A stretch of 64,000 nt of DNA from Bacteroidota bacterium (lineage in GTDB: Bacteria > Bacteroidota > Bacteroidia > Chitinophagales > Chitinophagaceae): the NCBI GenBank assembly GCA_018267955.1, contig JAFDXL010000009.1:62001-126000 (forward strand), written 5' to 3'. The first letter of the stretch is position 1, and the number at the start of each line of letters is the position of its first letter. The notes under the pieces were generated by a model, which saw nothing but the letters and a program-made list of their open reading frames with translations, did not search any database and was not told where the DNA came from. Below, piece after piece: positions 1 through 64,000 of the stretch. A program made the position numbers and the translations under genes.

Positions 1-450
1 CGATTTGCGCAATAGCTCCAGCGCATCGGTGCCCGTTGCGTTGATGGTACCTTCTACATTTAGTACTATTTTATCCGGTTTGGTCTCCACCATTGGTTTG
101 CGTACAGAGACTACAACATCCTTTAATTGTACATCCGTCTTGCGCAATATCATAGCGGGCAATACAACCGGCTCGTTGCCCGAATAGAATTTGGATGAAT
201 AGGCAGTCTGATAGCCCACATTATTAATGCGCACTAAAAGGCTGTCCGCTCCTGTAGCATTAAGATTGTATTTACCATCTACCAAAATGTTTTGGTCGAT
301 CACTGCGCTGTCTTTTGCACGCAGCAAAGATGCCACTGCACCGGTCAGTTCGTTGTTTGTGTCGTCTTTAACAATGCCGCTAATCTGTTGTGCATGTGCT
401 GCCGTTGTTACAAAAACAGGCATTAAATAAAGGAATAATCGTTTTTTCAT
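1..450 (-). CDS. TonB-type outer-membrane beta-barrel receptor, N-terminal part
   Basis: Partial gene running off the left edge; the ATG lies at 448-450 on the minus strand and 150 codons are visible. The protein opens with a basic start and a signal peptide ending near AHAQ (residues 18-22), then a carboxypeptidase-regulatory-like beta-sandwich (about residues 23-100), then the linker VVVSVRKPMVETKPDKIV and NVEGTINATGTDALELL, which is the plug-domain opening typical of Bacteroidota outer-membrane beta-barrel family proteins. Such proteins sit in the outer membrane and import or bind an unknown ligand. The ligand cannot be told because the barrel lies outside the window. The family call is firm; the exact subfamily is inference. 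Confidence 0.8.
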   Translation of the reverse strand, partial: MKKRLFLYLMPVFVTTAAHAQQISGIVKDDTNNELTGAVASLLRAKDSAVIDQNILVDGKYNLNATGADSLLVRINNVGYQTAYSSKFYSGNEPVVLPAMILRKTDVQLKDVVVSVRKPMVETKPDKIVLNVEGTINATGTDALELLRKS

Positions 451-543
451 AACTATATATTTTATTGTTTGATTTTATTTTTGAAATAGGTATCCCATCG
501 GCTTGTTACAAGCCGTTAAAAACCATAATGTCTTTTTTGTCGA

Positions 544-1212
544 TCAGGAAATTGTTTCCGGCTGGCGATGGCCAACACAGGCACTGCCTGCTTCAGCGCA
601 ACAGCAGCTTGCTGTTTTGTTCTTAACAAAAGGGCTGCTGCAATTCCAGCAGCTAGCTGCCGGTTGCTCAGATAGCTCGAAGCCCATTTGTTCTATAATA
701 TTTTTTTCAGTGACAGAAACCAAGTTGGGTTGAAAGCTAGGCTGCAATGCATCATTAAGATAGAGTATCCCTGTATTGCGAAAACCTGCCTTTACTATAC
801 CTCGTAGCGACGCCTTGTTTTCCGGTGCGTGTATGATCCAGAACTGGTCTGCTTCTATTTGCTCGTACTTAATAATATGCTGCAGCAGCGCCGGGTAAAT
901 GCCAAGCCCCCTGTATGCGTTTGCTGTTCGGAAGTTCCACAGGTAGCGGTTACTTGCAGGTAATATAATATCGTGATTCAATTCCCCGATGCCTGCTTTT
1001 TTTCTTGCCATCCAGCCAAAAGCCGCCGGTTTCCCGTTTATAAATGCTACAAATGCCACGTGGTCGTTTGTCAGCCTATCGTTTATCTTTTCAACAGGGG
1101 CATCGCTCATTTGCGATAGTAACGCTACGTCTGTACTTCTTTCGATATGCAGGCCTTTGATGGGCGGCAGTTCCGGCAGTTTATCGTTGGTTGAAAATGT
1201 ATAAAGCGACAT
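544..1212 (-). CDS. GNAT-family N-acetyltransferase with Cys-rich C-terminal tail
   Basis: A 222-residue protein. The acetyl-CoA loop is visible as YRGLGIYPALL (residues 100-110), and the following strand/helix pattern with NKASLRGIVKAGF (about 132-144) fits the end of a GNAT fold. The last 35 residues are unusual for the family: they contain six cysteines (188, 191, 203-205, 212), including CWNC and a run of three. The gene lies 75 bp downstream of a 43-residue Cys-rich peptide gene on the same strand, and both probably share a promoter. The substrate is unknown; the peptide is an obvious candidate, but that is inference. The tail could instead bind a metal. The family call is good; the role is open. 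Confidence 0.75.
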   Translation of the reverse strand: MSLYTFSTNDKLPELPPIKGLHIERSTDVALLSQMSDAPVEKINDRLTNDHVAFVAFINGKPAAFGWMARKKAGIGELNHDIILPASNRYLWNFRTANAYRGLGIYPALLQHIIKYEQIEADQFWIIHAPENKASLRGIVKAGFRNTGILYLNDALQPSFQPNLVSVTEKNIIEQMGFELSEQPAASCWNCSSPFVKNKTASCCCAEAGSACVGHRQPETIS

Positions 1213-1251
1213 TGAAGAATTGATTTATTGTTTGTGTAATGATTTTAAATA

Positions 1252-1279
1252 GCGGAGAGAAACCTGGGTTTCTCCCCGC
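1252..1279 (-). terminator. Intra-operon stem-loop after the Cys-rich peptide gene
   Basis: The 13-base arms GCGGAGAGAAACC and GGTTTCTCCCCGC pair with one A-C mismatch and a 2-base loop. The structure sits nine bases beyond the stop codon of the peptide gene and before the GNAT gene. It lacks a long T-run, so it looks more like an attenuator or mRNA-stabilising hairpin than a full terminator. This would let the small gene be expressed more strongly than the enzyme gene behind it. Confidence 0.55.
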
Positions 1280-1287
1280 ATGTTTGT

Positions 1288-1419
1288 TTAAGCGCAGCAA
1301 GTGCAGCCGCATGTGCAACCAATGCCCGGGCAGTTATCGCCGCAGGTACAAATACCTGTTGATGCGTTGATTGCTTGTTCAGAAGCGGTGCTGCAGTTGC
1401 ATTTTTTTGACTTTTCCAT
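1288..1419 (-). CDS. Small Cys-rich peptide (metallothionein-like or modified-peptide precursor)
   Basis: This is a 43-codon ORF with ATG at 1417-1419 and TAA at 1288-1290. Ten of 43 residues are Cys (7, 9, 24, 26, 30, 35, 37, 39, 41, 42). They are arranged as CNC, CTC, then CTCGCTCC near the end, with a Lys-rich start (MEKSKK) and a Cys-free stretch at 10-23. There are no aromatic residues and no signal peptide. The spacing of CxC pairs suggests soft-metal binding, as in metallothioneins. The position before a stem-loop and a GNAT gene also fits a peptide with a modifying enzyme. I do not recognise a named family. A TAnnTTTG promoter box (TACTTTTG) lies 40-47 bases upstream of the ATG. The ORF is supported by the box, the hairpin after it and its composition. 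Confidence 0.65.
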   Translation of the reverse strand: MEKSKKCNCSTASEQAINASTGICTCGDNCPGIGCTCGCTCCA

Positions 1420-1458
1420 TTTTGCTTATTTTTTTTGGTTTAAAAATTATTGATAATG

Positions 1459-1466
1459 CAAAAGTA
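1459..1466 (-). promoter_or_regulatory. Bacteroidota -7 box for the Cys-rich peptide gene
   Basis: On the minus strand the sequence is TACTTTTG, an exact match to the Bacteroidota -7 consensus TAnnTTTG. It implies a leader of roughly 30 bases before the ATG at 1419. No convincing -33 TTG is seen at the right distance, so a regulator may be required. The divergent AraC gene starts about 150 bases away. Confidence 0.45.
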
Positions 1467-1612
1467 GTTTGGCGCAGAGGGGGCATTGTTACACCATGGA
1501 GTGTTCGTTGTATATAATTCCCTTTTTGCAAAAAATAAGCATTCACATCTCCGTAAAGCAGTTCCCTATATGTCCGCAATTATGGTATTTTTATGTACAG
1601 AACTTTTGCCAC

Positions 1613-2410
1613 ATGCCCCAGCCCAAAGCATTTATGTATATCAGCCCGACGCGTATGATGCTGGTTTCGCCGCATTTGGTGGCCGAGGTGCATCAGCATG
1701 CAGTGATCCAGTTCACCTGTTCGCTTGACGGAACGCCTTTTTCTGTTTGGACGGAAGGGGATGATTGGCAAAAAACAGAGGCTGTGCTTATCAACTCGGG
1801 CGTTGCACATAGCGTTAAGGACTTTAGCGGCTGGCAGGCTACTATCTGCATTATACCGGATGCAAGATTAGGCAGCCTGGTACAGGAGCGTGTTTTAGAG
1901 GGTAAAGAGGTAAAGTATTTCCATGCAGGGGATATTGCTCCTATATTAGAATTGATACAGCATACCCGCCACCAGCCCATTGCAGATAGCCATAGTTTTC
2001 ATACACTCACGGATGAAGTATACCACCATCTCCTGCATCAGCCGGGTTTTATGCAGCCCATAGATGAGCGTGTCGCCACAGCTATTCGCTTCATCCGGCA
2101 AAATATCCATGATAATATTCCTGCTGCTTCACTGGCGGCACAGGTACATTTATCGGAAGACAGGTTTTTGCACCTCTTTCGTGAGCAGATCGGGGCGCCG
2201 TTAAGACAATATATTCTATGGCAGCGCCTCGCCGCGGCAACACAGGCTTTTGTAGAAGGCAAGTCAGCCAAAGAAGCCGCTTATGAGGCGGGCTTTTCAG
2301 ATCCTGCCCATTTCACCCGCACTTTTGTGCAGATGTTTGGTGGGTTACCCTCTGCCTATGCAACCCTACGTCCTCATTACCATTTTGCCTTCTTTCACGA
2401 TGAAGACTAG
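1613..2410 (+). CDS. AraC-family transcriptional regulator
   Basis: This is a 265-residue protein when started at the ATG at 1613. The reading frame is open from 1469, but the 48 extra residues look like non-protein sequence and would overlap the promoter region of the divergent peptide gene. The N-terminal half (about residues 20-110, with VHQHAVIQFTCSLDGTPF) resembles a cupin-like sensor. The C-terminal half holds two helix-turn-helix units (about 160-255), with SLAAQVHLSEDRFLHLF and AYEAGFSDPAHFTRTF typical of AraC DNA-binding domains. It is divergent from the Cys-rich peptide/GNAT pair and is the natural candidate to control it. The inducer is unknown. Confidence 0.8.
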   Translation: MPQPKAFMYISPTRMMLVSPHLVAEVHQHAVIQFTCSLDGTPFSVWTEGDDWQKTEAVLINSGVAHSVKDFSGWQATICIIPDARLGSLVQERVLEGKEVKYFHAGDIAPILELIQHTRHQPIADSHSFHTLTDEVYHHLLHQPGFMQPIDERVATAIRFIRQNIHDNIPAASLAAQVHLSEDRFLHLFREQIGAPLRQYILWQRLAAATQAFVEGKSAKEAAYEAGFSDPAHFTRTFVQMFGGLPSAYATLRPHYHFAFFHDED

Positions 2411-2530
2411 GTTTTCAGGGCTGTTCTCTAAAAAATAGCCGGTTTATTCAATTCGATAGCTGTTTTATTCAATCTCGCCCGATTTACCCGTTGTTACTTT
2501 GCACTTGTAAAAAAGCCATATATAACAACG

Positions 2531-2701
2531 ATGAAACAGTTCATTGCTATAAAAGAAAAAAGAACGCCGCTGCAGGCCATTGCCAAACTGGCAAAGGTTG
2601 CTTCACGTATTCCGGGCGAATGGAAGATACTGCTGGCAGTATTGCTGATAATGGGTTTGAGGATGGTGCCGATCATTGTCCTTGTTCTGAAACAGTTTTG
2701 A
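2531..2701 (+). CDS. Small single-span membrane protein
   Basis: This 56-codon ORF runs from ATG 2531 to TGA 2699-2701. It has a basic amphipathic N-terminal half (about residues 1-30, with several Lys and Arg) and one hydrophobic helix (about 32-52, WKILLAVLLI followed by MVPIIVLVL). It lies 26 bases before the start chosen for the next regulator gene and in another frame from the long open frame there. A near-match to the Bacteroidota promoter box (TTACTTTG) lies about 35 bases upstream. No family is recognised. It could be a small regulatory or stress membrane protein; existence is supported by composition and position only. Confidence 0.45.
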   Translation: MKQFIAIKEKRTPLQAIAKLAKVASRIPGEWKILLAVLLIMGLRMVPIIVLVLKQF

Positions 2702-2727
2702 AATCGTTACGTCCCAACCAGGCAATT

Positions 2728-3324
2728 ATGGAATTTGTACACACACTTCATGTAAAAAATATGGTATGCCAGCGTTGCATACTTACTGTAAAGAACATCC
2801 TTGCCTCGATGCACATAAACGTAGTGAGCGTAGGGCTAGGTAAAATAGTGTTGCCCGAAGCACTGGAGGCCGACCTTCACAGGCATTTGTCAGAAAGCCT
2901 TCGCAGCATAGGGCTCGAGATCATAGAGAGCCGCGTGAACCAGCTCATTGAAGATATGAAGCAAAGCATCCGTGATTATATGGCTTTGGGGATAGATGCC
3001 CAGCAGTATAAGCTCTCGGGCTTTATATCTGCAAGGCTGGCCTACGATTTTGGCTATCTCAGCGATCTGTTCTCTAAAGTGGAGGGCATTACCGTTGAGC
3101 GCTATTTTATGCTGCAGCGCCTGGAAAAAGTAAAAGAACTACTTGCTTACGATCAGTTATCGCTGAGCGAGATATCTTACGATACCGGTTTTAGCAGTGT
3201 ACACCATCTGTCTGCGCAGTTTAAAAAGCTCACGGGGCTTACGCCTTCGCAATACAGGCAGCTGGCCGAAAAAGAAAGGATGCCGCTCGACCTGGTGGGT
3301 GTGCAGGAAGTAAACGTTTTGTAA
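2728..3324 (+). CDS. AraC-family regulator with HMA-like metal-binding N-domain
   Basis: This is a 198-residue protein from the ATG at 2728. The longer open frame from 2491 has a low-quality N-terminus and overlaps the small membrane ORF. Residues 1-65 look like a ferredoxin-fold heavy-metal-associated domain with MVCQRC (C14, C17) in the position of the usual MxCxxC motif. Residues about 95-185 form an AraC DNA-binding domain (LSLSEISYDTGFSSVHHLS, then KKLTGLTPSQYRQL). This fusion is known in Bacteroidota and suggests copper or other soft-metal sensing, although the ligand is inferred. A shortened paralogue follows 19 bases later, and a Cys-rich peptide gene is nearby. Confidence 0.75.
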   Translation: MEFVHTLHVKNMVCQRCILTVKNILASMHINVVSVGLGKIVLPEALEADLHRHLSESLRSIGLEIIESRVNQLIEDMKQSIRDYMALGIDAQQYKLSGFISARLAYDFGYLSDLFSKVEGITVERYFMLQRLEKVKELLAYDQLSLSEISYDTGFSSVHHLSAQFKKLTGLTPSQYRQLAEKERMPLDLVGVQEVNVL

Positions 3325-3343
3325 GAATATTTAATACTAAGTC

Positions 3344-3802
3344 ATGTCTATGCTTACTGTTACTGATGAATTGGAAAGGCCTGGTTTTAAAAGCCGTTTG
3401 ACAGGCCTAAAGGCTGAAAGGAAAATTGTTGTTAAGGCTGTCAAAGCGCTTATCAAAGAAATATATAACGGCGATTTTTGTTTCGGGGAAGGTTTCAGTT
3501 TTCGCCGCATGATGGAATCGCGTCTTTTAGTTCCATACGCAATTGCTGAAACCTGGTTTATAGAAAGCGAGGATAAAACGATAGCCCGCGCCATCCTGGA
3601 TACAAAAATCAACAAGGTAAAAGAGCTGCTCGTATATACAGACCTGCCGATAGAAGCCATTGCAGCTAAACTGAATTATGCTTCCACTGCCCACTTATCC
3701 GACGAGTTGATACAGCATACGGGGCTCACACCCGGTTTCTTCCTTGCTATGAAAGAACGAAGAGCAAACCTTGCCTTACGCCAGCGAGCTGCGCAACAAT
3801 AA
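3344..3802 (+). CDS. AraC-like regulator, shortened paralogue of the preceding gene
   Basis: This 152-residue protein aligns by eye with the C-terminal part of its upstream neighbour. The shared stretch includes NKVKELLVYTDLPIEAIA against EKVKELLAYDQLSLSEIS, and HLSDELIQHTGLTPGFF against HLSAQFKKLTGLTPSQY. The CxxC metal-binding N-domain is missing; only about 25 unrelated residues precede the conserved helices. It is therefore a tandem duplicate that has lost or never had the sensor domain. It could act as a co-regulator, a competitor for the same operator, or a decaying copy. The frame is intact and codon use is like the neighbour, so I treat it as a real gene. Confidence 0.65.
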   Translation: MSMLTVTDELERPGFKSRLTGLKAERKIVVKAVKALIKEIYNGDFCFGEGFSFRRMMESRLLVPYAIAETWFIESEDKTIARAILDTKINKVKELLVYTDLPIEAIAAKLNYASTAHLSDELIQHTGLTPGFFLAMKERRANLALRQRAAQQ

Positions 3803-3822
3803 TTGCAGCCCAAACCCTCGTT

Positions 3823-3866
3823 CTCGTTTGCAACGAGGATGCAGCGTCAAAGCGTTTTCAACGTCC
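3823..3866. repeat. REP-like palindrome, copy 1
   Basis: A short inverted repeat CTCGT-TTGCA-ACGAG (3823-3837) is followed by a tail with GCAGCGTCAAAGCGTTTTC. A closely similar palindrome plus tail occurs at 6764-6800, and degenerate copies at 4424-4456 and 7450-7588. All are intergenic. This is the pattern of repetitive extragenic palindromes; the mobilising enzyme is not in the window. Confidence 0.5.
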
Positions 3867-3906
3867 TGTAAAAATAGAAAACTGCCATCCCGGCGGCTTC
3901 TCTAAG

Positions 3907-4350
3907 CTATTTCATCTTAAAGCTCTTCAATATTACTTGCGCCTCATCACGATGCTCTTTATTGCACCGTAGCCCGAATGTGTAGTAGAGGTGATCGTTG
4001 ACGAAAATAAAATATTGGTTCGCATATTCATTTTCCAGCATTTTATAGGCTTTCATACCATTGAACATGGTTGGCTCGGCCAACGTACCCTCCGCCTTCA
4101 ATGTGTCTAAAAATTGCGCTTCCGTTCCGGCCCATTTTTCCTTATCTATCTCTACATAGTTATCCTTAAAGCCATCGGGGGTTAAAGTAACACCGGTTAC
4201 CTCGTCTGTGAGTTTCCAGTTATTGTAGTAGTCAAATTGTATCGCTTTTATCTTACCCTTATACGTTAGTTTTACCGGTGCTTTTTTCTGTTGGCCATAT
4301 CCTGCAATGCTCAAAAATAAAATGGTTGTTAGAATGGTAATCGCTCTCAT
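3907..4350 (-). CDS. Secreted protein of unknown function
   Basis: This is a 147-residue protein with a clear signal peptide (hydrophobic residues 3-17, cleavage near GYGQ) and a small soluble domain. The remainder alternates beta-strands with conserved-looking aromatic positions (FDYYNNWKL, MKAYKMLENEY) and ends LKSFKMK. The layout, especially a strand-rich domain ending in a helix with KSF, resembles PsbP-like or DUF-type exported proteins of Bacteroidota in which an estimate of protein-bound membrane stress is often guessed. I cannot assign a function. It is a single gene, transcribed toward the REP-like repeat at 3.8 kb. Confidence 0.6.
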   Translation of the reverse strand: MRAITILTTILFLSIAGYGQQKKAPVKLTYKGKIKAIQFDYYNNWKLTDEVTGVTLTPDGFKDNYVEIDKEKWAGTEAQFLDTLKAEGTLAEPTMFNGMKAYKMLENEYANQYFIFVNDHLYYTFGLRCNKEHRDEAQVILKSFKMK

Positions 4351-4423
4351 AAATTTATTTTGATGACAATATAATGTTTTTTAAACCACATTTTTACATG
4401 TTAATATTCCCCTTATGCTTTTT

Positions 4424-4456
4424 GCTGCGAGGATGCTCTCAAGAGTTTCCAACGCC
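4424..4456. repeat. Degenerate REP-like tail, copy 2
   Basis: GCGAGGATGCTCTCAAGAG followed by TTTCCAACG resembles the tail of the element at 3823 (GAGGATGCAGCGTCAAAGCG then TTTTCAACG), but the left palindrome arm is missing. It lies in the 215-base gap before the polytopic membrane protein gene. A 63-codon open frame across this gap looks spurious. Confidence 0.3.
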
Positions 4457-4565
4457 CATATCGTTTTTGTATGTTTGCCTCATGATGAGGTGTTTTTCGC
4501 GCAAAATGGATCTATCGGTTCCCGTAATGCAGGGCCATTCAGAGAACCTTAACAAGATTGTATAA

Positions 4566-5624
4566 ATGGGTCAACATATTTTATCTTTTTTGAAATACTG
4601 CGTTTTAACATTCCTGTTTACTTATGGGATATTTTACGCGAGTTATAAATATGGCCGGCCAGACCTTGGCAATTGGGATTTCTTAAAGTATAGCAAGATG
4701 GTGGATTCCCCTTTGAATCTTTCTGCCACCGTTGCGCCGCATGCATTACGACAACTACCTGTATTGGTCGCGTATGCAGCAAAGCAATCCGGACTGTATT
4801 ATCCAAATAAAATATCATTTGCCGGATCCATCACCTACAAAGGGCTAAATATGCAGAAAAACTTCTTTGCTTTATTGCTGGTTAATTATGCTGCTTTTAT
4901 TGTAGCTGTGGCACTAATAATTTGGTTTGTCGTCACCTATGGCGGTCTGCAAAAAAACAATTTCACCTACTTTTCATGCATAGCGCTTTGTAGTGGTTAC
5001 TTCATGGTGCCTGTCAATATAATTGCACCAATGTCGCAAGGGTTTGGCTGGCTGGCATCGGTATTGTTATCTATAGGTATCTTTAGTTCCCGCTATCGAT
5101 ATATAATAATTGGTGGGTTGATAGGCATTTTCTCAAGAGAAACCACCGTGCTTTTTTTTATTGTCCTAAGCACAATAACTGGTGCCGCTTTTTATATAAC
5201 GAAAAGAAAATCTTCATTTTTCTTCACAACCGCTGTTATACTTTTGGGACTATTTGTAACGCTTCTTCTGCTTCGCATCTACTTTGCAACAGGCCAGGAA
5301 AGGCAATTTTCACTTTTGTATCTGGTTGGAAAAACATTTGATAGTGCTACTAAAGCAGATTATTTATTCCAGGCATTTCTTACCCAGGGCTTATTATTTT
5401 TTGTTTTGGCGCTTTGTTATAAAAAAGACAAAAGCCGAACGATATATTATGTAGGTGCAGCAGTATTTATTTTACTTATCGGAGGTTTTGGGGCCGGGCG
5501 TTTGCTTGGCGAAACCTATCCCTACCTGGTACTGCTTTACCTGCTTCCATCAGCCGCCGATCACAATCCGGGCGGTTTGCCTGCTGATCGGCGCTCTGCA
5601 AAAGCCGCCGTTCTGCAAAGCTAA
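4566..5624 (+). CDS. Polytopic inner-membrane protein, GT-C-like layout
   Basis: This is a 352-residue protein with roughly eight to ten hydrophobic segments, for example around residues 8-24, 100-122, 135-152, 158-175, 180-205, 215-238 and 298-328. The first extracytoplasmic loop carries acidic residues (RPDLGNWDF) and an Arg-Leu-Pro stretch (ALRQLPVLVAY), which recalls GT-C glycosyltransferases, but no signature is certain. The final 25 residues (from SAADHNPGG) are hydrophilic and GC-rich, and their DNA contains a perfect 9-bp inverted repeat (5555-5563 with 5585-5593). The C-terminal tail may therefore derive from an inserted palindrome. It precedes an acyltransferase gene, so a surface-glycan role is possible. 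Confidence 0.6.
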   Translation: MGQHILSFLKYCVLTFLFTYGIFYASYKYGRPDLGNWDFLKYSKMVDSPLNLSATVAPHALRQLPVLVAYAAKQSGLYYPNKISFAGSITYKGLNMQKNFFALLLVNYAAFIVAVALIIWFVVTYGGLQKNNFTYFSCIALCSGYFMVPVNIIAPMSQGFGWLASVLLSIGIFSSRYRYIIIGGLIGIFSRETTVLFFIVLSTITGAAFYITKRKSSFFFTTAVILLGLFVTLLLLRIYFATGQERQFSLLYLVGKTFDSATKADYLFQAFLTQGLLFFVLALCYKKDKSRTIYYVGAAVFILLIGGFGAGRLLGETYPYLVLLYLLPSAADHNPGGLPADRRSAKAAVLQS

Positions 5625-5696
5625 AATCCCTTAGTTCAAATATTCTCTGCATTTTCAATACAACGCGGAACGTATATCTTTAACCGCGAAATTGTT

Positions 5697-6752
5697 ATGG
5701 CAACAGGCAAAATGAAATATTATACCGAACTAGACGGGATCAGGGGATTTGCCGCGCTCACCATTTTCTTTTTCCATTTCCTGCATGGGCAAACGTTTAG
5801 CGGCCTGCTGCCCAACATCTTTATGAAGCTGGTTTCCATTGGCCCTACCATGGCCAATCTGTTCTTCGTGCTGTCGGGTTTCCTGATTACACAGATATTG
5901 CTGGATGCAAAGGGTACAAACAATTACTTCTCCTATTATTATGCGCGCCGCATATTGCGGATATTCCCGCTATATTACCTGGCGTTACTGATATATTTCT
6001 TTGGCTTACCCATATTGTATGGCAGGGGGATACCCTCATTTTCGCTGCAATGGTATAACTGGGTGCACCTGCAAAACCTGCCCATCACATTCAGGTGGCC
6101 ACATGCGGGGCCAAAATACCTGTGGTCGCTGGCGGTAGAAGAGCATTTTTATCTCCTATGGCCTATGTTGGTATTGTGGCTCAATAAGCGGCAGCTGATA
6201 AGTGTCTGTATCGGCATTATTTGCCTGGCATTGGCAATGCATATGCTGCTGGCGGCAAACGGATACCCGGTATTCTTCTTCACTTTTACTACTATCGATG
6301 CACTGGCTATGGGTGCTATTGCCGGCATACTCCATTACGATGGCCGGCTTACGACATACAGAAAACGTGTACGGCAATGGATGTATATTTCCGGCATACC
6401 TGCCATTATCCTGTGGTTTGTTTTCTTTGGCACAACAAGCGCGCTATTTAATATAGGCATGCCGCTCTTATTCAACCTGTTTTATGCATCTTCGCTTTCT
6501 TACCTGGTAACGGCCCATCAGGGCCATTTTTTAAAAAGGTCCTTACAAAAAAAGGTACCCGTGTTTACAGGTACTATCAGTTACGGCTTTTTTATCTTTC
6601 ACCCCCTGTGTATCTCTTTTACTCATAGGATATTTAAAAACCAGGCTATGATGCTGCAAATAATTATTGCCCTCATTGCTTCCATAATAGTCGCCACAGC
6701 CAGCTATTATCTCTTTGAAAAAAAGTTCATGCGCCTGAAGAGGTATTTTTGA
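5697..6752 (+). CDS. Acyltransferase family 3 (OafA/YrhL-like) membrane protein
   Basis: This 351-residue protein begins with the family hallmark YYTELDGIRGFAALTIFFFH (residues 7-26), including the Arg-Gly and His positions linked to O-acyl transfer. About ten membrane segments follow. YYARRILRIFPLYYLAL (about 81-97) and the WSLAVEEHFYLLWP segment (about 143-156) are characteristic motifs. Members transfer acetyl or other acyl groups from the cytoplasm to surface sugars such as O-antigen. The neighbour upstream is another polytopic membrane protein, so joint work on a surface polysaccharide is plausible. The actual substrate is not visible. The family call is firm. Confidence 0.88.
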   Translation: MATGKMKYYTELDGIRGFAALTIFFFHFLHGQTFSGLLPNIFMKLVSIGPTMANLFFVLSGFLITQILLDAKGTNNYFSYYYARRILRIFPLYYLALLIYFFGLPILYGRGIPSFSLQWYNWVHLQNLPITFRWPHAGPKYLWSLAVEEHFYLLWPMLVLWLNKRQLISVCIGIICLALAMHMLLAANGYPVFFFTFTTIDALAMGAIAGILHYDGRLTTYRKRVRQWMYISGIPAIILWFVFFGTTSALFNIGMPLLFNLFYASSLSYLVTAHQGHFLKRSLQKKVPVFTGTISYGFFIFHPLCISFTHRIFKNQAMMLQIIIALIASIIVATASYYLFEKKFMRLKRYF

Positions 6753-6763
6753 GGAATACCCGG

Positions 6764-6800
6764 TCCTCGTTTGCGACGAGGACGTATCTGCAAGCGTTTT
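6764..6800. repeat. REP-like palindrome, copy 3
   Basis: A perfect inverted repeat TCCTCGT-TTGCG-ACGAGGA (6764-6782) is followed by CGTATCTGCAAGCGTTTT, matching the arrangement at 3823-3866. It lies nine or ten bases after the acyltransferase stop codon and might also act as a weak terminator. Confidence 0.5.
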
Positions 6801-6868
6801 CTCAAGATGCATCGATCGCTAAAAGCAAACAACTATTCCCTTTAATTTGCACTACAACGTAATAGGCA

Positions 6869-7414
6869 ATGAAAAGAATAATTTTAAACCTGGCAGTTAC
6901 CTTAGACGGTTTTATTGAAGGGCCAAATGGAGAGGTCGATTGGTGCATTATGGACGATGATATGAACTTCGATGGTTTCCTCGATAGCATCGACACCATA
7001 TTTTATGGTAGAGTAAGCTATGATGCCTGGGGTAATTTCCAGCCCGGCGAACATGCTGATCCCGCGGAGAAATTGATGTGGGAAAATATACATGCTAAGA
7101 AGAAGTTCGTTTTTTCAAGCCGCGACAGGCCGGATGATAAGGCTACCTTCCTGACTGCTGATATAGAAAACAAAATAGCAGAAATAAAGAAACAAGGTGG
7201 TAAAGATATATGGCTTTATGGAGGAGCAAACCTGGTAAAGACATTCATAAGCTTAGGGCTTATTGACATCTATAAAATATCTGTTCACCCGGTAGTTTTG
7301 GGCAATGGAAAACCCTTGTTCGAAGATGTGAAAGAACGGATCGGATTGAAACTAACCGAAACAAGAGTTTTTAGATCCGGCGTTGTTGAGCTTACCTACG
7401 AGCTAAAAAAGTAA
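6869..7414 (+). CDS. Dihydrofolate reductase family protein (RibD C-terminal-like)
   Basis: This 181-residue protein starts MKRIILNLAVTLDGFIEGPN, the standard opening of the RibD_C/DHFR-like family. It also has TIFYGRVSYDAW (about residues 43-54), DIWLYGGANLVKTFI (about 113-127) and VHPVVLGNGKPLFED (about 141-155), matching the NADPH-binding and C-terminal signatures. Members of this group in Bacteroidota are stand-alone and their true substrate is generally unknown; they need not be folate or riboflavin enzymes. It stands alone between a REP-like element and a repeat pair, with a plausible AT-rich promoter just upstream (TTTAATTTGCAC). Confidence 0.85.
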   Translation: MKRIILNLAVTLDGFIEGPNGEVDWCIMDDDMNFDGFLDSIDTIFYGRVSYDAWGNFQPGEHADPAEKLMWENIHAKKKFVFSSRDRPDDKATFLTADIENKIAEIKKQGGKDIWLYGGANLVKTFISLGLIDIYKISVHPVVLGNGKPLFEDVKERIGLKLTETRVFRSGVVELTYELKK

Positions 7415-7449
7415 TGGCCAGGTACAATTAAGGATAGCTGGCCACTCGT

Positions 7450-7588
7450 CCTCGTTGGCGCAATCTTCTGCTCATACCTTAAAGATAATAGTAATGTATG
7501 CAGATGCAATATTACTAAACGACTCCTTCATGATTTATGGCACAAGCACGCTCGCGCAGCTTTAGCTGCATGCTTGCGCCAACAGAGG
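7450..7588. repeat. Inverted pair of REP-like half-sites
   Basis: CCTCGTTGGCGCAA (7450-7463) is matched in reverse complement by TTGCGCCAACAGAGG (7574-7588), one extra base apart. Between them lies another palindrome, GCAGCT-TT-AGCTGC (7556-7569). The words share CCTCGTT with the REP-like copies at 3.8 and 6.8 kb. The pair fills the gap beside the large 1250-codon gene, at the end of that gene. A doublet of REP half-sites in opposite orientation is the layout of a REPIN. Confidence 0.45.
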
Positions 7589-7619
7589 TTATGAAGCTCC
7601 CAAGTCTATAGCTTACGAT

Positions 7620-10600
7620 TTATTTATCGTCCCATTCTGCATCGTCATCTTGTGATTTAGCTTGCCAGTTGTATGATGCAGCTAATCCATTTAACAGCTT
7701 TGCTGTAAACGGAAATTGAGTTCGAATTTTTTCAGCGTCTTGCAAGAATTTATTTGCCAAATCTCTTTCTTGGTCGCCTCCTGCGAAGGGGCTTCGTACT
7801 GTAATACCCCTTAAATTACGTTTACCGGAATGAAATTCAGTTTCGATATCTCGACATTGGAATTTCTCTAACACAATTCGGACTTCCTCTGTAGGCCAAA
7901 TTCCATCTTCGCCAACAGGTGAATTTGCTAAAATCCTACCTATGTTTCTTAAGGCTGGACCTACTCTACGACGTTCCTTACATTTCTTAATTACTTCTTC
8001 TATCCAATTAATAAGAACTTCTAGGTCTATACTTCCATCCAATTTTGTTCCAGGGACAGTATGAATTGATTGTAGGGTATGAAAACCAACATCTGCTAGT
8101 CGTACATCTGGACCTTCAGCAATATTAGATGTAGATGATTCCTCGCTGCTTTTATACGACCATGTAATCAGGTCAACAAAAATTGACGGGTCTTTAAATA
8201 TCTCCTGATGCAATGCTAATTTAGGTCTGTCATGGCTAAGAGATTTTAGAAATGGAATTTCAAGCTTTGAAATAACCCCTAAATCCGTTTCTAAAGCGTC
8301 TAATTTTTTAAACACTGCAGCAATTGCATGAGGTTGAACATGGATGTGCTTTCCTTCACTTACCCAAGTATTTATATTTTTTGGAAGCAATTCAAGTAAT
8401 CGAATAATCAACTCCTTTTTTATTGAAACTGTCGAGTACGCAATAGATTGAACGAGGTCAGGTGCTCTATTGCAATCAAGCAACTTATTTATCCCAAATT
8501 CAAAGTCTTCCTGATTAAACCTGTCAAAATAAAAAGGATTGATATTATTCCAATAAGCAGATTGAACTTCAATACTTTCAGATTCGAGGGCATCCCAGGT
8601 TTCTTTACTTACTTTAGCAACAAGATAAATTTTGGCTATTCCAACTGAAGATAACCCGTAGCCTTTGGCTTTAGATATAAAATTAATCAATTTTGGCATC
8701 CCCTCTTCGGAATACATCAGGAATAATATTGCGGTACAAATATCAAATACATTATTAGACTTACTTTCTATATTCTCGAGTAAATAGTTTTCAATTCCTT
8801 CAATATTTCTACAATATTTATAAATGGCATATCCAACTTGCGTAGCCTGTTCAACTTGTTCCGATAGTCTTGAAAAGCCTGCAAATCCTTCTGCCTTAAA
8901 AACCTCGTTTATGTTTTCTTCACGTAAAACAGCAACGTACTCTTCCCGCTCTTTATCTGTCGCAAATTTCTTAAGCGTTTTAGGCCAATGACTGTATAGC
9001 CAAATGCCATTTTCAACCGGACTTTCAGGCTCAATAAGTTTTAAAATTGCTTCCAACTTATTAACAACAGTGCTCTCTAGAGCCCAGTCTGTATCGTCAT
9101 AAGTCCTATGACGATCTATTTCGTCAATTAATAAATTTCTAAGACTACTCCATTGATCCTTATCCGAATCTTCTTTTACTGCGTTTTCAAGTTCGGTTAA
9201 CAGTTCATGTAAATCAACAAACCCATCCATTGCTGATAAATGTTCTACTAATGATGTCCATTTTTCTGCATCATTGCTAAGTTGTGAACGAATCAGTACA
9301 ATTAAAGATTGCACAAATTCTATATGTTCAGCTTGTGTAGCTCTCTGCCTATAATCTTGTGCCCAATTCCTCCAGTGCGGAAGGTCTCTTAATGTCGGAA
9401 GGTCATCATGCAATACAGCCAAAAGTAATTTCCATCCTACTTTTGGAAATTTTTCAAGTAACGTCTTCAAAGTCGCAATCCTACCATTATCTTCGATTTC
9501 ACTGAACCTTATCCAAGAATGAAACAATGTAGTTAGACTTTCAAACGGTCTATTACTAAATCTGCCGCCTGGATCTATTTCAGATAATTGTGCGAGTAGA
9601 ATTGCACAACGGGTAAAATATTCATCCGACCAAGCTAAACACTCTATTGCCCACAGTAGTCCACTATGGTAACACGAGCCCCAGAATGAATCTTTACCTT
9701 CTTGATTGAACAAATCTAAAAATACATTTGAACCGTTTGTAACACCGTCTTCAATAACTAACAAAACTTCTTCTGGGGATGCTTCAACATAGATAGACAA
9801 TTTAGTTCCGTGTGTTGCCCAAAACTTCCAATCAGTTTTACCAATTTCTACCAGTCTACGTAATACATTACGGCAGGCATGTTGAACTGATGCATCAAGT
9901 TTTTCAGACCTGCTGCCCATCAACGCAAGTGTAACTGAAATACCATTTTTAATAGTCCCTGAATACGTTGTGGTCTTGCCTAAAATGTTTGCCATATACC
10001 GTTGTCCTTCGTCTAGATCTAGAGCGGGAGATAATTCCGTCAATATTTCTGAAGAGACTTCAATAAACGTACTCAAATCAGCTTTTGAAATATATGGAGA
10101 AAGTAAGTCCCAAGCTTCTTCATGTGAAGTGAGCCGCCAATTGTTCCCTATTTTGCGAAGTGGACTATCAGGTATATTTAATAATTTTTGGTAATCCCTT
10201 TGAATATCTTCAATACTACACCTACCTAATTTTGCAAGCTGGTTCAAATCTGCTTCACTTTCAGTCCATTGACCCAATAATAATGCTGGAATGAGAATGT
10301 GTGCCTCTTCAAAGGTTGCCCATTTCGGCTTAAAACCGCCAGCACGCATTATTAATCTCCGTCTTACACTTGGTAGATGACGTCCAGTAACGCGTAAGAT
10401 TGCATCCGCTTCCTCTCTTGAAAGCCCCATTTTGCCTAAACTATCCATAAATGCATCCCGCTTTGTTCGTGGTAAATCAATACCCAAACCGTTTTCAGTT
10501 TCATCTTTTCCGAGTGGAAATAAAACATGATGTCCATTTAAGATACTCTCATTCAGCGAAAAATCATCGCTAAACATTGGGATTAAAATTGCTGGCGTTT

Positions 10601-11372
10601 TTAGTTTTGAAAAAATGTTCCAGGCTTCTAAAGTCTGAACTAATATCGCTTTAGCCATTACTAAATCTGACAAATCAGGTTCCAATTGTGCCGATGAAGC
10701 CAAAAAGCCAACTGCCTCATCTTTAGTGTCAGATTTTATATAGATCGAACTTGGTTTTTCTTGCAGCCAGCTAACCACTTGATTTTTTTGTTCATTTCTC
10801 CCGGCAACTATTAATTCTGGGATTAATGATGGTTTGGTTGCTCCAGCCCAATGTATCCACCAGTCGGCTAATGTTATATAGCCACTCTCTGGGGAAAGCC
10901 CAATTTGTTTGGCAAACCAATGACTAACAATTTCCGTACTTTGAAGCCATTGAGAAATATCCTCTGCATCTACAGCAATTACCTCCTTCCATATCTTTTC
11001 TGTATTTTTCTGTTCAGTCCAATCTTTCTTTTTAGTCCAAGTTCGCGCCGCTATTTGTACGTATGTGGTGTCACTTTTATTAAGAATTGTAGAATCTGAT
11101 GTTCTAGTAGTATAGTCTCTATTTGCTTTCGCTAAAGGGTCTTTATCAACTGATATTTCAATTTGTACCTTGCCAGGAGGAATATATAAGCCTCCATCAC
11201 TTTCGATTGTGCCATCAAAATTTGGTAGTCTAACTCCACTCCCACCTGGGACATTTATAACTTTAGGATTACCTACTGTAGCAAGAATTAACCTTCTTAT
11301 TAGAATTGGGAAAGTGTAATGTGCTTCAGGTAAATCAGACCAGTTATTAATATATTTTGCATCTATTGTCAT
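7620..11372 (-). CDS. Large 1250-residue protein, nuclease-like N-domain plus helical repeats; possible defence protein
   Basis: I do not recognise a named family. Residues 40-90 have the spacing of a PD-(D/E)xK nuclease core: D53 in NFDG, E72 in QIEIS, and K82 in AKANRDY. Residues about 100-158 continue as an alpha/beta domain ending in HWFAKQIG. Residues about 185-330 look like a STAND/AAA-type region, but the expected P-loop is replaced by SIYIKSDTKDEA, so ATP binding is doubtful. The remaining 800 residues are helix-rich without obvious membrane spans, suggesting HEAT/TPR-like repeats. The gene is visibly richer in A+T than the genes at 11.5-15 kb and has no operon partner. Nuclease plus NTPase plus repeat architecture is common among anti-phage proteins, but a defence role is inference. 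Confidence 0.6.
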   Translation of the reverse strand: MTIDAKYINNWSDLPEAHYTFPILIRRLILATVGNPKVINVPGGSGVRLPNFDGTIESDGGLYIPPGKVQIEISVDKDPLAKANRDYTTRTSDSTILNKSDTTYVQIAARTWTKKKDWTEQKNTEKIWKEVIAVDAEDISQWLQSTEIVSHWFAKQIGLSPESGYITLADWWIHWAGATKPSLIPELIVAGRNEQKNQVVSWLQEKPSSIYIKSDTKDEAVGFLASSAQLEPDLSDLVMAKAILVQTLEAWNIFSKLKTPAILIPMFSDDFSLNESILNGHHVLFPLGKDETENGLGIDLPRTKRDAFMDSLGKMGLSREEADAILRVTGRHLPSVRRRLIMRAGGFKPKWATFEEAHILIPALLLGQWTESEADLNQLAKLGRCSIEDIQRDYQKLLNIPDSPLRKIGNNWRLTSHEEAWDLLSPYISKADLSTFIEVSSEILTELSPALDLDEGQRYMANILGKTTTYSGTIKNGISVTLALMGSRSEKLDASVQHACRNVLRRLVEIGKTDWKFWATHGTKLSIYVEASPEEVLLVIEDGVTNGSNVFLDLFNQEGKDSFWGSCYHSGLLWAIECLAWSDEYFTRCAILLAQLSEIDPGGRFSNRPFESLTTLFHSWIRFSEIEDNGRIATLKTLLEKFPKVGWKLLLAVLHDDLPTLRDLPHWRNWAQDYRQRATQAEHIEFVQSLIVLIRSQLSNDAEKWTSLVEHLSAMDGFVDLHELLTELENAVKEDSDKDQWSSLRNLLIDEIDRHRTYDDTDWALESTVVNKLEAILKLIEPESPVENGIWLYSHWPKTLKKFATDKEREEYVAVLREENINEVFKAEGFAGFSRLSEQVEQATQVGYAIYKYCRNIEGIENYLLENIESKSNNVFDICTAILFLMYSEEGMPKLINFISKAKGYGLSSVGIAKIYLVAKVSKETWDALESESIEVQSAYWNNINPFYFDRFNQEDFEFGINKLLDCNRAPDLVQSIAYSTVSIKKELIIRLLELLPKNINTWVSEGKHIHVQPHAIAAVFKKLDALETDLGVISKLEIPFLKSLSHDRPKLALHQEIFKDPSIFVDLITWSYKSSEESSTSNIAEGPDVRLADVGFHTLQSIHTVPGTKLDGSIDLEVLINWIEEVIKKCKERRRVGPALRNIGRILANSPVGEDGIWPTEEVRIVLEKFQCRDIETEFHSGKRNLRGITVRSPFAGGDQERDLANKFLQDAEKIRTQFPFTAKLLNGLAASYNWQAKSQDDDAEWDDK

Positions 11373-11530
11373 GGTTAAGCATTAAATATCTGCCTATAAA
11401 GATAAAGCCTATGTTATCCGAAAAGTATGATGGGATTTCCACACTAAGTGTATCTCTTGTTCTGCATAGTCTCTTTGACTACTCAACCCAGGTAGCAAAT
11501 CTCCAGATTTACGAACAGATAGCAACAAAA

Positions 11531-11550
11531 AAGCCGCCCTACGGCGGCTT
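11531..11550 (-). terminator. Rho-independent terminator of the SDR gene
   Basis: A perfect 8-bp stem AAGCCGCC-CTAC-GGCGGCTT lies just beyond the stop codon at 11559. On the minus strand it is followed by a T-run (TTTTTTGTTGC). Confidence 0.85.
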
Positions 11551-11558
11551 CAAAACTC

Positions 11559-12281
11559 TTAAGGATTCATCCTCGCAAAAGCAGCTTTCAATTCCTCAGG
11601 CCCGGCCTTGCTCATCGCTTCGCTAAAGCCAAAGGTCGCTGTCGTCTTGCCTTCCTTTAGTTGGTCAAACACCGCCTTAATAAAATCGCTCACCGGTGGT
11701 GCCTGGTCGTGCAGGCCCTTGCCGCCAAGGTCGGTATTCAGTGCAGGCGGTATCAGTTCCACCACTTCTATATTCTTCTTCTGCAGCAGGTATTGCAGCG
11801 ATAGCGTCAGCGAGTGGAAGAAAGCCTTGGTAGCAGAGTACACCGGTGTTTTGGTAAGCGGCGTAAACGACAAGCCCGAGGTTACGTTCATAATAGTAGT
11901 CAGCTTCGGCAGCTGTATAAACAGGGAGGTCAGGTGTATCGGCGCCATCACGTTAATGGCCACCTCTTCCTTGGCACGCTCGTAAAAGTTATCATCATCC
12001 ACATTCATCCATTGCTGTATGCCCGCGTTGTTCACCAGCACATTCAGGTCGGGGTGCTGTGCTGCTATCCAGCGGTACAGTGCTGTGCGTTCGTCTTCGC
12101 TGCCCAGGTCGCACACCTTGGTAATGAGGGCAGGGTGGCGTTGCTGCACTTCTTCCAGCGCAGAGGCGCGCCTGCCGCAGATGATCACCGTATTGCCTTC
12201 TTCTAAAAATCTTTCGGTCAGCCCCAGCCCTATACCGCTGGCGCCGCCTGTTATCAGTATCTTATTTCCGCTTAATTGCAT
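11559..12281 (-). CDS. Short-chain dehydrogenase/reductase
   Basis: This 240-residue classical SDR has a Rossmann fold. The cofactor motif TGGASGIG occupies residues 11-18, the NNAG motif lies at about 87-90 (LVNNAGIQ), the catalytic Ser is in NVTSGLS, and the Tyr-Lys pair is in YSATK (about 147-151). Arg-rich sequence after the second strand (CGRRASAL) favours NADP(H). The closest type I know is the DltE-like group, where the substrate is not established. It is a single gene with its own terminator, and it is noticeably GC-rich compared with the large gene upstream. Confidence 0.88.
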   Translation of the reverse strand: MQLSGNKILITGGASGIGLGLTERFLEEGNTVIICGRRASALEEVQQRHPALITKVCDLGSEDERTALYRWIAAQHPDLNVLVNNAGIQQWMNVDDDNFYERAKEEVAINVMAPIHLTSLFIQLPKLTTIMNVTSGLSFTPLTKTPVYSATKAFFHSLTLSLQYLLQKKNIEVVELIPPALNTDLGGKGLHDQAPPVSDFIKAVFDQLKEGKTTATFGFSEAMSKAGPEELKAAFARMNP

Positions 12282-12712
12282 ATCGTTTTATTTGCAGGCA
12301 AGTTAGTACAGTCTCTCATTGCGGGCATTACACTTATCAAAGAGTTTTGTATAAAAATCAAGCCGTGCTGCGGCCATAATTTTTTGGCGGTGTGCAGCTA
12401 TATTTGTAATTTTACAGTACCAGTTTAGTTCTTTGATATCACATGAAAACAGCTTCCAGTAAGGATTTTCACCACTTCACACAAAACAGGTTAGCAAAGG
12501 TTAACAATGGTTAGCAAAAGTTAGCAAAGGATAACAACGGGAGTATTATGCCCTGTTGAGATCGTCCGGTTATTGCTAATTTATAGGTAAGCAATCGGTT
12601 AGCAGCAGGTTAGCAAAGGTTAGCAATTGTTAGCAAAATCAGTGGTCTATGATGCCGGTCATAGTTTATAAAGTATAGGTTTCGCAACTTTGCACATTCT
12701 TAATCTCCGCAA
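12282..12712. other. 431-base intergenic region
   Basis: No gene is seen here. It contains the start-side region of the SDR gene, two clusters of a 10-base word related to GGTTAGCAAA (12489-12538 and 12597-12637), and the leader of queD. The only palindromic feature in between is the pair TTGCTAA/TTAGCAA words in opposite orientation. Confidence 0.6.
12489..12637. repeat. Two clusters of a 10-base repeat word (GGTTAGCAAA)
   Basis: The first cluster (12489-12538) has five contiguous 10-base units: GGTTAGCAAA, GGTTAACAAT, GGTTAGCAAA, AGTTAGCAAA, GGATAACAAC. The second (12597-12637) has GGTTAGCAGCA, GGTTAGCAAA, GGTTAGCAAT, TGTTAGCAAA. The 10-base period equals about one helical turn, so all copies face the same side of the DNA. 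The array lies between divergent promoters (SDR and queD), which would suit an operator array, but simple short-word expansion is equally possible. Confidence 0.75.
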
Positions 12713-13069
12713 ATGATCATATTCAAACAGTTCAGCTTCGATTCTGCCCATTACCTGCCCAATGTTCCCGAGGGGCATAAATGCAAAGAAGTGCATGGCC
12801 ATACCTACAAGCTCATTGTCTACCTCGAGGATAAGTTGGATGATACCCTCGGCTGGGTGGCAGATTTTGCAGAGGTAAAGCAGATCGTGGCTTCCGTGGT
12901 CTCTATCATAGATCATAAGCTGCTCAATAATATAGAGGGCCTCGAAAACCCCACCTGCGAGCTGCTCGCCGTATGGATATGGAATAAGGTAAAGGACCAG
13001 CTGCCTGCTTTAAAGAAGATAGAGCTCCACGAAACACCTACCTCCGGCGTCATCTACGAAGGGGTATAA
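12713..13069 (+). CDS. queD: 6-carboxy-5,6,7,8-tetrahydropterin synthase (QueD/PTPS family)
   Basis: This 118-residue protein has the size typical of QueD. Zinc ligands are visible as H13 (FDSAHYL) and the HGH motif at H28 and H30. The catalytic Cys is C24 (GHKC). ADFAEVK (about 50-56), DHKLLN (about 69-74) and ENPTCELLA (about 80-88) match the family, as does the final Glu in LHETPTSGVIYEG. It makes 6-carboxy-tetrahydropterin from 7,8-dihydroneopterin triphosphate on the way to queuosine. No other queuosine genes are beside it. The start ATG is the only reasonable one. Confidence 0.92.
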   Translation: MIIFKQFSFDSAHYLPNVPEGHKCKEVHGHTYKLIVYLEDKLDDTLGWVADFAEVKQIVASVVSIIDHKLLNNIEGLENPTCELLAVWIWNKVKDQLPALKKIELHETPTSGVIYEGV

Positions 13070-13076
13070 AGTAAAA

Positions 13077-13099
13077 GCCCTCCCGCAATGCAGGAGGGC
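13077..13099. terminator. Terminator between queD and rfbC
   Basis: Stem GCCCTCC / GGAGGGC with a 9-base loop lies between the convergent stops of queD (13069) and rfbC (13119). The flanks are moderately A-rich on the left, so it probably serves the minus-strand gene at least as well as queD. Confidence 0.65.
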
Positions 13100-13118
13100 C
13101 GTATAAAAGAGGGGTTGA

Positions 13119-13670
13119 TTAAAAATGGATCACCGCATCCTTCAGCATAGGCTGTGCCAGGTCTTTCTCAGATACAATGGCATTTGCAAGGTCTATCTTC
13201 CAGTCTATCTGCAGGGCAGGGTCGCTATAGTTAACGCCGCCTTCTGCGCTCTTATCGTAGAAGTTATCGCATTTGTAAAACACTTCTGCGGTATCGCTCA
13301 GCACAGAGTAGCCATGCGCAAACCCACGCGGAATGAAGAATTGGCGCTTGTTCTCGGCAGATAGTTCTACACCAAACCACTGCCCGAAGGTAGCGCTGTC
13401 TTTGCGTACGTCTACTACTACGTCCCATATCACTCCTTCCAGCGCGCGTATCAGCTTGCTTTGTGGGGTGGGAGGGTTCTGGTAGTGCAGCCCGCGCAAT
13501 ACATTCTTTACAGAGCGGGCCTGGTTATCTTGTATAAAGTCTATCTTCAGGCCGGTCACTTGCTCAAAGGTACCAGCGTTATAGCTTTCAAAGAAGTAGC
13601 CGCGGTCGTCGCCATGTATCTTGGGCTCTAGTATCAGCAGGCCTTCTATCGGGGTTTTAATAACGTTCAT
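13119..13670 (-). CDS. rfbC: dTDP-4-dehydrorhamnose 3,5-epimerase
   Basis: This 183-residue cupin-fold enzyme is full length for RmlC/RfbC. Visible signatures are ILEPKIHGDDRGYFFESYN near the N-terminus (residues 13-31), LRGLHYQNPPTPQSKLIR (about 58-75), VVDVRKDSATFGQW (about 84-97), and FIPRGFAHGYSVLSD (about 111-125) with the catalytic His region. It epimerises C3 and C5 of dTDP-4-keto-6-deoxyglucose in dTDP-rhamnose synthesis or related deoxysugars. It lies 3 bases after a sugar aminotransferase gene and is almost certainly cotranscribed with it. The rest of the rml set is not in the window. Confidence 0.93.
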   Translation of the reverse strand: MNVIKTPIEGLLILEPKIHGDDRGYFFESYNAGTFEQVTGLKIDFIQDNQARSVKNVLRGLHYQNPPTPQSKLIRALEGVIWDVVVDVRKDSATFGQWFGVELSAENKRQFFIPRGFAHGYSVLSDTAEVFYKCDNFYDKSAEGGVNYSDPALQIDWKIDLANAIVSEKDLAQPMLKDAVIHF

Positions 13671-13673
13671 GCC

Positions 13674-14816
13674 TTATGCTTTGGTCAGTTCGTCTATTAC
13701 TTCGTTTACGTTCTTTACAATATAGGCAAGCTCTTCTTCGGCAAACTCGGTATGTATCGGCAAAGAGATCACACATTCCTGCAGCATATCGGTAGTCGGC
13801 AGTTGATATTCCGCGCCACCAAAGGCTTCCAGCATCTTTTGTTTATGGCTTGGTACCGGGTAGTACAGCATGTTAGGTATCTTACGTTCTGTCAGCAGGC
13901 GCGATACTTCGTCCCTATCCACGTTCTTCAGTTGCAGTGTGTACTGGTGAAACACGTGGTGGCTATAAGCCGCGCGGAATGGTGTAACAATATGTGCATT
14001 GTTCTTAAAGGCATTGTCGTAATAGTCTGCTACGGCACGGCGTGCATCGCAGTACTCATCCAGGTGGCGCAGCTTGATGCGCAGGATGGCAGCCTGTATA
14101 GAGTCGAGGCGGCTGTTGCAGCCTACCATCTCGTGGTAGTAGCGTACCTTCTGCCCGTGGTTAGCTATCATCTTCAGCTTCTCGGCCAGCTCGTCGTCGT
14201 TGGTAAACATCGCACCGCCATCGCCATAGCATCCCAGGTTCTTAGATGGGAAGAAAGATGTAGTGCTGATGGTGCCCATAGCGCCTGTCTTTTTGGTAGT
14301 GCCATCGGCGAATGTATAGCTGCCGCCAATAGCCTGGGCATTGTCTTCTATTACAGGTATGTTATGCTCTTTGGCAATGGCCAGTATGGCATCCATATTA
14401 GCGCACTGTCCGTAGAGGTGCACCGGTATAATGGCTTTCGTTTTTGGGGTGATGGCCTTTTTCAGGGAGTCTGCATTCATGGTAAATGTGTCTGCATCTA
14501 CATCCACGAATACCGGCTTCAGGCGCAGCAAGGCTACTACTTCTACCGTAGCTATGTAGGTAAAAGACGGGGTGATCACTTCATCGCCCGGTTCCAGGCC
14601 CAGTGCCATCAGGGCTATCTGCAGGGCATCAGTACCGTTGGCGCAGGGTATGCAGTGCTTTACGCCTACATACTCGGCAAGTTCTTTGGCAAATGCATGT
14701 ATATCCGGCCCGCCGATAAATGCTGTGGAGTTTAATACGTTTTGTATCGCTGCATCTATCTCTGGCTTTATCTTTTCGTATTGACGCTTCAGGTCAACCA
14801 TCTGTAAATTAAACAT
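13674..14816 (-). CDS. DegT/DnrJ/EryC1/StrS-family sugar aminotransferase
   Basis: About 380 residues from the ATG at 14816. A start at 14837 would lie upstream of the transcription start predicted from the TAGGTTTG box at 14835-14842. The protein shows the PLP-enzyme features of the family: CIPCANGTDALQIAL (glycine/threonine loop), VIPVHLYGQCANMDAI, EDNAQAIGG (Asp pairing with the PLP ring), and the lysine in FFPSKNLGCYGDGGA. It transfers an amino group to a nucleotide-linked keto-sugar, and the rfbC neighbour supports a dTDP-sugar. Similar enzymes make dTDP-amino-sugars for surface glycans. The exact product is not determined. Confidence 0.9.
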   Translation of the reverse strand: MFNLQMVDLKRQYEKIKPEIDAAIQNVLNSTAFIGGPDIHAFAKELAEYVGVKHCIPCANGTDALQIALMALGLEPGDEVITPSFTYIATVEVVALLRLKPVFVDVDADTFTMNADSLKKAITPKTKAIIPVHLYGQCANMDAILAIAKEHNIPVIEDNAQAIGGSYTFADGTTKKTGAMGTISTTSFFPSKNLGCYGDGGAMFTNDDELAEKLKMIANHGQKVRYYHEMVGCNSRLDSIQAAILRIKLRHLDEYCDARRAVADYYDNAFKNNAHIVTPFRAAYSHHVFHQYTLQLKNVDRDEVSRLLTERKIPNMLYYPVPSHKQKMLEAFGGAEYQLPTTDMLQECVISLPIHTEFAEEELAYIVKNVNEVIDELTKA

Positions 14817-14834
14817 AGCTCCTTTTTGGTGGTG

Positions 14835-14865
14835 CAAACCTACACCTTAGCCGGCATACCTCAAA
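14835..14865 (-). promoter_or_regulatory. Bacteroidota promoter for the aminotransferase-rfbC operon
   Basis: Minus strand: TTTG, then 19 bases, then TAGGTTTG (14835-14842), a full match to the -33/-7 consensus. The start of transcription would fall near 14828, only some 12 bases before the ATG at 14816, which is what decides that start. Confidence 0.6.
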
Positions 14866-14965
14866 GCATAATCTGATTGTCAAAAAACAGGATATCGCGG
14901 GTACGGAACGGGATAAAGGCGGATAATTGCTATCTTCACGCACAAAATCAGCCGCTGCCGTATAT

Positions 14966-15733
14966 ATGAAGAAGGCTTTAATGTCATTGCTCTCTGTTTG
15001 TCTGTTTTCCGCCCATGCTTTTGCCCAGGATCCCGTTTTTGGCGAACAAAAGAAGCCTGCGAGAAAAGGGTTTGTATTTTCTGTTAACGGTGATTACGAT
15101 CTGCCGGGTGCGGATATGGCAAAGCGCTTCGGTGCCAGTTACAGGGTGGGGTTCGAGGTCTTCTACAAAACGAAGAGCAACTGGATGTTTGGCCCCAAGC
15201 TCGACCTTATATTTGGTGGTAAGATCAAGGAAGATTCCCTGATGATCAACCTGAAGGATAATAGTAATATGGTGCTCAATATCAGCGGCCAGCGCCAGGG
15301 TGTCGGTACTTTTGAGCGTGGCTATATGATAGGGGTGCAGTTGGGTAAGCTTATCAATACCAGTAAGAAGAGCAGTGATAACGGGGTGATGTTCCTTACG
15401 TCTGTAGGGTTCATCCAGCACAAAATAAACATATTCGATCGCTCTGCTTCAACACCTGAGTTGAAGACTGAATTCAAGAAGGGATACGACAGGCTGGCGA
15501 ATGGTATGTATGTAGAAGAGTATGTTTGTTATAATTACTTCGCAGACAACGGGCTGATCAATTTCCATATAGGCCTCGATGTGATGGCCGGCTTCACTGC
15601 AGGCCGCCGGGACTTCCTCTGGGATGTAAGGCGTCCTGATACCGGTTCCCGATTAGATCTTTTGTTTGGTATTCGTGGGGGATGGTACTTGCCTATCTTC
15701 AAACGCAAGTCCGAAGAATTCTTCTTTGAGTAA
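14966..15733 (+). CDS. Secreted outer-membrane beta-barrel protein
   Basis: This is a 255-residue protein from the ATG at 14966, where a normal signal peptide begins (basic start, hydrophobic core, cleavage near AFAQ). The upstream in-frame extension to 14927 is poor protein sequence. The mature part has alternating strands with frequent aromatic and glycine residues (GASYRVGFEVFYKTKSNWMF, GGWYLPIF near the end), as in small outer-membrane barrels. It ends SEEFFFE with an aromatic residue in the last strand. No family name is recognised. It is divergent from the aminotransferase operon and convergent to the gene at 15734. Confidence 0.6.
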   Translation: MKKALMSLLSVCLFSAHAFAQDPVFGEQKKPARKGFVFSVNGDYDLPGADMAKRFGASYRVGFEVFYKTKSNWMFGPKLDLIFGGKIKEDSLMINLKDNSNMVLNISGQRQGVGTFERGYMIGVQLGKLINTSKKSSDNGVMFLTSVGFIQHKINIFDRSASTPELKTEFKKGYDRLANGMYVEEYVCYNYFADNGLINFHIGLDVMAGFTAGRRDFLWDVRRPDTGSRLDLLFGIRGGWYLPIFKRKSEEFFFE

Positions 15734-16312
15734 TCAGGCATCCATATAGAAGCGCTCCAGTATACTGAAAAACGTTTCTGTGGCAGGGCTATCTTCTTCC
15801 CAGGTATAGTGTTCCCTCAACCAATCTACTGCTTGCTGGTAATGGTCTAGATGATCCAGCTTGCTGATGGCATGTTCATACGCATTCCTGTCGCCGTCAA
15901 ACAGCTCTGTAATAAACAGGTAAGTATCATTGATGCCCACCAGGTTTTTAATAGAGGGCTTAGTATGTTCTGATATGTTAGATACTGGTTGCACAGGCGC
16001 TGCAGGCACTATAGGTTCTGGTATGCTGATGGCTATTTCCTGCACCGGTTCATCTTCCTGTATATAGCTTGTCGTGTCTTTAATAATGAGTTGAGGCTCC
16101 ATGTTCTCTAGGCTAATATTGTCCGGTTCTGTTGCTTCCAGTTCAGATACAGGCAGGCTGCTGTTGAAGCCAATTCTGTTACGCAGCTCATGGAGATCGG
16201 CGTATATCACCCGGGTATAGTCCATCATCAGGTCTATGTCTATTAGTGATGGTTCGCCCTTCTGGTTCGATAGTTCGCTGAGCTTCTGCAGTAAAGTCTG
16301 TATCCTTTGCAT
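15734..16312 (-). CDS. Conserved hypothetical cytoplasmic protein behind gldA
   Basis: This 192-residue protein is acidic, with no signal peptide or membrane span. The N-terminal 60 residues are helical (MQRIQTLLQKLSELSNQKG, LHELRNRI). A Pro/Glu/Ile-rich linker covers about residues 60-125. The C-terminal part (about 125-192) is helical with GINDTYLFITELFDGDR and LREHYTWEEDSPATETF. I do not recognise a family name, but a protein of this layout directly following the gldA gene is a layout I have seen in Bacteroidota. It starts one base after the gldA stop, so it is surely cotranscribed with it. Confidence 0.55.
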   Translation of the reverse strand: MQRIQTLLQKLSELSNQKGEPSLIDIDLMMDYTRVIYADLHELRNRIGFNSSLPVSELEATEPDNISLENMEPQLIIKDTTSYIQEDEPVQEIAISIPEPIVPAAPVQPVSNISEHTKPSIKNLVGINDTYLFITELFDGDRNAYEHAISKLDHLDHYQQAVDWLREHYTWEEDSPATETFFSILERFYMDA

Positions 16313-16313
16313 A

Positions 16314-17228
16314 TTAGTTGGCGCTTTGTGTCAGGTTGCGGAATATATCCTCCAAAGACTGTGCCTCCGACTGCATAGAGCTGATATTAATATCATGGTT
16401 CAATGCCATTTGCATCACTTCCTTACGCAGTTCTTCAGGCTTTTGGGTGAATAACTTCCACTTATTGTTGCCCATTGATTGCATGCTGCGAACATTAGCA
16501 AGTTGCTTCAGTAATTGCTCATCAATTGCCTGCTCAAACTGAACGATGAGTACACCCTGGGCAGTATTGGCCTGTTGTATCTTATCTATGCTGTCATCCG
16601 CTACGATCTTGCCGTTGTTGATGATCATCACGCGGCTGCACATAGCCTGTACTTCCTGCATAATGTGGGTAGACAGTAATACTGTTTTCTCCTTGCCAAT
16701 CCTCGTAATCAGTTCCCTTATCTCTACGATCTGGTTAGGATCCAAACCGGTTGTGGGCTCATCCAGTATTAATACTTCCGGGTTGTGCAGCATAGCCTGT
16801 GCAAGGCCTACACGCTGCTTATAGCCTTTGGAAAGCATGCCTATCTTCTTGTGTGCTTCTTTGGTAAGGCCCGTGAGCTCTATCATCTCTTCGATGCGGG
16901 CTTTGGCATTTTTAATCTGGTGTATGCCTGCACTGAACTCGAGATATTCGCGCACGTACATATCGTAATATAAAGGATTAGACTCAGGCAGGTAACCTAT
17001 CACCTTTTTTACTTCCAATGGCTTTTCAGCTATGTCCAGCCCACATACCCTTATATCTCCGGATGTTGCCGGCAGGTAACCGGTGATCATCTTCATGGTA
17101 GTAGATTTGCCTGCACCATTGGGGCCAAGAAAGCCCACTATTTCTCCTTTTTTCAGTTCAAATTCAATATTATCTACTGCCCTTTGGCTACCGTATATTT
17201 TGGTTAAGCCCTTTACGCTGATTGACAT
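16314..17228 (-). CDS. gldA: Gliding-type ABC transporter ATP-binding protein (GldA-like)
   Basis: This 304-residue ATPase has a complete nucleotide-binding domain: Walker A GPNGAGKST (about residues 34-42), Q-loop, signature LSKGYKQRVGLAQAM, and Walker B VLILDEPTTGLDP. About 90 residues follow the ATPase core, as in GldA. Members of this group include GldA of Flavobacterium, which works with GldF and GldG in gliding motility; those permease genes are not in the window, so the specific role is inferred from sequence pattern alone. It is followed one base later by a small conserved gene. Confidence 0.75.
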   Translation of the reverse strand: MSISVKGLTKIYGSQRAVDNIEFELKKGEIVGFLGPNGAGKSTTMKMITGYLPATSGDIRVCGLDIAEKPLEVKKVIGYLPESNPLYYDMYVREYLEFSAGIHQIKNAKARIEEMIELTGLTKEAHKKIGMLSKGYKQRVGLAQAMLHNPEVLILDEPTTGLDPNQIVEIRELITRIGKEKTVLLSTHIMQEVQAMCSRVMIINNGKIVADDSIDKIQQANTAQGVLIVQFEQAIDEQLLKQLANVRSMQSMGNNKWKLFTQKPEELRKEVMQMALNHDINISSMQSEAQSLEDIFRNLTQSAN

Positions 17229-17328
17229 GGGCGCAAAATACTGATTTTTAGCATCGATGGATATAGGGCATTATCATATACCTGTAAATACATAATTATA
17301 TTAACAGCTTATATTATTGAAAACTACT

Positions 17329-17844
17329 TTATTTGACAGCCACAAAATCCAGCACGGCAGAGTTCATGCAATACCTGAGCCCTGTTGGGCGTGGGCCATC
17401 GTTGAATACATGACCCAGATGCGCACCACAGCGCTTACATTCCACTTCGGTGCGTTCTCCGTCCGGGTCTGTCTTTTCTTTGACGCTGGTAGCCGCTGCG
17501 GGTTTGTAGAAACTTGGCCACCCGGTATGGCTATCATACTTAGTATCGGATGTAAACAGCAGGTTACCGCAACAAGCACAGTAATAAGTTCCTTTCTGAT
17601 GGTTATTCCAGTATTCACCGGTATAAGCTCTTTCGGTTCCTGCCTCCCTTGCAATTGTATATTCCCCTGCAGACAGTATCTTCTTCCACTGCGTATTCGG
17701 TACGTTTATTGGTTTTGTATCCGTATGTGAATAGTATGGATTATGTTTCTGTTTCTCCTTCAGATTTGGATCCTGTTGTGCAAAAGCATAGACACTGGTC
17801 GTAATTATAAGCAAACTTGCAATGATTTTATTAATGAGTTTCAT
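17329..17844 (-). CDS. msrB: Peptide-methionine (R)-S-oxide reductase MsrB, exported
   Basis: This 171-residue protein has a signal peptide (hydrophobic residues 8-20, then AFAQQ). The MsrB domain starts around residue 50. Zinc is bound by C89 and C92 (YYCACCG) and by C136 and C139 (ECKRCG). The catalytic Cys is C159 in GLRYCMNSA, where the family usually has RYCINS, and the GWPSFY motif is present at about 108-113. It repairs methionine-R-sulfoxide; the signal peptide places it in the periplasm or cell surface. It is a single gene. Confidence 0.93.
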   Translation of the reverse strand: MKLINKIIASLLIITTSVYAFAQQDPNLKEKQKHNPYYSHTDTKPINVPNTQWKKILSAGEYTIAREAGTERAYTGEYWNNHQKGTYYCACCGNLLFTSDTKYDSHTGWPSFYKPAAATSVKEKTDPDGERTEVECKRCGAHLGHVFNDGPRPTGLRYCMNSAVLDFVAVK

Positions 17845-17956
17845 GAGCTGTATTTTATTTCCTGTAATAATAACGATGTGCCTACTGTTTTGGTTTTAGC
17901 TTCTATGTTAATAATGGCATGGTTTTTTAAAATTCTGCATTGTTAAAAACTATAGT

Positions 17957-18760
17957 ATGAAAAACTTAAGACTGTCGATCGTAGCATTAAGCATGGCTGC
18001 TTTGATCTTTCCTTCCTGCGTAGCTAAGAAGAAATACTTAGCAGCGCAATCTGCCAATGCAGATCTTACGCGACGTAACGAAATGTTGAACAAAGATCTT
18101 GCTAATGCCCAGGATAGCCTGCAACGGTTAGGTAACAATAACGATATACTGAGAGATGTATATAATGTAACTAATAGCGAACTAAGTAATAGCAAAGAGC
18201 AAATAAAGTCTCAGCAACAACGCCTGAAGCAGTTGGAAGACCTGATCATGGCACAGCAACGCAATACGGAAGCACTCCGTAAAAAGATAGCGGATGCATT
18301 GGTAAACTTTAAAGCCAATGAGCTTACTGTAACCATCAAGAATGGTAAAGTATATGTAAGTATGCAGGAAAGCCTTCTGTTCCCTTCCGGTAGTGCAGTT
18401 GTAAATAAAGGTGGTAAGGATGCCCTGGCAAAAGTAGCAGGTGTATTGAATACCAATCCCGATATCAATGTAGAGGTAGAAGGCCATACTGATAATAAAC
18501 CTATCAAAACAAAACTGTATCCCGATAACTGGGCTTTGAGTACTGCGCGTGCCGTGGCCATTACGCATGTGTTGACAGACGATTATAGCGTATCACCCGT
18601 AAAGATAAAAGCGAGCGGCCGTAGCGAATACGAACCGGTAGCTACTAATGCAACCGAAGAAGGACGTGCATTAAATCGTCGAACAGAGATCATCCTGGAA
18701 CCTAAATTGGATGCGCTGATGGACCTGATACATGGTATGCCTAATACTGCATCTAACTAA
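17957..18760 (+). CDS. OmpA-family peptidoglycan-binding lipoprotein
   Basis: This 267-residue protein has a lipobox-like start (ALIFPSC, Cys at about residue 21), a long coiled-coil region (about 30-110, rich in Gln, Asn and Arg with heptad character), and a C-terminal OmpA domain (about 130-250). Diagnostic segments are VEVEGHTDNKP, the NWALSTARAVAITHVL segment, and GRSEYEPVATNATEEGRALNRRTEI with the peptidoglycan-binding Asp and Arg. It probably anchors the outer membrane to the cell wall through a coiled-coil spacer. It has its own terminator at 18787. Confidence 0.9.
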   Translation: MKNLRLSIVALSMAALIFPSCVAKKKYLAAQSANADLTRRNEMLNKDLANAQDSLQRLGNNNDILRDVYNVTNSELSNSKEQIKSQQQRLKQLEDLIMAQQRNTEALRKKIADALVNFKANELTVTIKNGKVYVSMQESLLFPSGSAVVNKGGKDALAKVAGVLNTNPDINVEVEGHTDNKPIKTKLYPDNWALSTARAVAITHVLTDDYSVSPVKIKASGRSEYEPVATNATEEGRALNRRTEIILEPKLDALMDLIHGMPNTASN

Positions 18761-18786
18761 ACTACAATTTCCATTTATATATCAGA

Positions 18787-18818
18787 AAGGCCTGTTGTAA
18801 AACAAGCCTTTTCTTTTT
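18787..18818 (+). terminator. Terminator after the OmpA-family gene
   Basis: Outer arms AAGGC and GCCTT with inner TGTT/AACA pairing and a T-rich tail (TTTTCTTTTTT). It ends against the stop codon of the convergent receptor gene. Confidence 0.75.
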
Positions 18819-21169
18819 TAGTGGAATTCTATACGGTAACTAAGAGATGGTATCAATCCAGTCTCCAACACATTCTTAATACTGTTAGACCGAATGTCAA
18901 AATATATGTAAGAGAAATTCCTGCGGTTGGTTACGTTTTGTATATCTAGTGCTATTGTGTGGGTTGCTCTTTTATTGTTCAGTTTATAATAAGCACTGGC
19001 ATCACATCTGAAGTAATTGGGATCCTTGAGGGAATAATACTGGTTATTAACATAGACGGTTTTATTCTCTGCAACCGAAGCTATATAATCTATAGGTGAT
19101 TCCCGCTGACCACGACTGGAAATCACTTTGCCATTAAGCCCTATGAGACTGTGCTTTTTTGCATTAAAATAAAATTCCTTTCCAAAGACTATGTTGAACA
19201 AATACCTTTTATCGAAATGACTTTCGTAGGTATCACCCTTATAGTTGGTATAGGTAGATTTGAACAGTGATGAAGTTAGTAGTACATAATAGTTATCCGC
19301 AAAAGGCCGTTCCAATACCATGTCTATACCGTAGTTCTGCCCGGTACCTTCGCTTACAAGATCCTTAACCTTATATAATCCTGCTACACCTTCATTATTG
19401 ATCAAAGAGAATCCTGATGCCGTATCGGCTTCTACAGGAATGTGGTACAGGTATTGATAATATGCTTCCAGTTTTAAGTGTAGTTTCAGGGGAAGTGACA
19501 CATCGTATCCCAGTACGGTATGAGCAGCACGGAGCAGGTCCAGGTTTCTATTGGGCTGTTTGCCCGGTGTATCAGAATACAAATAGGTTTGTATGTCTGG
19601 TTTACTGTGTAAACCTGCTGACAAGGTAAAACGATTACGACCGGTGGTGTAAGATAAAGAAGCTCTTGGCTCTATGCTGTATTTATTATTAAGAGCATAA
19701 TAAGATGCATTTACTCCGCCAATAAATGTAAAATGCTCGGATAGCCTGTTTTTCCATTGGGCAAATGCCTGGTAATAGCCTGTATTACCGGCATTGTTAA
19801 AACTATCTGTATAGCTAGTATGATAATAATATCTGTCAAGATTATAATTTATTTGCTGGGCGATGATACCGGTACGTAGTGTGCTTCTTTCACTGATCTT
19901 ATTATTATATATCACTGAAAGGCGTAGTGCTGTATTTTTATACTTAGACCCGGTATAGGGTATATTAGCATAGTTGTCGAGTGTACTTAGCGTATCTGCA
20001 TGATTGATTGCCTGCTCATAAGAACCGGAAAGCACTGTTTTTATAGATGACCTATGGTTAATGAAATATTGATGCTCTACACCTGCAACGCCTGTCTTTG
20101 AGCGGTTATCCAGTTTCAGGTTGGGATCTGTATCATCCCATTTAGTACTGTCATTTTCAGGAGCGGTCAGTATTTTATTCATACCTCCGATCCCAAATAG
20201 GGAGAAAGTGCCTGCTTTTTTCGTCGGGAAATTGAACTTAAATGTCAAGTCCTGGTAATCGGGAATAAGCCCGTTGAGATTCAGGTAATCCTGTACAAGG
20301 GCAAGGGTAGAGTAGCGATAGTCTATAAGATAAGATGATCTGGTACCTTTTTTAAATGGTCCTTCTATAGCGACTTCTGTGCCCAGCAAGCCTACCTGGG
20401 CAATGTATTCATTGGTATTGGTATTGCCGTTTCTCAGGTTCAGGTCGAATGCTCCCGACAGGGCATTGCCTATCTCGGCCGGGAAGGCGCCTGTATAAAA
20501 GTCTGATGTCGCCAATGTGTTGGCATTGATCATACTTACGGCTCCGCCAGTACTGCCCAGTTCGCTAAAGTGGTTAGGGTTGGGTATTTCTATTCCTTCC
20601 AGTCGCCATAAGATACCCTTGGGTGAGTTACCTCTCACTACTATATCATTATCCAGGTCACCATTGCCGGATACACCTGCAAAGTTCATAGCTGCACGGG
20701 CAGGATCTGCTATGGAGGCAGCATACCTGCGGGTTTCTTCCACAGAAAAGGAACGGGCACTTAGTGTGGCAAATTCATTCAATGCCTGGGAATGAAACTT
20801 GTTGGCAGATACACTTACTTCTTTTAATTGGTGCAAGCTTTCGGTCAAAGACATATTCAGTTCAGTTTCCTTTCCTGAGGTTATAAGAATTTCGGAAACT
20901 GTCTTTGTATCATAACCGGCAAATATGAATTTGAACGCCTGCCTGCCAATTGGCACATTCTTTAACAGGTAATAGCCTTCGCTATCTGTAATATCATTTA
21001 TTTGAGGGTCAGATATTAATACGATCGTTACCCCTGTAATTGGTTCTTTAGATTCTGCATCGATCACCTGCCCGCGCACATTCTGTACCAATTGCTCCTG
21101 GGCATTAGTATAATGCCCCATGGTTAATATTGATAATAAGATAAATAGTGCTCGGATTTTTACAGGCAT
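18818..21169 (-). CDS. TonB-dependent receptor with N-terminal carboxypeptidase-like domain
   Basis: About 783 residues if started at the ATG at 21169, which puts the signal peptide (hydrophobic residues 5-20, then TNAQEQ) at the N-terminus; the frame is open to 21208. A CarboxypepD_reg-like domain spans about residues 28-110 (VRGQVIDAESKEPITGVTI). A plug domain follows (DNDIVVRGNSPKGILWRLEG, GSTGGAVSMINANTLATSDF). The rest is a 22-strand-type barrel ending SLSYRIEFH with a terminal aromatic-x-aromatic pattern. No SusD partner lies beside it, so it is not a typical SusCD polysaccharide pair. The ligand is unknown. Confidence 0.88.
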   Translation of the reverse strand: MPVKIRALFILLSILTMGHYTNAQEQLVQNVRGQVIDAESKEPITGVTIVLISDPQINDITDSEGYYLLKNVPIGRQAFKFIFAGYDTKTVSEILITSGKETELNMSLTESLHQLKEVSVSANKFHSQALNEFATLSARSFSVEETRRYAASIADPARAAMNFAGVSGNGDLDNDIVVRGNSPKGILWRLEGIEIPNPNHFSELGSTGGAVSMINANTLATSDFYTGAFPAEIGNALSGAFDLNLRNGNTNTNEYIAQVGLLGTEVAIEGPFKKGTRSSYLIDYRYSTLALVQDYLNLNGLIPDYQDLTFKFNFPTKKAGTFSLFGIGGMNKILTAPENDSTKWDDTDPNLKLDNRSKTGVAGVEHQYFINHRSSIKTVLSGSYEQAINHADTLSTLDNYANIPYTGSKYKNTALRLSVIYNNKISERSTLRTGIIAQQINYNLDRYYYHTSYTDSFNNAGNTGYYQAFAQWKNRLSEHFTFIGGVNASYYALNNKYSIEPRASLSYTTGRNRFTLSAGLHSKPDIQTYLYSDTPGKQPNRNLDLLRAAHTVLGYDVSLPLKLHLKLEAYYQYLYHIPVEADTASGFSLINNEGVAGLYKVKDLVSEGTGQNYGIDMVLERPFADNYYVLLTSSLFKSTYTNYKGDTYESHFDKRYLFNIVFGKEFYFNAKKHSLIGLNGKVISSRGQRESPIDYIASVAENKTVYVNNQYYSLKDPNYFRCDASAYYKLNNKRATHTIALDIQNVTNRRNFSYIYFDIRSNSIKNVLETGLIPSLSYRIEFH

Positions 21170-21275
21170 GGTACAAAATAAAACAAAACGCTTGCCAATT
21201 TGACTCATTAAATGGTATAAGGTTTAGCACGATTTTTACACAATATTTAGTAGATTCAATGTTTACACCTCTATT

Positions 21276-22208
21276 ATGAATAACAAACTCAGGCAGGCAC
21301 TTTATTTTTTCGGTGGGGCAGCTATTACCGCTATTTCAATCACTACTCTCGCATTCAGGGAGGGAAGTAAAAATGATGGGGCTGTGGATGTAAAAGAAGA
21401 TGGTAAGATACAATACAGATGGCATCAGCCTGAGATACCTAAGAACCTGACGTTTGCAGGTGAGCGCGTGCCCCTGGAAAGATGGGATGTGCGGGAACGC
21501 CTGGAGCGGGAAATGATCATTAATTACTATATGCACGGAACTACCTTGTATATATTGAAGTTACAAACCCGCTATTTTCCCATGATAGAGCGGAAGCTAA
21601 AGGAAAATGGAGTGCCCGATGATTTTAAATACTTATGTGTTGCAGAGAGTGCATTGCAGCACCAGACATCTGCTGTAGGCGCTGCCAGTTTCTGGCAGTT
21701 TATGAAAGATACGGGGCCGAGGTACGGACTGGAGATAAATGATGATGTGGATGAACGCTATAATGTAAAGAAAGCAACGGATGCTGCGTGCATGTATTTT
21801 AAAGAAGCGTATGGTAAGTTCCTGAGCTGGACGGCTGCCGCTGCATCTTACAACTGTGGACAGGCAGGATATAGCAAACAGGCAGACTACCAGGGCAAGA
21901 GCAACTATTATGATCTTGCTTTCCCTGAAGAGACAAACCGTTATATATACCGCATACTAGCACTAAAGGTATTGCTCAGCGAGCCGCGTAAATATGGTTA
22001 TATTCTTCAGAATAGTGAAGAGTACAAGCCCATTAAAACACGTATACTAACAGTAGATACTACCATACGCAACCTCGCAGCATTTGCGCAGGATAACGGC
22101 AGCACGTACAAAATGCTGAAGCTGCTGAACCCATGGATGCGCTCTCATTCGTTGCCTGCTAAGAAGGGTAAGGTGTATGAAATAGAATTGCCTTATGATA
22201 ATCAGTAA
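21276..22208 (+). CDS. Membrane-bound lytic transglycosylase (SLT domain)
   Basis: This 310-residue protein starts with an N-terminal hydrophobic segment (about residues 9-27). An SLT domain follows with the catalytic Glu at E124 in CVAESALQHQTSAVGAASF, then FWQFM, ASYNCGQAGYSKQ and the ETNRYIYRILA segment, as in MltD/Slt-type enzymes. The C-terminal 60 residues (about 250-310) resemble a LysM-like or short accessory domain. It cleaves the peptidoglycan glycan strand with formation of 1,6-anhydromuramic ends. Only five bases separate it from the following penicillin-acylase-like gene, so they are probably cotranscribed. Confidence 0.9.
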   Translation: MNNKLRQALYFFGGAAITAISITTLAFREGSKNDGAVDVKEDGKIQYRWHQPEIPKNLTFAGERVPLERWDVRERLEREMIINYYMHGTTLYILKLQTRYFPMIERKLKENGVPDDFKYLCVAESALQHQTSAVGAASFWQFMKDTGPRYGLEINDDVDERYNVKKATDAACMYFKEAYGKFLSWTAAAASYNCGQAGYSKQADYQGKSNYYDLAFPEETNRYIYRILALKVLLSEPRKYGYILQNSEEYKPIKTRILTVDTTIRNLAAFAQDNGSTYKMLKLLNPWMRSHSLPAKKGKVYEIELPYDNQ

Positions 22209-22213
22209 GCCTA

Positions 22214-24652
22214 TTGATTTATTGTAAGCGATTTGTTAGCTTAGTAGAGAAATCTTTTCCTTTGCGTAAGCTCCTCGCCATACTACTCCTTGCTGTAACA
22301 GCCGCTATTGTTTATTTATTGAACATGCCATTGATGGGCGGTAAGGTACCTGCTTTTGGTAAGTTGCTTGATCCTGTGAATGGATGCTGGGTAAGCGCAG
22401 AGCCGGTAAACAAGAATTTTGACCTTAAACAGGATATACCCGGATTGCAGGGGCCTGTATCCGTTTACTATGATGAGCGTATGGTAGCGCATATAAAAGC
22501 TACTAATGACCACGATCTGTATATGGTGCAGGGATATGTACATGCATACTTCCGTCTATGGCAAATGGATCTGCAAACCCGCGCTGCCGGTGGCAGGGTA
22601 AGCGAGATATTGGGCGATAAGGCATTGAAGTTTGACCGGACGCAGAGAAGGAAAGGAATGGTGTATGGTGCCGAGCAATCGCTAAAGGAAATGGAAGCAG
22701 ACCCACGCACCAAACAAATGCTGGATGCATACACGGCGGGGATCAATACCTATATACATCAGCTAAAATTCAGGGATTACCCGCTGGAGTATAAACTAAT
22801 AGGTTTTGCACCGGAGGACTGGACCAATATAAAAAGCGCATTGCTCCTTAAATACATGGCCGATGACCTTACCGGGTATACCGAGGACCTTCCGCTTACT
22901 GTATTGCGCGATGCATTGCCCCCTAATGTCTTTCAAACATTATATCCTGAACGATTGCAGGATGTCAATACGGTTATTCCATCTGACAGTGTGAAGCAAC
23001 AGGCCAGTTTAAAAATACCCAATGCACCCGCAGACAGTATTGCATGGGCGCATTTGCAGCCTGTAGATTTTGAAACGCCTGATAATGAAGGTAAAGGAAG
23101 TAATAACTGGGCATTGAGCGGTAGCAGAACAAAATCGGGAGCCCCTATATTGTGTAATGATCCACACCTGGGGCTGAATTTACCCTCTCTGTGGTACGAA
23201 GTGCAGCTGGAAGCGCCGGGCATCAATGTATATGGCGTATCGCTACCGGGAGCGCCGGGAGTGGTGATAGGCTTTAACGATCATATATCCTGGGGCTTCA
23301 CCAATAACTATCGCGATGTAAAAGACTTTTATGCTATTAAGCCGGCATCTGCCCATACATACTGGTTTAATGGTAAAGAAGTAGCGTATAATGATAAGAT
23401 AGAGCGGATTGCTATTAAAGGCAAACCTGATTATTTAGATACCGTACACTATACTATTCATGGGCCGGTTATTTATGAAGATCATTTTCATGGGCCGAAT
23501 GGATTGAAGAAGCCCCTGGCATTAACGTGGATGGCACATAGGCCGAGCAATGAATTACTATCCTTGTACCTGCTTAACAGGAGCACGAACTACAATGAGT
23601 ATGTAAATGCTATACAGCAATTCCTTTGCCCTGCGCAGAATATGATCTATGCAGATAAGGAAGGAAATATAGCCTTGTGGGGACAAGGACAGTTTATCAA
23701 TAAATGGAAAGAACAGGGACGTTATGTGATGAATGGCACAGATAGCAGTACTTTATGGGGGCAATTGATACCTGTTGCAGAAAACCCACATGCGCTAAAC
23801 CCTGCACAAGGCTATCTTGCTTCTGCCAACCAGACGGTTACAGATAGTACCTACCCATACTGGTATAACGGATACTTCTACGAGTTTCGCTCATGGCGCA
23901 TCAACCAGGTATTGAGCGGTACCCATTATGCAACAGTGGAAGATATGTTTGCTTTGCAGAATGATGTATACTCTGTCTTAGCGGCAAACGTGCTACCCAT
24001 TATGCTTACTCATTTGGATGCTGCGGCAATAGCGGATAGGGAACGTGCGTATATAGAATACTTGAGTAACTGGGATTACAGGCTGAGTAGCGAGAGTATT
24101 GGCGCTACCGTATTCCAGGTATGGTGGACTAATTTCTATAACCTGCTATGGCAGCGTGTGATAAAGGGAGTACCGGAACAATTAATGCCATCGCCCGAGC
24201 GTACTATGCAATTGATGAAACAGAATGACCCTGTGCTGGGTAATATGGACGAGCTGCTGGTGGCAAGTTTGAAGAATAGTGTGGATTCACTCAATAAACT
24301 AAAGAGGCAAAATAAACTGGAGTGGTATCATGCCAAGAATACTTCTGTGAACCACCTGGCTAAACTGCCTGCATTCAGCTATACTGATCTGAAGATAGGT
24401 GGCTGGGGCAATACCGTAAATGCGGCGAAAGGTAATCATGGCCCATCATGGAGAATGGTGGTGCAAATGAGTAAGGATATTGAAGCATACGGCGTATATC
24501 CCGGTGGCCAGTCGGGTAATCCCGGTAGCAGGTACTATGCAACTTACCTTGATAAATGGGTAAAGGGTGAGTATTACAAGCTCAACTTTACACCTGCTGG
24601 TAAAGCGCCGGAACATGTAAAATATAGATGGAATTTAAACCCGGGAAAGTAA
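22214..24652 (+). CDS. Penicillin acylase family protein (Ntn hydrolase)
   Basis: This 812-residue protein has a membrane anchor near the start (about residues 17-35). The family is made as a precursor, and the autocatalytic cut and new N-terminal nucleophile is the Ser of GSNNWALSG, S296 here. Other family motifs are YVHAYFRLWQMDL (about 110-122), NDPHLGLNLPS, and the ending GQSGNPGSRYYATYLDKW. Members hydrolyse amide bonds in penicillins, acyl-homoserine lactones or related N-acyl compounds; which one cannot be told from sequence. It follows a lytic transglycosylase gene by five bases. Confidence 0.92.
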   Translation: MIYCKRFVSLVEKSFPLRKLLAILLLAVTAAIVYLLNMPLMGGKVPAFGKLLDPVNGCWVSAEPVNKNFDLKQDIPGLQGPVSVYYDERMVAHIKATNDHDLYMVQGYVHAYFRLWQMDLQTRAAGGRVSEILGDKALKFDRTQRRKGMVYGAEQSLKEMEADPRTKQMLDAYTAGINTYIHQLKFRDYPLEYKLIGFAPEDWTNIKSALLLKYMADDLTGYTEDLPLTVLRDALPPNVFQTLYPERLQDVNTVIPSDSVKQQASLKIPNAPADSIAWAHLQPVDFETPDNEGKGSNNWALSGSRTKSGAPILCNDPHLGLNLPSLWYEVQLEAPGINVYGVSLPGAPGVVIGFNDHISWGFTNNYRDVKDFYAIKPASAHTYWFNGKEVAYNDKIERIAIKGKPDYLDTVHYTIHGPVIYEDHFHGPNGLKKPLALTWMAHRPSNELLSLYLLNRSTNYNEYVNAIQQFLCPAQNMIYADKEGNIALWGQGQFINKWKEQGRYVMNGTDSSTLWGQLIPVAENPHALNPAQGYLASANQTVTDSTYPYWYNGYFYEFRSWRINQVLSGTHYATVEDMFALQNDVYSVLAANVLPIMLTHLDAAAIADRERAYIEYLSNWDYRLSSESIGATVFQVWWTNFYNLLWQRVIKGVPEQLMPSPERTMQLMKQNDPVLGNMDELLVASLKNSVDSLNKLKRQNKLEWYHAKNTSVNHLAKLPAFSYTDLKIGGWGNTVNAAKGNHGPSWRMVVQMSKDIEAYGVYPGGQSGNPGSRYYATYLDKWVKGEYYKLNFTPAGKAPEHVKYRWNLNPGK

Positions 24653-24653
24653 C

Positions 24654-25004
24654 ATGAAATTATTATTATCCATACTGTCAACAGCCATTCTTGCTGCAAT
24701 TGCTACCTGGTTCTTCCCCTGGTGGACGATAGCAGTTTGTGCTTTTTTAATACCTGTCTTGTTGAATTTGGGAGCCGGTAAAGGTTTTGTTTCAGGTGCG
24801 TTGAGTATCATCTTATTATGGCTGGTAGTAATACTGATGCATGATATTCCCAACCAACATATATTGTCTTCTAAAATGGCAACTTTAATTTTAGGTTCAC
24901 CTAATTACGTAGTGCTTATCCTTATAACAATTGTTTTAGGAGGCTTTATAGGCGGGCTTTCCGGGCTGAGCGGCGGAATGATGAACCGTGCATTCAGAAA
25001 ATAA
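24654..25004 (+). CDS. Small integral membrane protein
   Basis: This 116-residue protein has three or four hydrophobic segments (about residues 2-22, 24-40, 45-63 and 84-104) and a Gly-rich end (GGLSGLSGGMMN). It begins one base after the stop of the penicillin-acylase-like gene, so it belongs to that transcription unit. No family is recognised. It might be a membrane partner of the acylase or an unrelated small protein. Confidence 0.6.
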   Translation: MKLLLSILSTAILAAIATWFFPWWTIAVCAFLIPVLLNLGAGKGFVSGALSIILLWLVVILMHDIPNQHILSSKMATLILGSPNYVVLILITIVLGGFIGGLSGLSGGMMNRAFRK

Positions 25005-25038
25005 TTTCTAACTATTTTGTAGTATTTTTGGCTTTCTT

Positions 25039-26010
25039 ATGCCAGTAAAGCTGCAACGCAATATCGCTCTTCTTTCAGTTGTTTTATTTATTGGCAAATT
25101 AGTTGCCTGGTATCTTACCCATTCGGTAACCATACTTACAGATGCGCTGGAAAGTACCGTCAATGTGATAGCTGGCTTTATTGGATTGTACAGCATTATA
25201 CTTGCTGCAAGACCAAGAGATAAAAACCATCCGTATGGGCATGGTAAAGCAGAGTTTGTATCATCGGCAGTGGAGGGCTCCCTGATCTTTATAGCCGGTT
25301 TGATGATCATCTACGAAGCGGTAGATAAATTATTGCATCCGCAGGAACTGCATAAGCTGGATGTAGGTATCTATATCACTGTTGCTACAGGTATCATCAA
25401 TTATTTTGTGGGTGCTTATGCCGTGAAGCAGGGTAAGAAGAACCGTTCGCTGATAATTGAATCCGCAGGTACGCATTTAAAGTCAGATGCTTATTCTACG
25501 TTTGCAATAGTTGTAGGGCTTGTGCTCATCATTTTTACCAAACAGGCATGGCTGGATAGCGCTGTTGCCATGATCTTTTCTGTGGTGATCATGGTTACCG
25601 GCTACAAAGTAGTGCGGAGATCGCTGGCAGGTATCATGGACGAGGCAGATGAGAAAGTGCTGGAAGAAGTAATAGCAACCTTAAATAAATACCGCAAACC
25701 GCAATGGATAGACCTGCACAATCTGCGTGTGATACAATATGGTGATGTATTGCATATAGATACGCATATGACGCTGCCCTGGTATTATACGGTACGTGAT
25801 GCAGAGCGGGAAATACATGCACTGGAAGACCTCGCACGGCAGCATTATGGCGATAAGGTAGAACTGTTCATACATATAGATGGTTGTATGCCATATCAAT
25901 GCAAACTGTGTAGTGTGGATCCCTGCGATGTAAGACAGGAACCGCTAAAGCAATTACAAACCTGGACTTTGGAGAATGTGCTGTTAGATAGCAAGCACGG
26001 AAAGGAGTAA
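25039..26010 (+). CDS. Cation diffusion facilitator (CDF) family metal exporter
   Basis: This 323-residue protein has six membrane segments with the CDF pattern LTDALESTVNVIAGFI (site A Asp) in helix 2, HPYGHGKAEFVSSAVEG in the loop and helix 3, and ESAGTHLKSDAYSTFAI in helix 5. A cytoplasmic C-terminal domain spans about residues 210-323, ending with a Cys-rich motif (CMPYQCKLCSVDPC) that probably binds zinc or another metal. It exports divalent metals, most likely zinc, cobalt or iron, using the proton gradient. Metal specificity is not resolved by sequence. Confidence 0.9.
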   Translation: MPVKLQRNIALLSVVLFIGKLVAWYLTHSVTILTDALESTVNVIAGFIGLYSIILAARPRDKNHPYGHGKAEFVSSAVEGSLIFIAGLMIIYEAVDKLLHPQELHKLDVGIYITVATGIINYFVGAYAVKQGKKNRSLIIESAGTHLKSDAYSTFAIVVGLVLIIFTKQAWLDSAVAMIFSVVIMVTGYKVVRRSLAGIMDEADEKVLEEVIATLNKYRKPQWIDLHNLRVIQYGDVLHIDTHMTLPWYYTVRDAEREIHALEDLARQHYGDKVELFIHIDGCMPYQCKLCSVDPCDVRQEPLKQLQTWTLENVLLDSKHGKE

Positions 26011-26085
26011 TGTATTTAATATCGCAAATGTGTATGCTAACTCAATAGCATTATATATTTTCACACATACTTATCCAAACTATCT

Positions 26086-26655
26086 ATGAATACTTTCCTT
26101 CGATTGAAGCATTGGCAATTGTTTTTACTAGGATTTATTTTGCCTGTAATTTGCCAGCCTTTCGCTTTAGCCGCCCTTACAAAATTTCACAATGCTGCAC
26201 TAGGCATGGGACTATTTCTGCTAATGATGTTATTGTGCTTAATACCGTTATTCAGTTGGTTTTATGCACTCGGAACCAATCTATATCCTAAACTGCCGGA
26301 GATGGCCAATATGAAGTTGAAAAAATTTAAAATATTTTGGTTAATACCCGTACTTTATATTGGTACGATTATGATTTTTATCGGTACCAAATTTGTACTT
26401 GGTATCGAAGCTTTAAATATTCCCGGTGCAGTTGTACTAATCGTGGTATTGTTACACCTATTTTCCATGTTCTGCATATTTTATTGCCTTTACTTTGTTG
26501 CAAAATCATTAAAAGCTGTAGAATTAGAACGCCCTGTTTCATTCAGTGATTATGCAGGTGAGTTTTTCCTGATATGGTTTTTCCCCATAGGTGTGTGGTT
26601 TATTCAGCCAAGGATCAATAGTATATTTAGCGATAGGGCTCCCGAGGCTTATTGA
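26086..26655 (+). CDS. Polytopic membrane protein of unknown function
   Basis: This 189-residue protein has four clear hydrophobic segments (about residues 10-32, 40-63, 85-105 and 115-140) and a fifth weaker one near 162-175 (FFLIWFFPIGVWFIQPRIN). The last segment, with FFPIG followed by WFIQPRIN, is a recurrent feature of small Bacteroidota membrane proteins. Its stop codon is eight bases before the repeat structure at 26664. I cannot assign a function. Confidence 0.6.
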   Translation: MNTFLRLKHWQLFLLGFILPVICQPFALAALTKFHNAALGMGLFLLMMLLCLIPLFSWFYALGTNLYPKLPEMANMKLKKFKIFWLIPVLYIGTIMIFIGTKFVLGIEALNIPGAVVLIVVLLHLFSMFCIFYCLYFVAKSLKAVELERPVSFSDYAGEFFLIWFFPIGVWFIQPRINSIFSDRAPEAY

Positions 26656-26663
26656 TGTCATGG

Positions 26664-26828
26664 GTGTCCACGCTGTCCATAGCGTCCATATTCTTTTTTC
26701 GTGGACAGTTGGACAGTTCTGCTCCAGTTGCTCCAGTGCTCCACAATTACTGAATGGAGCAGTGGAGCAAGACTACTGTCCCACTTTGTCCCGGTTGTCC
26801 CATAATCCTGGTGTGGGACAGTGGGACA
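26664..26828. repeat. Left arm of a nested inverted-repeat structure (three palindromic modules)
   Basis: Three modules follow one another. Module A (26664-26717) uses TGTCCA words and then GGACA words. Module B (26721-26769) uses GCTCCA then TGGAGC. Module C (26776-26828) uses TGTCCC then GGGACA. Each module is itself an imperfect palindrome, so the arm can fold as three stem-loops. The same modules occur in reverse order and orientation at 27217-27424. It starts 9 bases after one stop codon and ends one base before another. Confidence 0.9.
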
Positions 26829-26829
26829 T

Positions 26830-27156
26830 TTAGTAATCTAATTCAATAATTTCTTTTATAATCCCTTCTCCTATTTGTAATATCCCATTATTGTATAAAA
26901 TGAATGGCATATCAGGTGCAATATTATCTTTGATTAAAGAGAAAGCAGTAATAATAATCTTTGCTTTTGCTGATTCACCAGCACAGTTCTTTTCTTTATC
27001 TATGAAATAACACTTTCCTGAGAATAGCGACGAATGGAAATCAAATTTTAAATGAATATAAGAGTCTGTTGGTAAACATCGTATTTCACCTTTAAGCAGC
27101 ATGGGAAAGAAATGAAGCGTAACAACAATGTGACTTCGATATGTAAGTAGTTCCAT
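26830..27156 (-). CDS. Small protein resembling EF-Tu domain III, inside the inverted repeats
   Basis: Best start is the ATG at 27156 (108 residues); the frame is open to a TTG at 27186, giving 118. The end of the protein, KIIITAFSLI followed by PDMPFILYNNGILQIGEGI, lines up by eye with the EF-Tu C-terminal domain pattern (strand, a Gly-x-Arg-Phe-Ala-Ile-like turn, then VGAGVV). The middle (IHLKFDFHSSLFSGKCYF) fits its preceding strand. So a stand-alone EF-Tu domain III-like fold is suggested; function is unknown. It is A+T-rich, lies between the two repeat arms and touches the left one. Alternative: an unrelated small barrel. Confidence 0.5.
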   Translation of the reverse strand: MELLTYRSHIVVTLHFFPMLLKGEIRCLPTDSYIHLKFDFHSSLFSGKCYFIDKEKNCAGESAKAKIIITAFSLIKDNIAPDMPFILYNNGILQIGEGIIKEIIELDY

Positions 27157-27216
27157 AGGTGATATTATTACTTTATCTGAATTCAATAGTATATATACTT
27201 ATTCATACTTCACTTA

Positions 27217-27424
27217 CTGTCCCAGTTGTCCCACCAGTGGACAGTGGGACAACCGGGACAGTGTGGGACAATATAATAACAGACAATAATACTATACTGA
27301 TATTCCTTCTTTTGCTCCATTGCTCCATCCGGGAGCATTGGAGCATGTGGAGCAGAGTGGAGCAAGCTATACTGTCCAAGTGTCCACGAAAAAGGAATAT
27401 GGACAGCGTGGACACCATGGACAC
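27217..27424. repeat. Right arm of the nested inverted-repeat structure
   Basis: Mirror image of the left arm: module C' (27217-27270), a 43-base A+T-rich spacer not present on the left, module B' (27314-27364), and module A' (27371-27424). Reverse-complementing A' and aligning it without gaps to A gives 46 identical of 54 positions. The arm ends two bases before the rnhA stop codon. Confidence 0.9.
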
Positions 27425-27426
27425 TT

Positions 27427-27891
27427 TTAATTCCCGCTTTCGTAGCCTGCATCAACTAACCATTTACCGCTATCTGCTGCTGCAGTGGCCAGCTGGTCGC
27501 AACGGTTGTTCATTGGGTTGTCGGCATGGCCCTTTACCCATACAAATTTGATGCGATGCTTGTTGTGATACTTCAGGTATTGTTGCCAGAGGTCTACATT
27601 TTTTTTATCCTTAAAGCCTTTTTTCACCCAGCCAAATACCCATCCCTTTTCTACTGAGTTGACTACGTATGATGAGTCGCTGTATATAACAACGTCTAAG
27701 CCCTCTCGGGTAAGGCTTTGCAGTGCTACTACCACGGCCATCAGTTCCATCCTGTTATTGGTAGTAAGCCTATAGCCCTGCGAAAACTCCTTTACTGTTT
27801 GTCCCCATTGCATTACGATACCATATCCGCCCGGCCCGGGGTTACCTCTTGCTGCTCCGTCTGTGTAAATAATTAATTGTTGTTGCGACAT
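27427..27891 (-). CDS. rnhA: Ribonuclease HI
   Basis: This 154-residue enzyme has all catalytic residues: D11 (YTDGAARGNPGPGG), E49 (NNRMELMAV), D72 (YSDSSYV) and D132 (RCDQLA), with H122 in KGHADNPMNN. It degrades the RNA strand of RNA-DNA hybrids. The C-terminal stop lies two bases from the right arm of the inverted-repeat structure, so its terminator, if any, is provided by that structure. Confidence 0.96.
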   Translation of the reverse strand: MSQQQLIIYTDGAARGNPGPGGYGIVMQWGQTVKEFSQGYRLTTNNRMELMAVVVALQSLTREGLDVVIYSDSSYVVNSVEKGWVFGWVKKGFKDKKNVDLWQQYLKYHNKHRIKFVWVKGHADNPMNNRCDQLATAAADSGKWLVDAGYESGN

Positions 27892-27932
27892 GAATTCGTT
27901 GGCTTCTCCTATCTTTACGGCCTAAAAATAGA

Positions 27933-28676
27933 GTGTTGAGCGTCAAAATAAAAGTTGCAGCAGTAAGTTATTTGAATACCAAGCCTTTATTGTATGGTAT
28001 TGAGCGTAGCGAAGTGATGAATGATATGGAGCTGCTGCTCGATTATCCATCGAACCTGGCAAAAGACCTGAAGGAAGGAGTGATTGATATGGCTTTGTTG
28101 CCTGTTGCTGCTATGCCCGGCATACCCGGTGCGCATATCGTATCTGACTATGGTATTGCAGCAGATGGGAATGTGGCTTCTGTTTGCATCTTCAGCATGG
28201 TGCCGATAGAAGAAGTAGAGGCAGTATATCTCGATTACCAGTCGCGCACATCGGTACGTTTAGCGCAATTGCTGCTGGAGCGTCACTGGAAAAAGAAAGT
28301 TGTTTTTAAACAGGCGCCTGAGAATTATATAGAATACATCAACGGCACTACAGCAGGTGTTATCATCGGCGACCGCGCATTAAAGCAACTCACGAATTTT
28401 GAATATATCTACGACCTGGCCGCAGAGTGGAAGAAGATGACGGGATTGCCTTTTATTTTCGCCGCGTGGATCGCTAATAAAGAATTACCGCAATCATTTA
28501 CAGATGCTTTTAATAAAGCTAATGCAGCAGGGTTGGAGCATATTGATGAAGTAGTTGCGGAGAATCCATTCCCTTATTACGACCTTAAAACATATTACAC
28601 CGAAAATATCCATTACCTGCTGGATGGCAACAAAAAGAAGGGGCTGCAAACATTTCTTGAAATGATAGCCGAATAG
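27933..28676 (+). CDS. mqnA: Chorismate dehydratase of the futalosine menaquinone pathway (MqnA)
   Basis: This 247-residue protein starts at GTG (no ATG nearby). It opens VAAVSYLNTKPLLYGIE (about residues 8-24), the MqnA substrate-binding signature, and carries DMALLPVAAMPGIP (about 52-65), YLDYQSRTSVRLAQLLL (about 98-114) and VIIGDRAL (about 145-152), consistent with the MqnA/MqnD periplasmic-binding-like fold. MqnA makes 3-[(1-carboxyvinyl)oxy]benzoate from chorismate. Other mqn genes are not in the window. MqnD has a similar fold; MqnA fits better because of the YLNTKP motif. Confidence 0.85.
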   Translation: MLSVKIKVAAVSYLNTKPLLYGIERSEVMNDMELLLDYPSNLAKDLKEGVIDMALLPVAAMPGIPGAHIVSDYGIAADGNVASVCIFSMVPIEEVEAVYLDYQSRTSVRLAQLLLERHWKKKVVFKQAPENYIEYINGTTAGVIIGDRALKQLTNFEYIYDLAAEWKKMTGLPFIFAAWIANKELPQSFTDAFNKANAAGLEHIDEVVAENPFPYYDLKTYYTENIHYLLDGNKKKGLQTFLEMIAE

Positions 28677-28710
28677 TTTTAGGCAATAGCAAAATGATAG
28701 TGAATAGGTC

Positions 28711-28718
28711 TATCTTTG
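28711..28718 (+). promoter_or_regulatory. Bacteroidota -7 box for the HMG-CoA-lyase family gene
   Basis: TATCTTTG matches TAnnTTTG and lies 20 bases before the ATG at 28739. No clear -33 TTG was found at the usual distance. Confidence 0.4.
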
Positions 28719-28738
28719 AGCCCTCATATTAATATTTT

Positions 28739-29593
28739 ATGCAGAAGGGTATCACGCTCATTGAATGTCCCCGGGACGCCATGCAGGGCTGGAAACACTT
28801 TATCCCTACAGAACGCAAGGTGGAATATTTGAATGCGTTACTGAAAGTAGGCTTTGATGTGCTGGATTTTGGTTCGTTCGTATCTGCAAAAGCTATTCCC
28901 CAACTGGCAGATACCAAAGATGTAATACCGCAACTGCAACTCAACGATAAAACAAAACTGCTGGCTATTATAGCCAATACACGTGGCGCAGAAGATGCAG
29001 TGGTATATGATGAGATCCATTATTTAGGTTTCCCTTTTTCTATATCAGAGACCTTCCAGTTACGAAATACAAATAAAACCATAGCCGAGTCATTGAAGCA
29101 GGTAGAAGAAATTCAGAACTTGTGTGTGGCGAAGAGCAAAGAACTGGTGATCTATATATCTATGGGCTTTGGTAATCCGTATGGCGATGAATACAATGCG
29201 GAGACTGCCATTAAATGGGTAGGCAAGCTATCGGGTATGGGTATTAAAACCATTGCTATGGCAGATACTGTAGGCGTAGCCAAACCGGAGACGATAGAAT
29301 ATATCTACAAACACCTGGTGCCTGAATTTACAGATGTAAACATAGGCGCGCATTTCCATAGCACAGCCGATACATGGGAAGAAAAGATACAAACCGCTTA
29401 CGATAATGGCTGCCTGCGTTTTGACAGTGCTATGAAAGGTATAGGTGGATGCCCTATGGCAGAAGATGAGCTGGTAGGTAATATTGCTACCGAGAACATC
29501 GTTAACTGGGCTGCCCGCAAGAACATACCATTACAACTGGATATGGAAGCCTTCGACAAAGCCTGGCAAATGGCTGCCGGAATATTTATCTGA
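28739..29593 (+). CDS. Hydroxymethylglutaryl-CoA lyase family protein
   Basis: This 284-residue TIM-barrel protein of the HMGL-like aldolase superfamily opens [18 protein letters not shown], with the Arg and Asp that bind substrate and metal. [19 protein letters not shown] fits the second strand, and [15 protein letters not shown] has the His-x-His metal ligands. The family also includes other aldolases, but the D-x-Met-Gln-Gly start and the [21 protein letters not shown] end match HMG-CoA lyase, which makes acetoacetate and acetyl-CoA in leucine breakdown. It is likely cotranscribed with panB, 46 bases later, or has its own promoter. Confidence 0.82.
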
Positions 29594-29602
29594 TACTAAT
29601 TA

Positions 29603-29610
29603 TAACTTTG
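29603..29610 (+). promoter_or_regulatory. Bacteroidota -7 box for panB
   Basis: TAACTTTG matches TAnnTTTG; the ATG of panB is 30 bases downstream. Together with the 46-base gap it argues that panB can be transcribed separately. Confidence 0.4.
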
Positions 29611-29639
29611 CATTTACATCTCCTCTAAAAAATAAGATC

Positions 29640-30455
29640 ATGTCTGTACACAAAGAGATCACCAAGGTAACTACCAATACCTTGCAAAAAATGAAGCAGA
29701 AAGGAGAAAAGATATCCATGCTTACGGCCTATGATTTTTCTATGGCAGGAATATTTGATGATGCAGGCATAGATGTATTACTGGTAGGGGATAGTGCATC
29801 TAATGTGATGGCGGGGCATGAAACAACCTTGCCTATTACGCTCGACCAGATGATATACCATGCGCAAAGCGTGGTAAGGGCTATTAACAGGTGCCTTGTA
29901 GTGGTGGATATGCCTTTTGGTACCTACCAGGGTAATAGTAAAGAGGCATTAAGTTCGGCCATCAGGATCATGAAAGAGACCGGTGCTCACGCCATAAAAC
30001 TAGAGGGTGGTGAAGAAGTAGTAGAGTCTGTGAAACGTATTGTGAGCGCAGGCGTACCAGTGATGGGCCACCTTGGCTTAACACCACAGTCGATCTATAA
30101 ATTTGGTACTTATGTGGTACGTGCACGTGAAGAAGCAGAAGCAGAGCAACTGGTAAAGAACGCACATCTGCTGGAACAGGCAGGCTGCTTTGCCATAGTG
30201 CTGGAGAAAATACCTGCAACATTGGGCAAGCGTGTATCAGAGGCCGTGAAGATACCTATCATTGGCATCGGTGCCGGTATGCATGTAGATGGGCAGGTAT
30301 TAGTAATGCACGATATGCTGGGCATTAATAAAGAATTCTCTCCAAGGTTCCTGCGTCGTTACCTGAACCTTTATGACGAGATAAAAGGCGCTACCGAGCG
30401 ATACATATCAGATGTAAAAAGCCAGGATTTCCCTAACGAGCAAGAACAATACTAA
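29640..30455 (+). CDS. panB: 3-methyl-2-oxobutanoate hydroxymethyltransferase
   Basis: A 271-residue enzyme from the ATG at 29640; the open frame further upstream to 29484 overlaps the previous gene and is rejected. The PanB signatures are all visible: [20 protein letters not shown] (about 23-42), [19 protein letters not shown] (about 47-65), AHAIKLEGG (about 117-125), GHLGLTPQS (about 143-151) and [21 protein letters not shown] (about 208-228). It makes ketopantoate, the first committed step to pantothenate and coenzyme A. It is followed four bases later by a YggS-family gene. Confidence 0.95.
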
Positions 30456-30459
30456 GAGC

Positions 30460-31146
30460 ATGGTGAATGTAGATGCCTGGAAGGAGATCAGTGCAGAATT
30501 AGCTAAGGATAACGTGACGCTCGTTGCGGTATCTAAAACTAAACCTGTAAGTGATATACAGGAGCTATACGATCTTGGCCAGCGCGATTTTGGTGAGAAC
30601 TATGTGCAGGAACTGGAAGAAAAGCAACCACAATTACCTGCGGATATTCGCTGGCATTATATAGGTCACCTGCAGAGCAATAAAGTAAAATACATTGCCC
30701 CCTACACCTACATGATACATGCGGTAGATAGCTTTAAGCTGCTGCAGGAGATAAACAAACAGGCTGCCAAACACAATCATACTATAAAAGTATTGCTGCA
30801 ATTGCATATAGCAGATGAAGAAACCAAGCATGGCATGGATGAGGCCGCGGTGCTTGAGTTGCTGGATTATTACGAAGCCCAGCGTGCAGACCTGCAGCAT
30901 ATACAAATATGTGGCGTAATGGGCATGGCTACGTTTACTGATGATACGGAAAAAGTAAGGGCTGAGTTTAAAAGGCTGCACAACTTCTTTGTGTATCTCA
31001 GGCAAACTCATTTTATCGCAGATGGCAACTTTACTACTATATCTATGGGCATGAGCGGCGACTATAAGCTAGCGGTAGAAGAGGGTAGTACTATGGTGCG
31101 CATAGGTAGCCTGTTGTTTGGCCATAGGGATTATACCAACGGTTAA
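30460..31146 (+). CDS. YggS-family pyridoxal phosphate-binding protein
   Basis: This 228-residue PLP-binding TIM-barrel protein has the PLP lysine K26 in LVAVSKTKP. Other family markers are DFGENYVQELEEK (about residues 43-55), WHYIGHLQSNKVKYI (about 65-79) and ICGVMGMATFTDDTEKVRAEF (about 148-168), ending SMGMSGDYKLAVEEGSTMVRIG. The family keeps PLP and amino-acid pools balanced and has no known catalytic activity. It follows panB by four bases. Its stop codon overlaps the stop of the convergent MFS gene by four bases. Confidence 0.93.
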   Translation: MVNVDAWKEISAELAKDNVTLVAVSKTKPVSDIQELYDLGQRDFGENYVQELEEKQPQLPADIRWHYIGHLQSNKVKYIAPYTYMIHAVDSFKLLQEINKQAAKHNHTIKVLLQLHIADEETKHGMDEAAVLELLDYYEAQRADLQHIQICGVMGMATFTDDTEKVRAEFKRLHNFFVYLRQTHFIADGNFTTISMGMSGDYKLAVEEGSTMVRIGSLLFGHRDYTNG

Positions 31147-32354
31147 GTACTTATCGGGCGCACTTTTTTATATAACCATATATAGCCCAATGTTGCCAGC
31201 AAACATATACCTCCTATGAACCACCACAATGCGTGAAATCCCCATTCCTCGGCGATAAGAGAGCCTGAAGATGGCCCCAATACCTGGGCGGCACTCCAGC
31301 AAATACTGTATAAAGCGGCGTATTGTCCCCTGTTAGATTCCGAAGACCTGCTGATCCAGAACGAGTTCATAAATGGCATGGACAATATTTCGCCTATTGT
31401 AATTACTATTTCAGATATTATCGCTACTGTAAATGCGCCGGGTAGTAAATTGAATAACATGAACGAGATGCCGGTAAGCGTTACGCCCACACTTATATAT
31501 TTAAGAATATGCAGGCGGCCTTCCAGGTTGTGCACGATCACCATTTCGAACAGGGCTATCAATATGCCATTCATAGCCATGATAAGTCCAATCTGTGTTT
31601 CTGTGATCTGCAGTTTGTTCCTGAAATAAACCGGCAGGGTAGTAAAACTCTGAAAAAAGCTGTAAGCAAACAGCGTAGTCAGTACGATGAAAACAAGGTA
31701 AAGCTTGTCGCGGTAGGCAGACCTTGCTGGCTCCGGGTGTTCCCGTGGTTTCTTTAGTGTAGCGGCATTTTTAGAAGGTGCAAGTTTCAGCCAAAGCATA
31801 CACGCAGCTAGGATATTGGTAAGGCCATCTATCCAGAACAAGGCAGTATAGCTCTTAGATGCAATGAACCCGCCCAAAGCGCCACCGGCGGCCCAGCCCA
31901 GGTTGATGGCCAGCCTGTTGAGCGAATAGGAGCGCGTCCTGTTTTCTACCTTACTATAATGCGCTATGGCGGCGGAGTTGGCCGGGCGGAAGGATTCATT
32001 CACCAGGCTGAGTACAAACGTAGTGATGCAGATAGCCGTGAGCTGATGCATCTGCCCCAATAATATGAATAGTAACCCGCCGCCGATCAGTGCTATGATC
32101 TGTAAATAATAGAAGCCAAACTTATCTGTGAATTTACCACCGAGGAATGCACCGCATATAGAACCTACACCCCAAAGGCTTACTACCATGCCCGCCGTGG
32201 CCACAGAATAATGCTGGCTGCGGGTAAGGTAAAGGGTCATGAACGGCAATACCATTGTACCCATACGGTTGATGAGCATCACTACGGATAGCCACCAGGT
32301 AGACGGTGAGAGGCCGGCATAAGCATTACGATATAGATTGGCAATCCGTTTCAT
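31143..32354 (-). CDS. MFS transporter (drug exporter type)
   Basis: This 403-residue membrane protein has about twelve spans and the motif A region GGKFTDKFGFY (about residues 73-83) after the second span. Pro- and Gly-rich segments at the N-terminus (MVLPFMTLYLTRS) and the first-half order resemble the small-molecule exporter branch of the MFS. No substrate-specific motif is visible. It ends convergently with a four-base overlap against the YggS-family gene. Confidence 0.85.
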   Translation of the reverse strand: MKRIANLYRNAYAGLSPSTWWLSVVMLINRMGTMVLPFMTLYLTRSQHYSVATAGMVVSLWGVGSICGAFLGGKFTDKFGFYYLQIIALIGGGLLFILLGQMHQLTAICITTFVLSLVNESFRPANSAAIAHYSKVENRTRSYSLNRLAINLGWAAGGALGGFIASKSYTALFWIDGLTNILAACMLWLKLAPSKNAATLKKPREHPEPARSAYRDKLYLVFIVLTTLFAYSFFQSFTTLPVYFRNKLQITETQIGLIMAMNGILIALFEMVIVHNLEGRLHILKYISVGVTLTGISFMLFNLLPGAFTVAIISEIVITIGEILSMPFMNSFWISRSSESNRGQYAALYSICWSAAQVLGPSSGSLIAEEWGFHALWWFIGGICLLATLGYIWLYKKVRPIST

Positions 32355-32439
32355 GGGAATGTCACAAATGTATATTGTTTAGGCAAACCGGCAATCAGGC
32401 ATTATTATTGTGGGATAATAATAAACCTATATAACTTTT

Positions 32440-32904
32440 ATGAAGCCTTCAGTTTATCTATCTGTTTTTTGCGCATTGATGCTTATTAGCTGTCAGAAAA
32501 AAGAGCCTTCCGTAACACCGGCGTCTGCAAATCAACAACCGGATTCTATTTCAGGCTATTATCATGGAAGATCGGAAATAATAAGAATAGACGTAAATCC
32601 TTCCAATCCTGTTCATGTGGTGCAAGACACTACTTATTCCGATACTGATGCTGTTCATATAAGTAAGACAGGGGACATTGTAGTTTTTAATATGAGTTTT
32701 CTGCCTTCATATGTAAATCCTTCCAGTAAAAAATACGTCGACTCCAATTACTACAATTTTAGTGGTGCGGCATCGCACAGTTATGATAATGTAGATGTGT
32801 ATTTTTACCCTCCGCACGATAGTGTGCGTGTAATCTATCACAGTTATGACGGCTGGGGAGGCGGATCGACGGAACGCTATTATACCTTCTCTGGTAAGAA
32901 ATAG
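32440..32904 (+). CDS. Lipoprotein of unknown function
   Basis: This 154-residue protein has a lipoprotein signal (hydrophobic residues 3-16, lipobox LISC with Cys at 18). A Pro/Thr-rich linker (about 22-37) leads to a strand-rich domain of about 110 residues with SGYYHGRSEI and the ending RYYTFSGKK. The layout resembles small secreted beta-sandwich proteins of Bacteroidota that bind lipids or calycin-type ligands, but no family is recognised. It stands alone, with a short gap to the ABC ATPase gene. Confidence 0.6.
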   Translation: MKPSVYLSVFCALMLISCQKKEPSVTPASANQQPDSISGYYHGRSEIIRIDVNPSNPVHVVQDTTYSDTDAVHISKTGDIVVFNMSFLPSYVNPSSKKYVDSNYYNFSGAASHSYDNVDVYFYPPHDSVRVIYHSYDGWGGGSTERYYTFSGKK

Positions 32905-33522
32905 CTATTTATAATCTTCTATAGATATCGTGTCTTTGCAGAAGTAATACTCCCGTACATCATTGGATGCGACGATCACCAGCCTGTTGTTCGTGTATTG
33001 TTCTATCCAGGAAGTATATTGTTCTACGCCCTGCTGATCTAGGTTAGTGCAAGGTTCATCAAGTAAAAGAATAGACGTGTCAGAGAAAATAGCCTGTGCC
33101 AGCTTCACGCGCTGCTTCATGCCCGAAGAGTATTCACCTATCGGTTTATCGGCAGCTATCTCTAAACCTATGAGCCTGATGACATCTTCTATGGTTAAGC
33201 CCGGTAGTAATTTCTTAAAACCGAAATGAAATTCGAGAAATTCTTTTAGAGTCAGTTCTTCTACGATCTCTTGCCCCGGAGCACAAAAACTAATGTATGG
33301 AAATATACCCGTAGCAGGTGTGTCAGTTCCGTTTACTGTATAGGTTATTTTCCCTTTGCTGGAAGCCTGCATACCTGCAATGATGCGCAGCAGGGTAGAC
33401 TTACCACTGCCATTGGCACCTAACAAAGCATAACGCCCCGGGCTATCAAAGGAATAGGAAATATCCTTGAATATCCAGTGGCGTTGAAATCTTCTGCTTA
33501 TGTTATTAAGAGATATCTTCAT
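32905..33522 (-). CDS. ABC transporter ATP-binding protein
   Basis: This small ATPase is about 205 residues from the ATG at 33522 (the frame is open to 33537). It has Walker A LGANGSGKSTLLR (about residues 30-42), signature YSSGMKQRVKLAQAI, and Walker B SILLLDEPCTNLDQQG. Its start lies inside the end of lpxA (16-17 bases of overlap), so translation is coupled. No permease is beside it. The closest look is the CcmA or ABC-2 type of ATPase; the transported molecule is unknown. Confidence 0.82.
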   Translation of the reverse strand: MKISLNNISRRFQRHWIFKDISYSFDSPGRYALLGANGSGKSTLLRIIAGMQASSKGKITYTVNGTDTPATGIFPYISFCAPGQEIVEELTLKEFLEFHFGFKKLLPGLTIEDVIRLIGLEIAADKPIGEYSSGMKQRVKLAQAIFSDTSILLLDEPCTNLDQQGVEQYTSWIEQYTNNRLVIVASNDVREYYFCKDTISIEDYK

Positions 33523-34306
33523 TGTGCCTGCGGGCATAACCTTTCATTATACCGCGACCTGTATCGCGAACAAAGGAAATGATCTCATCGCGTTCGTCAG
33601 ATACGGGTATCTCGGCTTCAATGATGCTCAATGCTTTTGATACATTATAGCCACGTACAAACAGTATACGATATATATCCAGGATGTGGTTAATGCGGTC
33701 TATATCATAGCCCCTGCGTTTCAGTCCTACTGAGTTTACACCCATATAAGACAATGGCTCACGTGCAGCTTTTACATAAGGCGGCACATCTTTACGCACA
33801 AGGGAACCGCCGGTAACAAAAGCGTGAGAACCTATGCGTACGAATTGCTGTACCGCAGTAAGGCCTGCAAGCACTACGTTGTCGCCCACTGTAATGTGGC
33901 CGGCGAGGGTAGTATTGTTAGAGAATATGCAGTAATTACCGATCTCGCAATCGTGCGCAATATGGCTGTATGCCATAATGAGGCAGTTATTGCCAATCTT
34001 TGTCTGGCGCCTGTCCAATGTACCACGGTTGATGGTGACACACTCACGTATGGTAGTGTTGTCGCCTATGATGGTAAGTGTTTCTTCTCCTTTATACTTG
34101 AGATCCTGTGGTATCGCAGATATTACAGAGCTGGGAAATATGCGGCAGTTTTTACCAATGCGCGCACCTTCCATAATGGTAACGTTGGATGCGATCCATG
34201 TACCTTCACCGATCTCTACATTCTTATGAATGGTAGTAAACGGATCTATCTTTACATTGGGCCCAATTTTGGCATCCGGGTGGATGTACGTAAGCGGGTG
34301 AATCAT
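33506..34306 (-). CDS. lpxA: UDP-N-acetylglucosamine acyltransferase
   Basis: This 266-residue enzyme begins MIHPLTYIHPDAKIGPNVKI and continues with hexapeptide repeats (I-G-x-x-x-x) forming a left-handed beta-helix to about residue 185, then a helical C-terminal domain. HIAHDCEIGNYCIFSNN carries the catalytic His. It adds the first acyl chain of lipid A. It overlaps the upstream lpxC-fabZ gene by four bases, which indicates an operon. Confidence 0.95.
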   Translation of the reverse strand: MIHPLTYIHPDAKIGPNVKIDPFTTIHKNVEIGEGTWIASNVTIMEGARIGKNCRIFPSSVISAIPQDLKYKGEETLTIIGDNTTIRECVTINRGTLDRRQTKIGNNCLIMAYSHIAHDCEIGNYCIFSNNTTLAGHITVGDNVVLAGLTAVQQFVRIGSHAFVTGGSLVRKDVPPYVKAAREPLSYMGVNSVGLKRRGYDIDRINHILDIYRILFVRGYNVSKALSIIEAEIPVSDERDEIISFVRDTGRGIMKGYARRHNEDIS

Positions 34307-35766
34307 TTTTTATCTTTTCGTATTATTTGAGCAACCAGCTCAGCTTCTGTAACCAATTTATTGCCTACATACACAGTTCCCCTCATTTCGCATATACCGC
34401 GGCGGATCGGATTCAGCAGATCCAGTTTCAGGATCAGTGTATCTCCCGGCAGTACGCGATGTTTGAAACGCACCTTATCTATCTTGATGAAATAAGTATC
34501 ATAATTCTCGGGATCGCTGTAGTTGTTTAGCGCGAGGATGCCACCTGTTTGCGCCAGCGCTTCTATTTGAAGCACACCCGGCATTACAGGGTTACCCGGG
34601 AAGTGACCCTGGAAGAAGTGTTCGTTAAACGTTACATTCTTAATGCCCACCACATGGTTATCTGTCAGTTCTATGATCTTATCAACCAGCAGGAAAGGGA
34701 ACTTATGCGGAAGTGAACGTTCTATTTGCGTGATATCATAGATAGGAGTCTGGTTAGGATCATAGTTAGGAACATCAGAAAGGTGTTTGTTCTTTTTGAT
34801 GAACTGCTTGATCTTTTTAGCAAACTCTACGTTAGAAGCATGGCCCGGCCTGCTTGCAATGATGTGTGCTTTGATATTATAGCCTATCAGGGCAAGATCT
34901 CCTACAACATCCAGCAGCTTGTGCCTTGCAGGTTCGTTGGGGAAACGCAGCTGTATATTGTTGAGGATCCCTTCCTGTTTTACCTGTATGTTCTTTTGGT
35001 TAAACACTTCAGAAAGCCTGTCCAGTTCTCCCTGGCTCACCACCTTATCTACCACAACGATGGCATTGTTGAGGTCGCCACCTTTGATGAGGTTATTATC
35101 CAGCAGGTATTCCAGTTCGTGCAGGAAACAGAAAGTTCTGCAAGGCCCCACCTCGTCTTTGAACTCTGCAATATGTTTCAGGGTAGCATGCTGCGTACCC
35201 AAAACAGGAGAATTGAAATCTATAAGCGTAGTGATCTGGTATTCGTTTGACGGAACAGCCAGCATATCTACATTCTTTACAGGATCGTAAAAATGAATAT
35301 TAGAGTCAATTGTATAAACAATGCGCTTAGCATCCTGTATCTGTATGCCCACACTCTCTATAGCCTCAATAAACTCTTTGGAAGAACCGTCCATAATGGG
35401 TACTTCAGGGCCATCCAGTTCTATCAGCACATTATCAATACCCATACCCACCAAAGCAGCAAGGGTATGCTCTACGGTACTTACACGAGCGCCGTTGTGT
35501 TCCAGTGTGGTGCCACGAGAGGTATCCACCACATAATCGCAGTCGGCTTTTACGATAGGTTTATCGGGCAGATCGACGCGCTGGAACCTGATACCGTATC
35601 CGGGGTTTGCAGGTTTCATAGTCATTGTAACTGCTTCGCCGGTATGGAGGCCGACACCCGGCATAGATACCGAACCCTTGAGCGTATGCTGGTAATCAGA
35701 AGAAGTATCCGGCACTATAGTTGATTTTTTCTTTGTTTCAGAATGTGTATATGTTTCCAAACTCAC
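34303..35766 (-). CDS. lpxC-fabZ: Fused LpxC deacetylase and FabZ dehydratase
   Basis: This 487-residue fusion has an LpxC domain in about residues 26-320: zinc-binding EHTLAALVGMGIDN, DGSSKEFI and HKLLDVVGDLALIG. A FabZ hotdog domain spans about residues 345-487, with HKFPFLLVDKIIEL and active-site HFFQGHFPGNPVMPGVLQIE. The first domain removes the acetyl group of UDP-acyl-GlcNAc (committed step of lipid A). The second dehydrates 3-hydroxyacyl-ACP. The fusion is known in Bacteroidota. It overlaps lpxA by four bases and lpxD by one base. Confidence 0.95.
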   Translation of the reverse strand: MSLETYTHSETKKKSTIVPDTSSDYQHTLKGSVSMPGVGLHTGEAVTMTMKPANPGYGIRFQRVDLPDKPIVKADCDYVVDTSRGTTLEHNGARVSTVEHTLAALVGMGIDNVLIELDGPEVPIMDGSSKEFIEAIESVGIQIQDAKRIVYTIDSNIHFYDPVKNVDMLAVPSNEYQITTLIDFNSPVLGTQHATLKHIAEFKDEVGPCRTFCFLHELEYLLDNNLIKGGDLNNAIVVVDKVVSQGELDRLSEVFNQKNIQVKQEGILNNIQLRFPNEPARHKLLDVVGDLALIGYNIKAHIIASRPGHASNVEFAKKIKQFIKKNKHLSDVPNYDPNQTPIYDITQIERSLPHKFPFLLVDKIIELTDNHVVGIKNVTFNEHFFQGHFPGNPVMPGVLQIEALAQTGGILALNNYSDPENYDTYFIKIDKVRFKHRVLPGDTLILKLDLLNPIRRGICEMRGTVYVGNKLVTEAELVAQIIRKDKK

Positions 35767-36836
35767 TACTTTTCCTTTAATTCTTGATTGTTTAACTGGG
35801 AGCTTAATTGCGCTACCATTTCTTCCAGTTTATAAATACGCTGTTGCAGTTCCGGCAAATTTCTAAAAATTGCCTGACTTCTCAACGAACTTTTATAATC
35901 AAATGCAGGCGAGCCCGTCAAAGCCTGGTTTGGCTCGTTCACCGATTTAGACAAACCACTTTGCGCATTGATGCGTGTGCCATCTGCCAGCTGTATGTGG
36001 CCTACAATGCCTACCTGGCCGCCTACGATACAATTCTTGCCCAGCTTGGTGCTACCCGATACACCTGTTTGCGCTGCAATAACCGTGTTTTCACCGATCT
36101 CTGCATTGTGCGCTATCTGTATCAGGTTATCCAGTTTTACACCTTTGCGTATATGGGTAGAGCCCATTGTAGCCCTGTCGATCGTAGTATTGGCGCCTAT
36201 CTCTACATCATCTTCAATGATCACATTACCAATTTGCGGTACTTTACGGTAAGTGCCATCTTTCTGTGGTGCAAAGCCAAAGCCATCGCCACCGATAACA
36301 GCACCTGAATGCAGTATTACGCGGCTGCCGATAGAGCAACCATCGTATATCTTGACACCGGCAAATAGCTGAGAATCTTCGTTTACCACTACATTGTCAC
36401 CAATATAGCAGCCCGGATATATTTTTACGTTATCTCCTATAATTACATTTTCCCCTATGTAAGTGAAGGCGCCTATATAAACATCCTTACCTATAGAGGC
36501 CGATTTTGAGACAAAAGACGGCTGCTCGATGCCATTGCGTCCCTTGCGGGATATGATCTCGTTGTATTTTTCCAAAAGGGAAGCAAAGCCACTATATGCG
36601 TCTTTTACGCGGATGAGTGTAGGTTTTACCTGTTCCAGAACTTCAAGTGTATCATTCACTATAATGATGCTGGCATTGGTGGTATAGAGATACTCTTCGT
36701 ACTTGGGATTGGCAATAAAGCTAAGTGATCCTGCACCAGCTTCTTCTATCTTAGCCACGTGGCTCACCTTGGCATCGGGGTCACCTTCTATCTTACCCTT
36801 TATTAATGTAGCGATCTGTAGTGCCGTAAACTGCAT
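35766..36836 (-). CDS. lpxD: UDP-3-O-acyl-glucosamine N-acyltransferase
   Basis: This 356-residue enzyme has an N-terminal LpxD-specific domain (about residues 1-100, with SLSFIANPKYEEYLYTT), a hexapeptide-repeat left-handed beta-helix (about 105-310) with the catalytic His in IQIAHNAEIGENTVIAAQ, and a C-terminal helix (LQQRIYKLEEMVAQL). It adds the second acyl chain in lipid A synthesis. It is the first gene of lpxD-lpxC/fabZ-lpxA and overlaps the next by one base. A promoter-like TACTTTG lies in the 70-base gap before it. Confidence 0.95.
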   Translation of the reverse strand: MQFTALQIATLIKGKIEGDPDAKVSHVAKIEEAGAGSLSFIANPKYEEYLYTTNASIIIVNDTLEVLEQVKPTLIRVKDAYSGFASLLEKYNEIISRKGRNGIEQPSFVSKSASIGKDVYIGAFTYIGENVIIGDNVKIYPGCYIGDNVVVNEDSQLFAGVKIYDGCSIGSRVILHSGAVIGGDGFGFAPQKDGTYRKVPQIGNVIIEDDVEIGANTTIDRATMGSTHIRKGVKLDNLIQIAHNAEIGENTVIAAQTGVSGSTKLGKNCIVGGQVGIVGHIQLADGTRINAQSGLSKSVNEPNQALTGSPAFDYKSSLRSQAIFRNLPELQQRIYKLEEMVAQLSSQLNNQELKEK

Positions 36837-36906
36837 CTTAAATTTTTAACGGGAGTGTAAATTACATAAACAATACTGTCAAAGTACATATTTGGATATG
36901 CATTAT

Positions 36907-38127
36907 TTATAAACGCATATAGCAAATGTAGTTTTTATGAATAGGTATGGCAAGGGCCTTGTTAACTATAGGGTTATCGATTTCCGATATATCTACTGCA
37001 TTTCCACCTTTCATGGCTATCTGTATCCTTTCATCGCTGATATTATAGGTGTCGTTTGAAGCAACACCGGATGAAACGAAATAAGACAGATCAGCATCTT
37101 TTATATTTAATTGTTTTTTTATTAATTCTTTTTTCTCTGCATATAAGTTAGTTACGCTATCTGATGTAAGACTTACCTTGTATAATCTCCTGTTTACCAT
37201 CATTTTGCAGAGTGTAGAAAGTATTTCATCCTCGTGCTCTTGCCATATTTTTATGGAGACAGTGATATCATTATCGTCCAGGCTGCTGTAATGGCTCAAT
37301 AATTCTTCGTTGTTTTTAAAGCTCTTCTCATCAAAACTATTGTAAAGAAAATAATGTAGCGCCGGTGTTGCAAACAGCTGCAAGCCTGATAACGCTAATT
37401 CCCTAGCTCGTTTCAGGATATTAATGAGCAGGATCTCTGCAGATAATACCGTTTTGTGCAGGTACACCTGCCAGTACATGAGCCTGCGGGCAATGATGAA
37501 TTTTTCTACGGAGTGTACCCCTTTTTCTTCCACCATCAGCGATCCATCCTGTACGGTAAGCATTTGTAAAATGCGATCGTACCCGATAACGCCCTCTGAC
37601 ACACCTGTGTAAAAGCTATCCCTGTTCAGGTAGTCCATGCGATCTACATCCAGCTGGCTGCTTACCAGTTGGTGCAGGTAAAGCTTGGGATGTGTATTAT
37701 TGAATACAGCAATCGCTTCATCGAGCAATCCACCAAACTCCTTATTCATTCGCTGCATGAATAGCTGCGAAATGGTTTCGTGAGAAACGCCATCTATCAA
37801 CGTATGCTCTAGTGCATGAGAAAATGGTGCGTGGCCTATATCATGCAGTAATATTGCTATGCGCGCAGCGAGATATTCATCGCGGCTGACATCTAACCCT
37901 TTTGCCTTTAGCTCGTCTAACGCCTTGCCCATCAAATGGCAGGCACCGAGAGAATGCGCGAAACGGGTATGAACTGCACCCGGGTATACCAACTGCGCCA
38001 TACCCATTTGCTTGATATTGCGCAGGCGCTGGAACAGCGGATGATCTATAACCTTCAGCAGCTCTTCTTCCGGAAACCTTATAAACCCGTAAACGGGGTC
38101 GTTAATGATCTTGCCTTTTATATTCAT
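36907..38127 (-). CDS. HD-domain phosphohydrolase
   Basis: This 406-residue HD-superfamily protein carries its metal-binding residues in TRFAHSLGACHLMGK (about residues 54-68) and LLHDIGHAPFSHALEHTL (about 92-109); LVSSQLDVDRMDYLNRDSFYTG (about 152-173) is also characteristic. The closest known group is the dGTPase-like or SAMHD1-like triphosphohydrolases. The substrate cannot be told from sequence. It lies between lpxD and the PBP1A gene on the same strand. Confidence 0.87.
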   Translation of the reverse strand: MNIKGKIINDPVYGFIRFPEEELLKVIDHPLFQRLRNIKQMGMAQLVYPGAVHTRFAHSLGACHLMGKALDELKAKGLDVSRDEYLAARIAILLHDIGHAPFSHALEHTLIDGVSHETISQLFMQRMNKEFGGLLDEAIAVFNNTHPKLYLHQLVSSQLDVDRMDYLNRDSFYTGVSEGVIGYDRILQMLTVQDGSLMVEEKGVHSVEKFIIARRLMYWQVYLHKTVLSAEILLINILKRARELALSGLQLFATPALHYFLYNSFDEKSFKNNEELLSHYSSLDDNDITVSIKIWQEHEDEILSTLCKMMVNRRLYKVSLTSDSVTNLYAEKKELIKKQLNIKDADLSYFVSSGVASNDTYNISDERIQIAMKGGNAVDISEIDNPIVNKALAIPIHKNYICYMRL

Positions 38128-38144
38128 GGTTGCTAGCCTGCTAT

Positions 38145-40406
38145 TTAATCACCGTTCCATTCTTCTTTAGGTTCGCCATTAGTACCGGAATCAGCCGGAA
38201 CGTAACCAGACGAATTATATGTGCCCATGCGCTGCAGGCTGGTAGGATCGTAAGAATCGCAGTCATCGAAATTATCCGGTTCCTTGAATGTAACGTCTGT
38301 GCGCACATCCAAAGATTTATCGGCATATACTTTTTGCATGAACAATGCCCATATAGGCAGCGCTGCCGCAGCACCCTGTCCTAAAGCCTCACTATTGAAA
38401 CGCAGGTAACGATCATCGTGGCCCACCCAGGCACCGGCAATGATCTGTGGTGTGTAACCTATAAACCATGCATCGGCCTGGCTATTGGTAGTACCCGTTT
38501 TACCCGCAATATCTTCTTTGAAACCATACCGGTAACGCAGCCTTTTGGCCGTACCCATATCTACAACCCCACGCATCAGTTTCACCATCTTGAATGCGGT
38601 CTTTGCATTGATGATCTCCTTTTGGGCAGGTACGTAGTTTTTGATCAAAGTACCATTCTTGTCCTCGATGCGGGTGATGAACATAGGCTGCACATTCATA
38701 CCTCCGCTTGGGAACATAGTATATGCTCCCAGCATTTCGTAAAGAGAAATATCAGGTACGCCTAAGGCCAGTGCAGGTACCTTATCTATTTTGCTGGTAA
38801 TGCCGCATTTATGAATAAAATCGGCAAAGGAATTAATGCCTACTTGTTTGATGAGGTATAGTGCCGCATTGTTTATTGACAATGCCAAAGCCATTTTCAT
38901 AGGCAGCTGGCCATATTTGCTGCCGCCTGCATCGTATCCTTTTTTAGTAGGGAAATCCTGGGGCATGGTAGATACAGTGCCGCAGGGAGAAAAACCATTA
39001 TCTACGGCAAGGCAGTAGAGTAGTGGCTTGATGGTAGAGCCTACCTGGCGTTTGGTATTGATGTTTACGTGATCGTACTGAAAATAAGTATGGTCAATAC
39101 CGCCAACCCATGCCTTAACCTCGCCGGTAAAAGGATCCATAGCCATAAAGCCTGCCTGCAGGAACATCTTCATGTACTTGATGGAATCTATAGGGCTCAT
39201 TACCGTGTCCTTATAGTGCTTATCGTTCCATGCAAATACACGCATCTCTACCGGTTTGCTCAGTTCGCGGATGATGTCCTCATGCTTCATATCCTGCTCT
39301 TTGAGCAGGCGATACCTTTCGCAATCTTTTACAGACTGATCAAAGAAATCTTTGAACTTGACCCATGCAGAACCGTTTTTATTATATGGCTGCGCATCAA
39401 ACACTTTTTGGATATCCTGCATGTGCTGCTCCACAGCCTGCTCCGCATAGCGTTGCATGTGCATATTTAGCGTAGTGTATATCCTTAACCCGTCTTTGTA
39501 AATGTTGTAGTTAGTACCATCAGGTTTCTTCAGTTCTTTACACACTCTTTTCACTTCCTGCTCCACCACCTGCCTGAAATAAGGTGCTGTACCCTCATGG
39601 TAATCGAGCTTGTGATAATCAAGAACTATAGGAAGCTTAGAGAACTGGTCTGATTGCTCTTGTGTGATGTAATCATATTTCGCCATCTGGTCGAGCACCA
39701 CATTGCGGCGGTCGGTTGCCAGTTTCGGATTGCGCCTTGGATTATAGATTGTATTCCCCTTCAGCATACCTATCAGCACAGCGGCTTGTTCTACGGTAAC
39801 TTTATCGGGAGTGACATTATAGAAGGTAAGTGAAGCATTGCGAATACCATACACATTATCGCTAAACGGAACAGTATTCAGATACAGGGTAATGATCTCG
39901 TTCTTGGTAAGATTTCTTTCCAGTTTTACAGCCATTACCCATTCCTTTAGTTTCAGGAAGGGAAGTGTAATGGCGTTTTGATGTTCCCTTGGAAACAGGT
40001 TTTTGGCCAGCTGCTGTGTAATGGTGGAAGAGCCGCGTTTTTTGCCCGTGATAATATAAAAAGGTATCGCTACAGTTGCTATCGGGTCGATACCGGAATG
40101 TTCATAAAAGCGGGAATCTTCCGTTGCCAGCAACGCATTAATGATATTAGGAGAGATATCCCTGTATTTACAAGTAGATCTGTCTGTAACATAATAACGG
40201 CCAATCAATGTGCCATCAGAAGCGTATACGTCTGACGACAAAGCACTATCGGGGTTCTCCAATTCCTTCATAGAAGGCATGTAACCCAGCCAACCCATAT
40301 TCATGGCAATGATCAGCAGGTTGCAGGCAACAACACCTATAAAGAAAACACGCCATAAGAGCTTAACCCGGCGCTTGGTCCTATATTGATTCTTTTCCTT
40401 CGGCAA
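38145..40406 (-). CDS. Penicillin-binding protein 1A (bifunctional transglycosylase/transpeptidase)
   Basis: This 753-residue class A PBP has an N-terminal membrane segment (about residues 17-38). The GT51 transglycosylase (about 60-240) has catalytic E96 in ATEDSRFYEH and RGSSTITQQLAKNLF. The transpeptidase has Ser457 in GSTIKPLLY, SINNAALYL and KTGTT (near residue 650). The linker between them is shorter than in E. coli PBP1a. It makes and crosslinks peptidoglycan. It lies on the same strand as the HD-domain and lpx genes. Confidence 0.95.
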   Translation of the reverse strand: MPKEKNQYRTKRRVKLLWRVFFIGVVACNLLIIAMNMGWLGYMPSMKELENPDSALSSDVYASDGTLIGRYYVTDRSTCKYRDISPNIINALLATEDSRFYEHSGIDPIATVAIPFYIITGKKRGSSTITQQLAKNLFPREHQNAITLPFLKLKEWVMAVKLERNLTKNEIITLYLNTVPFSDNVYGIRNASLTFYNVTPDKVTVEQAAVLIGMLKGNTIYNPRRNPKLATDRRNVVLDQMAKYDYITQEQSDQFSKLPIVLDYHKLDYHEGTAPYFRQVVEQEVKRVCKELKKPDGTNYNIYKDGLRIYTTLNMHMQRYAEQAVEQHMQDIQKVFDAQPYNKNGSAWVKFKDFFDQSVKDCERYRLLKEQDMKHEDIIRELSKPVEMRVFAWNDKHYKDTVMSPIDSIKYMKMFLQAGFMAMDPFTGEVKAWVGGIDHTYFQYDHVNINTKRQVGSTIKPLLYCLAVDNGFSPCGTVSTMPQDFPTKKGYDAGGSKYGQLPMKMALALSINNAALYLIKQVGINSFADFIHKCGITSKIDKVPALALGVPDISLYEMLGAYTMFPSGGMNVQPMFITRIEDKNGTLIKNYVPAQKEIINAKTAFKMVKLMRGVVDMGTAKRLRYRYGFKEDIAGKTGTTNSQADAWFIGYTPQIIAGAWVGHDDRYLRFNSEALGQGAAAALPIWALFMQKVYADKSLDVRTDVTFKEPDNFDDCDSYDPTSLQRMGTYNSSGYVPADSGTNGEPKEEWNGD

Positions 40407-40500
40407 TTTGATCTTTTTGTGGCTTTCGCAAAGCTAATTTAAAAACTTAATCGGCAGTAGGCTAACCTGCGATTAATAACAGAGTTGTCACATTTATATA

Positions 40501-43122
40501 TTACCCAACTACATTTTGTTCCTCATCCTGCGGTTTCATAAAAAAGCCAAACATCCTTAATATATTCAGGAAGCCTTTTAACCTGGTTCCCGTTTTCACC
40601 TTCTTACGCACGGTTTTTATAAACGGCGTCAGGAAGCCGGAAATATATTGCTGCTCCTGCTGCGTGAGCGGAAGGTTTGCATATTTTTTCTTCAGATAGA
40701 TATTCATGAATGAAGTAAACGAAGTGCCCAGCAATGGATCTACCGTGTTGCGGGCATATTGCATCGGTGTTTCTATGCCGCGAATAATGCCAGACATATG
40801 TAAGTAGTATCCCGCGGCGCGGTAAGCCCAATATGCTTTTACATCACCTTTCGCATTGTTATACCTCAACCTGTAATACCACCATACAAGGGTAGGGATC
40901 GCCAATAATAGAATAATAATAGCACCAGCTATAGCAGCTATTGTAAACAGGATGCTCTTTATCGTCACCGGTTGCTCCGGTTTAGCAGCCTGCTTTGGTG
41001 GCTCAGGCTTAGAGGTGTCTTTACGCTTCAGGTAAACCTCGTCTATTGGCGCCGGTTTAGGAAACCTTTTAACAATAGACAAGCCTTTCTCGTTTTCGCC
41101 GGGCTCCAGTTTTTTCATAGCCTCTGCGTAAGATACTGCAGTAGCCTCATCGCCTTTTTTAATAGTACTAATAGGTACGTCGATGCTATCGATATTAATA
41201 GTAGCGATCTTCAGATCCATATCAATATCCTGCGGCTCCTCAATATTGTATTCCTTATCGTGGAATATCATGTGTTTTACCTTCAGCACCATGCGTTTCT
41301 GCGCTGTATCAATATTTTCTACAATGCCGTCTGCTGCCAGCCATGCGCGTGGGGGCTGCATAGGTGGTGTGCCATCCGGCTTCGGACTTTCCTGTGCATC
41401 GCTGTTGCCGACTGTTGTATCGAAATCGAGCCAGCCATAGCCGGGGAAGTAAACCTGCACCCATGCGTGAGCCTGATCGGCATAATACCAGTACCAGCCT
41501 TTATTCTTATCACTGCGATCAACAGTAAGAAAACCTACTGCAATACGGGATGGGATGCCCAGCGAGCGCAGCATAAACAGAGTAGCGCCGGCGTAATAAG
41601 CGCAATACCCTTTCCTGTTCTCGAACAGGAAGTACATTAGCTTAGAGGCACTCGGTATATCGGGTATGCCGGGGTTATCTGTGTATTTGAACAGCGGATC
41701 ACCGTTCTCGTCTTTCGACAGGAAGTAATCGCGGATCGCAATGACCTTATCTACCGTAGTATTGGCGTTTGCGGTTACCTTATGCGCCAGGTCGCTGATG
41801 GTTTTGAATTTGGCATCGGAAGGCATATAGGTATAATAAGTCATGAAGCGCCTATCAATATCTGTGTATGGCCCTGCCTGGCGAAGTACTGCGAACCGCG
41901 CAGCCTGGAATTTTCTGATCTGTGTATCGGGTGAGTTATATACGAAATAGGCACTATTCAACTCAGATACATAGCCTTTGGCCCTGAACGCTGTTTTGAA
42001 TTCTTTCTTAAAATCTTTTTCGACCGTGATTGGCTGAACGAAGAAACCAACATGCGGCGCGAGATAGGTGCTTGGAGAAAGCGCTTTGCTATAGACCTCT
42101 ATCTCTACTGTTTTACGCAGTTTGGTCGCCATACTGTTCTTAATTACCGAAGAATCGTACTTGGTGAAGAAAACCGGCAATGCCGAAGGATTGGGTTCGA
42201 ATAGATCGTTCTTAGGTATGGTACTATCGCGCTCGAATGTTTCCGTTAAGGTATCAAACTTAGTATAATAGAAGGCTGTGAGATATAAAGGATTTGGAAT
42301 ATCCGAACCAGCAAAATAGTTATTGATATGTGCGCAGAATAGCAGCTGGTTATTACGGCCAAGGGTGCTGCTAAGGCGTGAATAATCCTTGAGATCAAAG
42401 GTATTATCCTTGTTCTTCTTCAGCATACTGTTCTCGCCCTGTTGCCCGCCACCGCCATAATTGGCCACTGTTTCTTTTATCTCCGCACGCATCAGGTAAA
42501 CGACGCCCGCAAGTAAACCGCCCGCGAGGATAGCGAACAATGCCAGCCTGCGTGTAAGGAACCACCAGAACTTCTGCGACTTATCTTTATAATTATAGAT
42601 CTGCTCGGCAGTGAAAACAATATATACTGCATAGAGCAGGGCAGGGGCAAACGCACTTAACAGGGCTGTAACCGTATCTGTTTTTTGTTTGGCAATGATG
42701 AGGATGCAACCGGTGAGAATGGCAGCTGCTATAAATATAGACCAATACCTGAGCCTGATGAAGCCCCAGCCAATAAGCCATCCCGAAACAAATAACGCCG
42801 CAAAGACCATGAACTGGACTGAGATGAAAAAAGCATCGAATTCGCCGGTAGCGTAATTATCCAGTCCCTTATAAATAGTATATAATCCTAAAGCCAGTAA
42901 TGCAAACGTTGGCAGAAAACGAAAGCGGAAAGAGTAAAACAGGGCAGCGATACCCATTCCTGCTCCAAAATATATGGTTTGCTGTATTGCCGCATTGTGA
43001 GGAACCGCAAAGTATTCATTAGCATTTACCAGTAAAAAATAACTGATGAAAACAGTAGGTAACAGCAGGAAAATGGCTTTTGCCAGGAATTCATTAACAG
43101 GTGTAGCGCGTTGTATACTCAT
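40501..43122 (-). CDS. Membrane protein with transglutaminase-like domain
   Basis: This 873-residue protein has five or six N-terminal membrane segments (within about residues 10-215), a large periplasmic part and another membrane span near residues 733-755. The transglutaminase-like core has the Cys nucleophile at C507 (GYCAYYAGATLFML) and the His/Asp pair in AHAWVQVYFPGYGWLDFDTT. The C-terminal 100 residues are cytoplasmic and basic. The layout matches the TgpA/DUF3488 type: a membrane protease or peptide-modifying enzyme. Its physiological substrate is unknown. Confidence 0.85.
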   Translation of the reverse strand: MSIQRATPVNEFLAKAIFLLLPTVFISYFLLVNANEYFAVPHNAAIQQTIYFGAGMGIAALFYSFRFRFLPTFALLALGLYTIYKGLDNYATGEFDAFFISVQFMVFAALFVSGWLIGWGFIRLRYWSIFIAAAILTGCILIIAKQKTDTVTALLSAFAPALLYAVYIVFTAEQIYNYKDKSQKFWWFLTRRLALFAILAGGLLAGVVYLMRAEIKETVANYGGGGQQGENSMLKKNKDNTFDLKDYSRLSSTLGRNNQLLFCAHINNYFAGSDIPNPLYLTAFYYTKFDTLTETFERDSTIPKNDLFEPNPSALPVFFTKYDSSVIKNSMATKLRKTVEIEVYSKALSPSTYLAPHVGFFVQPITVEKDFKKEFKTAFRAKGYVSELNSAYFVYNSPDTQIRKFQAARFAVLRQAGPYTDIDRRFMTYYTYMPSDAKFKTISDLAHKVTANANTTVDKVIAIRDYFLSKDENGDPLFKYTDNPGIPDIPSASKLMYFLFENRKGYCAYYAGATLFMLRSLGIPSRIAVGFLTVDRSDKNKGWYWYYADQAHAWVQVYFPGYGWLDFDTTVGNSDAQESPKPDGTPPMQPPRAWLAADGIVENIDTAQKRMVLKVKHMIFHDKEYNIEEPQDIDMDLKIATINIDSIDVPISTIKKGDEATAVSYAEAMKKLEPGENEKGLSIVKRFPKPAPIDEVYLKRKDTSKPEPPKQAAKPEQPVTIKSILFTIAAIAGAIIILLLAIPTLVWWYYRLRYNNAKGDVKAYWAYRAAGYYLHMSGIIRGIETPMQYARNTVDPLLGTSFTSFMNIYLKKKYANLPLTQQEQQYISGFLTPFIKTVRKKVKTGTRLKGFLNILRMFGFFMKPQDEEQNVVG

Positions 43123-43352
43123 ATTAGATACAAGCCTAAATTTAGAAGAAAAAATACTGCCTTATTGTTAAAAATAAACAGGCTAACTCCAGGCAGGATT
43201 GCCTGTAAGAGTTGACGAATAGTGATAGAATTTATATGTGAAATTTCTCCATGTTCAGGTTTGTGTAAAAGATGTGTATAGACGCAGAATGTTTGCTTCT
43301 TATTTATTAATAAAATGCTACCTTAGGCACGTTTTAAAATATTTATTAAAAA

Positions 43353-44339
43353 ATGATTCAAACGCAAAACGTTGATGCAGTAAAGCTTGGAGATACTGCA
43401 TTGGACGAAAACACAAAGGCTATGTTACAGAAATTAAAGATCGTTACGGTTATTGGTTCCGGTACCATGGGTAATGGTATTTGCCACGTTTTTGCTCAAA
43501 GTGGTTTTAATGTACACATGATGGATATCAACCAGGGTGCTATGGATAAGGCACTTGCTACCATCGGTAAAAACATGGATCGCCAGATAGCAAAGAATGC
43601 TATGACCGAAGAAGCAAAGCAACAGGCACTGGGCCGCATCACTACTTATACAGATATGGCTGAAGCGGTAAAGGATGCTGATATAGTAATTGAAGCTGCC
43701 ACTGAGAACATAGACCTGAAAGTAAAGATCTTCCAACAGCTGGATCAGTTGTGTCCTGAACATTGCATCCTAGCTACCAACACATCGTCTATCTCTATTA
43801 CACGCATCGGTTCTTATACCAAACGTCCGGGCAAAGTGATAGGCATGCACTTTATGAACCCTGTACCGGTAATGAAACTGGTAGAGATCATCAATGGATA
43901 TGCTACAGAAGCCGAGGTGGCCAATACGGTGCACGCACTGTCTACTTACCTGGGCAAAGTACCATGTATTGTAAACGACTACCCGGGTTTTATCTCTAAC
44001 CGTATCCTGATGCCGCTGATCAACGAAGCGATCCTGTCTTTGCAGGAAGGCGTTGCAGGTGTAGAAGAGATCGATACAATTATGAAGCTGGGTATGGCTC
44101 ACCCAATGGGACCATTGCAACTGGCAGACTTCATAGGCCTGGATACCTGCTATTCTATCATGAATGTACTGCACATGGGCTTTGGTAACCAAAAATATGC
44201 ACCAGCTACGTTGCTGGCCAATATGGTGCAGGCAGGTTTTCTGGGAGTGAAGAGCGGTGAAGGCTTCTATAAATATACTGCTGGCAGTAAAGAATTAGTG
44301 GTAAGCGAACGCTTTAAGAACAAAGGCTGGAAAATCTAA
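43353..44339 (+). CDS. 3-hydroxyacyl-CoA dehydrogenase, NAD-binding (3-hydroxybutyryl-CoA type)
   Basis: This 328-residue protein has the Rossmann motif VTVIGSGTMGNGICHVFAQSGF (about residues 32-53). The HMAD_N domain continues with EAATENIDLK and LATNTSSISIT. The C-terminal dimerisation domain (about 215-305) has YPGFISNRILMPLINEAI and the helix starting MGPLQLADFIGLDTC. The catalytic His lies in MHFMNPVPVMKLVE. Short length and no hydratase domain fit a 3-hydroxybutyryl-CoA or beta-oxidation dehydrogenase. It stands alone, with a terminator at 44361. The first 25 residues may be an extension or a later ATG may be used. Confidence 0.93.
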   Translation: MIQTQNVDAVKLGDTALDENTKAMLQKLKIVTVIGSGTMGNGICHVFAQSGFNVHMMDINQGAMDKALATIGKNMDRQIAKNAMTEEAKQQALGRITTYTDMAEAVKDADIVIEAATENIDLKVKIFQQLDQLCPEHCILATNTSSISITRIGSYTKRPGKVIGMHFMNPVPVMKLVEIINGYATEAEVANTVHALSTYLGKVPCIVNDYPGFISNRILMPLINEAILSLQEGVAGVEEIDTIMKLGMAHPMGPLQLADFIGLDTCYSIMNVLHMGFGNQKYAPATLLANMVQAGFLGVKSGEGFYKYTAGSKELVVSERFKNKGWKI

Positions 44340-44360
44340 TCTTTTCCGTTGTACATATTT

Positions 44361-44393
44361 AAACCCGCTCGTTTGAGAGCGGGTTTATTTTTT
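44361..44393 (+). terminator. Terminator after the hydroxyacyl-CoA dehydrogenase gene
   Basis: Perfect 10-bp stem AAACCCGCTC / GAGCGGGTTT, 6-base loop, then ATTTTTTT. Confidence 0.9.
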
Positions 44394-44410
44394 GAGCAGA
44401 TACTACCAAG

Positions 44411-44440
44411 CATAAAAAAACCGGAATGTTCATCCGGCTT
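44411..44440 (-). terminator. Terminator of the EGF-like lipoprotein gene
   Basis: The inverted repeat CCGGA-ATGTTCA-TCCGG (44421-44437) lies beyond the stop at 44464. Read on the minus strand it is followed by a seven-base T-run. Confidence 0.75.
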
Positions 44441-44463
44441 TCTTATTGATATTTTGATTGTGC

Positions 44464-44967
44464 TTACTTTCTAATAGTGCCAACAAACTTAATGGTTTGT
44501 TCTTTGCCGTTAGGATGCTCTACAGAGGTAAAGCTGATCTTGTCGTTATCTTCGAGGATCGTAATGATACGGCCACCATATTGATCATCAGTATAACTTA
44601 TTTTGCCATCTGATCCGATATTACAAACGATCACATCGGTTGGGCGCGTATATCTTACAAACTGAACTTTAGTTGCAGAACCGTAATCTGTTTCTGTATA
44701 AGCAATATAAGCAGAGTCGATAGTAGGTGGCTGATTGTCAACTATAGTTGTACCATCATAGATACCGATATACCTGTCTGATGCTTTTCTTTCGCACTGG
44801 CCGCCTTCATATCCGGTTGGACATTTACATAGGTTATCTGCACAAGTACCACCATTGCGGCATTTCAGTTTCAGGCAGGCATCATCGGAGCACGATGTGT
44901 AAACCACTGAAAATGATACGGCAAGGAAAGATATAGTTGCTATCAGAGAATGTCTCCAAAACTTCAT
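44464..44967 (-). CDS. Lipoprotein with an EGF-like Cys motif
   Basis: A 167-residue protein from the ATG at 44967 (the frame is open to 45000). A lipoprotein signal ends at VYTSC. It is followed by a block of eight Cys over about 30 residues, of which LKCRNGGTCADNLCKCPTGY and GGQCE have the spacing of an EGF-like module (C-x-x-GG-x-C ... C-x-C). A strand-rich C-terminal domain of about 100 residues ends in KEQTIKFVGTIRK. EGF-like modules are rare in bacteria but seen in Bacteroidota lipoproteins. A binding partner is unknown. It has a terminator at 44411. Confidence 0.7.
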   Translation of the reverse strand: MKFWRHSLIATISFLAVSFSVVYTSCSDDACLKLKCRNGGTCADNLCKCPTGYEGGQCERKASDRYIGIYDGTTIVDNQPPTIDSAYIAYTETDYGSATKVQFVRYTRPTDVIVCNIGSDGKISYTDDQYGGRIITILEDNDKISFTSVEHPNGKEQTIKFVGTIRK

Positions 44968-45026
44968 GCTATAATAATTGTTTATTACGCCAAAATACAA
45001 AAATTATTAAGGAAATATAGTGCCCA

Positions 45027-46070
45027 TTAATATTTTTCTTGGTCGAAGGTATTCCAGCCCTGCGCTACCAATTTATGGGTATTGCCACCTTTTGTCTGCA
45101 ATACGGTGCCTTCGGAAATATCGGTCATGTGGCCGATGACGCTGATCTTCTCGTTCAAAACCAGCTTATCATAATGAGCAGGATTGATCGTAAACAACAG
45201 TTCATAATCTTCTCCGCCGTTTAATGCGCACATACTAGGGCCGATATTGAATTCAAGCGCGGTATCCCTTGTTTCAGTATGAACCGGTATTTTGTCTTCG
45301 TAAAGCCTGCAGCCCAGGTTGCTTTGCTTACATAAATGCAGGGTTTCGGAGCTAAGCCCGTCGCTGACATCTATCATGGAAGTGGGCATAATATCCTGTT
45401 CTTGCAGCCATTCTACGATATCGGCACGAGGTTCCGGCTTCAGGATACGGCCTATTGTATAGGTTTTATTTTGAAGATCGGGCTGCACCTGCGGGCTATC
45501 GAGGAATATCCTTTTTTCTCTTTCCAGCAGCTGCAGGCCTATATATGCACCGCCAAGATCCCCGGAAACACAAAGCAGGTCGCCCTTTTTAGCACCAGAA
45601 CGGGTTGCAAATTTATCCGGGGCAACTTCACCAACAGCAGTTACACTTATAATAAGCCCTTTGGGTGATGAACTGGTATCGCCTCCTATAAGATCTACAT
45701 TGTATCGCTCGCAAGCTGCGTAGATACCCTCATATAGCTCGTCTATGGCTTCTACAGAAAAGCGGTTAGAAAATGCTATGCTTACCGTTATATGCGTAGG
45801 TGTAGCCATCATGGCATATATGTCTGATAAATTTACCGCTACCGCTTTATAGCCCAGATGCTTCAGTGGGGTGTACATCATATCAAAATGTATGCCCTCA
45901 ACCAGCAAATCGGTGCTGATAACACATTGCTTGCCATACTGATCTATAACGGCACCATCATCGCCAACACTTAAGATAGTGCCTGCCTGCCTGGTTTCGT
46001 TGTTTTGTGTTAGCCTGTCTATTAATCCAAACTCCCCGAGAGAAGAGACATCTGTACGTTGTTCATCCAT
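45027..46070 (-). CDS. thiL: Thiamine-monophosphate kinase
   Basis: This 347-residue enzyme has the PurM-like ATP-binding fold. The opening LGEFGLIDRLTQ (about residues 11-22) and SVGDDGAVID (about 35-44), then STDLLVEGIHF (about 52-62), VAVNLSDIYAM (about 77-87) and GGDTSSSP (about 133-140) are ThiL signatures; MIDVSDGLSSE (about 229-239) is the second metal site. It phosphorylates thiamine monophosphate to thiamine diphosphate. It starts 7 bases after the stop of the IMPase-family gene and is likely in one unit with it. Confidence 0.94.
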   Translation of the reverse strand: MDEQRTDVSSLGEFGLIDRLTQNNETRQAGTILSVGDDGAVIDQYGKQCVISTDLLVEGIHFDMMYTPLKHLGYKAVAVNLSDIYAMMATPTHITVSIAFSNRFSVEAIDELYEGIYAACERYNVDLIGGDTSSSPKGLIISVTAVGEVAPDKFATRSGAKKGDLLCVSGDLGGAYIGLQLLEREKRIFLDSPQVQPDLQNKTYTIGRILKPEPRADIVEWLQEQDIMPTSMIDVSDGLSSETLHLCKQSNLGCRLYEDKIPVHTETRDTALEFNIGPSMCALNGGEDYELLFTINPAHYDKLVLNEKISVIGHMTDISEGTVLQTKGGNTHKLVAQGWNTFDQEKY

Positions 46071-46077
46071 GATCTAC

Positions 46078-46857
46078 TTATTTTTTATTGCGTATCAACC
46101 TCAGCATATCCTCATGGATATGGCCATTTGTTGCCAGCGTTTCTTTATCAAAAACACTATAAGGTTCGCCATCGAAATTGGTGATGCGCCCGCCGGCTTC
46201 CTGAACGATCAGGTATCCCGCAGCTACATCCCAGGAGCTAAGATTATATTCCCAGAAGCCATCAAAGCGGCCACAAGCTACCCAGCAAAGATCTATTGCG
46301 GCAGAACCAAGCCGCCTTACAGGCAAGCCTTCCAGTATAAAACGCTCAAATACCCGAATAGGGTGCTCTGAAGAATTGGGCCATTTATAAGGGAAGCCCG
46401 TTACCAGGCAAGCTTTTGCAAAATTGGTCTTAGAGGATACTTTGATGGGCTTGTCATTCAGGTAGGCACCTTTGCCTTTTTCCGCGAAGAATAATTCATT
46501 CATCATAGGGTTGTAAACGGCACCCAATAATAATTCTTCTTTATGCTTCAGGCCGATGCTTACACAACAGATAGGTATTCCATGTGCAAAGTTCACCGTT
46601 CCATCAATAGGGTCTATGATCCATTGATAGTCTGATTCCTGGAGCATCTCGCCCACCTCTTCGCTGATGATGCTATGCTCCGGGTAGTTTTTACGGATAA
46701 TATCAATAATAGCTTTTTCAGAATGTTTGTCGACCTCTGTAACCAGGTTGTTGATGCCTTCCTTATTTTCTATATTAAAGCTGCCCTGGAAATATTGCTG
46801 AATGATCTTACCAGCTTCTTTAGTAGCCTCCAGTAAGACTTTTTTAAATTGCTCCAT
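46078..46857 (-). CDS. Inositol monophosphatase family protein
   Basis: This 259-residue enzyme has metal-binding signatures SIISEEVGEML (about residues 58-68), WIIDPIDGTVNFAHGIP (about 74-90) and SSWDVAAGYLIVQEAGG (about 207-223). Members hydrolyse inositol-1-phosphate, 3'-phosphoadenosine-5'-phosphate or fructose-1,6-bisphosphate; SuhB-type is the best guess by length. It is followed by thiL and preceded three bases earlier by a TolC-family gene on the same strand. Confidence 0.92.
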   Translation of the reverse strand: MEQFKKVLLEATKEAGKIIQQYFQGSFNIENKEGINNLVTEVDKHSEKAIIDIIRKNYPEHSIISEEVGEMLQESDYQWIIDPIDGTVNFAHGIPICCVSIGLKHKEELLLGAVYNPMMNELFFAEKGKGAYLNDKPIKVSSKTNFAKACLVTGFPYKWPNSSEHPIRVFERFILEGLPVRRLGSAAIDLCWVACGRFDGFWEYNLSSWDVAAGYLIVQEAGGRITNFDGEPYSVFDKETLATNGHIHEDMLRLIRNKK

Positions 46858-46860
46858 TTA

Positions 46861-48300
46861 TCATAGTTTGATTTCTTTACCGAGATAATAGTCAATTACC
46901 TTCAGCTTAAATATCAGGTCGTACTTAGCCTTAGCGAGGTTTGATGATGCGGTATAAGAAGTATTTTTTGTTGTGAGGTAATCTACCGTGTTAGTAAGGC
47001 CCAGGTCGTAACGTTTTTGAGCAAAGTCTAATGCGCGTGCAGCAGATTCTGCAGCCCGTTCAGCAGCATAATATTTTTGGATGGAGTTTTTGGCATCGTT
47101 GTATGCCTTGTATATATCCTGCCTCAATTTCAGCTCTGCCTGGTCTTTATTGAGCTCGCTGGTGAGCATATTGATACGGGCCTGCTTTACATTATATTGA
47201 GCCTGCCATCCATTAAATAATGGAACGGTAAGGTTCATTGATATTGTTTGCCTGAAGTTATTATTCAATTGCTTGCCAAGCGGCACGTTGCGTGTAGTAT
47301 AGGTACCATCGTACTGATATACATTTACCATGGTATCGCCTACAGGTATGAAGGCCCCGGTAGGCTTTATGCCGGTGACATTAAATCCGGTATATTCCTT
47401 TAAAGTGCTTGCCCAGTTGGTACCCAATGTACCCGAAAGCCCTAATTGTGGCAATAATGCCCCTTTTGATGCACCCAGTCCTTTTTGTGCCGCCTTTAAA
47501 CGATAATTGCTGCTGCGGATAGTGCCATAGGTTTTTGAGGATACGGCATATATCTCTTCGGGCGACATAGTAAGTACTGCCGATTTATCTGTTAGCTCAA
47601 CAGTGGGAACTTCAAGACTAAAAGGAGTGGTGAAATCAAGATTCAGTAGCGCCTTGATATCTAATATGGCGGACGTATAATCAGTAATTGCCGTAATGAG
47701 GTTAGCGCTGTCGTTTGCCAGCTGCGACTCCATCTGGGCTACATTCAGTTCCGGTACGCGTCCTGTCTTTGCAAATTCCAGAGTCTGGCTCATCTGTGCT
47801 TTGGAAAGCTCCACCTGCTTTTGGCTTACGGAAATCTGTTCCTGCGCCAGCAAAGCACGTAAGTAACCGGTGGCGACATTTAATGATATGTCATTGCGCG
47901 CCTGGTCTGCATCTGCTTCAGAAGCCAGGTAGTTATATTTATTACGGGCAATGTTGTTTCGTTTCTGAAACCAGCCAAACACCAATACATCCGCATTTGC
48001 GTTCAGGCCCATGAAGTCGTAGCTGGCGCCGCTAACAAACTGGTTAGTAGTAGGATCGACCGAACGGCCATAGCTGCGGCCGTAAGAGCCGGAAGCATTC
48101 AAGTTAGGTATCTGCGACAGCTGGCTCTGCTGCATAGTGAGCTTTGCCAGGCGTGCATTGAGAACATTTTGCTGAATGGTAAGATTGTGATCTATTGCAT
48201 ATTGAATAGCACGCTGTAAAGTCCAGACCTCATTTTGCTGAGCACTGGCGATAGCGGTAAAGAATATGAATACGGGCAGTAATAAGCGACGCATACACAA
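46861..48300 (-). CDS. TolC-family outer-membrane efflux protein
   Basis: This 479-residue protein has a signal peptide (about residues 5-20, AIASAQQ). Two homologous halves each consist of long helices with a beta-strand pair, as in TolC. Typical segments are LQRAIQYAIDHNLTIQQ (about 28-44) and QARINMLTSELNKDQAELKLRQDIYKA near residue 395. It forms trimers in the outer membrane that link to periplasmic adaptor proteins. No adaptor or inner-membrane pump gene lies next to it. Confidence 0.9.
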   Translation of the reverse strand: MCMRRLLLPVFIFFTAIASAQQNEVWTLQRAIQYAIDHNLTIQQNVLNARLAKLTMQQSQLSQIPNLNASGSYGRSYGRSVDPTTNQFVSGASYDFMGLNANADVLVFGWFQKRNNIARNKYNYLASEADADQARNDISLNVATGYLRALLAQEQISVSQKQVELSKAQMSQTLEFAKTGRVPELNVAQMESQLANDSANLITAITDYTSAILDIKALLNLDFTTPFSLEVPTVELTDKSAVLTMSPEEIYAVSSKTYGTIRSSNYRLKAAQKGLGASKGALLPQLGLSGTLGTNWASTLKEYTGFNVTGIKPTGAFIPVGDTMVNVYQYDGTYTTRNVPLGKQLNNNFRQTISMNLTVPLFNGWQAQYNVKQARINMLTSELNKDQAELKLRQDIYKAYNDAKNSIQKYYAAERAAESAARALDFAQKRYDLGLTNTVDYLTTKNTSYTASSNLAKAKYDLIFKLKVIDYYLGKEIKL

Positions 48301-48353
48301 AAATATACTAATTAACAGTGCAATAGATACACCTGTCTTATTTTTTCGAAAGA

Positions 48354-48815
48354 CTATTTATCTCCTTTCTGGGCTGCCTTTTTCGTGGTTTCCGGGGTAA
48401 TGGGAGCAGACTCCTGCTTCTGTTCCTCTACCTGGAATGGCAGTATGAGTGTTTGTTGTTGCTGGCTGTTGTTGATGGCATTCAGATACTCTGCATAACC
48501 GCCATATTGAGCCATTAGCTGGTAGCCCTCGCGGGTAAGCTCCAGTTTACCGGCGTTACCAAACCCTATAACAGGTGAAACCCATCCTGATGCGATCATT
48601 ACTGCCCACAGACGCTCGGCTTCTTTTTTGGGCAGGGTAATGCGGTTGGGTTTGTATATTTCATTCTCAAGATGCAAGGCATCCTTGTCTGCGTTATTAT
48701 AAAGAACTTTAAGAACGGTGTCTATTACGGCTTTATCTAGTATATTCCTGTCTATTACCGGGCTTGCGGAAACCTTCATCCTTTTTACTATTCGCTGATT
48801 TTTATTCGTCGCCAT
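48354..48815 (-). CDS. Hypothetical protein, possible winged-helix domain
   Basis: This 153-residue protein starts with a basic N-terminus (MATNKNQRIVKRMKVS; a second Met at 13 is also possible). Residues about 20-105 look like a helix-turn-helix/winged-helix fold (LDKAVIDTVLKVLYNN, ERLWAVMIASGWVSP, KLELTREGYQLMAQYG). The last 40 residues are Gln/Lys-rich and probably disordered. No family name is recognised. It precedes the TolC-family gene on the same strand, so DNA-binding regulation of it is possible but unproven. Confidence 0.55.
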   Translation of the reverse strand: MATNKNQRIVKRMKVSASPVIDRNILDKAVIDTVLKVLYNNADKDALHLENEIYKPNRITLPKKEAERLWAVMIASGWVSPVIGFGNAGKLELTREGYQLMAQYGGYAEYLNAINNSQQQQTLILPFQVEEQKQESAPITPETTKKAAQKGDK

Positions 48816-48994
48816 TCATCAAAAGTAGGCAATTAAGCAATTATGGCATATTATACGGCTATAGACTGTTATAAATACAGTTGTTTTTGGGCATAAGAGA
48901 CTTATTGTCCGCATGTTATGTAATAATCTGCCAATAATTCCTTTATAAAATTCTGGAATGGTTTTTATGCTACTCTTACCGATAAGCAAAGATT

Positions 48995-51598
48995 ATGAAC
49001 CTGAATAATTTTACCATAAAAGCGCAGGAAATGCTGCAACAAGCACAGCAACTCGCTTATAACAATCAGAGCCCGAGCATCGATACTGCTCACCTGCTCC
49101 AGGCATTACTGGATGACCAGGACGGGCCTACCTCCTATCTATTGAAAAAGAATAACGCCAATTTGAACATGATCAATGCCAAATTGGAGGAATTGATAGG
49201 TCGCATGCCTAAGATGCAAAATGGTGAACCGGCTCAGAACATTAGCAGGGAACTGAATAATGTATTACTGAAATCTGCCAATAACCTTAAGGAATTCAAA
49301 GACGAATTTGTTACACAAGAGCACTTGCTGATAAGTTTATTGCAGGTAAACGATGAAACGTCTAAGATATTAAAGGATGCCGGCCTTACAGAAAAAGGTC
49401 TCATAGCAGCCATTAAAGAACTGAGAAAAGGCAGTACCGTTAATTCCCAGACATCAGAACAACAGTTCAACTCGCTGGAAAAATATGGCAAGAACCTGAA
49501 CGAACTTGCCCGTAACGGTAAACTAGACCCTGTGATAGGGCGTGATGAAGAGATACGCCGTACCCTGCACATCCTTTCGCGCAGAAGCAAGAACAACCCG
49601 ATATTGGTTGGTGAACCCGGTGTTGGTAAAACAGCGATAGTAGAAGGGCTTGCACACCGAATCATCAACGGTGATGTGCCGGATAGCTTAAAATCTAAGA
49701 TCATCTACGCCCTGGATATGGGGGCATTGATGGCCGGTGCCAAATACCGTGGTGAATTTGAAGAACGCCTGAAAGCCGTGGTAAAAGAAGTATCGGAAAG
49801 TGATGGAGAGATCATTCTCTTTATAGATGAGATACACACACTGATAGGTGCCGGCGCTATGGAAGGTGCCATGGATGCGGCTAATATATTGAAGCCTGCA
49901 TTAGCACGTGGTGAACTGAGAGCGATAGGTGCAACTACACTGAACGAATATCAAAAATATTTTGAGAAGGATAAAGCATTAGAACGCCGTTTCCAGAAAG
50001 TGTTTGTTGATGAACCGACGCCTGAAGACGCGATATCTATATTACGCGGACTGAAGGACAGGTATGAAAGCCACCACCAGGTGCGTATAAAAGACGAAGC
50101 TATTATAGCTGCTGTAGAATTATCGCACAGGTATATTACGGACAGGTTTCTGCCCGATAAAGCGATAGACCTGATAGATGAAAGCGCCGCCAAGCTGAAA
50201 CTGGAACTGAATTCTATGCCCGAGGAGCTGGATGAACTGGAACGCAGGATCCGCCAACTGGAGATAGAAAGAGAAGCTATCAAACGCGAAAATGATGAGC
50301 AGAAGCTGAAGGAGCTGAATAACGATATTGCCATGCTTACTGTGCAGCGGGATACCTTTAAGGCCAAATGGATGGATGAAAAGGAGATCGTAGATAAAAT
50401 AAATAAAGCCAAGACCAGTATTGAGAACCTGAAACAAGCTGCGGAAGTAGCAGAGCGCGAAGGTGATTATGGCAAGGTTGCGGAAATACGGTACGGGAAG
50501 ATCAAAGAAGAAGAGGCGAATGTAGCGCAATACAGCAAGCAACTGGATGAAATGGACAACCAGCACAAACGCTTGCTGAAAGAAGAAGTAGATGCAGAAG
50601 ATATAGCGGAAAGCGTAGCTAAGGCAACCGGTATACCGGTACAGCGTATGCTGCAGAGCGAGCGTGAAAAATTGCTGAACCTGGAAGAAGAACTGCATAA
50701 ACGTGTAGTAGGACAGGATGAAGCAATTGAAGTAGTAGCAGATGCGATACGCCGCGGACGCGCAGGCTTGCATGATCCACGCCGCCCGATAGGCTCTTTT
50801 ATATTCCTGGGTACCACGGGTGTGGGTAAGACAGAGCTGGCAAAAGCACTTGCAGAGGTGTTGTTTGACGACGATAGCATGATGACCCGCATAGACATGA
50901 GTGAGTACCAGGAAAAGCATAGCGTCAGCCGATTGGTAGGCGCCCCTCCGGGATATGTAGGCTATGAAGAAGGCGGCCAGCTGACGGAAGCTGTGCGACG
51001 CAAGCCTTACTCAGTAGTATTGCTGGATGAGATTGAGAAGGCGCACCCCGATACCTTCAATGTATTGCTGCAGGTGCTGGACGATGGCCGATTGACAGAT
51101 AATAAAGGCCGGGTGGTGAACTTTAAGAATACCATCATCATCATGACCAGCAATATGGGTAGCCATATCATACAGGAAAACTTTGCAGACCTGGAAGGAC
51201 GTAATATTGAGGACGTAGTAGATGCAACCAAAGAACAGGTGATGGACCTGCTGAGGCAAAGTATGCGGCCTGAATTTCTGAACAGGGTAGATGATATCGT
51301 GATGTTCCACCCGCTGATGCGTAAGGAAATAAAAAATATCATACGCATACAACTGCAGCAACTGCAAAACCAATTAAAAGAACAAGGTATAGACCTGCAG
51401 TTCTCGGACTACGCACTGGATTACCTTTCACAAAAAGGATTCGATCCGCAATATGGCGCAAGGCCACTGAAACGGGTGATACAAAAAGACGTAGTGAATC
51501 TGTTGAGTAAAAAGATCATTGCAGGAGATATAGATAAAACAAAACCAGTACTGATAGATGTGTTTGACGGAGTAGTGGTAGTAAGGAACGAAGGTTAA
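48995..51598 (+). CDS. clpB: ATP-dependent chaperone ClpB
   Basis: This 867-residue Hsp100 disaggregase has a ClpN repeat domain (about residues 1-145). AAA module 1 has Walker A GEPGVGKT near residue 206 and Walker B at [16 protein letters not shown] long M-domain coiled-coil (about 410-520) is the mark of ClpB rather than ClpA or ClpC. AAA module 2 has Walker A GTTGVGKT near residue 606. It rescues aggregated proteins with DnaK. No CIRCE or other heat-shock operator was seen in the 179-base gap before it. Confidence 0.97.
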
Positions 51599-51620
51599 GG
51601 TATATCAGTATTGTATAATA

Positions 51621-51655
51621 AAAGCTGCCGGCATAAACCGGCAGCTTTTGCTTTT
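51621..51655 (+). terminator. Terminator of clpB
   Basis: Perfect 11-bp stem AAAGCTGCCGG / CCGGCAGCTTT, loop CATAAA, then TTTTGCTTTT. Confidence 0.92.
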
Positions 51656-51691
51656 GGAACAATTTTTATATTTGGTTGTTAAACAGCTAAT

Positions 51692-52036
51692 ATGCGCACA
51701 ATACTTTGCCTCCTTGTTTCCAATTGTTTTATGACCTATGCCTGGTATGGCCATCTGCGCAAAGCAGGTGAGATGCCATTATTAAAGCTGGTGTTCATCA
51801 GTTGGGGAATCGCTTTTTTTGAATACCTGTTCATGGTGCCGGCCAATAATAAGTTTGGGCTGAAGGAAGGTTATTCTCCTTTTCAATTGAAAACAATACA
51901 GGAAGTAATATCACTTAGCGTATTCTGTGTGTTCGCGCTGGTTTTCTTAAAAGAGCCTTTTAAATGGAACTACGCAGTCGCTTTTGTAATGATATTGGGG
52001 GCTGTGTATTTTATGTTTTATCAGTCGCCTCGTTAG
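51692..52036 (+). CDS. DMT-superfamily (DUF486) membrane protein
   Basis: This 114-residue protein has four hydrophobic segments and the DUF486 opening TILCLLVSNCFMTYAWYGHL (about residues 3-22). WGIAFFEYLFMVPANNKFG and FSLF-type aromatic positions (FQLKTIQEVISL) are typical. The function of the family is unknown; it is a half-size relative of drug/metabolite transporters. It overlaps the convergent MFS gene by 26 bases. Confidence 0.88.
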   Translation: MRTILCLLVSNCFMTYAWYGHLRKAGEMPLLKLVFISWGIAFFEYLFMVPANNKFGLKEGYSPFQLKTIQEVISLSVFCVFALVFLKEPFKWNYAVAFVMILGAVYFMFYQSPR

Positions 52037-53336
52037 GTGGTTCCAATTTTAAAACCTTGAGTATCGGAGCTTTTACATAAGTTACTCCCACCACTACCAG
52101 CGTCATAATGCCGCCAAATACCACGGCTGGTACTGTGCCCATCCATTTGGCAGTAGCACCGCTTTCCAGTGCACCAAACTCGTTGGACGAGCTAATGAAC
52201 ATGGTGCTTACCGCAGCAACGCGGCCACGCATATTGTCCGGCGTGTAGAGTTGCAGTATGGTTCCGCGGATGATGACGCTGATCTGGTCGAACATGCCAC
52301 CAACAAGCAATGCCATAAACGAAAGAACCACATTGGTAGATATGCCAAATATGATGGTGCAAACGCCAAAGCCGGCAATACATAGCAGCAGTTTAATGCC
52401 CGGGTTTGTCTTCAATGGTACGAACGACAAAAAGAAAGACATGATGATCGCGCCGATAGCCGGTGCAGCTCTCAGCCATCCAAAGCCTACTTCCCCAACC
52501 TTTAATATATCATCGGCGTAAACGGGCAGCAACGCAACCGCACCGCCAAACAAAACGGCAAACATATCTAATGCTAATGCCGATAATATTACTTGTGTGC
52601 TGAATACAAATTTCAAACCCTGCCCCAGGCTTTTTAAAATAGGTTCTTTTTCAGAAGTATATACCGGCTGTTTAGGAATCCGGAGCAGCGTATATAGTGC
52701 CACTATCTCTATCGCGAAAACAGTATCTAAGCTGATGCTGAAACCGCCGATAGCTATCATAGCGCCGCCTATCAGCGGGCCAATAACAGCGCCCATTTGC
52801 CAGGCTGTGCTGCTCCATACATTGGCATTAGAATAGAATTTTTTAGGGACTATGGTACCAAACAAAGCAAACGTCGCAGGGCTGATAAAAGCCCGGATGG
52901 CTCCCCCAATAAATACACCCGAATAGATAAGCCAAACAGTAAGTGATACGCCAGCCTTTTGCTGGAACCATTGGCGGGACAATAACACATATAGACAGGT
53001 AAGCAGCAGGTAGCTAACGATACATTTTATCAATACACCTTTCTTTTCCCTTTTATCAACCATATGGCCGGAGAACAGCGAAACACCAATAGCAGGTATC
53101 ACCTCTGCCAATCCCAGCATACCTAAGGAAAGCTGATCTTTGGTAAGGCGGTACACCATGTAGCTGATAATGGTAGTTTGCATATTGAGCGCCATGATGA
53201 TGGCGAACCTCATTCCCAGGTAGTTCTTAAAATCAGGGTATCTGAGTGTCCTGTTTTTGAGCAGGAACGATATATAAGGACGCAAAATGGATGCTTTGGT
53301 AGTACGCAAATTTACATACAGTAAATTGGTAGCCAA
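52011..53336 (-). CDS. MFS transporter, EntS-like exporter type
   Basis: This 441-residue membrane protein has about twelve spans, an N-terminal cytoplasmic extension of some 40 residues ending RTLRYPDFKNYLGMRFAI, and motif A SGHMVDKREKKGVLI after the second span. The layout matches the MFS_3/enterobactin-exporter group. The substrate is not known; a siderophore or drug is possible. Its C-terminus overlaps the stop region of the DUF486 gene by 26 bases. Confidence 0.85.
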   Translation of the reverse strand: MATNLLYVNLRTTKASILRPYISFLLKNRTLRYPDFKNYLGMRFAIIMALNMQTTIISYMVYRLTKDQLSLGMLGLAEVIPAIGVSLFSGHMVDKREKKGVLIKCIVSYLLLTCLYVLLSRQWFQQKAGVSLTVWLIYSGVFIGGAIRAFISPATFALFGTIVPKKFYSNANVWSSTAWQMGAVIGPLIGGAMIAIGGFSISLDTVFAIEIVALYTLLRIPKQPVYTSEKEPILKSLGQGLKFVFSTQVILSALALDMFAVLFGGAVALLPVYADDILKVGEVGFGWLRAAPAIGAIIMSFFLSFVPLKTNPGIKLLLCIAGFGVCTIIFGISTNVVLSFMALLVGGMFDQISVIIRGTILQLYTPDNMRGRVAAVSTMFISSSNEFGALESGATAKWMGTVPAVVFGGIMTLVVVGVTYVKAPILKVLKLEPPNEATDKT

Positions 53337-53355
53337 ACGTTAAATTTGCTTGTTC

Positions 53356-54609
53356 ATGAACCGTACGGCGCAAATTATCGGTACCAGCATCCTGCAGGCT
53401 TTCCACGAGCTCAGGGCTAATAAACTGCGCACATTCCTGTCGCTTTTGGGGGTTACTATCGGTATATTTTGCATTATAGCAGTGCTTACCGTGCTCGATA
53501 GTATGAAAAATAATATCAAGCAATCCCTTTCATCACTTGGTAGCGATGTTATATATGTTGGGCGGTGGCCATGGATGGGAGAGGATGGTGATTATAAGTG
53601 GTGGGAATTTCAACGCCGGCCCAGTATGACCCTGAAAGAACTAAAAGCGGTGCAGGATAATGTAACCGGTGCGCAATACACTACGCTGTGCTTTACTAAA
53701 CGTAATCTCAACATCAAACACAACGACCAGGAAATTGAAGGCATCTCGGGCTATGCGGTAACGGATAATTTTGATAAGGTTCAGAATATAGACATAGCAC
53801 AGGGGCGGTATCTAAGTGCCTCGGAGCTGGAAGGCGCGAGTAATTCGGTAGTGCTTGGTGATAAAGTATATACAGAACTATTCGGAGCAACCAACCCCAT
53901 CGGTAAGACAGTTACCTTTTTGGGCAGGCAGTTTAATGTGATAGGTGTGATGAAGAAAGTGGGGCAGGATATGACCGGCTTCAATTTTGACGAAGGTCTT
54001 ATTTTTTCTTACTATACGGCATCCTCTATACTGGATACTAGGTCTATCTATTCTGATCCCAACCTTATAATAAAGGTAAAGGATGGCCGGAATGCAATGG
54101 ACGTAAAGGATGAGGTAGACGGTGTGCTGAGGACAGCACGTAAAGTGAAACCGGGACAAAAAAGCGATTTTGCATTGAACCAGCTAAGCCAGGTATCGGA
54201 GCGGCTGGATATTATTTTTGACAGCATTAATATGATAGGCCGCATCATTGGCGCATTCTCATTAATAGTGGGCGCTTTTGGTATCGCCAATATCATGTTC
54301 GTTACCGTAAAGGAACGCACCAAGCAAATAGGCCTGAAGAAAGCATTGGGCGCAAGGTCGCGTAGCATACTTACAGAGTTCCTGGCAGAAGCCGTAACTC
54401 TTTGTATAGCAGGCGGACTGGTAGGTATCGTGATCGTATTGTTGCTAAGCCTGGCACTTACTTACGGTGCAGATTTCCCGGTAACATTGTCAATCAAGAA
54501 TTTTTCTTTGGGTATAGGTATCTCGGCATTGGTAGGCATACTGGCAGGGTATATACCTGCGCGTACCGCATCTAAACTGGATCCTGTAGTTGCTATACGC
54601 TCCAACTAA
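53356..54609 (+). CDS. MacB-like ABC transporter permease
   Basis: 417 residues from the ATG at 53356. The signature start is FHELRANKLRTFLSLLGVTIGIF (about residues 15-37) with the first membrane span. A periplasmic MacB-type domain covers about 60-280, and three further spans lie near 290-310, 345-370 and 385-405. EFLAEAVTLCIAGGLVGIV near the second span and IPARTASKLDPVVAIRSN at the end are classic for FtsX/MacB permeases. The matching ATPase and adaptor genes are not adjacent. It may export peptides or act in envelope stress. Confidence 0.9.
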   Translation: MNRTAQIIGTSILQAFHELRANKLRTFLSLLGVTIGIFCIIAVLTVLDSMKNNIKQSLSSLGSDVIYVGRWPWMGEDGDYKWWEFQRRPSMTLKELKAVQDNVTGAQYTTLCFTKRNLNIKHNDQEIEGISGYAVTDNFDKVQNIDIAQGRYLSASELEGASNSVVLGDKVYTELFGATNPIGKTVTFLGRQFNVIGVMKKVGQDMTGFNFDEGLIFSYYTASSILDTRSIYSDPNLIIKVKDGRNAMDVKDEVDGVLRTARKVKPGQKSDFALNQLSQVSERLDIIFDSINMIGRIIGAFSLIVGAFGIANIMFVTVKERTKQIGLKKALGARSRSILTEFLAEAVTLCIAGGLVGIVIVLLLSLALTYGADFPVTLSIKNFSLGIGISALVGILAGYIPARTASKLDPVVAIRSN

Positions 54610-54616
54610 AATATAT

Positions 54617-55114
54617 ATGGGTAAACAAAAAGTACTGATACTCGATAAGGAAAGAATAGACCAGAAGCTGCAACGTATGGCTTACCAGATATGGGAAAGC
54701 AATAGCAATGAAACGGGTGTAACCTTGCTGGGTATTAAGGGCAGCGGATTGGTAGTGGCGAATAACCTGGCATATTACCTGAAGAAGATAAGCCCGCTGA
54801 AGGTGCAGGTGCTTCCGTTAAATATGAATAAGAAACAGCCACGCAACGAGATAAAACTGGATAAGGATATCACTGATACATCTGTTGTATTGGTAGATGA
54901 TGTGGCCAATTCGGGCAAGACGTTGCTTTACGCACTGCGCCCGGTGCTGGATTATAATACCCGCAAGATACAGATAGCGGTGCTGGTAGACCGTAAGCAT
55001 AAATCTTTCCCTGTGTCGCCGGATATAGTGGGGCACTCTGTAGCTACAACCTTGCAGGAGCATATAGAAGTAGAAACAGAAGGGGATGAGGTGACTGCAG
55101 CGTATTTGCAATGA
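54617..55114 (+). CDS. Phosphoribosyltransferase, PyrR-like
   Basis: This is a 165-residue protein from the ATG at 54617, eight bases after the preceding permease gene stop (an in-frame start at 54590 would overlap that gene). The PRPP-binding motif VVLVDDVANSGKTL (about residues 88-101) and the Arg/Lys loop (LVDRKHKSFPVSPDIVG, about 123-139) fit the PyrR/UPRT-like group. PyrR in other phyla regulates pyrimidine genes by RNA binding; in Bacteroidota this role is not established. Its stop codon is directly followed by the repeat array at 55113. Confidence 0.85.
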   Translation: MGKQKVLILDKERIDQKLQRMAYQIWESNSNETGVTLLGIKGSGLVVANNLAYYLKKISPLKVQVLPLNMNKKQPRNEIKLDKDITDTSVVLVDDVANSGKTLLYALRPVLDYNTRKIQIAVLVDRKHKSFPVSPDIVGHSVATTLQEHIEVETEGDEVTAAYLQ

Positions 55115-55209
55115 TACTTGATACTAGATATTAGATACTGGATACTTGATATTCGATGCTGGATACTTGATAAACCCACTCACGACTTATGACTCATAAC
55201 TCACGACTA
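55113..55209. repeat. Tandem short-word repeats directly after a stop codon
   Basis: Block 1 (55113-55172) is built of words GATACTTGATA, GATACTAGATA, TTAGATACTG, GATGCTG; two imperfect 21-base units are followed by a partial third. Block 2 (55178-55209) is built of ACTCACGACTTATG, ACTCATA, ACTCACGACTA. The array begins within the TGA stop codon of the phosphoribosyltransferase gene and ends about 12 bases before the next ATG. No protein is encoded. Confidence 0.8.
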
Positions 55210-55220
55210 AATAATTTAAG

Positions 55221-56174
55221 ATGATAACATTAGTAATACATGGTGGCGCGGGTAATATTACCCCTGCTATGATGAACAGGGAACAGGAGATAGAGTACGA
55301 TAATGGGCTAAAGAATGCGCTGGATGCCGGCTATAGCATTCTAAAAAATGGTGGCAGCTCCCTGGATGCCATTGTAGCAGCGATCACTGTGCTGGAAGAT
55401 AATCCCATATTCAATGCAGGGCGTGGCTCTGTATTTACCAAGAAGGGACTGCATGAAATGGATGCTGCTGTGATGAATGGTAAGACGCTGGAAGCAGGTG
55501 CTGTATCCGGTGTTCGTAATATCAAGAATCCCATTAAACTGGCTAAAGAAGTGATGCTGCATTCGGGCCATGTATTCCTGAGCGGAAGCGGTGCCAGTGA
55601 ATTTGCACTAAGCCGTGGTATAGAACAGGCAACGGACGATTATTTCTTCAATAAGCAACGTTACGAACAATGGGTAAAGATCCGCGACAGCGATTTTACT
55701 CAACTGGATCATGAAGGCGATAATCTGAAAGGTGCAGTAGCACCCAATCCCGATCATAAGTTTGGCACCGTTGGTGCCGTTGCCTGTGATGCCGAAGGTA
55801 ACCTGGCCGCAGGTACCTCAACCGGGGGCATGACCAACAAACGTTTTGGCCGTATTGGCGATAGCCCGGTGATAGGCGCGGGTACTTATGCCAATAATGC
55901 ATCCTGTGCCATATCCTGTACAGGCCATGGAGAGTACTTCCTCCGTGCAGCAGTGGCGCACGATGTATCATGCCTGATGGAATATAAAGGGCTTAGCCTG
56001 CAGGAAGCCTGTAACGTGGTGATAAAAGACAAGCTGGTGAAGATGGGGGGCGAAGGTGGATTGATAGGCGTGGATGCTCAAGGCAATCATACTTTCTGCT
56101 TTAATTCTGCCGGCATGTACCGTGCTATGCGCAATAGTGAAGGCAGGGAAGAGATAGCGTACTACGGCATATAA
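55221..56174 (+). CDS. Isoaspartyl peptidase/L-asparaginase (Ntn hydrolase)
   Basis: This 317-residue protein begins MITLVIHGGAGNITPAMM, then GGSSLDAIVAAITVLEDNP (about residues 44-62) and FNAGRGSVFTKKGLHEMDAAVM. The autoprocessing nucleophile is T183 in FGTVGAVACD, followed by GTSTGGMTNKRFGR. It cleaves isoaspartyl peptides and asparagine after self-cleavage. It is separated from the preceding gene by the repeat array at 55.1 kb. Confidence 0.95.
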   Translation: MITLVIHGGAGNITPAMMNREQEIEYDNGLKNALDAGYSILKNGGSSLDAIVAAITVLEDNPIFNAGRGSVFTKKGLHEMDAAVMNGKTLEAGAVSGVRNIKNPIKLAKEVMLHSGHVFLSGSGASEFALSRGIEQATDDYFFNKQRYEQWVKIRDSDFTQLDHEGDNLKGAVAPNPDHKFGTVGAVACDAEGNLAAGTSTGGMTNKRFGRIGDSPVIGAGTYANNASCAISCTGHGEYFLRAAVAHDVSCLMEYKGLSLQEACNVVIKDKLVKMGGEGGLIGVDAQGNHTFCFNSAGMYRAMRNSEGREEIAYYGI

Positions 56175-56211
56175 CAAGTGTCGAAATAATATTAGATATC
56201 CCAACAGCAAG

Positions 56212-57441
56212 TTATTTGTTGTTGGGATATTCATTTATCCAATGAAAGCCTGTATTAGCTAATCTGAAAGAGCTGAGTGGTTTGTTGTGCATGTGTATAT
56301 TGGTAGTATCACCCGGTTTAATGGATAATAAATTCAATTGCCCCTTGTCTTTTGTATAGCTGTAAATATTTCCAACAGGGTCTTCATCAGTTAATAAACG
56401 GATGGTGTGTTTGATGGAGTCGATGCTGCACATATACCGCTTACCCTGTCCATTGGTGGTTTGTATATATGCTGCATTATTCATGTCTATCGCCATGTAA
56501 TGCCATACCTTGTCGCTGGTGATCAACGGAGCAAGTGTATCACGGTTGTGAATATGACTATCAACCTCATATAATCCATAAAGTGGTGGTTTTTTGAAAA
56601 ATTCACTATATGCATTTATAGTGCCGAGCTGGCCCCAACCAAGCAATATGAATACAAGGCCTTTAATAATTCCTCGTGCCCACCGCTGCCTGCTGGTATT
56701 GTATATTGCTATTGCAGGAGGAATTTCTAGTTTTTTATGGGTTATGAAAAAAGACCAAAGTCTTGGAATGTAGGGCGAGCAAATGAATACAGTAGCAAGC
56801 AGGAGGTGAGAGGAGAATAGCTTTACCGGGATATCATAACAGAAATTCAGCGCTACAATATTGCAGAGTACCGTCATGGTAAACAGGCACCCAAACATAG
56901 TGGTACGCCTGAATAACAGGAGCAGACCGCCAACAACTTCAAGAGAACCCGTAAATACATTATAAGCCCTGGAATAGCCCATAAATGTCCACGCAAGGTT
57001 CATGGGTGTGGCGTCTCCATAAGGTTTAATCAATGTTCTGAAGGGCGGGTAAGGAAATTGTGAATGGGAAATTTTTGAGCAGCCATAAGATAGCATATAA
57101 TACGCTATACAATAACGCATCAATGCTATGATCCAATAGAGCAGGGTGTTATAACTTTTCCGCCGGCGATCTACGAGCCACCAGATAATAGAACCGATGA
57201 ACGCAATGATAACCATACATAGCAACTGTATATAATTGTATGTAGTATCGCCGCTACCATTCGGGTATACCGTTATTTGCTTCCAGATATGAAGCTGTTG
57301 ACCTGTCCATAATACGATGGGGTCCCAGGCATAGTCGAAAAACGGTGTATAGAAATAAATGAAAAAGTACAGCGCAAAGAAGCGTAACAATTGCTTTTGC
57401 AATACTGACCAAGGTAAAGGTATGTCGCTATCATTTGTCAT
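56212..57441 (-). CDS. DoxX-like polytopic membrane protein with C-terminal soluble domain
   Basis: This 409-residue membrane protein has about eight hydrophobic segments. The conserved middle part (about residues 105-215, with MLSYGCSKISHSQFP and GYSRAYNVFTGSLEVVGGLLLL) is typical of DoxX/HTTM-like proteins. A C-terminal domain of about 130 residues (from IHNRDTLAPL) is soluble and strand-rich. It is divergent from the HMA-like gene at 57597 across a 155-base gap with possible operator palindromes. A role in redox or thiosulfate metabolism is often stated for DoxX but is unproven here. Confidence 0.65.
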   Translation of the reverse strand: MTNDSDIPLPWSVLQKQLLRFFALYFFIYFYTPFFDYAWDPIVLWTGQQLHIWKQITVYPNGSGDTTYNYIQLLCMVIIAFIGSIIWWLVDRRRKSYNTLLYWIIALMRYCIAYYMLSYGCSKISHSQFPYPPFRTLIKPYGDATPMNLAWTFMGYSRAYNVFTGSLEVVGGLLLLFRRTTMFGCLFTMTVLCNIVALNFCYDIPVKLFSSHLLLATVFICSPYIPRLWSFFITHKKLEIPPAIAIYNTSRQRWARGIIKGLVFILLGWGQLGTINAYSEFFKKPPLYGLYEVDSHIHNRDTLAPLITSDKVWHYMAIDMNNAAYIQTTNGQGKRYMCSIDSIKHTIRLLTDEDPVGNIYSYTKDKGQLNLLSIKPGDTTNIHMHNKPLSSFRLANTGFHWINEYPNNK

Positions 57442-57540
57442 AGATTAAACAGATAACGTTATCTAATATAGAAAATTGCACCGATGACTTCTAATCGGAT
57501 GGATTTTGGCCGATAATTTTTTTTCAAATCCCGAAAACCA

Positions 57541-57557
57541 TTGTCACGACATTGTCG
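57541..57557. promoter_or_regulatory. Overlapping TGTC/GACA palindromes in a divergent promoter region
   Basis: TTGTCACGACATTGTCG contains TGTC-AC-GACA and GACA-T-TGTC sharing the central GACA. It lies between the divergent DoxX-like gene and the HMA-like/globin pair. This is the shape of a dimeric repressor or CRP/FNR-type site, but no regulator is identified. Confidence 0.3.
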
Positions 57558-57596
57558 TATATGCTCTCATATCGTTGAACCTTTAAAACAAATGAT

Positions 57597-58019
57597 ATGG
57601 GTAAAAAACTTAAGAAGGTATTGATAACCAGTGCAGTTACGATTGGTCTGCTGATTATAGTGCTTGGTGTTCATATTTACCTGGTGACCAGGCCACACAT
57701 CGATGAGCATACTATTTCTATGACTCGGATAGATATGAACCAGGATATATCTGCAGCGCAGGGCGCTGGCATCACCAACTGGCTGTACCAGCAAAAAGGA
57801 ATAGATCATGTGGTGTGTAATGCAGATGTGAACAATGTAGTGTTTACCTACTACCCGGCACAGGTAAATGCCGATGAACTTACGCAATCGCTTAATAATA
57901 CATTTCACTACCAGGGGCATAGATATATACCGGACGAAGCTGCAATGAAAAGCGGATGCCCGGTAGCGCCCAATTCATTCGCCTATCGCGTAGTCAAATA
58001 TTTTCAAAAGATTATTTAA
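57597..58019 (+). CDS. Membrane-anchored HMA-like protein
   Basis: This 140-residue protein has an N-terminal anchor (about residues 8-32) and a soluble domain (about 40-115) with the fold pattern of a heavy-metal-associated domain: TISMTRIDMNQDISAAQGAGIT, HVVCNADVNNVVFTYYPAQVNADELTQSL. The usual CxxC is absent; single Cys residues (about 74 and 121) remain, so metal binding is not certain. It is followed 11 bases later by a truncated-globin lipoprotein gene and is likely cotranscribed. Role unknown. Confidence 0.6.
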   Translation: MGKKLKKVLITSAVTIGLLIIVLGVHIYLVTRPHIDEHTISMTRIDMNQDISAAQGAGITNWLYQQKGIDHVVCNADVNNVVFTYYPAQVNADELTQSLNNTFHYQGHRYIPDEAAMKSGCPVAPNSFAYRVVKYFQKII

Positions 58020-58030
58020 CCACCATAATT

Positions 58031-58612
58031 ATGTTTATGAAAAAGCAAATATTACCATTGCTTGCAGTTGTAGCGGGCTTCGCCGTATTAGGAACATCGT
58101 GCAAGAAGAAAGACGACAACATGACGACCACTCCCACCAACAACACAACTACTATGACGTTGTATGATTCGCTGGGTGGCGCCCAACTGGTAGCTGATCC
58201 TGCAATGCAGGGGCAGATGATAGAAAAGGGCAGACTGGGCATACGATCGGTAGTAGACAGTACCATTTTTGTAATAGCCGGTGACCCTAAGCTGAACGGT
58301 TTCTTTACCGTGTTATTATCAGAAGTTACATCCGGCAACACAAGCGGGTTTACAGAGTTGAGCAATAACCTTACCGATTTCTTTTGTGTGGCTACCGGTG
58401 CCAAAAACTTTACCTATAAAGGTATGAGCATGACCGCTGCTCACGATCCGGCACAGAACAAAAGAATGAATGGTAAAGCATCTAACGCCGACTTTGATCA
58501 GTTTGTTTCCGACCTGGTGGTTGGTGCTAAAAAAGTGGGCCTTTCAGATCAATTAATAGGACAAGTAGGAGCGGTTGTAAATACAACCCGTTCGCAAGTA
58601 GTGCAGAAATAA
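58031..58612 (+). CDS. Truncated-hemoglobin-like lipoprotein
   Basis: About 193 residues from the ATG at 58031 (a second ATG at 58037 is also possible). A lipoprotein signal ends at GTSCKKK (Cys about 24). The globin core runs from LYDSLGG (about residue 48) through GDPKLNGFF and TGAKNFTYKG, and the proximal His lies in MTAAHDPAQN. These match group I truncated hemoglobins. An exported, lipid-anchored truncated globin is unusual in general but known in Bacteroidota. It may bind oxygen or NO. Preceded by the HMA-like gene; a terminator follows. Confidence 0.82.
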   Translation: MFMKKQILPLLAVVAGFAVLGTSCKKKDDNMTTTPTNNTTTMTLYDSLGGAQLVADPAMQGQMIEKGRLGIRSVVDSTIFVIAGDPKLNGFFTVLLSEVTSGNTSGFTELSNNLTDFFCVATGAKNFTYKGMSMTAAHDPAQNKRMNGKASNADFDQFVSDLVVGAKKVGLSDQLIGQVGAVVNTTRSQVVQK

Positions 58613-58640
58613 TATAACCTGCGGTTGAAACAGAGAGAGA

Positions 58641-58669
58641 AACGGAGTCCCGAAAGGGCTCCGTTTTGT
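58641..58669 (+). terminator. Terminator after the globin gene
   Basis: Stem AACGGAGTCCC / GGGCTCCGTT with one bulged T and a GAAA tetraloop, then TTTTG. It lies between the convergent globin and DarA-like genes. Confidence 0.85.
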
Positions 58670-58690
58670 ATTGTTGCTTAATAATTATCG

Positions 58691-59617
58691 TTAGAATTTG
58701 CCGGGCTCGTAATTCAGCTCCTTGAAGTATTCTACATCGCGCAGCAGGCTGCGTCTTTGTAATTGTAACTGAATAAAGGCCGTAAAGGAGGAAATTGGCG
58801 ACAGTATAAAAATGGCCACGATCAGTAGGCGTTTAAACATGGTTACCCTGCCTTGCCTTTCGGGTGCACCCGGGCCGCCTTTTTCGCGTATGAACTTAGA
58901 CCACTTCCTGAAATTTTTAACACCTCTCTTTTCCAATATGATGAGACCGGGCTTTAGATGGATGCCACCCAGCATCAGTAATTCTTTTTGCAATTCATCC
59001 AGCTTATTCTCTTCCAGGTGCCTTAAAATAGGTACGCCAAAGCGGCTGGCGCGTTTAATATCATGGTCCTGAACACCAGCAGCAGGTAACAAACCCGAAG
59101 CTTCTTTACGGCCTTTGAATGACCAGCGTATGATGGTAAGGACAGAAATAAGATTAGGATTGGTGTCTGTTAAAACTATATTGCCTACCAGTTTTGCACC
59201 GATCTTTAGAAAGTATTCTTTTATAGTTTCCTGCCCGTGCAGCCACATATTGCGACAGCCTATAACGGTGAGCACATTCTTGCCTTTCAGAATTCTTGCA
59301 TCGTCGCTCTGGAGGAATGAACTGATGGGCAGTGATGGATTCAGGAACCAGGATTGATAACCAAATATCACCAGGTCATAGTCCTTGTTCATCACCTCTG
59401 CCGACAATGGCTTTAACGCAATAGGGATATGCTGCATCGTTTCGGGCATCGTATCGAAGAACTTAGATGCCTTCCACGGCAATGGGTAAGAAACTACAGG
59501 CTCTATCTGGGCAAAATCAATATCTGCACGGGTGCTGATGTCTGCTGTAATGTTATCTATGATATCCCGAAGCTGGCCACTTTGAGAGTAATATAAAACC
59601 AGGATGCGTTGCTTCAT
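58691..59617 (-). CDS. DarA-like protein of dialkylresorcinol/flexirubin type
   Basis: This 308-residue protein starts with a flavodoxin-like domain (MKQRILVLYYSQSGQLRDII, about residues 1-20, with LVIFGYQSWFLNPSLP about 82-97). The C-terminal part (from about 270) has a membrane-associated segment (RLLIVAIFILSPISSF). Such proteins are annotated as dialkylresorcinol condensing enzyme DarA next to a ketosynthase III gene in Bacteroidota. The seven-base gap to the following ketosynthase gene supports a shared operon. The exact biochemical role of DarA is not settled. Confidence 0.7.
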   Translation of the reverse strand: MKQRILVLYYSQSGQLRDIIDNITADISTRADIDFAQIEPVVSYPLPWKASKFFDTMPETMQHIPIALKPLSAEVMNKDYDLVIFGYQSWFLNPSLPISSFLQSDDARILKGKNVLTVIGCRNMWLHGQETIKEYFLKIGAKLVGNIVLTDTNPNLISVLTIIRWSFKGRKEASGLLPAAGVQDHDIKRASRFGVPILRHLEENKLDELQKELLMLGGIHLKPGLIILEKRGVKNFRKWSKFIREKGGPGAPERQGRVTMFKRLLIVAIFILSPISSFTAFIQLQLQRRSLLRDVEYFKELNYEPGKF

Positions 59618-59624
59618 GCAATTG

Positions 59625-60758
59625 TTATACTACTGTAAGATACATATAAGCATACGAAAAGCGTGCACTTTCCGGTACCATTACCAGTAAACGGTCCCCT
59701 TTTTTAACAAGTCCTGTATTCAGCATCTCTTCCAGCATCATGAAAGCAGAGGCGCTACCTACATTGCCTATCTTAGGCAGGTTATAAAACCATTTATCGT
59801 AAGGTATATCCATGCCTATTCTTGCATGGTGTTCATATATCTGTTTTTTGAAGAACTCAGAAGACATGTGCGGCAGGTAATAGTCTACCATATCTACTGT
59901 CAGGTTGTGTTTTTTCATCAACTCTGCAAGATATAATCCACCCTTAGGCACTATATTTTCGCCAAGGATGCGGGTATCCTGTTTTACAGAGAACACACTT
60001 TGATGTCCCCATTCATCGGTGCCCATATCATTCCAGCCCGTCAGCGAACCATCTTCTTTTTTAACAGCGCCGGCATACATGCAGGTTTCCAACTCATTTG
60101 CGTAAGACGTCGTTTCCAGCCATTCTATACGGAAAGACAGGCCATCTTCGTTTGGTTTGTCCTGCACTAAAGCAGCGGCAGCACCATCACTCAGCATCCA
60201 CCTCAGGAAATCCTTTTCGAAAGCTATATATCCATTCTCTTCCAGCTTGTTCAGGTTCTCTATTTCCGGCTGAAAACGGGAAGCCTCCATCCAGGTGCTC
60301 ATTTTTTCTGAGCCACAAACGGCCGCAGTTTTGGCCATACCGGCAGCTATTGCCATGTAGGCATACTTGAGCGCCTGCATACTGCTGCAGCAAGTGCCTG
60401 CTGCAGATATCAATTCTACCCGCTGATTACCTATGGCACCATGTACCATAGATCCGTGGGAAGGAATAATTTGTTCGGGAGAGCTGGTGCCAACCCCGAG
60501 AATATCTAAAGAAGATAGTGGTACTTTTTCGTCAAACAGGCTCTTAATAGCAGTAGCCGCCATCTCTACATTGGTATGGGTGCTTTTGCCGTCGCGGTAT
60601 GCATAGTAACGCGTTTTGATTCCATTATTTCTAAGTACCAGGGCACGTGCTTTCGACGGTTTCCCGTTTACCATTCCCAACACCGATTCCATCTGATCGT
60701 TGGAAACCGGGTCATTAGGTAAAAACTTTGCTAATCGTGTAATATAAACGGGGCTCAC
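59625..60758 (-). CDS. Beta-ketoacyl-ACP synthase III family protein (DarB-like)
   Basis: This 377-residue thiolase-fold enzyme has its catalytic Cys at C123 in SAAGTCCSSMQAL. The active-site His is in YYLPHMSSEF and the Asn in KIGNVGSASAF, so the usual Cys-His-Asn triad is complete. The start (MSPVYITRLAKFLPN) and the length are typical of the ketosynthase of the aryl polyene/dialkylresorcinol group, which condenses two acyl units. It is followed seven bases later by the DarA-like gene. It could be a housekeeping FabH, but FabH is shorter and the partner argues against it. Confidence 0.78.
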   Translation of the reverse strand: MSPVYITRLAKFLPNDPVSNDQMESVLGMVNGKPSKARALVLRNNGIKTRYYAYRDGKSTHTNVEMAATAIKSLFDEKVPLSSLDILGVGTSSPEQIIPSHGSMVHGAIGNQRVELISAAGTCCSSMQALKYAYMAIAAGMAKTAAVCGSEKMSTWMEASRFQPEIENLNKLEENGYIAFEKDFLRWMLSDGAAAALVQDKPNEDGLSFRIEWLETTSYANELETCMYAGAVKKEDGSLTGWNDMGTDEWGHQSVFSVKQDTRILGENIVPKGGLYLAELMKKHNLTVDMVDYYLPHMSSEFFKKQIYEHHARIGMDIPYDKWFYNLPKIGNVGSASAFMMLEEMLNTGLVKKGDRLLVMVPESARFSYAYMYLTVV

Positions 60759-60903
60759 TTACTATATTTCAATTTGGGATGCAAAAATAGTTATTTATCA
60801 CCGCTTTACTATGGCGATGGCGTAAAAATAAGGCCTGTAGGGCAATGTACATAATCTGTACAGATAACCAGTTTGTTATTAAGTAATGATAATACATATA
60901 AAA

Positions 60904-60931
60904 ATAGCTCTACATCTATGCAGAGCTATTC
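60904..60931 (-). terminator. Terminator of the HtrA-type protease gene
   Basis: Perfect 9-bp stem AATAGCTCT / AGAGCTATT with a 10-base loop, followed on the minus strand by TTTTATATG. It lies beyond the stop codon at 60956. Confidence 0.8.
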
Positions 60932-60955
60932 TACAATAGATTTATCCGTTACTCT

Positions 60956-62413
60956 TTATTCCGGCGATTCCGAATTACCATTGGCATTGGCATTGATGCC
61001 ATAGTAATACATGCCCCTGTAACCGGGATAGATACCTGCTATCTGCGCCTTTTGCTGCGAGGAAAGCAGTTTCTCCAGGTCCTGGCTGGTCTTCACCGCA
61101 TAATCATTAACAGAGATAATGATGAAATTGTTTTTGATGCCCGCCTGCGCAAGAATGCCGTTGCCCACATTGGTTACCAATACACCGCTCTCTACGCCGA
61201 GTTTCTTTTTCTCCTCATTCGTAAGCGGGCGAAGGTTGGCGCCTAATATTACCGGATTCGCCACATCTTTTTTCAATTCGATGGTGGTGGTATGCACACT
61301 GCCATTTCTTAAATAGGCCACACTGATATTATCACCAGGATGATAACGGGCTACCTGTTCCTGTAATTCAGGTGCAGTTGTTACCGGTTTTGAATTAATG
61401 GCAGTTATAAAATCTCCTTTTTTAAGACCCGCATCAGCAGCGCCACTGCCGTTTACTACATCTTCTACATACACGCCATCGGTACGATCAAGGCCTAAAG
61501 CAGAAAGTTGCTCAGGGGAAGCATTTTTACGGTCGAGGTACCTGATGCCCAGGTAGCCGCGTTGCACCGATCCATATTGTACCATATCATTCACCACCTT
61601 GCGAACAATGTTGGAAGGTATGGCATAAGAATAACCTGCATAAGACCCGGTAGGGGAGGCTATGGCTGAATTAATACCTATCAGCTGGCCATCTGTATTT
61701 ACCAGGGCACCGCCACTATTGCCGGGGTTTACCGCAGCATCTGTTTGTATAAAAGATTCTATAGCTCCCGGAGATTGGGTACGATTAATACCGATAGAGC
61801 GTCCCTTTGCGCTGACGATACCGGCGGTAACCGTTGCATCGAGGGAAAGCGGATAACCAACCGCTAATACCCATTGCCCAAGGCGCACATTATCAGAGTT
61901 TCCAAAATCCATATAGGATAGGTTTTTCTCATTTACCTTAATGACTGCAATATCTGTTGCAGGGTCTGCCGAGATAACCTTAGCGCTTGTGGTGTACCTG
62001 TCATTAAAAGTTACGGTAACCTGGTCGGCATTGGCAACCACGTGGTTGTTGGTAACGATGTATCCATCGGGAGATATCACTACGCCCGAGCCGGAGCCCA
62101 TTTGCGGAGGAAGCATGTATTGCTGGCCAAATAGCTGGCCCCAGATATCATCTGCAGGAACTGCCCTTGCCTTGATCTGTGTTTTAATATGTACTACTGC
62201 TTTTACTGCCGATTCTGCCGCAGGAGTAAAATCTGCAGATCCCAGGCGTGCAGTGGACATATTGTCGTTACTGGCGTATCTGATGTTGGAAGCGGCAGGG
62301 GTATCATGTACGGAAAAATATGGCTTATTACTGTCAAATTTTCCGGCTACAAACAGAGTGGCTACAGATGTAGCGGCAGCTGTCAGGATTACGGGAATGA
62401 TTCTTGATTTCAT
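60956..62413 (-). CDS. Periplasmic serine protease of the DegP/HtrA family
   Basis: This 485-residue protein has an N-terminal membrane segment (about residues 6-23), a trypsin-like domain with the triad H124 (TNNHVV), D154 (DPATDIAV) and S233 (GNSGGAL), and two PDZ domains (about 275-370 and 385-480), of which the first begins GYLGIRYLD. It degrades or refolds damaged envelope proteins. It lies on the same strand as the ketosynthase gene but has a separate terminator and is probably transcribed alone. Confidence 0.94.
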   Translation of the reverse strand: MKSRIIPVILTAAATSVATLFVAGKFDSNKPYFSVHDTPAASNIRYASNDNMSTARLGSADFTPAAESAVKAVVHIKTQIKARAVPADDIWGQLFGQQYMLPPQMGSGSGVVISPDGYIVTNNHVVANADQVTVTFNDRYTTSAKVISADPATDIAVIKVNEKNLSYMDFGNSDNVRLGQWVLAVGYPLSLDATVTAGIVSAKGRSIGINRTQSPGAIESFIQTDAAVNPGNSGGALVNTDGQLIGINSAIASPTGSYAGYSYAIPSNIVRKVVNDMVQYGSVQRGYLGIRYLDRKNASPEQLSALGLDRTDGVYVEDVVNGSGAADAGLKKGDFITAINSKPVTTAPELQEQVARYHPGDNISVAYLRNGSVHTTTIELKKDVANPVILGANLRPLTNEEKKKLGVESGVLVTNVGNGILAQAGIKNNFIIISVNDYAVKTSQDLEKLLSSQQKAQIAGIYPGYRGMYYYGINANANGNSESPE

Positions 62414-62492
62414 AATTATGACCTTTCTTGTCTGTTTAGAACAAATTTAATTCCATACGATATTATAGAACTGTTAAAACTACATATGAAAA

Positions 62493-62522
62493 AGGGAGGG
62501 TATAAAGACCCTCCCTAATTAC
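62493..62522 (-). terminator. Terminator of the accB-accC operon
   Basis: Perfect 9-bp stem AGGGAGGGT-ATAAAG-ACCCTCCCT lies beyond the accC stop (62543). Read on the minus strand it is followed by TTTTC, after the last stem T. Confidence 0.85.
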
Positions 62523-62542
62523 AATAGAAACTAACAAAACTT

Positions 62543-63880
62543 TTATTCAAGCACGAAGCTTTCGATAAACTTCGTTGTAAAATTGCCCTTTCTGAAATCT
62601 TCATTCTTCATTAGTTGAAGGTGGAAAGGAATAGTGGTTTTAATACCCTCGATCACGTATTCGCTCAAGGCGCGCTCCATAGTAGAGATAGCTTCTTCGC
62701 GCGTTTGTGCAACGGCGATCAGCTTAGCGATCATAGAATCATAGAACGGAGGTATGCTGTAATCTTTATAGATGTGTGAATCTATACGAACACCATGTCC
62801 GCCCGGAGTATGTAATTCCGTGATCTTGCCTGGGCTCGGACGGAAATCGTTGTATGGATCTTCTGCGTTGATACGGCATTCGATAGCATGCATTACGGGT
62901 TCGTAATCTTTACCACTGATAGGAATACCTGCTGCGATCTTGATCTGTTCTTTGATCAGGTCAAAGTTGATCACTTCTTCGGTAACACAATGCTCTACCT
63001 GTATACGGGTATTCATTTCCATGAAGTAGAAGTTGCGATGCTTATCTACCAGGAACTCGATCGTACCTACGCTTTCGTAGTTGATGGCAGCGGCAGCTTT
63101 CTTAGCAGCTTCACCCATGCGCTGGCGTAGTTCCGGTGTCATGAAAGGAGAAGGGGATTCCTCTACCAGTTTCTGGTGGCGGCGCTGGATAGAGCAGTCG
63201 CGTTCGCTCAGGTGGCAAACAGTACCAAACTGATCTCCTGCTACCTGTATTTCAATATGGCGAGGTTCTTCCACGAACTTCTCCATGTATATGCCGTCAT
63301 TCTTGAAAGATGCGGCTGCTTCTGCTTTGGCATTGTTATAAGCGCGCTCCATTTCTTCATCGCTCCACACTACACGCATACCTTTACCACCGCCACCGGC
63401 AGTAGCTTTAATGATAACAGGGTAGCCCATGTCCTTAGCGATAGACATGGCTTCTTCCAGGCTTTGTAACAGTCCTTCGGAGCCTGGTATTACCGGTACG
63501 CCTGCCTTGATCATCGTTTCTTTTGCTGTGATCTTATCGCCCATAGCGCGGATCATCTCAGGTGTAGGCCCAATGAATTTAATGCCGTATTGCGCACATA
63601 TCTCAGAGAAACCTGCATTCTCGGCAAGGAAACCATAGCCGGGATGTATTGCATCTGCATTGGTTATCTCTGCTGCCGCCATGATATGCGGTATGTTCAG
63701 GTAAGAATCTGCACTTTGAGGCTTGCCAATACACACTGCTTCGTCGGCAAAACGAACATGCAGACTTTCTTTATCTGCAGTGGAATAGACAGCTACAGTT
63801 TTAATGCCCATTTCGCGACAGGTACGTATCACACGCAGAGCTATCTCGCCACGGTTTGCTATTAATATCTTTTTAAACAC
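62543..63880 (-). CDS. accC: Biotin carboxylase subunit of acetyl-CoA carboxylase
   Basis: This is a 446-residue enzyme if translation starts at the GTG at 63878-63880, giving the standard opening [17 protein letters not shown]. An ATG lies 14 codons earlier (63922), but those codons come from the A/T palindrome at 63.9 kb and give poor protein sequence. Motifs: ATP-grasp [13 protein letters not shown] (about 160-172) and [13 protein letters not shown] (about 285-297). It carboxylates biotin on BCCP using ATP and bicarbonate. accB ends 104 bases upstream on the same strand, so the two form the usual operon. Confidence 0.95.
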
Positions 63881-63892
63881 GATCTGGATTTT

Positions 63893-63980
63893 AAAGTCAA
63901 AAAGCAAAAAGTCAAAATTCAAATGTATTCAGCGTTTCCGGTAATACTTTCTTTGAATTTTGACCTTTTTATTTTTTTAA
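63893..63980. repeat. A/T-rich imperfect palindrome between accB and accC
   Basis: AAAAAGTCAAAATTCAAA (63906-63923) faces TTTGAATTTTGACCTTTTT (63952-63970) as an inverted repeat with one bulge. The left part is extended by further AAAGTCAAAAAGC copies (63893-63905). The structure sits in the accB-accC gap and overlaps the rejected ATG start of accC. Confidence 0.75.
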
Positions 63981-63983
63981 GAA

Positions 63984-64000
63984 TTAAGCAGGCTCAACAA
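63984..64000 (-). CDS. accB: Biotin carboxyl carrier protein, C-terminal end
   Basis: Only the last four codons and stop are inside the window. They read V-E-P-A-stop, which is the usual end of AccB (its strand ending in VEPA). With accC directly downstream on the same strand this is the expected accB. The rest lies beyond base 64000. Confidence 0.6.

Follow-up and report, generated by a model that had tools for sequence, protein, structure and literature searches.

Nested inverted word arrays around one gene beside rnhA: a probable orphan of a helicase-linked cassette family in Chitinophagaceae

The window, a 64-kb stretch of a Chitinophagaceae genome, contains three nested pairs of arms built from short repeated words around a single open reading frame next to rnhA. 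From sequence comparison, it is interpreted with moderate confidence as an orphan that lacks the helicase of its family, the address-armed cargo cassettes, in which the arms would be helicase addresses, probably origin-like, that are exchanged by recombination. An arm is taken to be an iteron-like array, in which a word of 7-8 bp occurs two to four times and is followed by a short core and the inverted word. It would be the address bound by an AAA_25 helicase of the DnaB family that carries a helix-turn-helix (HTH) at its C-terminus. In congeners, the complete form consists of helicase, arm, usually one cargo gene, and inverted arm. The features of the region are listed below (>, forward word; <, inverted word).

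25039..26010, + strand: cation efflux gene (PF01545), which conservedly flanks the insertion site on the left
26086..26655, + strand: ORF of 189 aa, left flank
26664..26717, + strand: arm A, word TGTCCA, pattern >>><<
26720..26769, + strand: arm B, word GCTCCA, pattern >>><<
26777..26828, + strand: arm C, word TGTCCC, pattern >>><<, edge at most 2 bases from the cargo stop codon
26830..27186, - strand: cargo ORF of 118 aa, between arms C and C'
27218..27270, - strand: arm C', word TGTCCC, pattern >><<<, inverted copy of C
27313..27363, - strand: arm B', word GCTCCA, pattern >><<<<, inverted copy of B
27371..27424, - strand: arm A', word TGTCCA, pattern >><<<, inverted copy of A
27427..27891, - strand: rnhA (RNase H, PF00075), right flank, present in 15/15 genus genomes

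The module order A-B-C followed by C'-B'-A' around a single ORF, proposed in an earlier note on this DNA, was confirmed by sequence comparison and word counts. The outer pair A/A' (26664-26717 and 27371-27424) is 54 nt long, as described there, and 85% complementary; the inner pairs are complementary at 79% over 47 nt and at 75% over 44 nt. Words were counted with 5-base cores, and with a 4-base core for B'. Arms A, B and C each have three forward and two inverted words, C' and A' have two and three, and B' has two and four. The note had also described each module as a palindrome by itself, and all six indeed fold as hairpins (z -2.8 to -4.5). Its placement of the arm edges near the stops of convergent genes holds as well, with the left arm starting 9 bases beyond the 189-aa ORF and the right arm ending 3 bases ahead of the rnhA stop. 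Since the enclosed ORF ends at most 2 bases from arm C, the cassette would read from right to left. The 118-aa product gave no match in Pfam or PADLOC; weak relatives were found in three congeners (G013, G008 and G003).

A strict scan for hairpins of 6-base words detected three groups in the 64-kb window, all in this region, and none in ten first-order Markov copies of the window. With 5-base words, four groups with at least two matches were obtained, three of them here, compared to 0 or 1 in the Markov copies. A similar scan gave no group in 400 kb of the own genome and one in 400 kb of a congener, with none in five third-order Markov copies of each 400-kb sample. Degenerate arms, such as those of G013 and G011, escape the detector. 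Both the TGTCC and the GCTCC pattern have a single site in the own 4.18-Mb genome, which is this region; for other words, the own-genome scan covered the window and the 400-kb sample. The earlier note had suggested a search for multiple copies within the genome, and this search was negative, with one copy only of these words.

The insertion site was compared across a genus sample of 15 genomes, the own genome (G000) included, and was resolved in 14 of them, G007 being the exception. Four genomes (G001, G003, G005, G014) have an empty site, with 31-36 bp between the aligned convergent coding ends. Inserts with word arms are present in four (G000, G010, G006, G008) and inserts without strict arms in six (G002, G004, G009, G011, G012, G013). 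Different gene cassettes lie between the same conserved genes at rnhA and also at the MiaB and FdhD sites. The same three-word nested arms occur in G010 around a degraded copy of the ORF with an interrupted frame. A target-site duplication was unreadable, the flanks of empty and filled rnhA sites being too diverged. A 652-bp stretch (26014-26665), which holds the 189-aa ORF and ends at the outer edge of arm A, is present in the own genome and absent from G010. Paired arms flanking different ORFs in combination with empty sites had been named in the earlier note as support for a mobile element, and both were found in the relatives: besides the four empty sites, paired arms of one word occur in at least 11 of 14 congeners if helicase loci are counted, the exceptions being G001, G003 and G014.

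At the MiaB site, TGTCCA arms surround a 218-aa protein in G002, a TIR protein in G009 and a 261-aa protein in G006; the 218-aa and 261-aa proteins matched no PADLOC model. A TGTCCA helicase is located there in G002, whereas the arms in G009 and G006 have no helicase nearby. At the FdhD site, TGTCCC arms enclose differing genes in G002, G009 and G013. In the loci L066 and L074, the flanks share 92% identity as far as the innermost left arm, its inner edge included, and homology returns from the right innermost arm; the cargo in between is unrelated (GldM-like versus SIR2-like). Near-identical arm copies are present at different sites, with 92-98% identity within G004 and up to 100% within G009, and one arm is 98% identical between G007 and G004. 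All multi-word elements seen keep the mirror order (the window and L060; L063; L066, L068 and L074; L221; L075). L068, L221 and L075 each contain one module that has no counterpart.

Three further observations were made at these loci. A second dispersed repeat (TCATTGCGAGG..CGAAGCAATCTC type) forms an inverted pair just inside the arms, at the following positions.

L064, about 7640-7680 and 8402-8434
L071, about 7740-7780 and 8825-8862
L276, about 6170-6210 and 7150-7180
L215, about 5540-5700, an empty palindrome at the rnhA site

A GTAACTG / CAGTTAC motif was recognized by eye in the cores of arms with different words at several loci (L061 8586-8636; L277 6896-6946; L064 7531-7592; L068 56-106). 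Small proteins resembling GIY-YIG and DUF559 endonucleases, also assigned by eye, adjoin arms and helicases (L064 8673-9047; L428 2886-3182; L075 9127-9441).

For TGTCCC, 57 of 92 strict-hairpin loci had, among the matches listed, an ORF of the helicase/primase cluster within 1.5 kb. These 92 loci were taken from the genome and viral collections plus five added congener loci, and ORFs were clustered by single linkage. Helicase loci (20 in the genus, 9 in the wider family) were collected by protein homology and not by arm. The 20 RepA-like helicase copies of the genus are distributed over 10 of 15 genomes, and the 9 copies of the wider family over 6 of 147 sampled genomes. A protein search of the own genome (98% complete) gave no homologue of the AAA_25-HTH helicase. 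In G013 (91% complete), no helicase was detected and arms persist. The genome that shares the nested arms of the window, G010, has a helicase whose own word is the word of arm B.

The helicase is an AAA_25 protein of the DnaB family with a C-terminal HTH. Its predicted fold (mean pLDDT 77.5) matched DnaB helicases best, with TM-scores near 0.5. The C-terminus was modelled as three helices, the last of which spans helix positions 2-9. Comparison to PDB by sequence gave no match with one sequence, and two matches, in the HTH region only, with a profile. The array starts at most about 25 bp from the helicase stop in 27 of 28 parsed genus and family loci; the array word of L416 had no clear call.

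The complete cassette was reconstructed from the genus loci. An array follows 0-17 bp after the helicase stop in 19 of 20 loci, L445 being degenerate. Again in 19 of 20 loci, the word recurs in a second array 0.2-3.2 kb past the helicase stop; that of L453 is atypical, and L445 is without a clean arm pair. With words of other loci as a control, a second array was found in 1 of 346 tests. In left arms, forward words outnumber inverted ones in 11 of 19 cases and equal them in 6; in right arms, inverted words outnumber forward ones in 10 of 19 and equal them in 5. The window arms have this polarity. The exact combination of >>><< with >><<< is present in L440, L450 and L456. The left arm lies between the helicase and the cargo start, and the listed cargo is co-directional with the helicase. 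The distance from the cargo end to the right arm is 1-16 bp in 12 of 15 loci measured. A DUF6371 primase-like gene follows the cassette in at least 6 of 20. Arm cores have a median length of 14 nt. The pooled GC content of 43 arm cores was 0.40, compared to about 0.42 in genome samples, and 21 of the 43 were below 0.42. An AT-rich unwinding element beside the repeats is not supported by this pooled value, which refers to the cores.

G006, G002 and G009 share one site where the helicase has a conserved core, and the HTH, both arms and the cargo differ. Between G006 and G002, homology ends about 45 codons before the helicase end, just ahead of the HTH, and returns where the right arm has its outer edge. 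From the breakpoints we infer that cassettes move by recombination in conserved flanks, the helicase core or arms. No integrase was found in the ORF lists of armed segments or in Pfam and PADLOC scans of the cargo, and no Y1 transposase (RAYT; Y1_Tnp) was found in the arm-rich genomes G002 and G006.

Covariation of recognition helix and word was analyzed with 27 helicases; L416 was left out, and three words were corrected by hand. Lysine at helix position 2 coincides with C at word position 4 in 8 of 8 helicases, and C without this lysine occurs in 0 of 19. Arginine at helix position 7 goes with CA at word positions 6-7 in 17 of 18 cases (one CN counted), lysine with AC or GC at these positions in 5 of 5, and asparagine or isoleucine with A at word position 6 in 4 of 4; L439 is an exception to the position-7 rule. 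Permutation gave p = 0.0002 for each of the pairs 2/word 4 and 7/word 6 (45 position pairs computed), values that are not independent-sample probabilities because the 27 helicases are related. A collapsed set of 20 helicases, in which relatedness is not fully removed, gave the same p for both pairs. Word distance correlated with helix distance (r 0.51) and hardly with helicase core distance (r 0.09; 312 pairs). Core identity is at least 90% in 11 pairs; in 8 of these, helix position 2 or 7 differs together with the word, and in 2 these positions and the word agree. In L435/L436, helix positions 2 and 7 are alike and the word differs elsewhere, so the word is not wholly determined by these two positions.

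Arrays selected by the TGTCCC pattern gave a corresponding result. The combination K2/R7 was present in 18 of 19 readable helices (from 60 cluster ORFs), a set in which two helices are 1.2 kb away from the array and three loci (L125, L142, L148) are near-identical. The one deviating helix is that of L147, a G009 helicase that belongs to the covariation set and has its own TGTTCA array. The covariation between helix and word points to binding of the arms by the helicase. Within G012 (L425/L435), G011 (L426/L436) and G010 (L427/L437), pairs of helicase copies have cores that are 96-99% identical and differ in recognition helix, word and cargo. These pairs suggest homogenisation within a genome and an incompatibility-like rule.

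Helicase homologues on viral contigs, found by protein, had arrays at the 3' end in 14 of 14 cases (11 by strict scan, 3 by eye). All 13 readable helices (three by eye) fit the helix-word rule, although some viral homologues closely resemble helicases of the family and are not fully independent of the covariation set. The combinations were as follows.

Helix SLG[AT]VNK, word TGTTCAC, five
Helix SHMKVSR, word TGTAACA, three
Helix SHQ.AKR, word TGTAACA, two
Helix GKSTVSR, word TGTCCC, two
Helix SEGAVRK, word TGCGTAC, one

Helicase, DUF6371 and mobilization genes were present in both Bacteroidales plasmids examined, of 8 matching. The half that was examined of a Bacteroides fragilis plasmid of 10 kb (L472, CP103138.1) contains helicase, DUF6371 and mobilization genes and cfxA. 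TGTCCC arrays also occur within long phage primase-like genes, at their 3' end (L303, L310, L315, L316 and other viral contigs), with protein tails such as GQVGT..LGQ; a pattern search revealed no C-terminal HTH in these array-bearing genes.

Helicase-linked cargo matched PADLOC defence models in 12 of 20 loci at E <= 1e-4 and in 8 of 20 at E <= 1e-10; the scan of L455 covered one of three ORFs, and some cargo sequences were incomplete. In a control with 20 random G007 ORFs of 250-650 aa, one matched PADLOC, at 5e-5 (Fisher p = 0.0004). The matches were bSEFIR (2e-95), PDC-S31 (1e-51), PDC-S04 (9e-35), ThsA-like SIR2 (2e-30), AbiU/AIPR (3e-29), OLD (2e-24), GajA-like (4e-23), TIR/spbK (1e-14), TIR (1e-6) and three weak ones (9e-7 to 8e-6); those of OLD and GajA stem partly from shared ATPase domains. 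In orphan cassettes, TIR-TM (L071, 7e-63) and SIR2 (L074) were found, and the cargo of L064, L066, L067, L073 and L276 gave no match. The cargo scans with Pfam and PADLOC leave out L065, L068, L069, L076, L221, L217 and the 169-aa ORF of L070. GldM-like proteins with gliding motility domains were observed as cassette cargo in L063 (6940-8427) and L066 (7149-8639).

The cassettes resemble iteron replicons and phage satellites, in which short repeats are read by a cognate initiator and the DNA-binding part of the initiator is exchanged together with the repeats. They differ in that the presumed reader is an AAA_25 helicase with a C-terminal HTH, that the cargo, usually one gene, is enclosed by two inverted arrays, and that arrays nest; furthermore, the window copy has no detected Rep, and the cores are not generally AT-rich. 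Repeats beside an initiator gene, as expected of an iteron module, are found in the relatives and not in the window, whose genome has no detected helicase. SaPI and P4 are satellites of the iteron type, whose initiator reads short repeats. The array position found here, at the 3' end, agrees with the location of SaPI origins; the lack of AT-rich cores does not fit. For PLE, the specificity of RepA for its origin, the iterons, the swapping of the replicon as a module and its targeting by an origin-directed nuclease were reported (PMC8263062), and the replicon was described (PMC7145576). The Bacteroidales modules of AAA_25 gene, array and DUF6371 gene share the helicase family, the word arrays at the 3' end and the helix-word rule. 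In the loci seen, DUF6371 follows the array, whereas in the genus cargo and a second inverted array lie in between.

Minimal mobile elements of Neisseria are strain-specific whole-gene cassettes, placed between conserved genes by homologous recombination (PMC3898611). They are similar in that differing cassettes occupy the place between the same conserved genes; their description in the cited passages names no paired address arrays or linked helicase. MITEs and Correia elements are dispersed inverted repeats without transposase (PMC3898611). Like the element in the window, they have terminal inverted repeats, but the words of the arms studied here match a helicase HTH. Integron cassettes have directly repeated recombination sites, and the arms here are inverted. 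The origin-directed nuclease Odn binds the iterons of a rival element in a Rep-like manner (PMC8263062). Odn cuts its target, and such targeting is a possible pressure that diversifies the words. Among the papers listed by searches of an open-licence library, no title or abstract opening described word-hairpin arms, cargo-flanking paired iteron arrays or this helix-word code.

In the favoured reading, the arms would be origins or helicase-loading sites. A cassette would spread by helicase-driven replication of the armed segment and RecA recombination in the flanks, the helicase core or the arms. The three nested pairs of the window would be addresses of up to three past helicases, and nesting by insertion of cassettes inside older arms is the best guess. 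The reading is weakened by the composition of the arm cores, which are not generally AT-rich as those of an origin might be. Further points against it are that no helicase homologue was found in the own genome, where nothing known reads the arms, that the window cargo is not defence-like and has a broken frame in G010, and that six of the 15 genomes have inserts at this site with no strict arms. The same composition is compatible with a regulatory alternative, which we regard as rather unlikely: the AAA_25-HTH protein would be a repressor or sensor and the arms operators flanking potentially toxic cargo, and the bound protein would loop the DNA and keep the cargo off until infection, the arms being retained for control and not for replication. 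The position of the left arm ahead of a co-directional cargo gene in complete loci agrees with this view, as does the frequency of effector-like cargo (TIR, SIR2, bSEFIR, AIPR, OLD). It is disfavoured by the Bacteroidales and viral loci seen, where the next gene is DUF6371 or primase-like and not an effector, and by the persistence of arms in G000 and G013 (91% complete), where no helicase was detected. A further alternative, put forward tentatively, is that the window copy is a fossil of former helicase elements that has no present function, with slowly decaying arms and cargo swapped by ordinary homologous recombination in the flanks. A relic would be compatible with the favoured origin of the arms. 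It would fit the lack of a detected helicase in G000, the broken cargo frame in G010 and the TGTCCA arms of the MiaB site, which have no helicase nearby in G009 and G006, unlike in G002. Against it, the words in all six arms are largely intact, the 3+2 polarity is kept, and arms at 75-85% complementarity still fold strongly.

The earlier note had read the region as a non-autonomous mobile element or a paired terminator array. Paired arms around different ORFs and empty sites partly support its first part; the terminator array was not upheld by a consensus scan, in which one weak site overlapped arm A and three sites were present in a 2.1-kb region, compared to 1.7 (sd 1.5) in shuffles. Paired bidirectional terminators that insulate the cargo gene would account for the way in which arms abut stops, 0-17 bp after helicases (19/20) and 1-16 bp after cargo (12/15 measured), but they need no words that match a protein helix, and this explanation is very improbable. 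Transposon ends explain the arms less well than helicase-address arrays do, as the arms follow an AAA_25 gene and covary with its recognition helix. A classical MITE-like transposon, with the arms as terminal inverted repeats and a transposase acting in trans, would explain long inverted arms, near-identical arm copies at different sites and empty sites. It is scarcely credible in view of words that follow the HTH code of the helicase and of a single copy of these words in the own genome; Y1 transposases, the sole type searched, were not found in G002 and G006, and a target-site duplication was unreadable in the diverged flanks. An improbable reading regards the arms as decoy origins that copy the address words of incoming phage and plasmid helicases, so that the helicase of the invader would bind the chromosomal arms and fire, copy or derepress the defence gene between them. 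If this were true, nested words would widen the range of replicons detected, and an arms race would keep the helix-word code in flux.

For the helicase-address reading, the data suggest a protein-to-DNA code that relates two positions of the recognition helix to positions 4, 6 and 7 of a 7-base word. For this replicative helicase family, found on phage contigs, plasmids and Bacteroidota chromosomes, the sequence of a helicase could then allow much of its address word to be predicted. The cassettes would represent a format for mostly single, often defence-like genes that are exchanged together with the recognition helix of the helicase. Antivirus genes may be sought in such paired arrays, a new location for them, and how they are shuffled could be modelled in a testable way.
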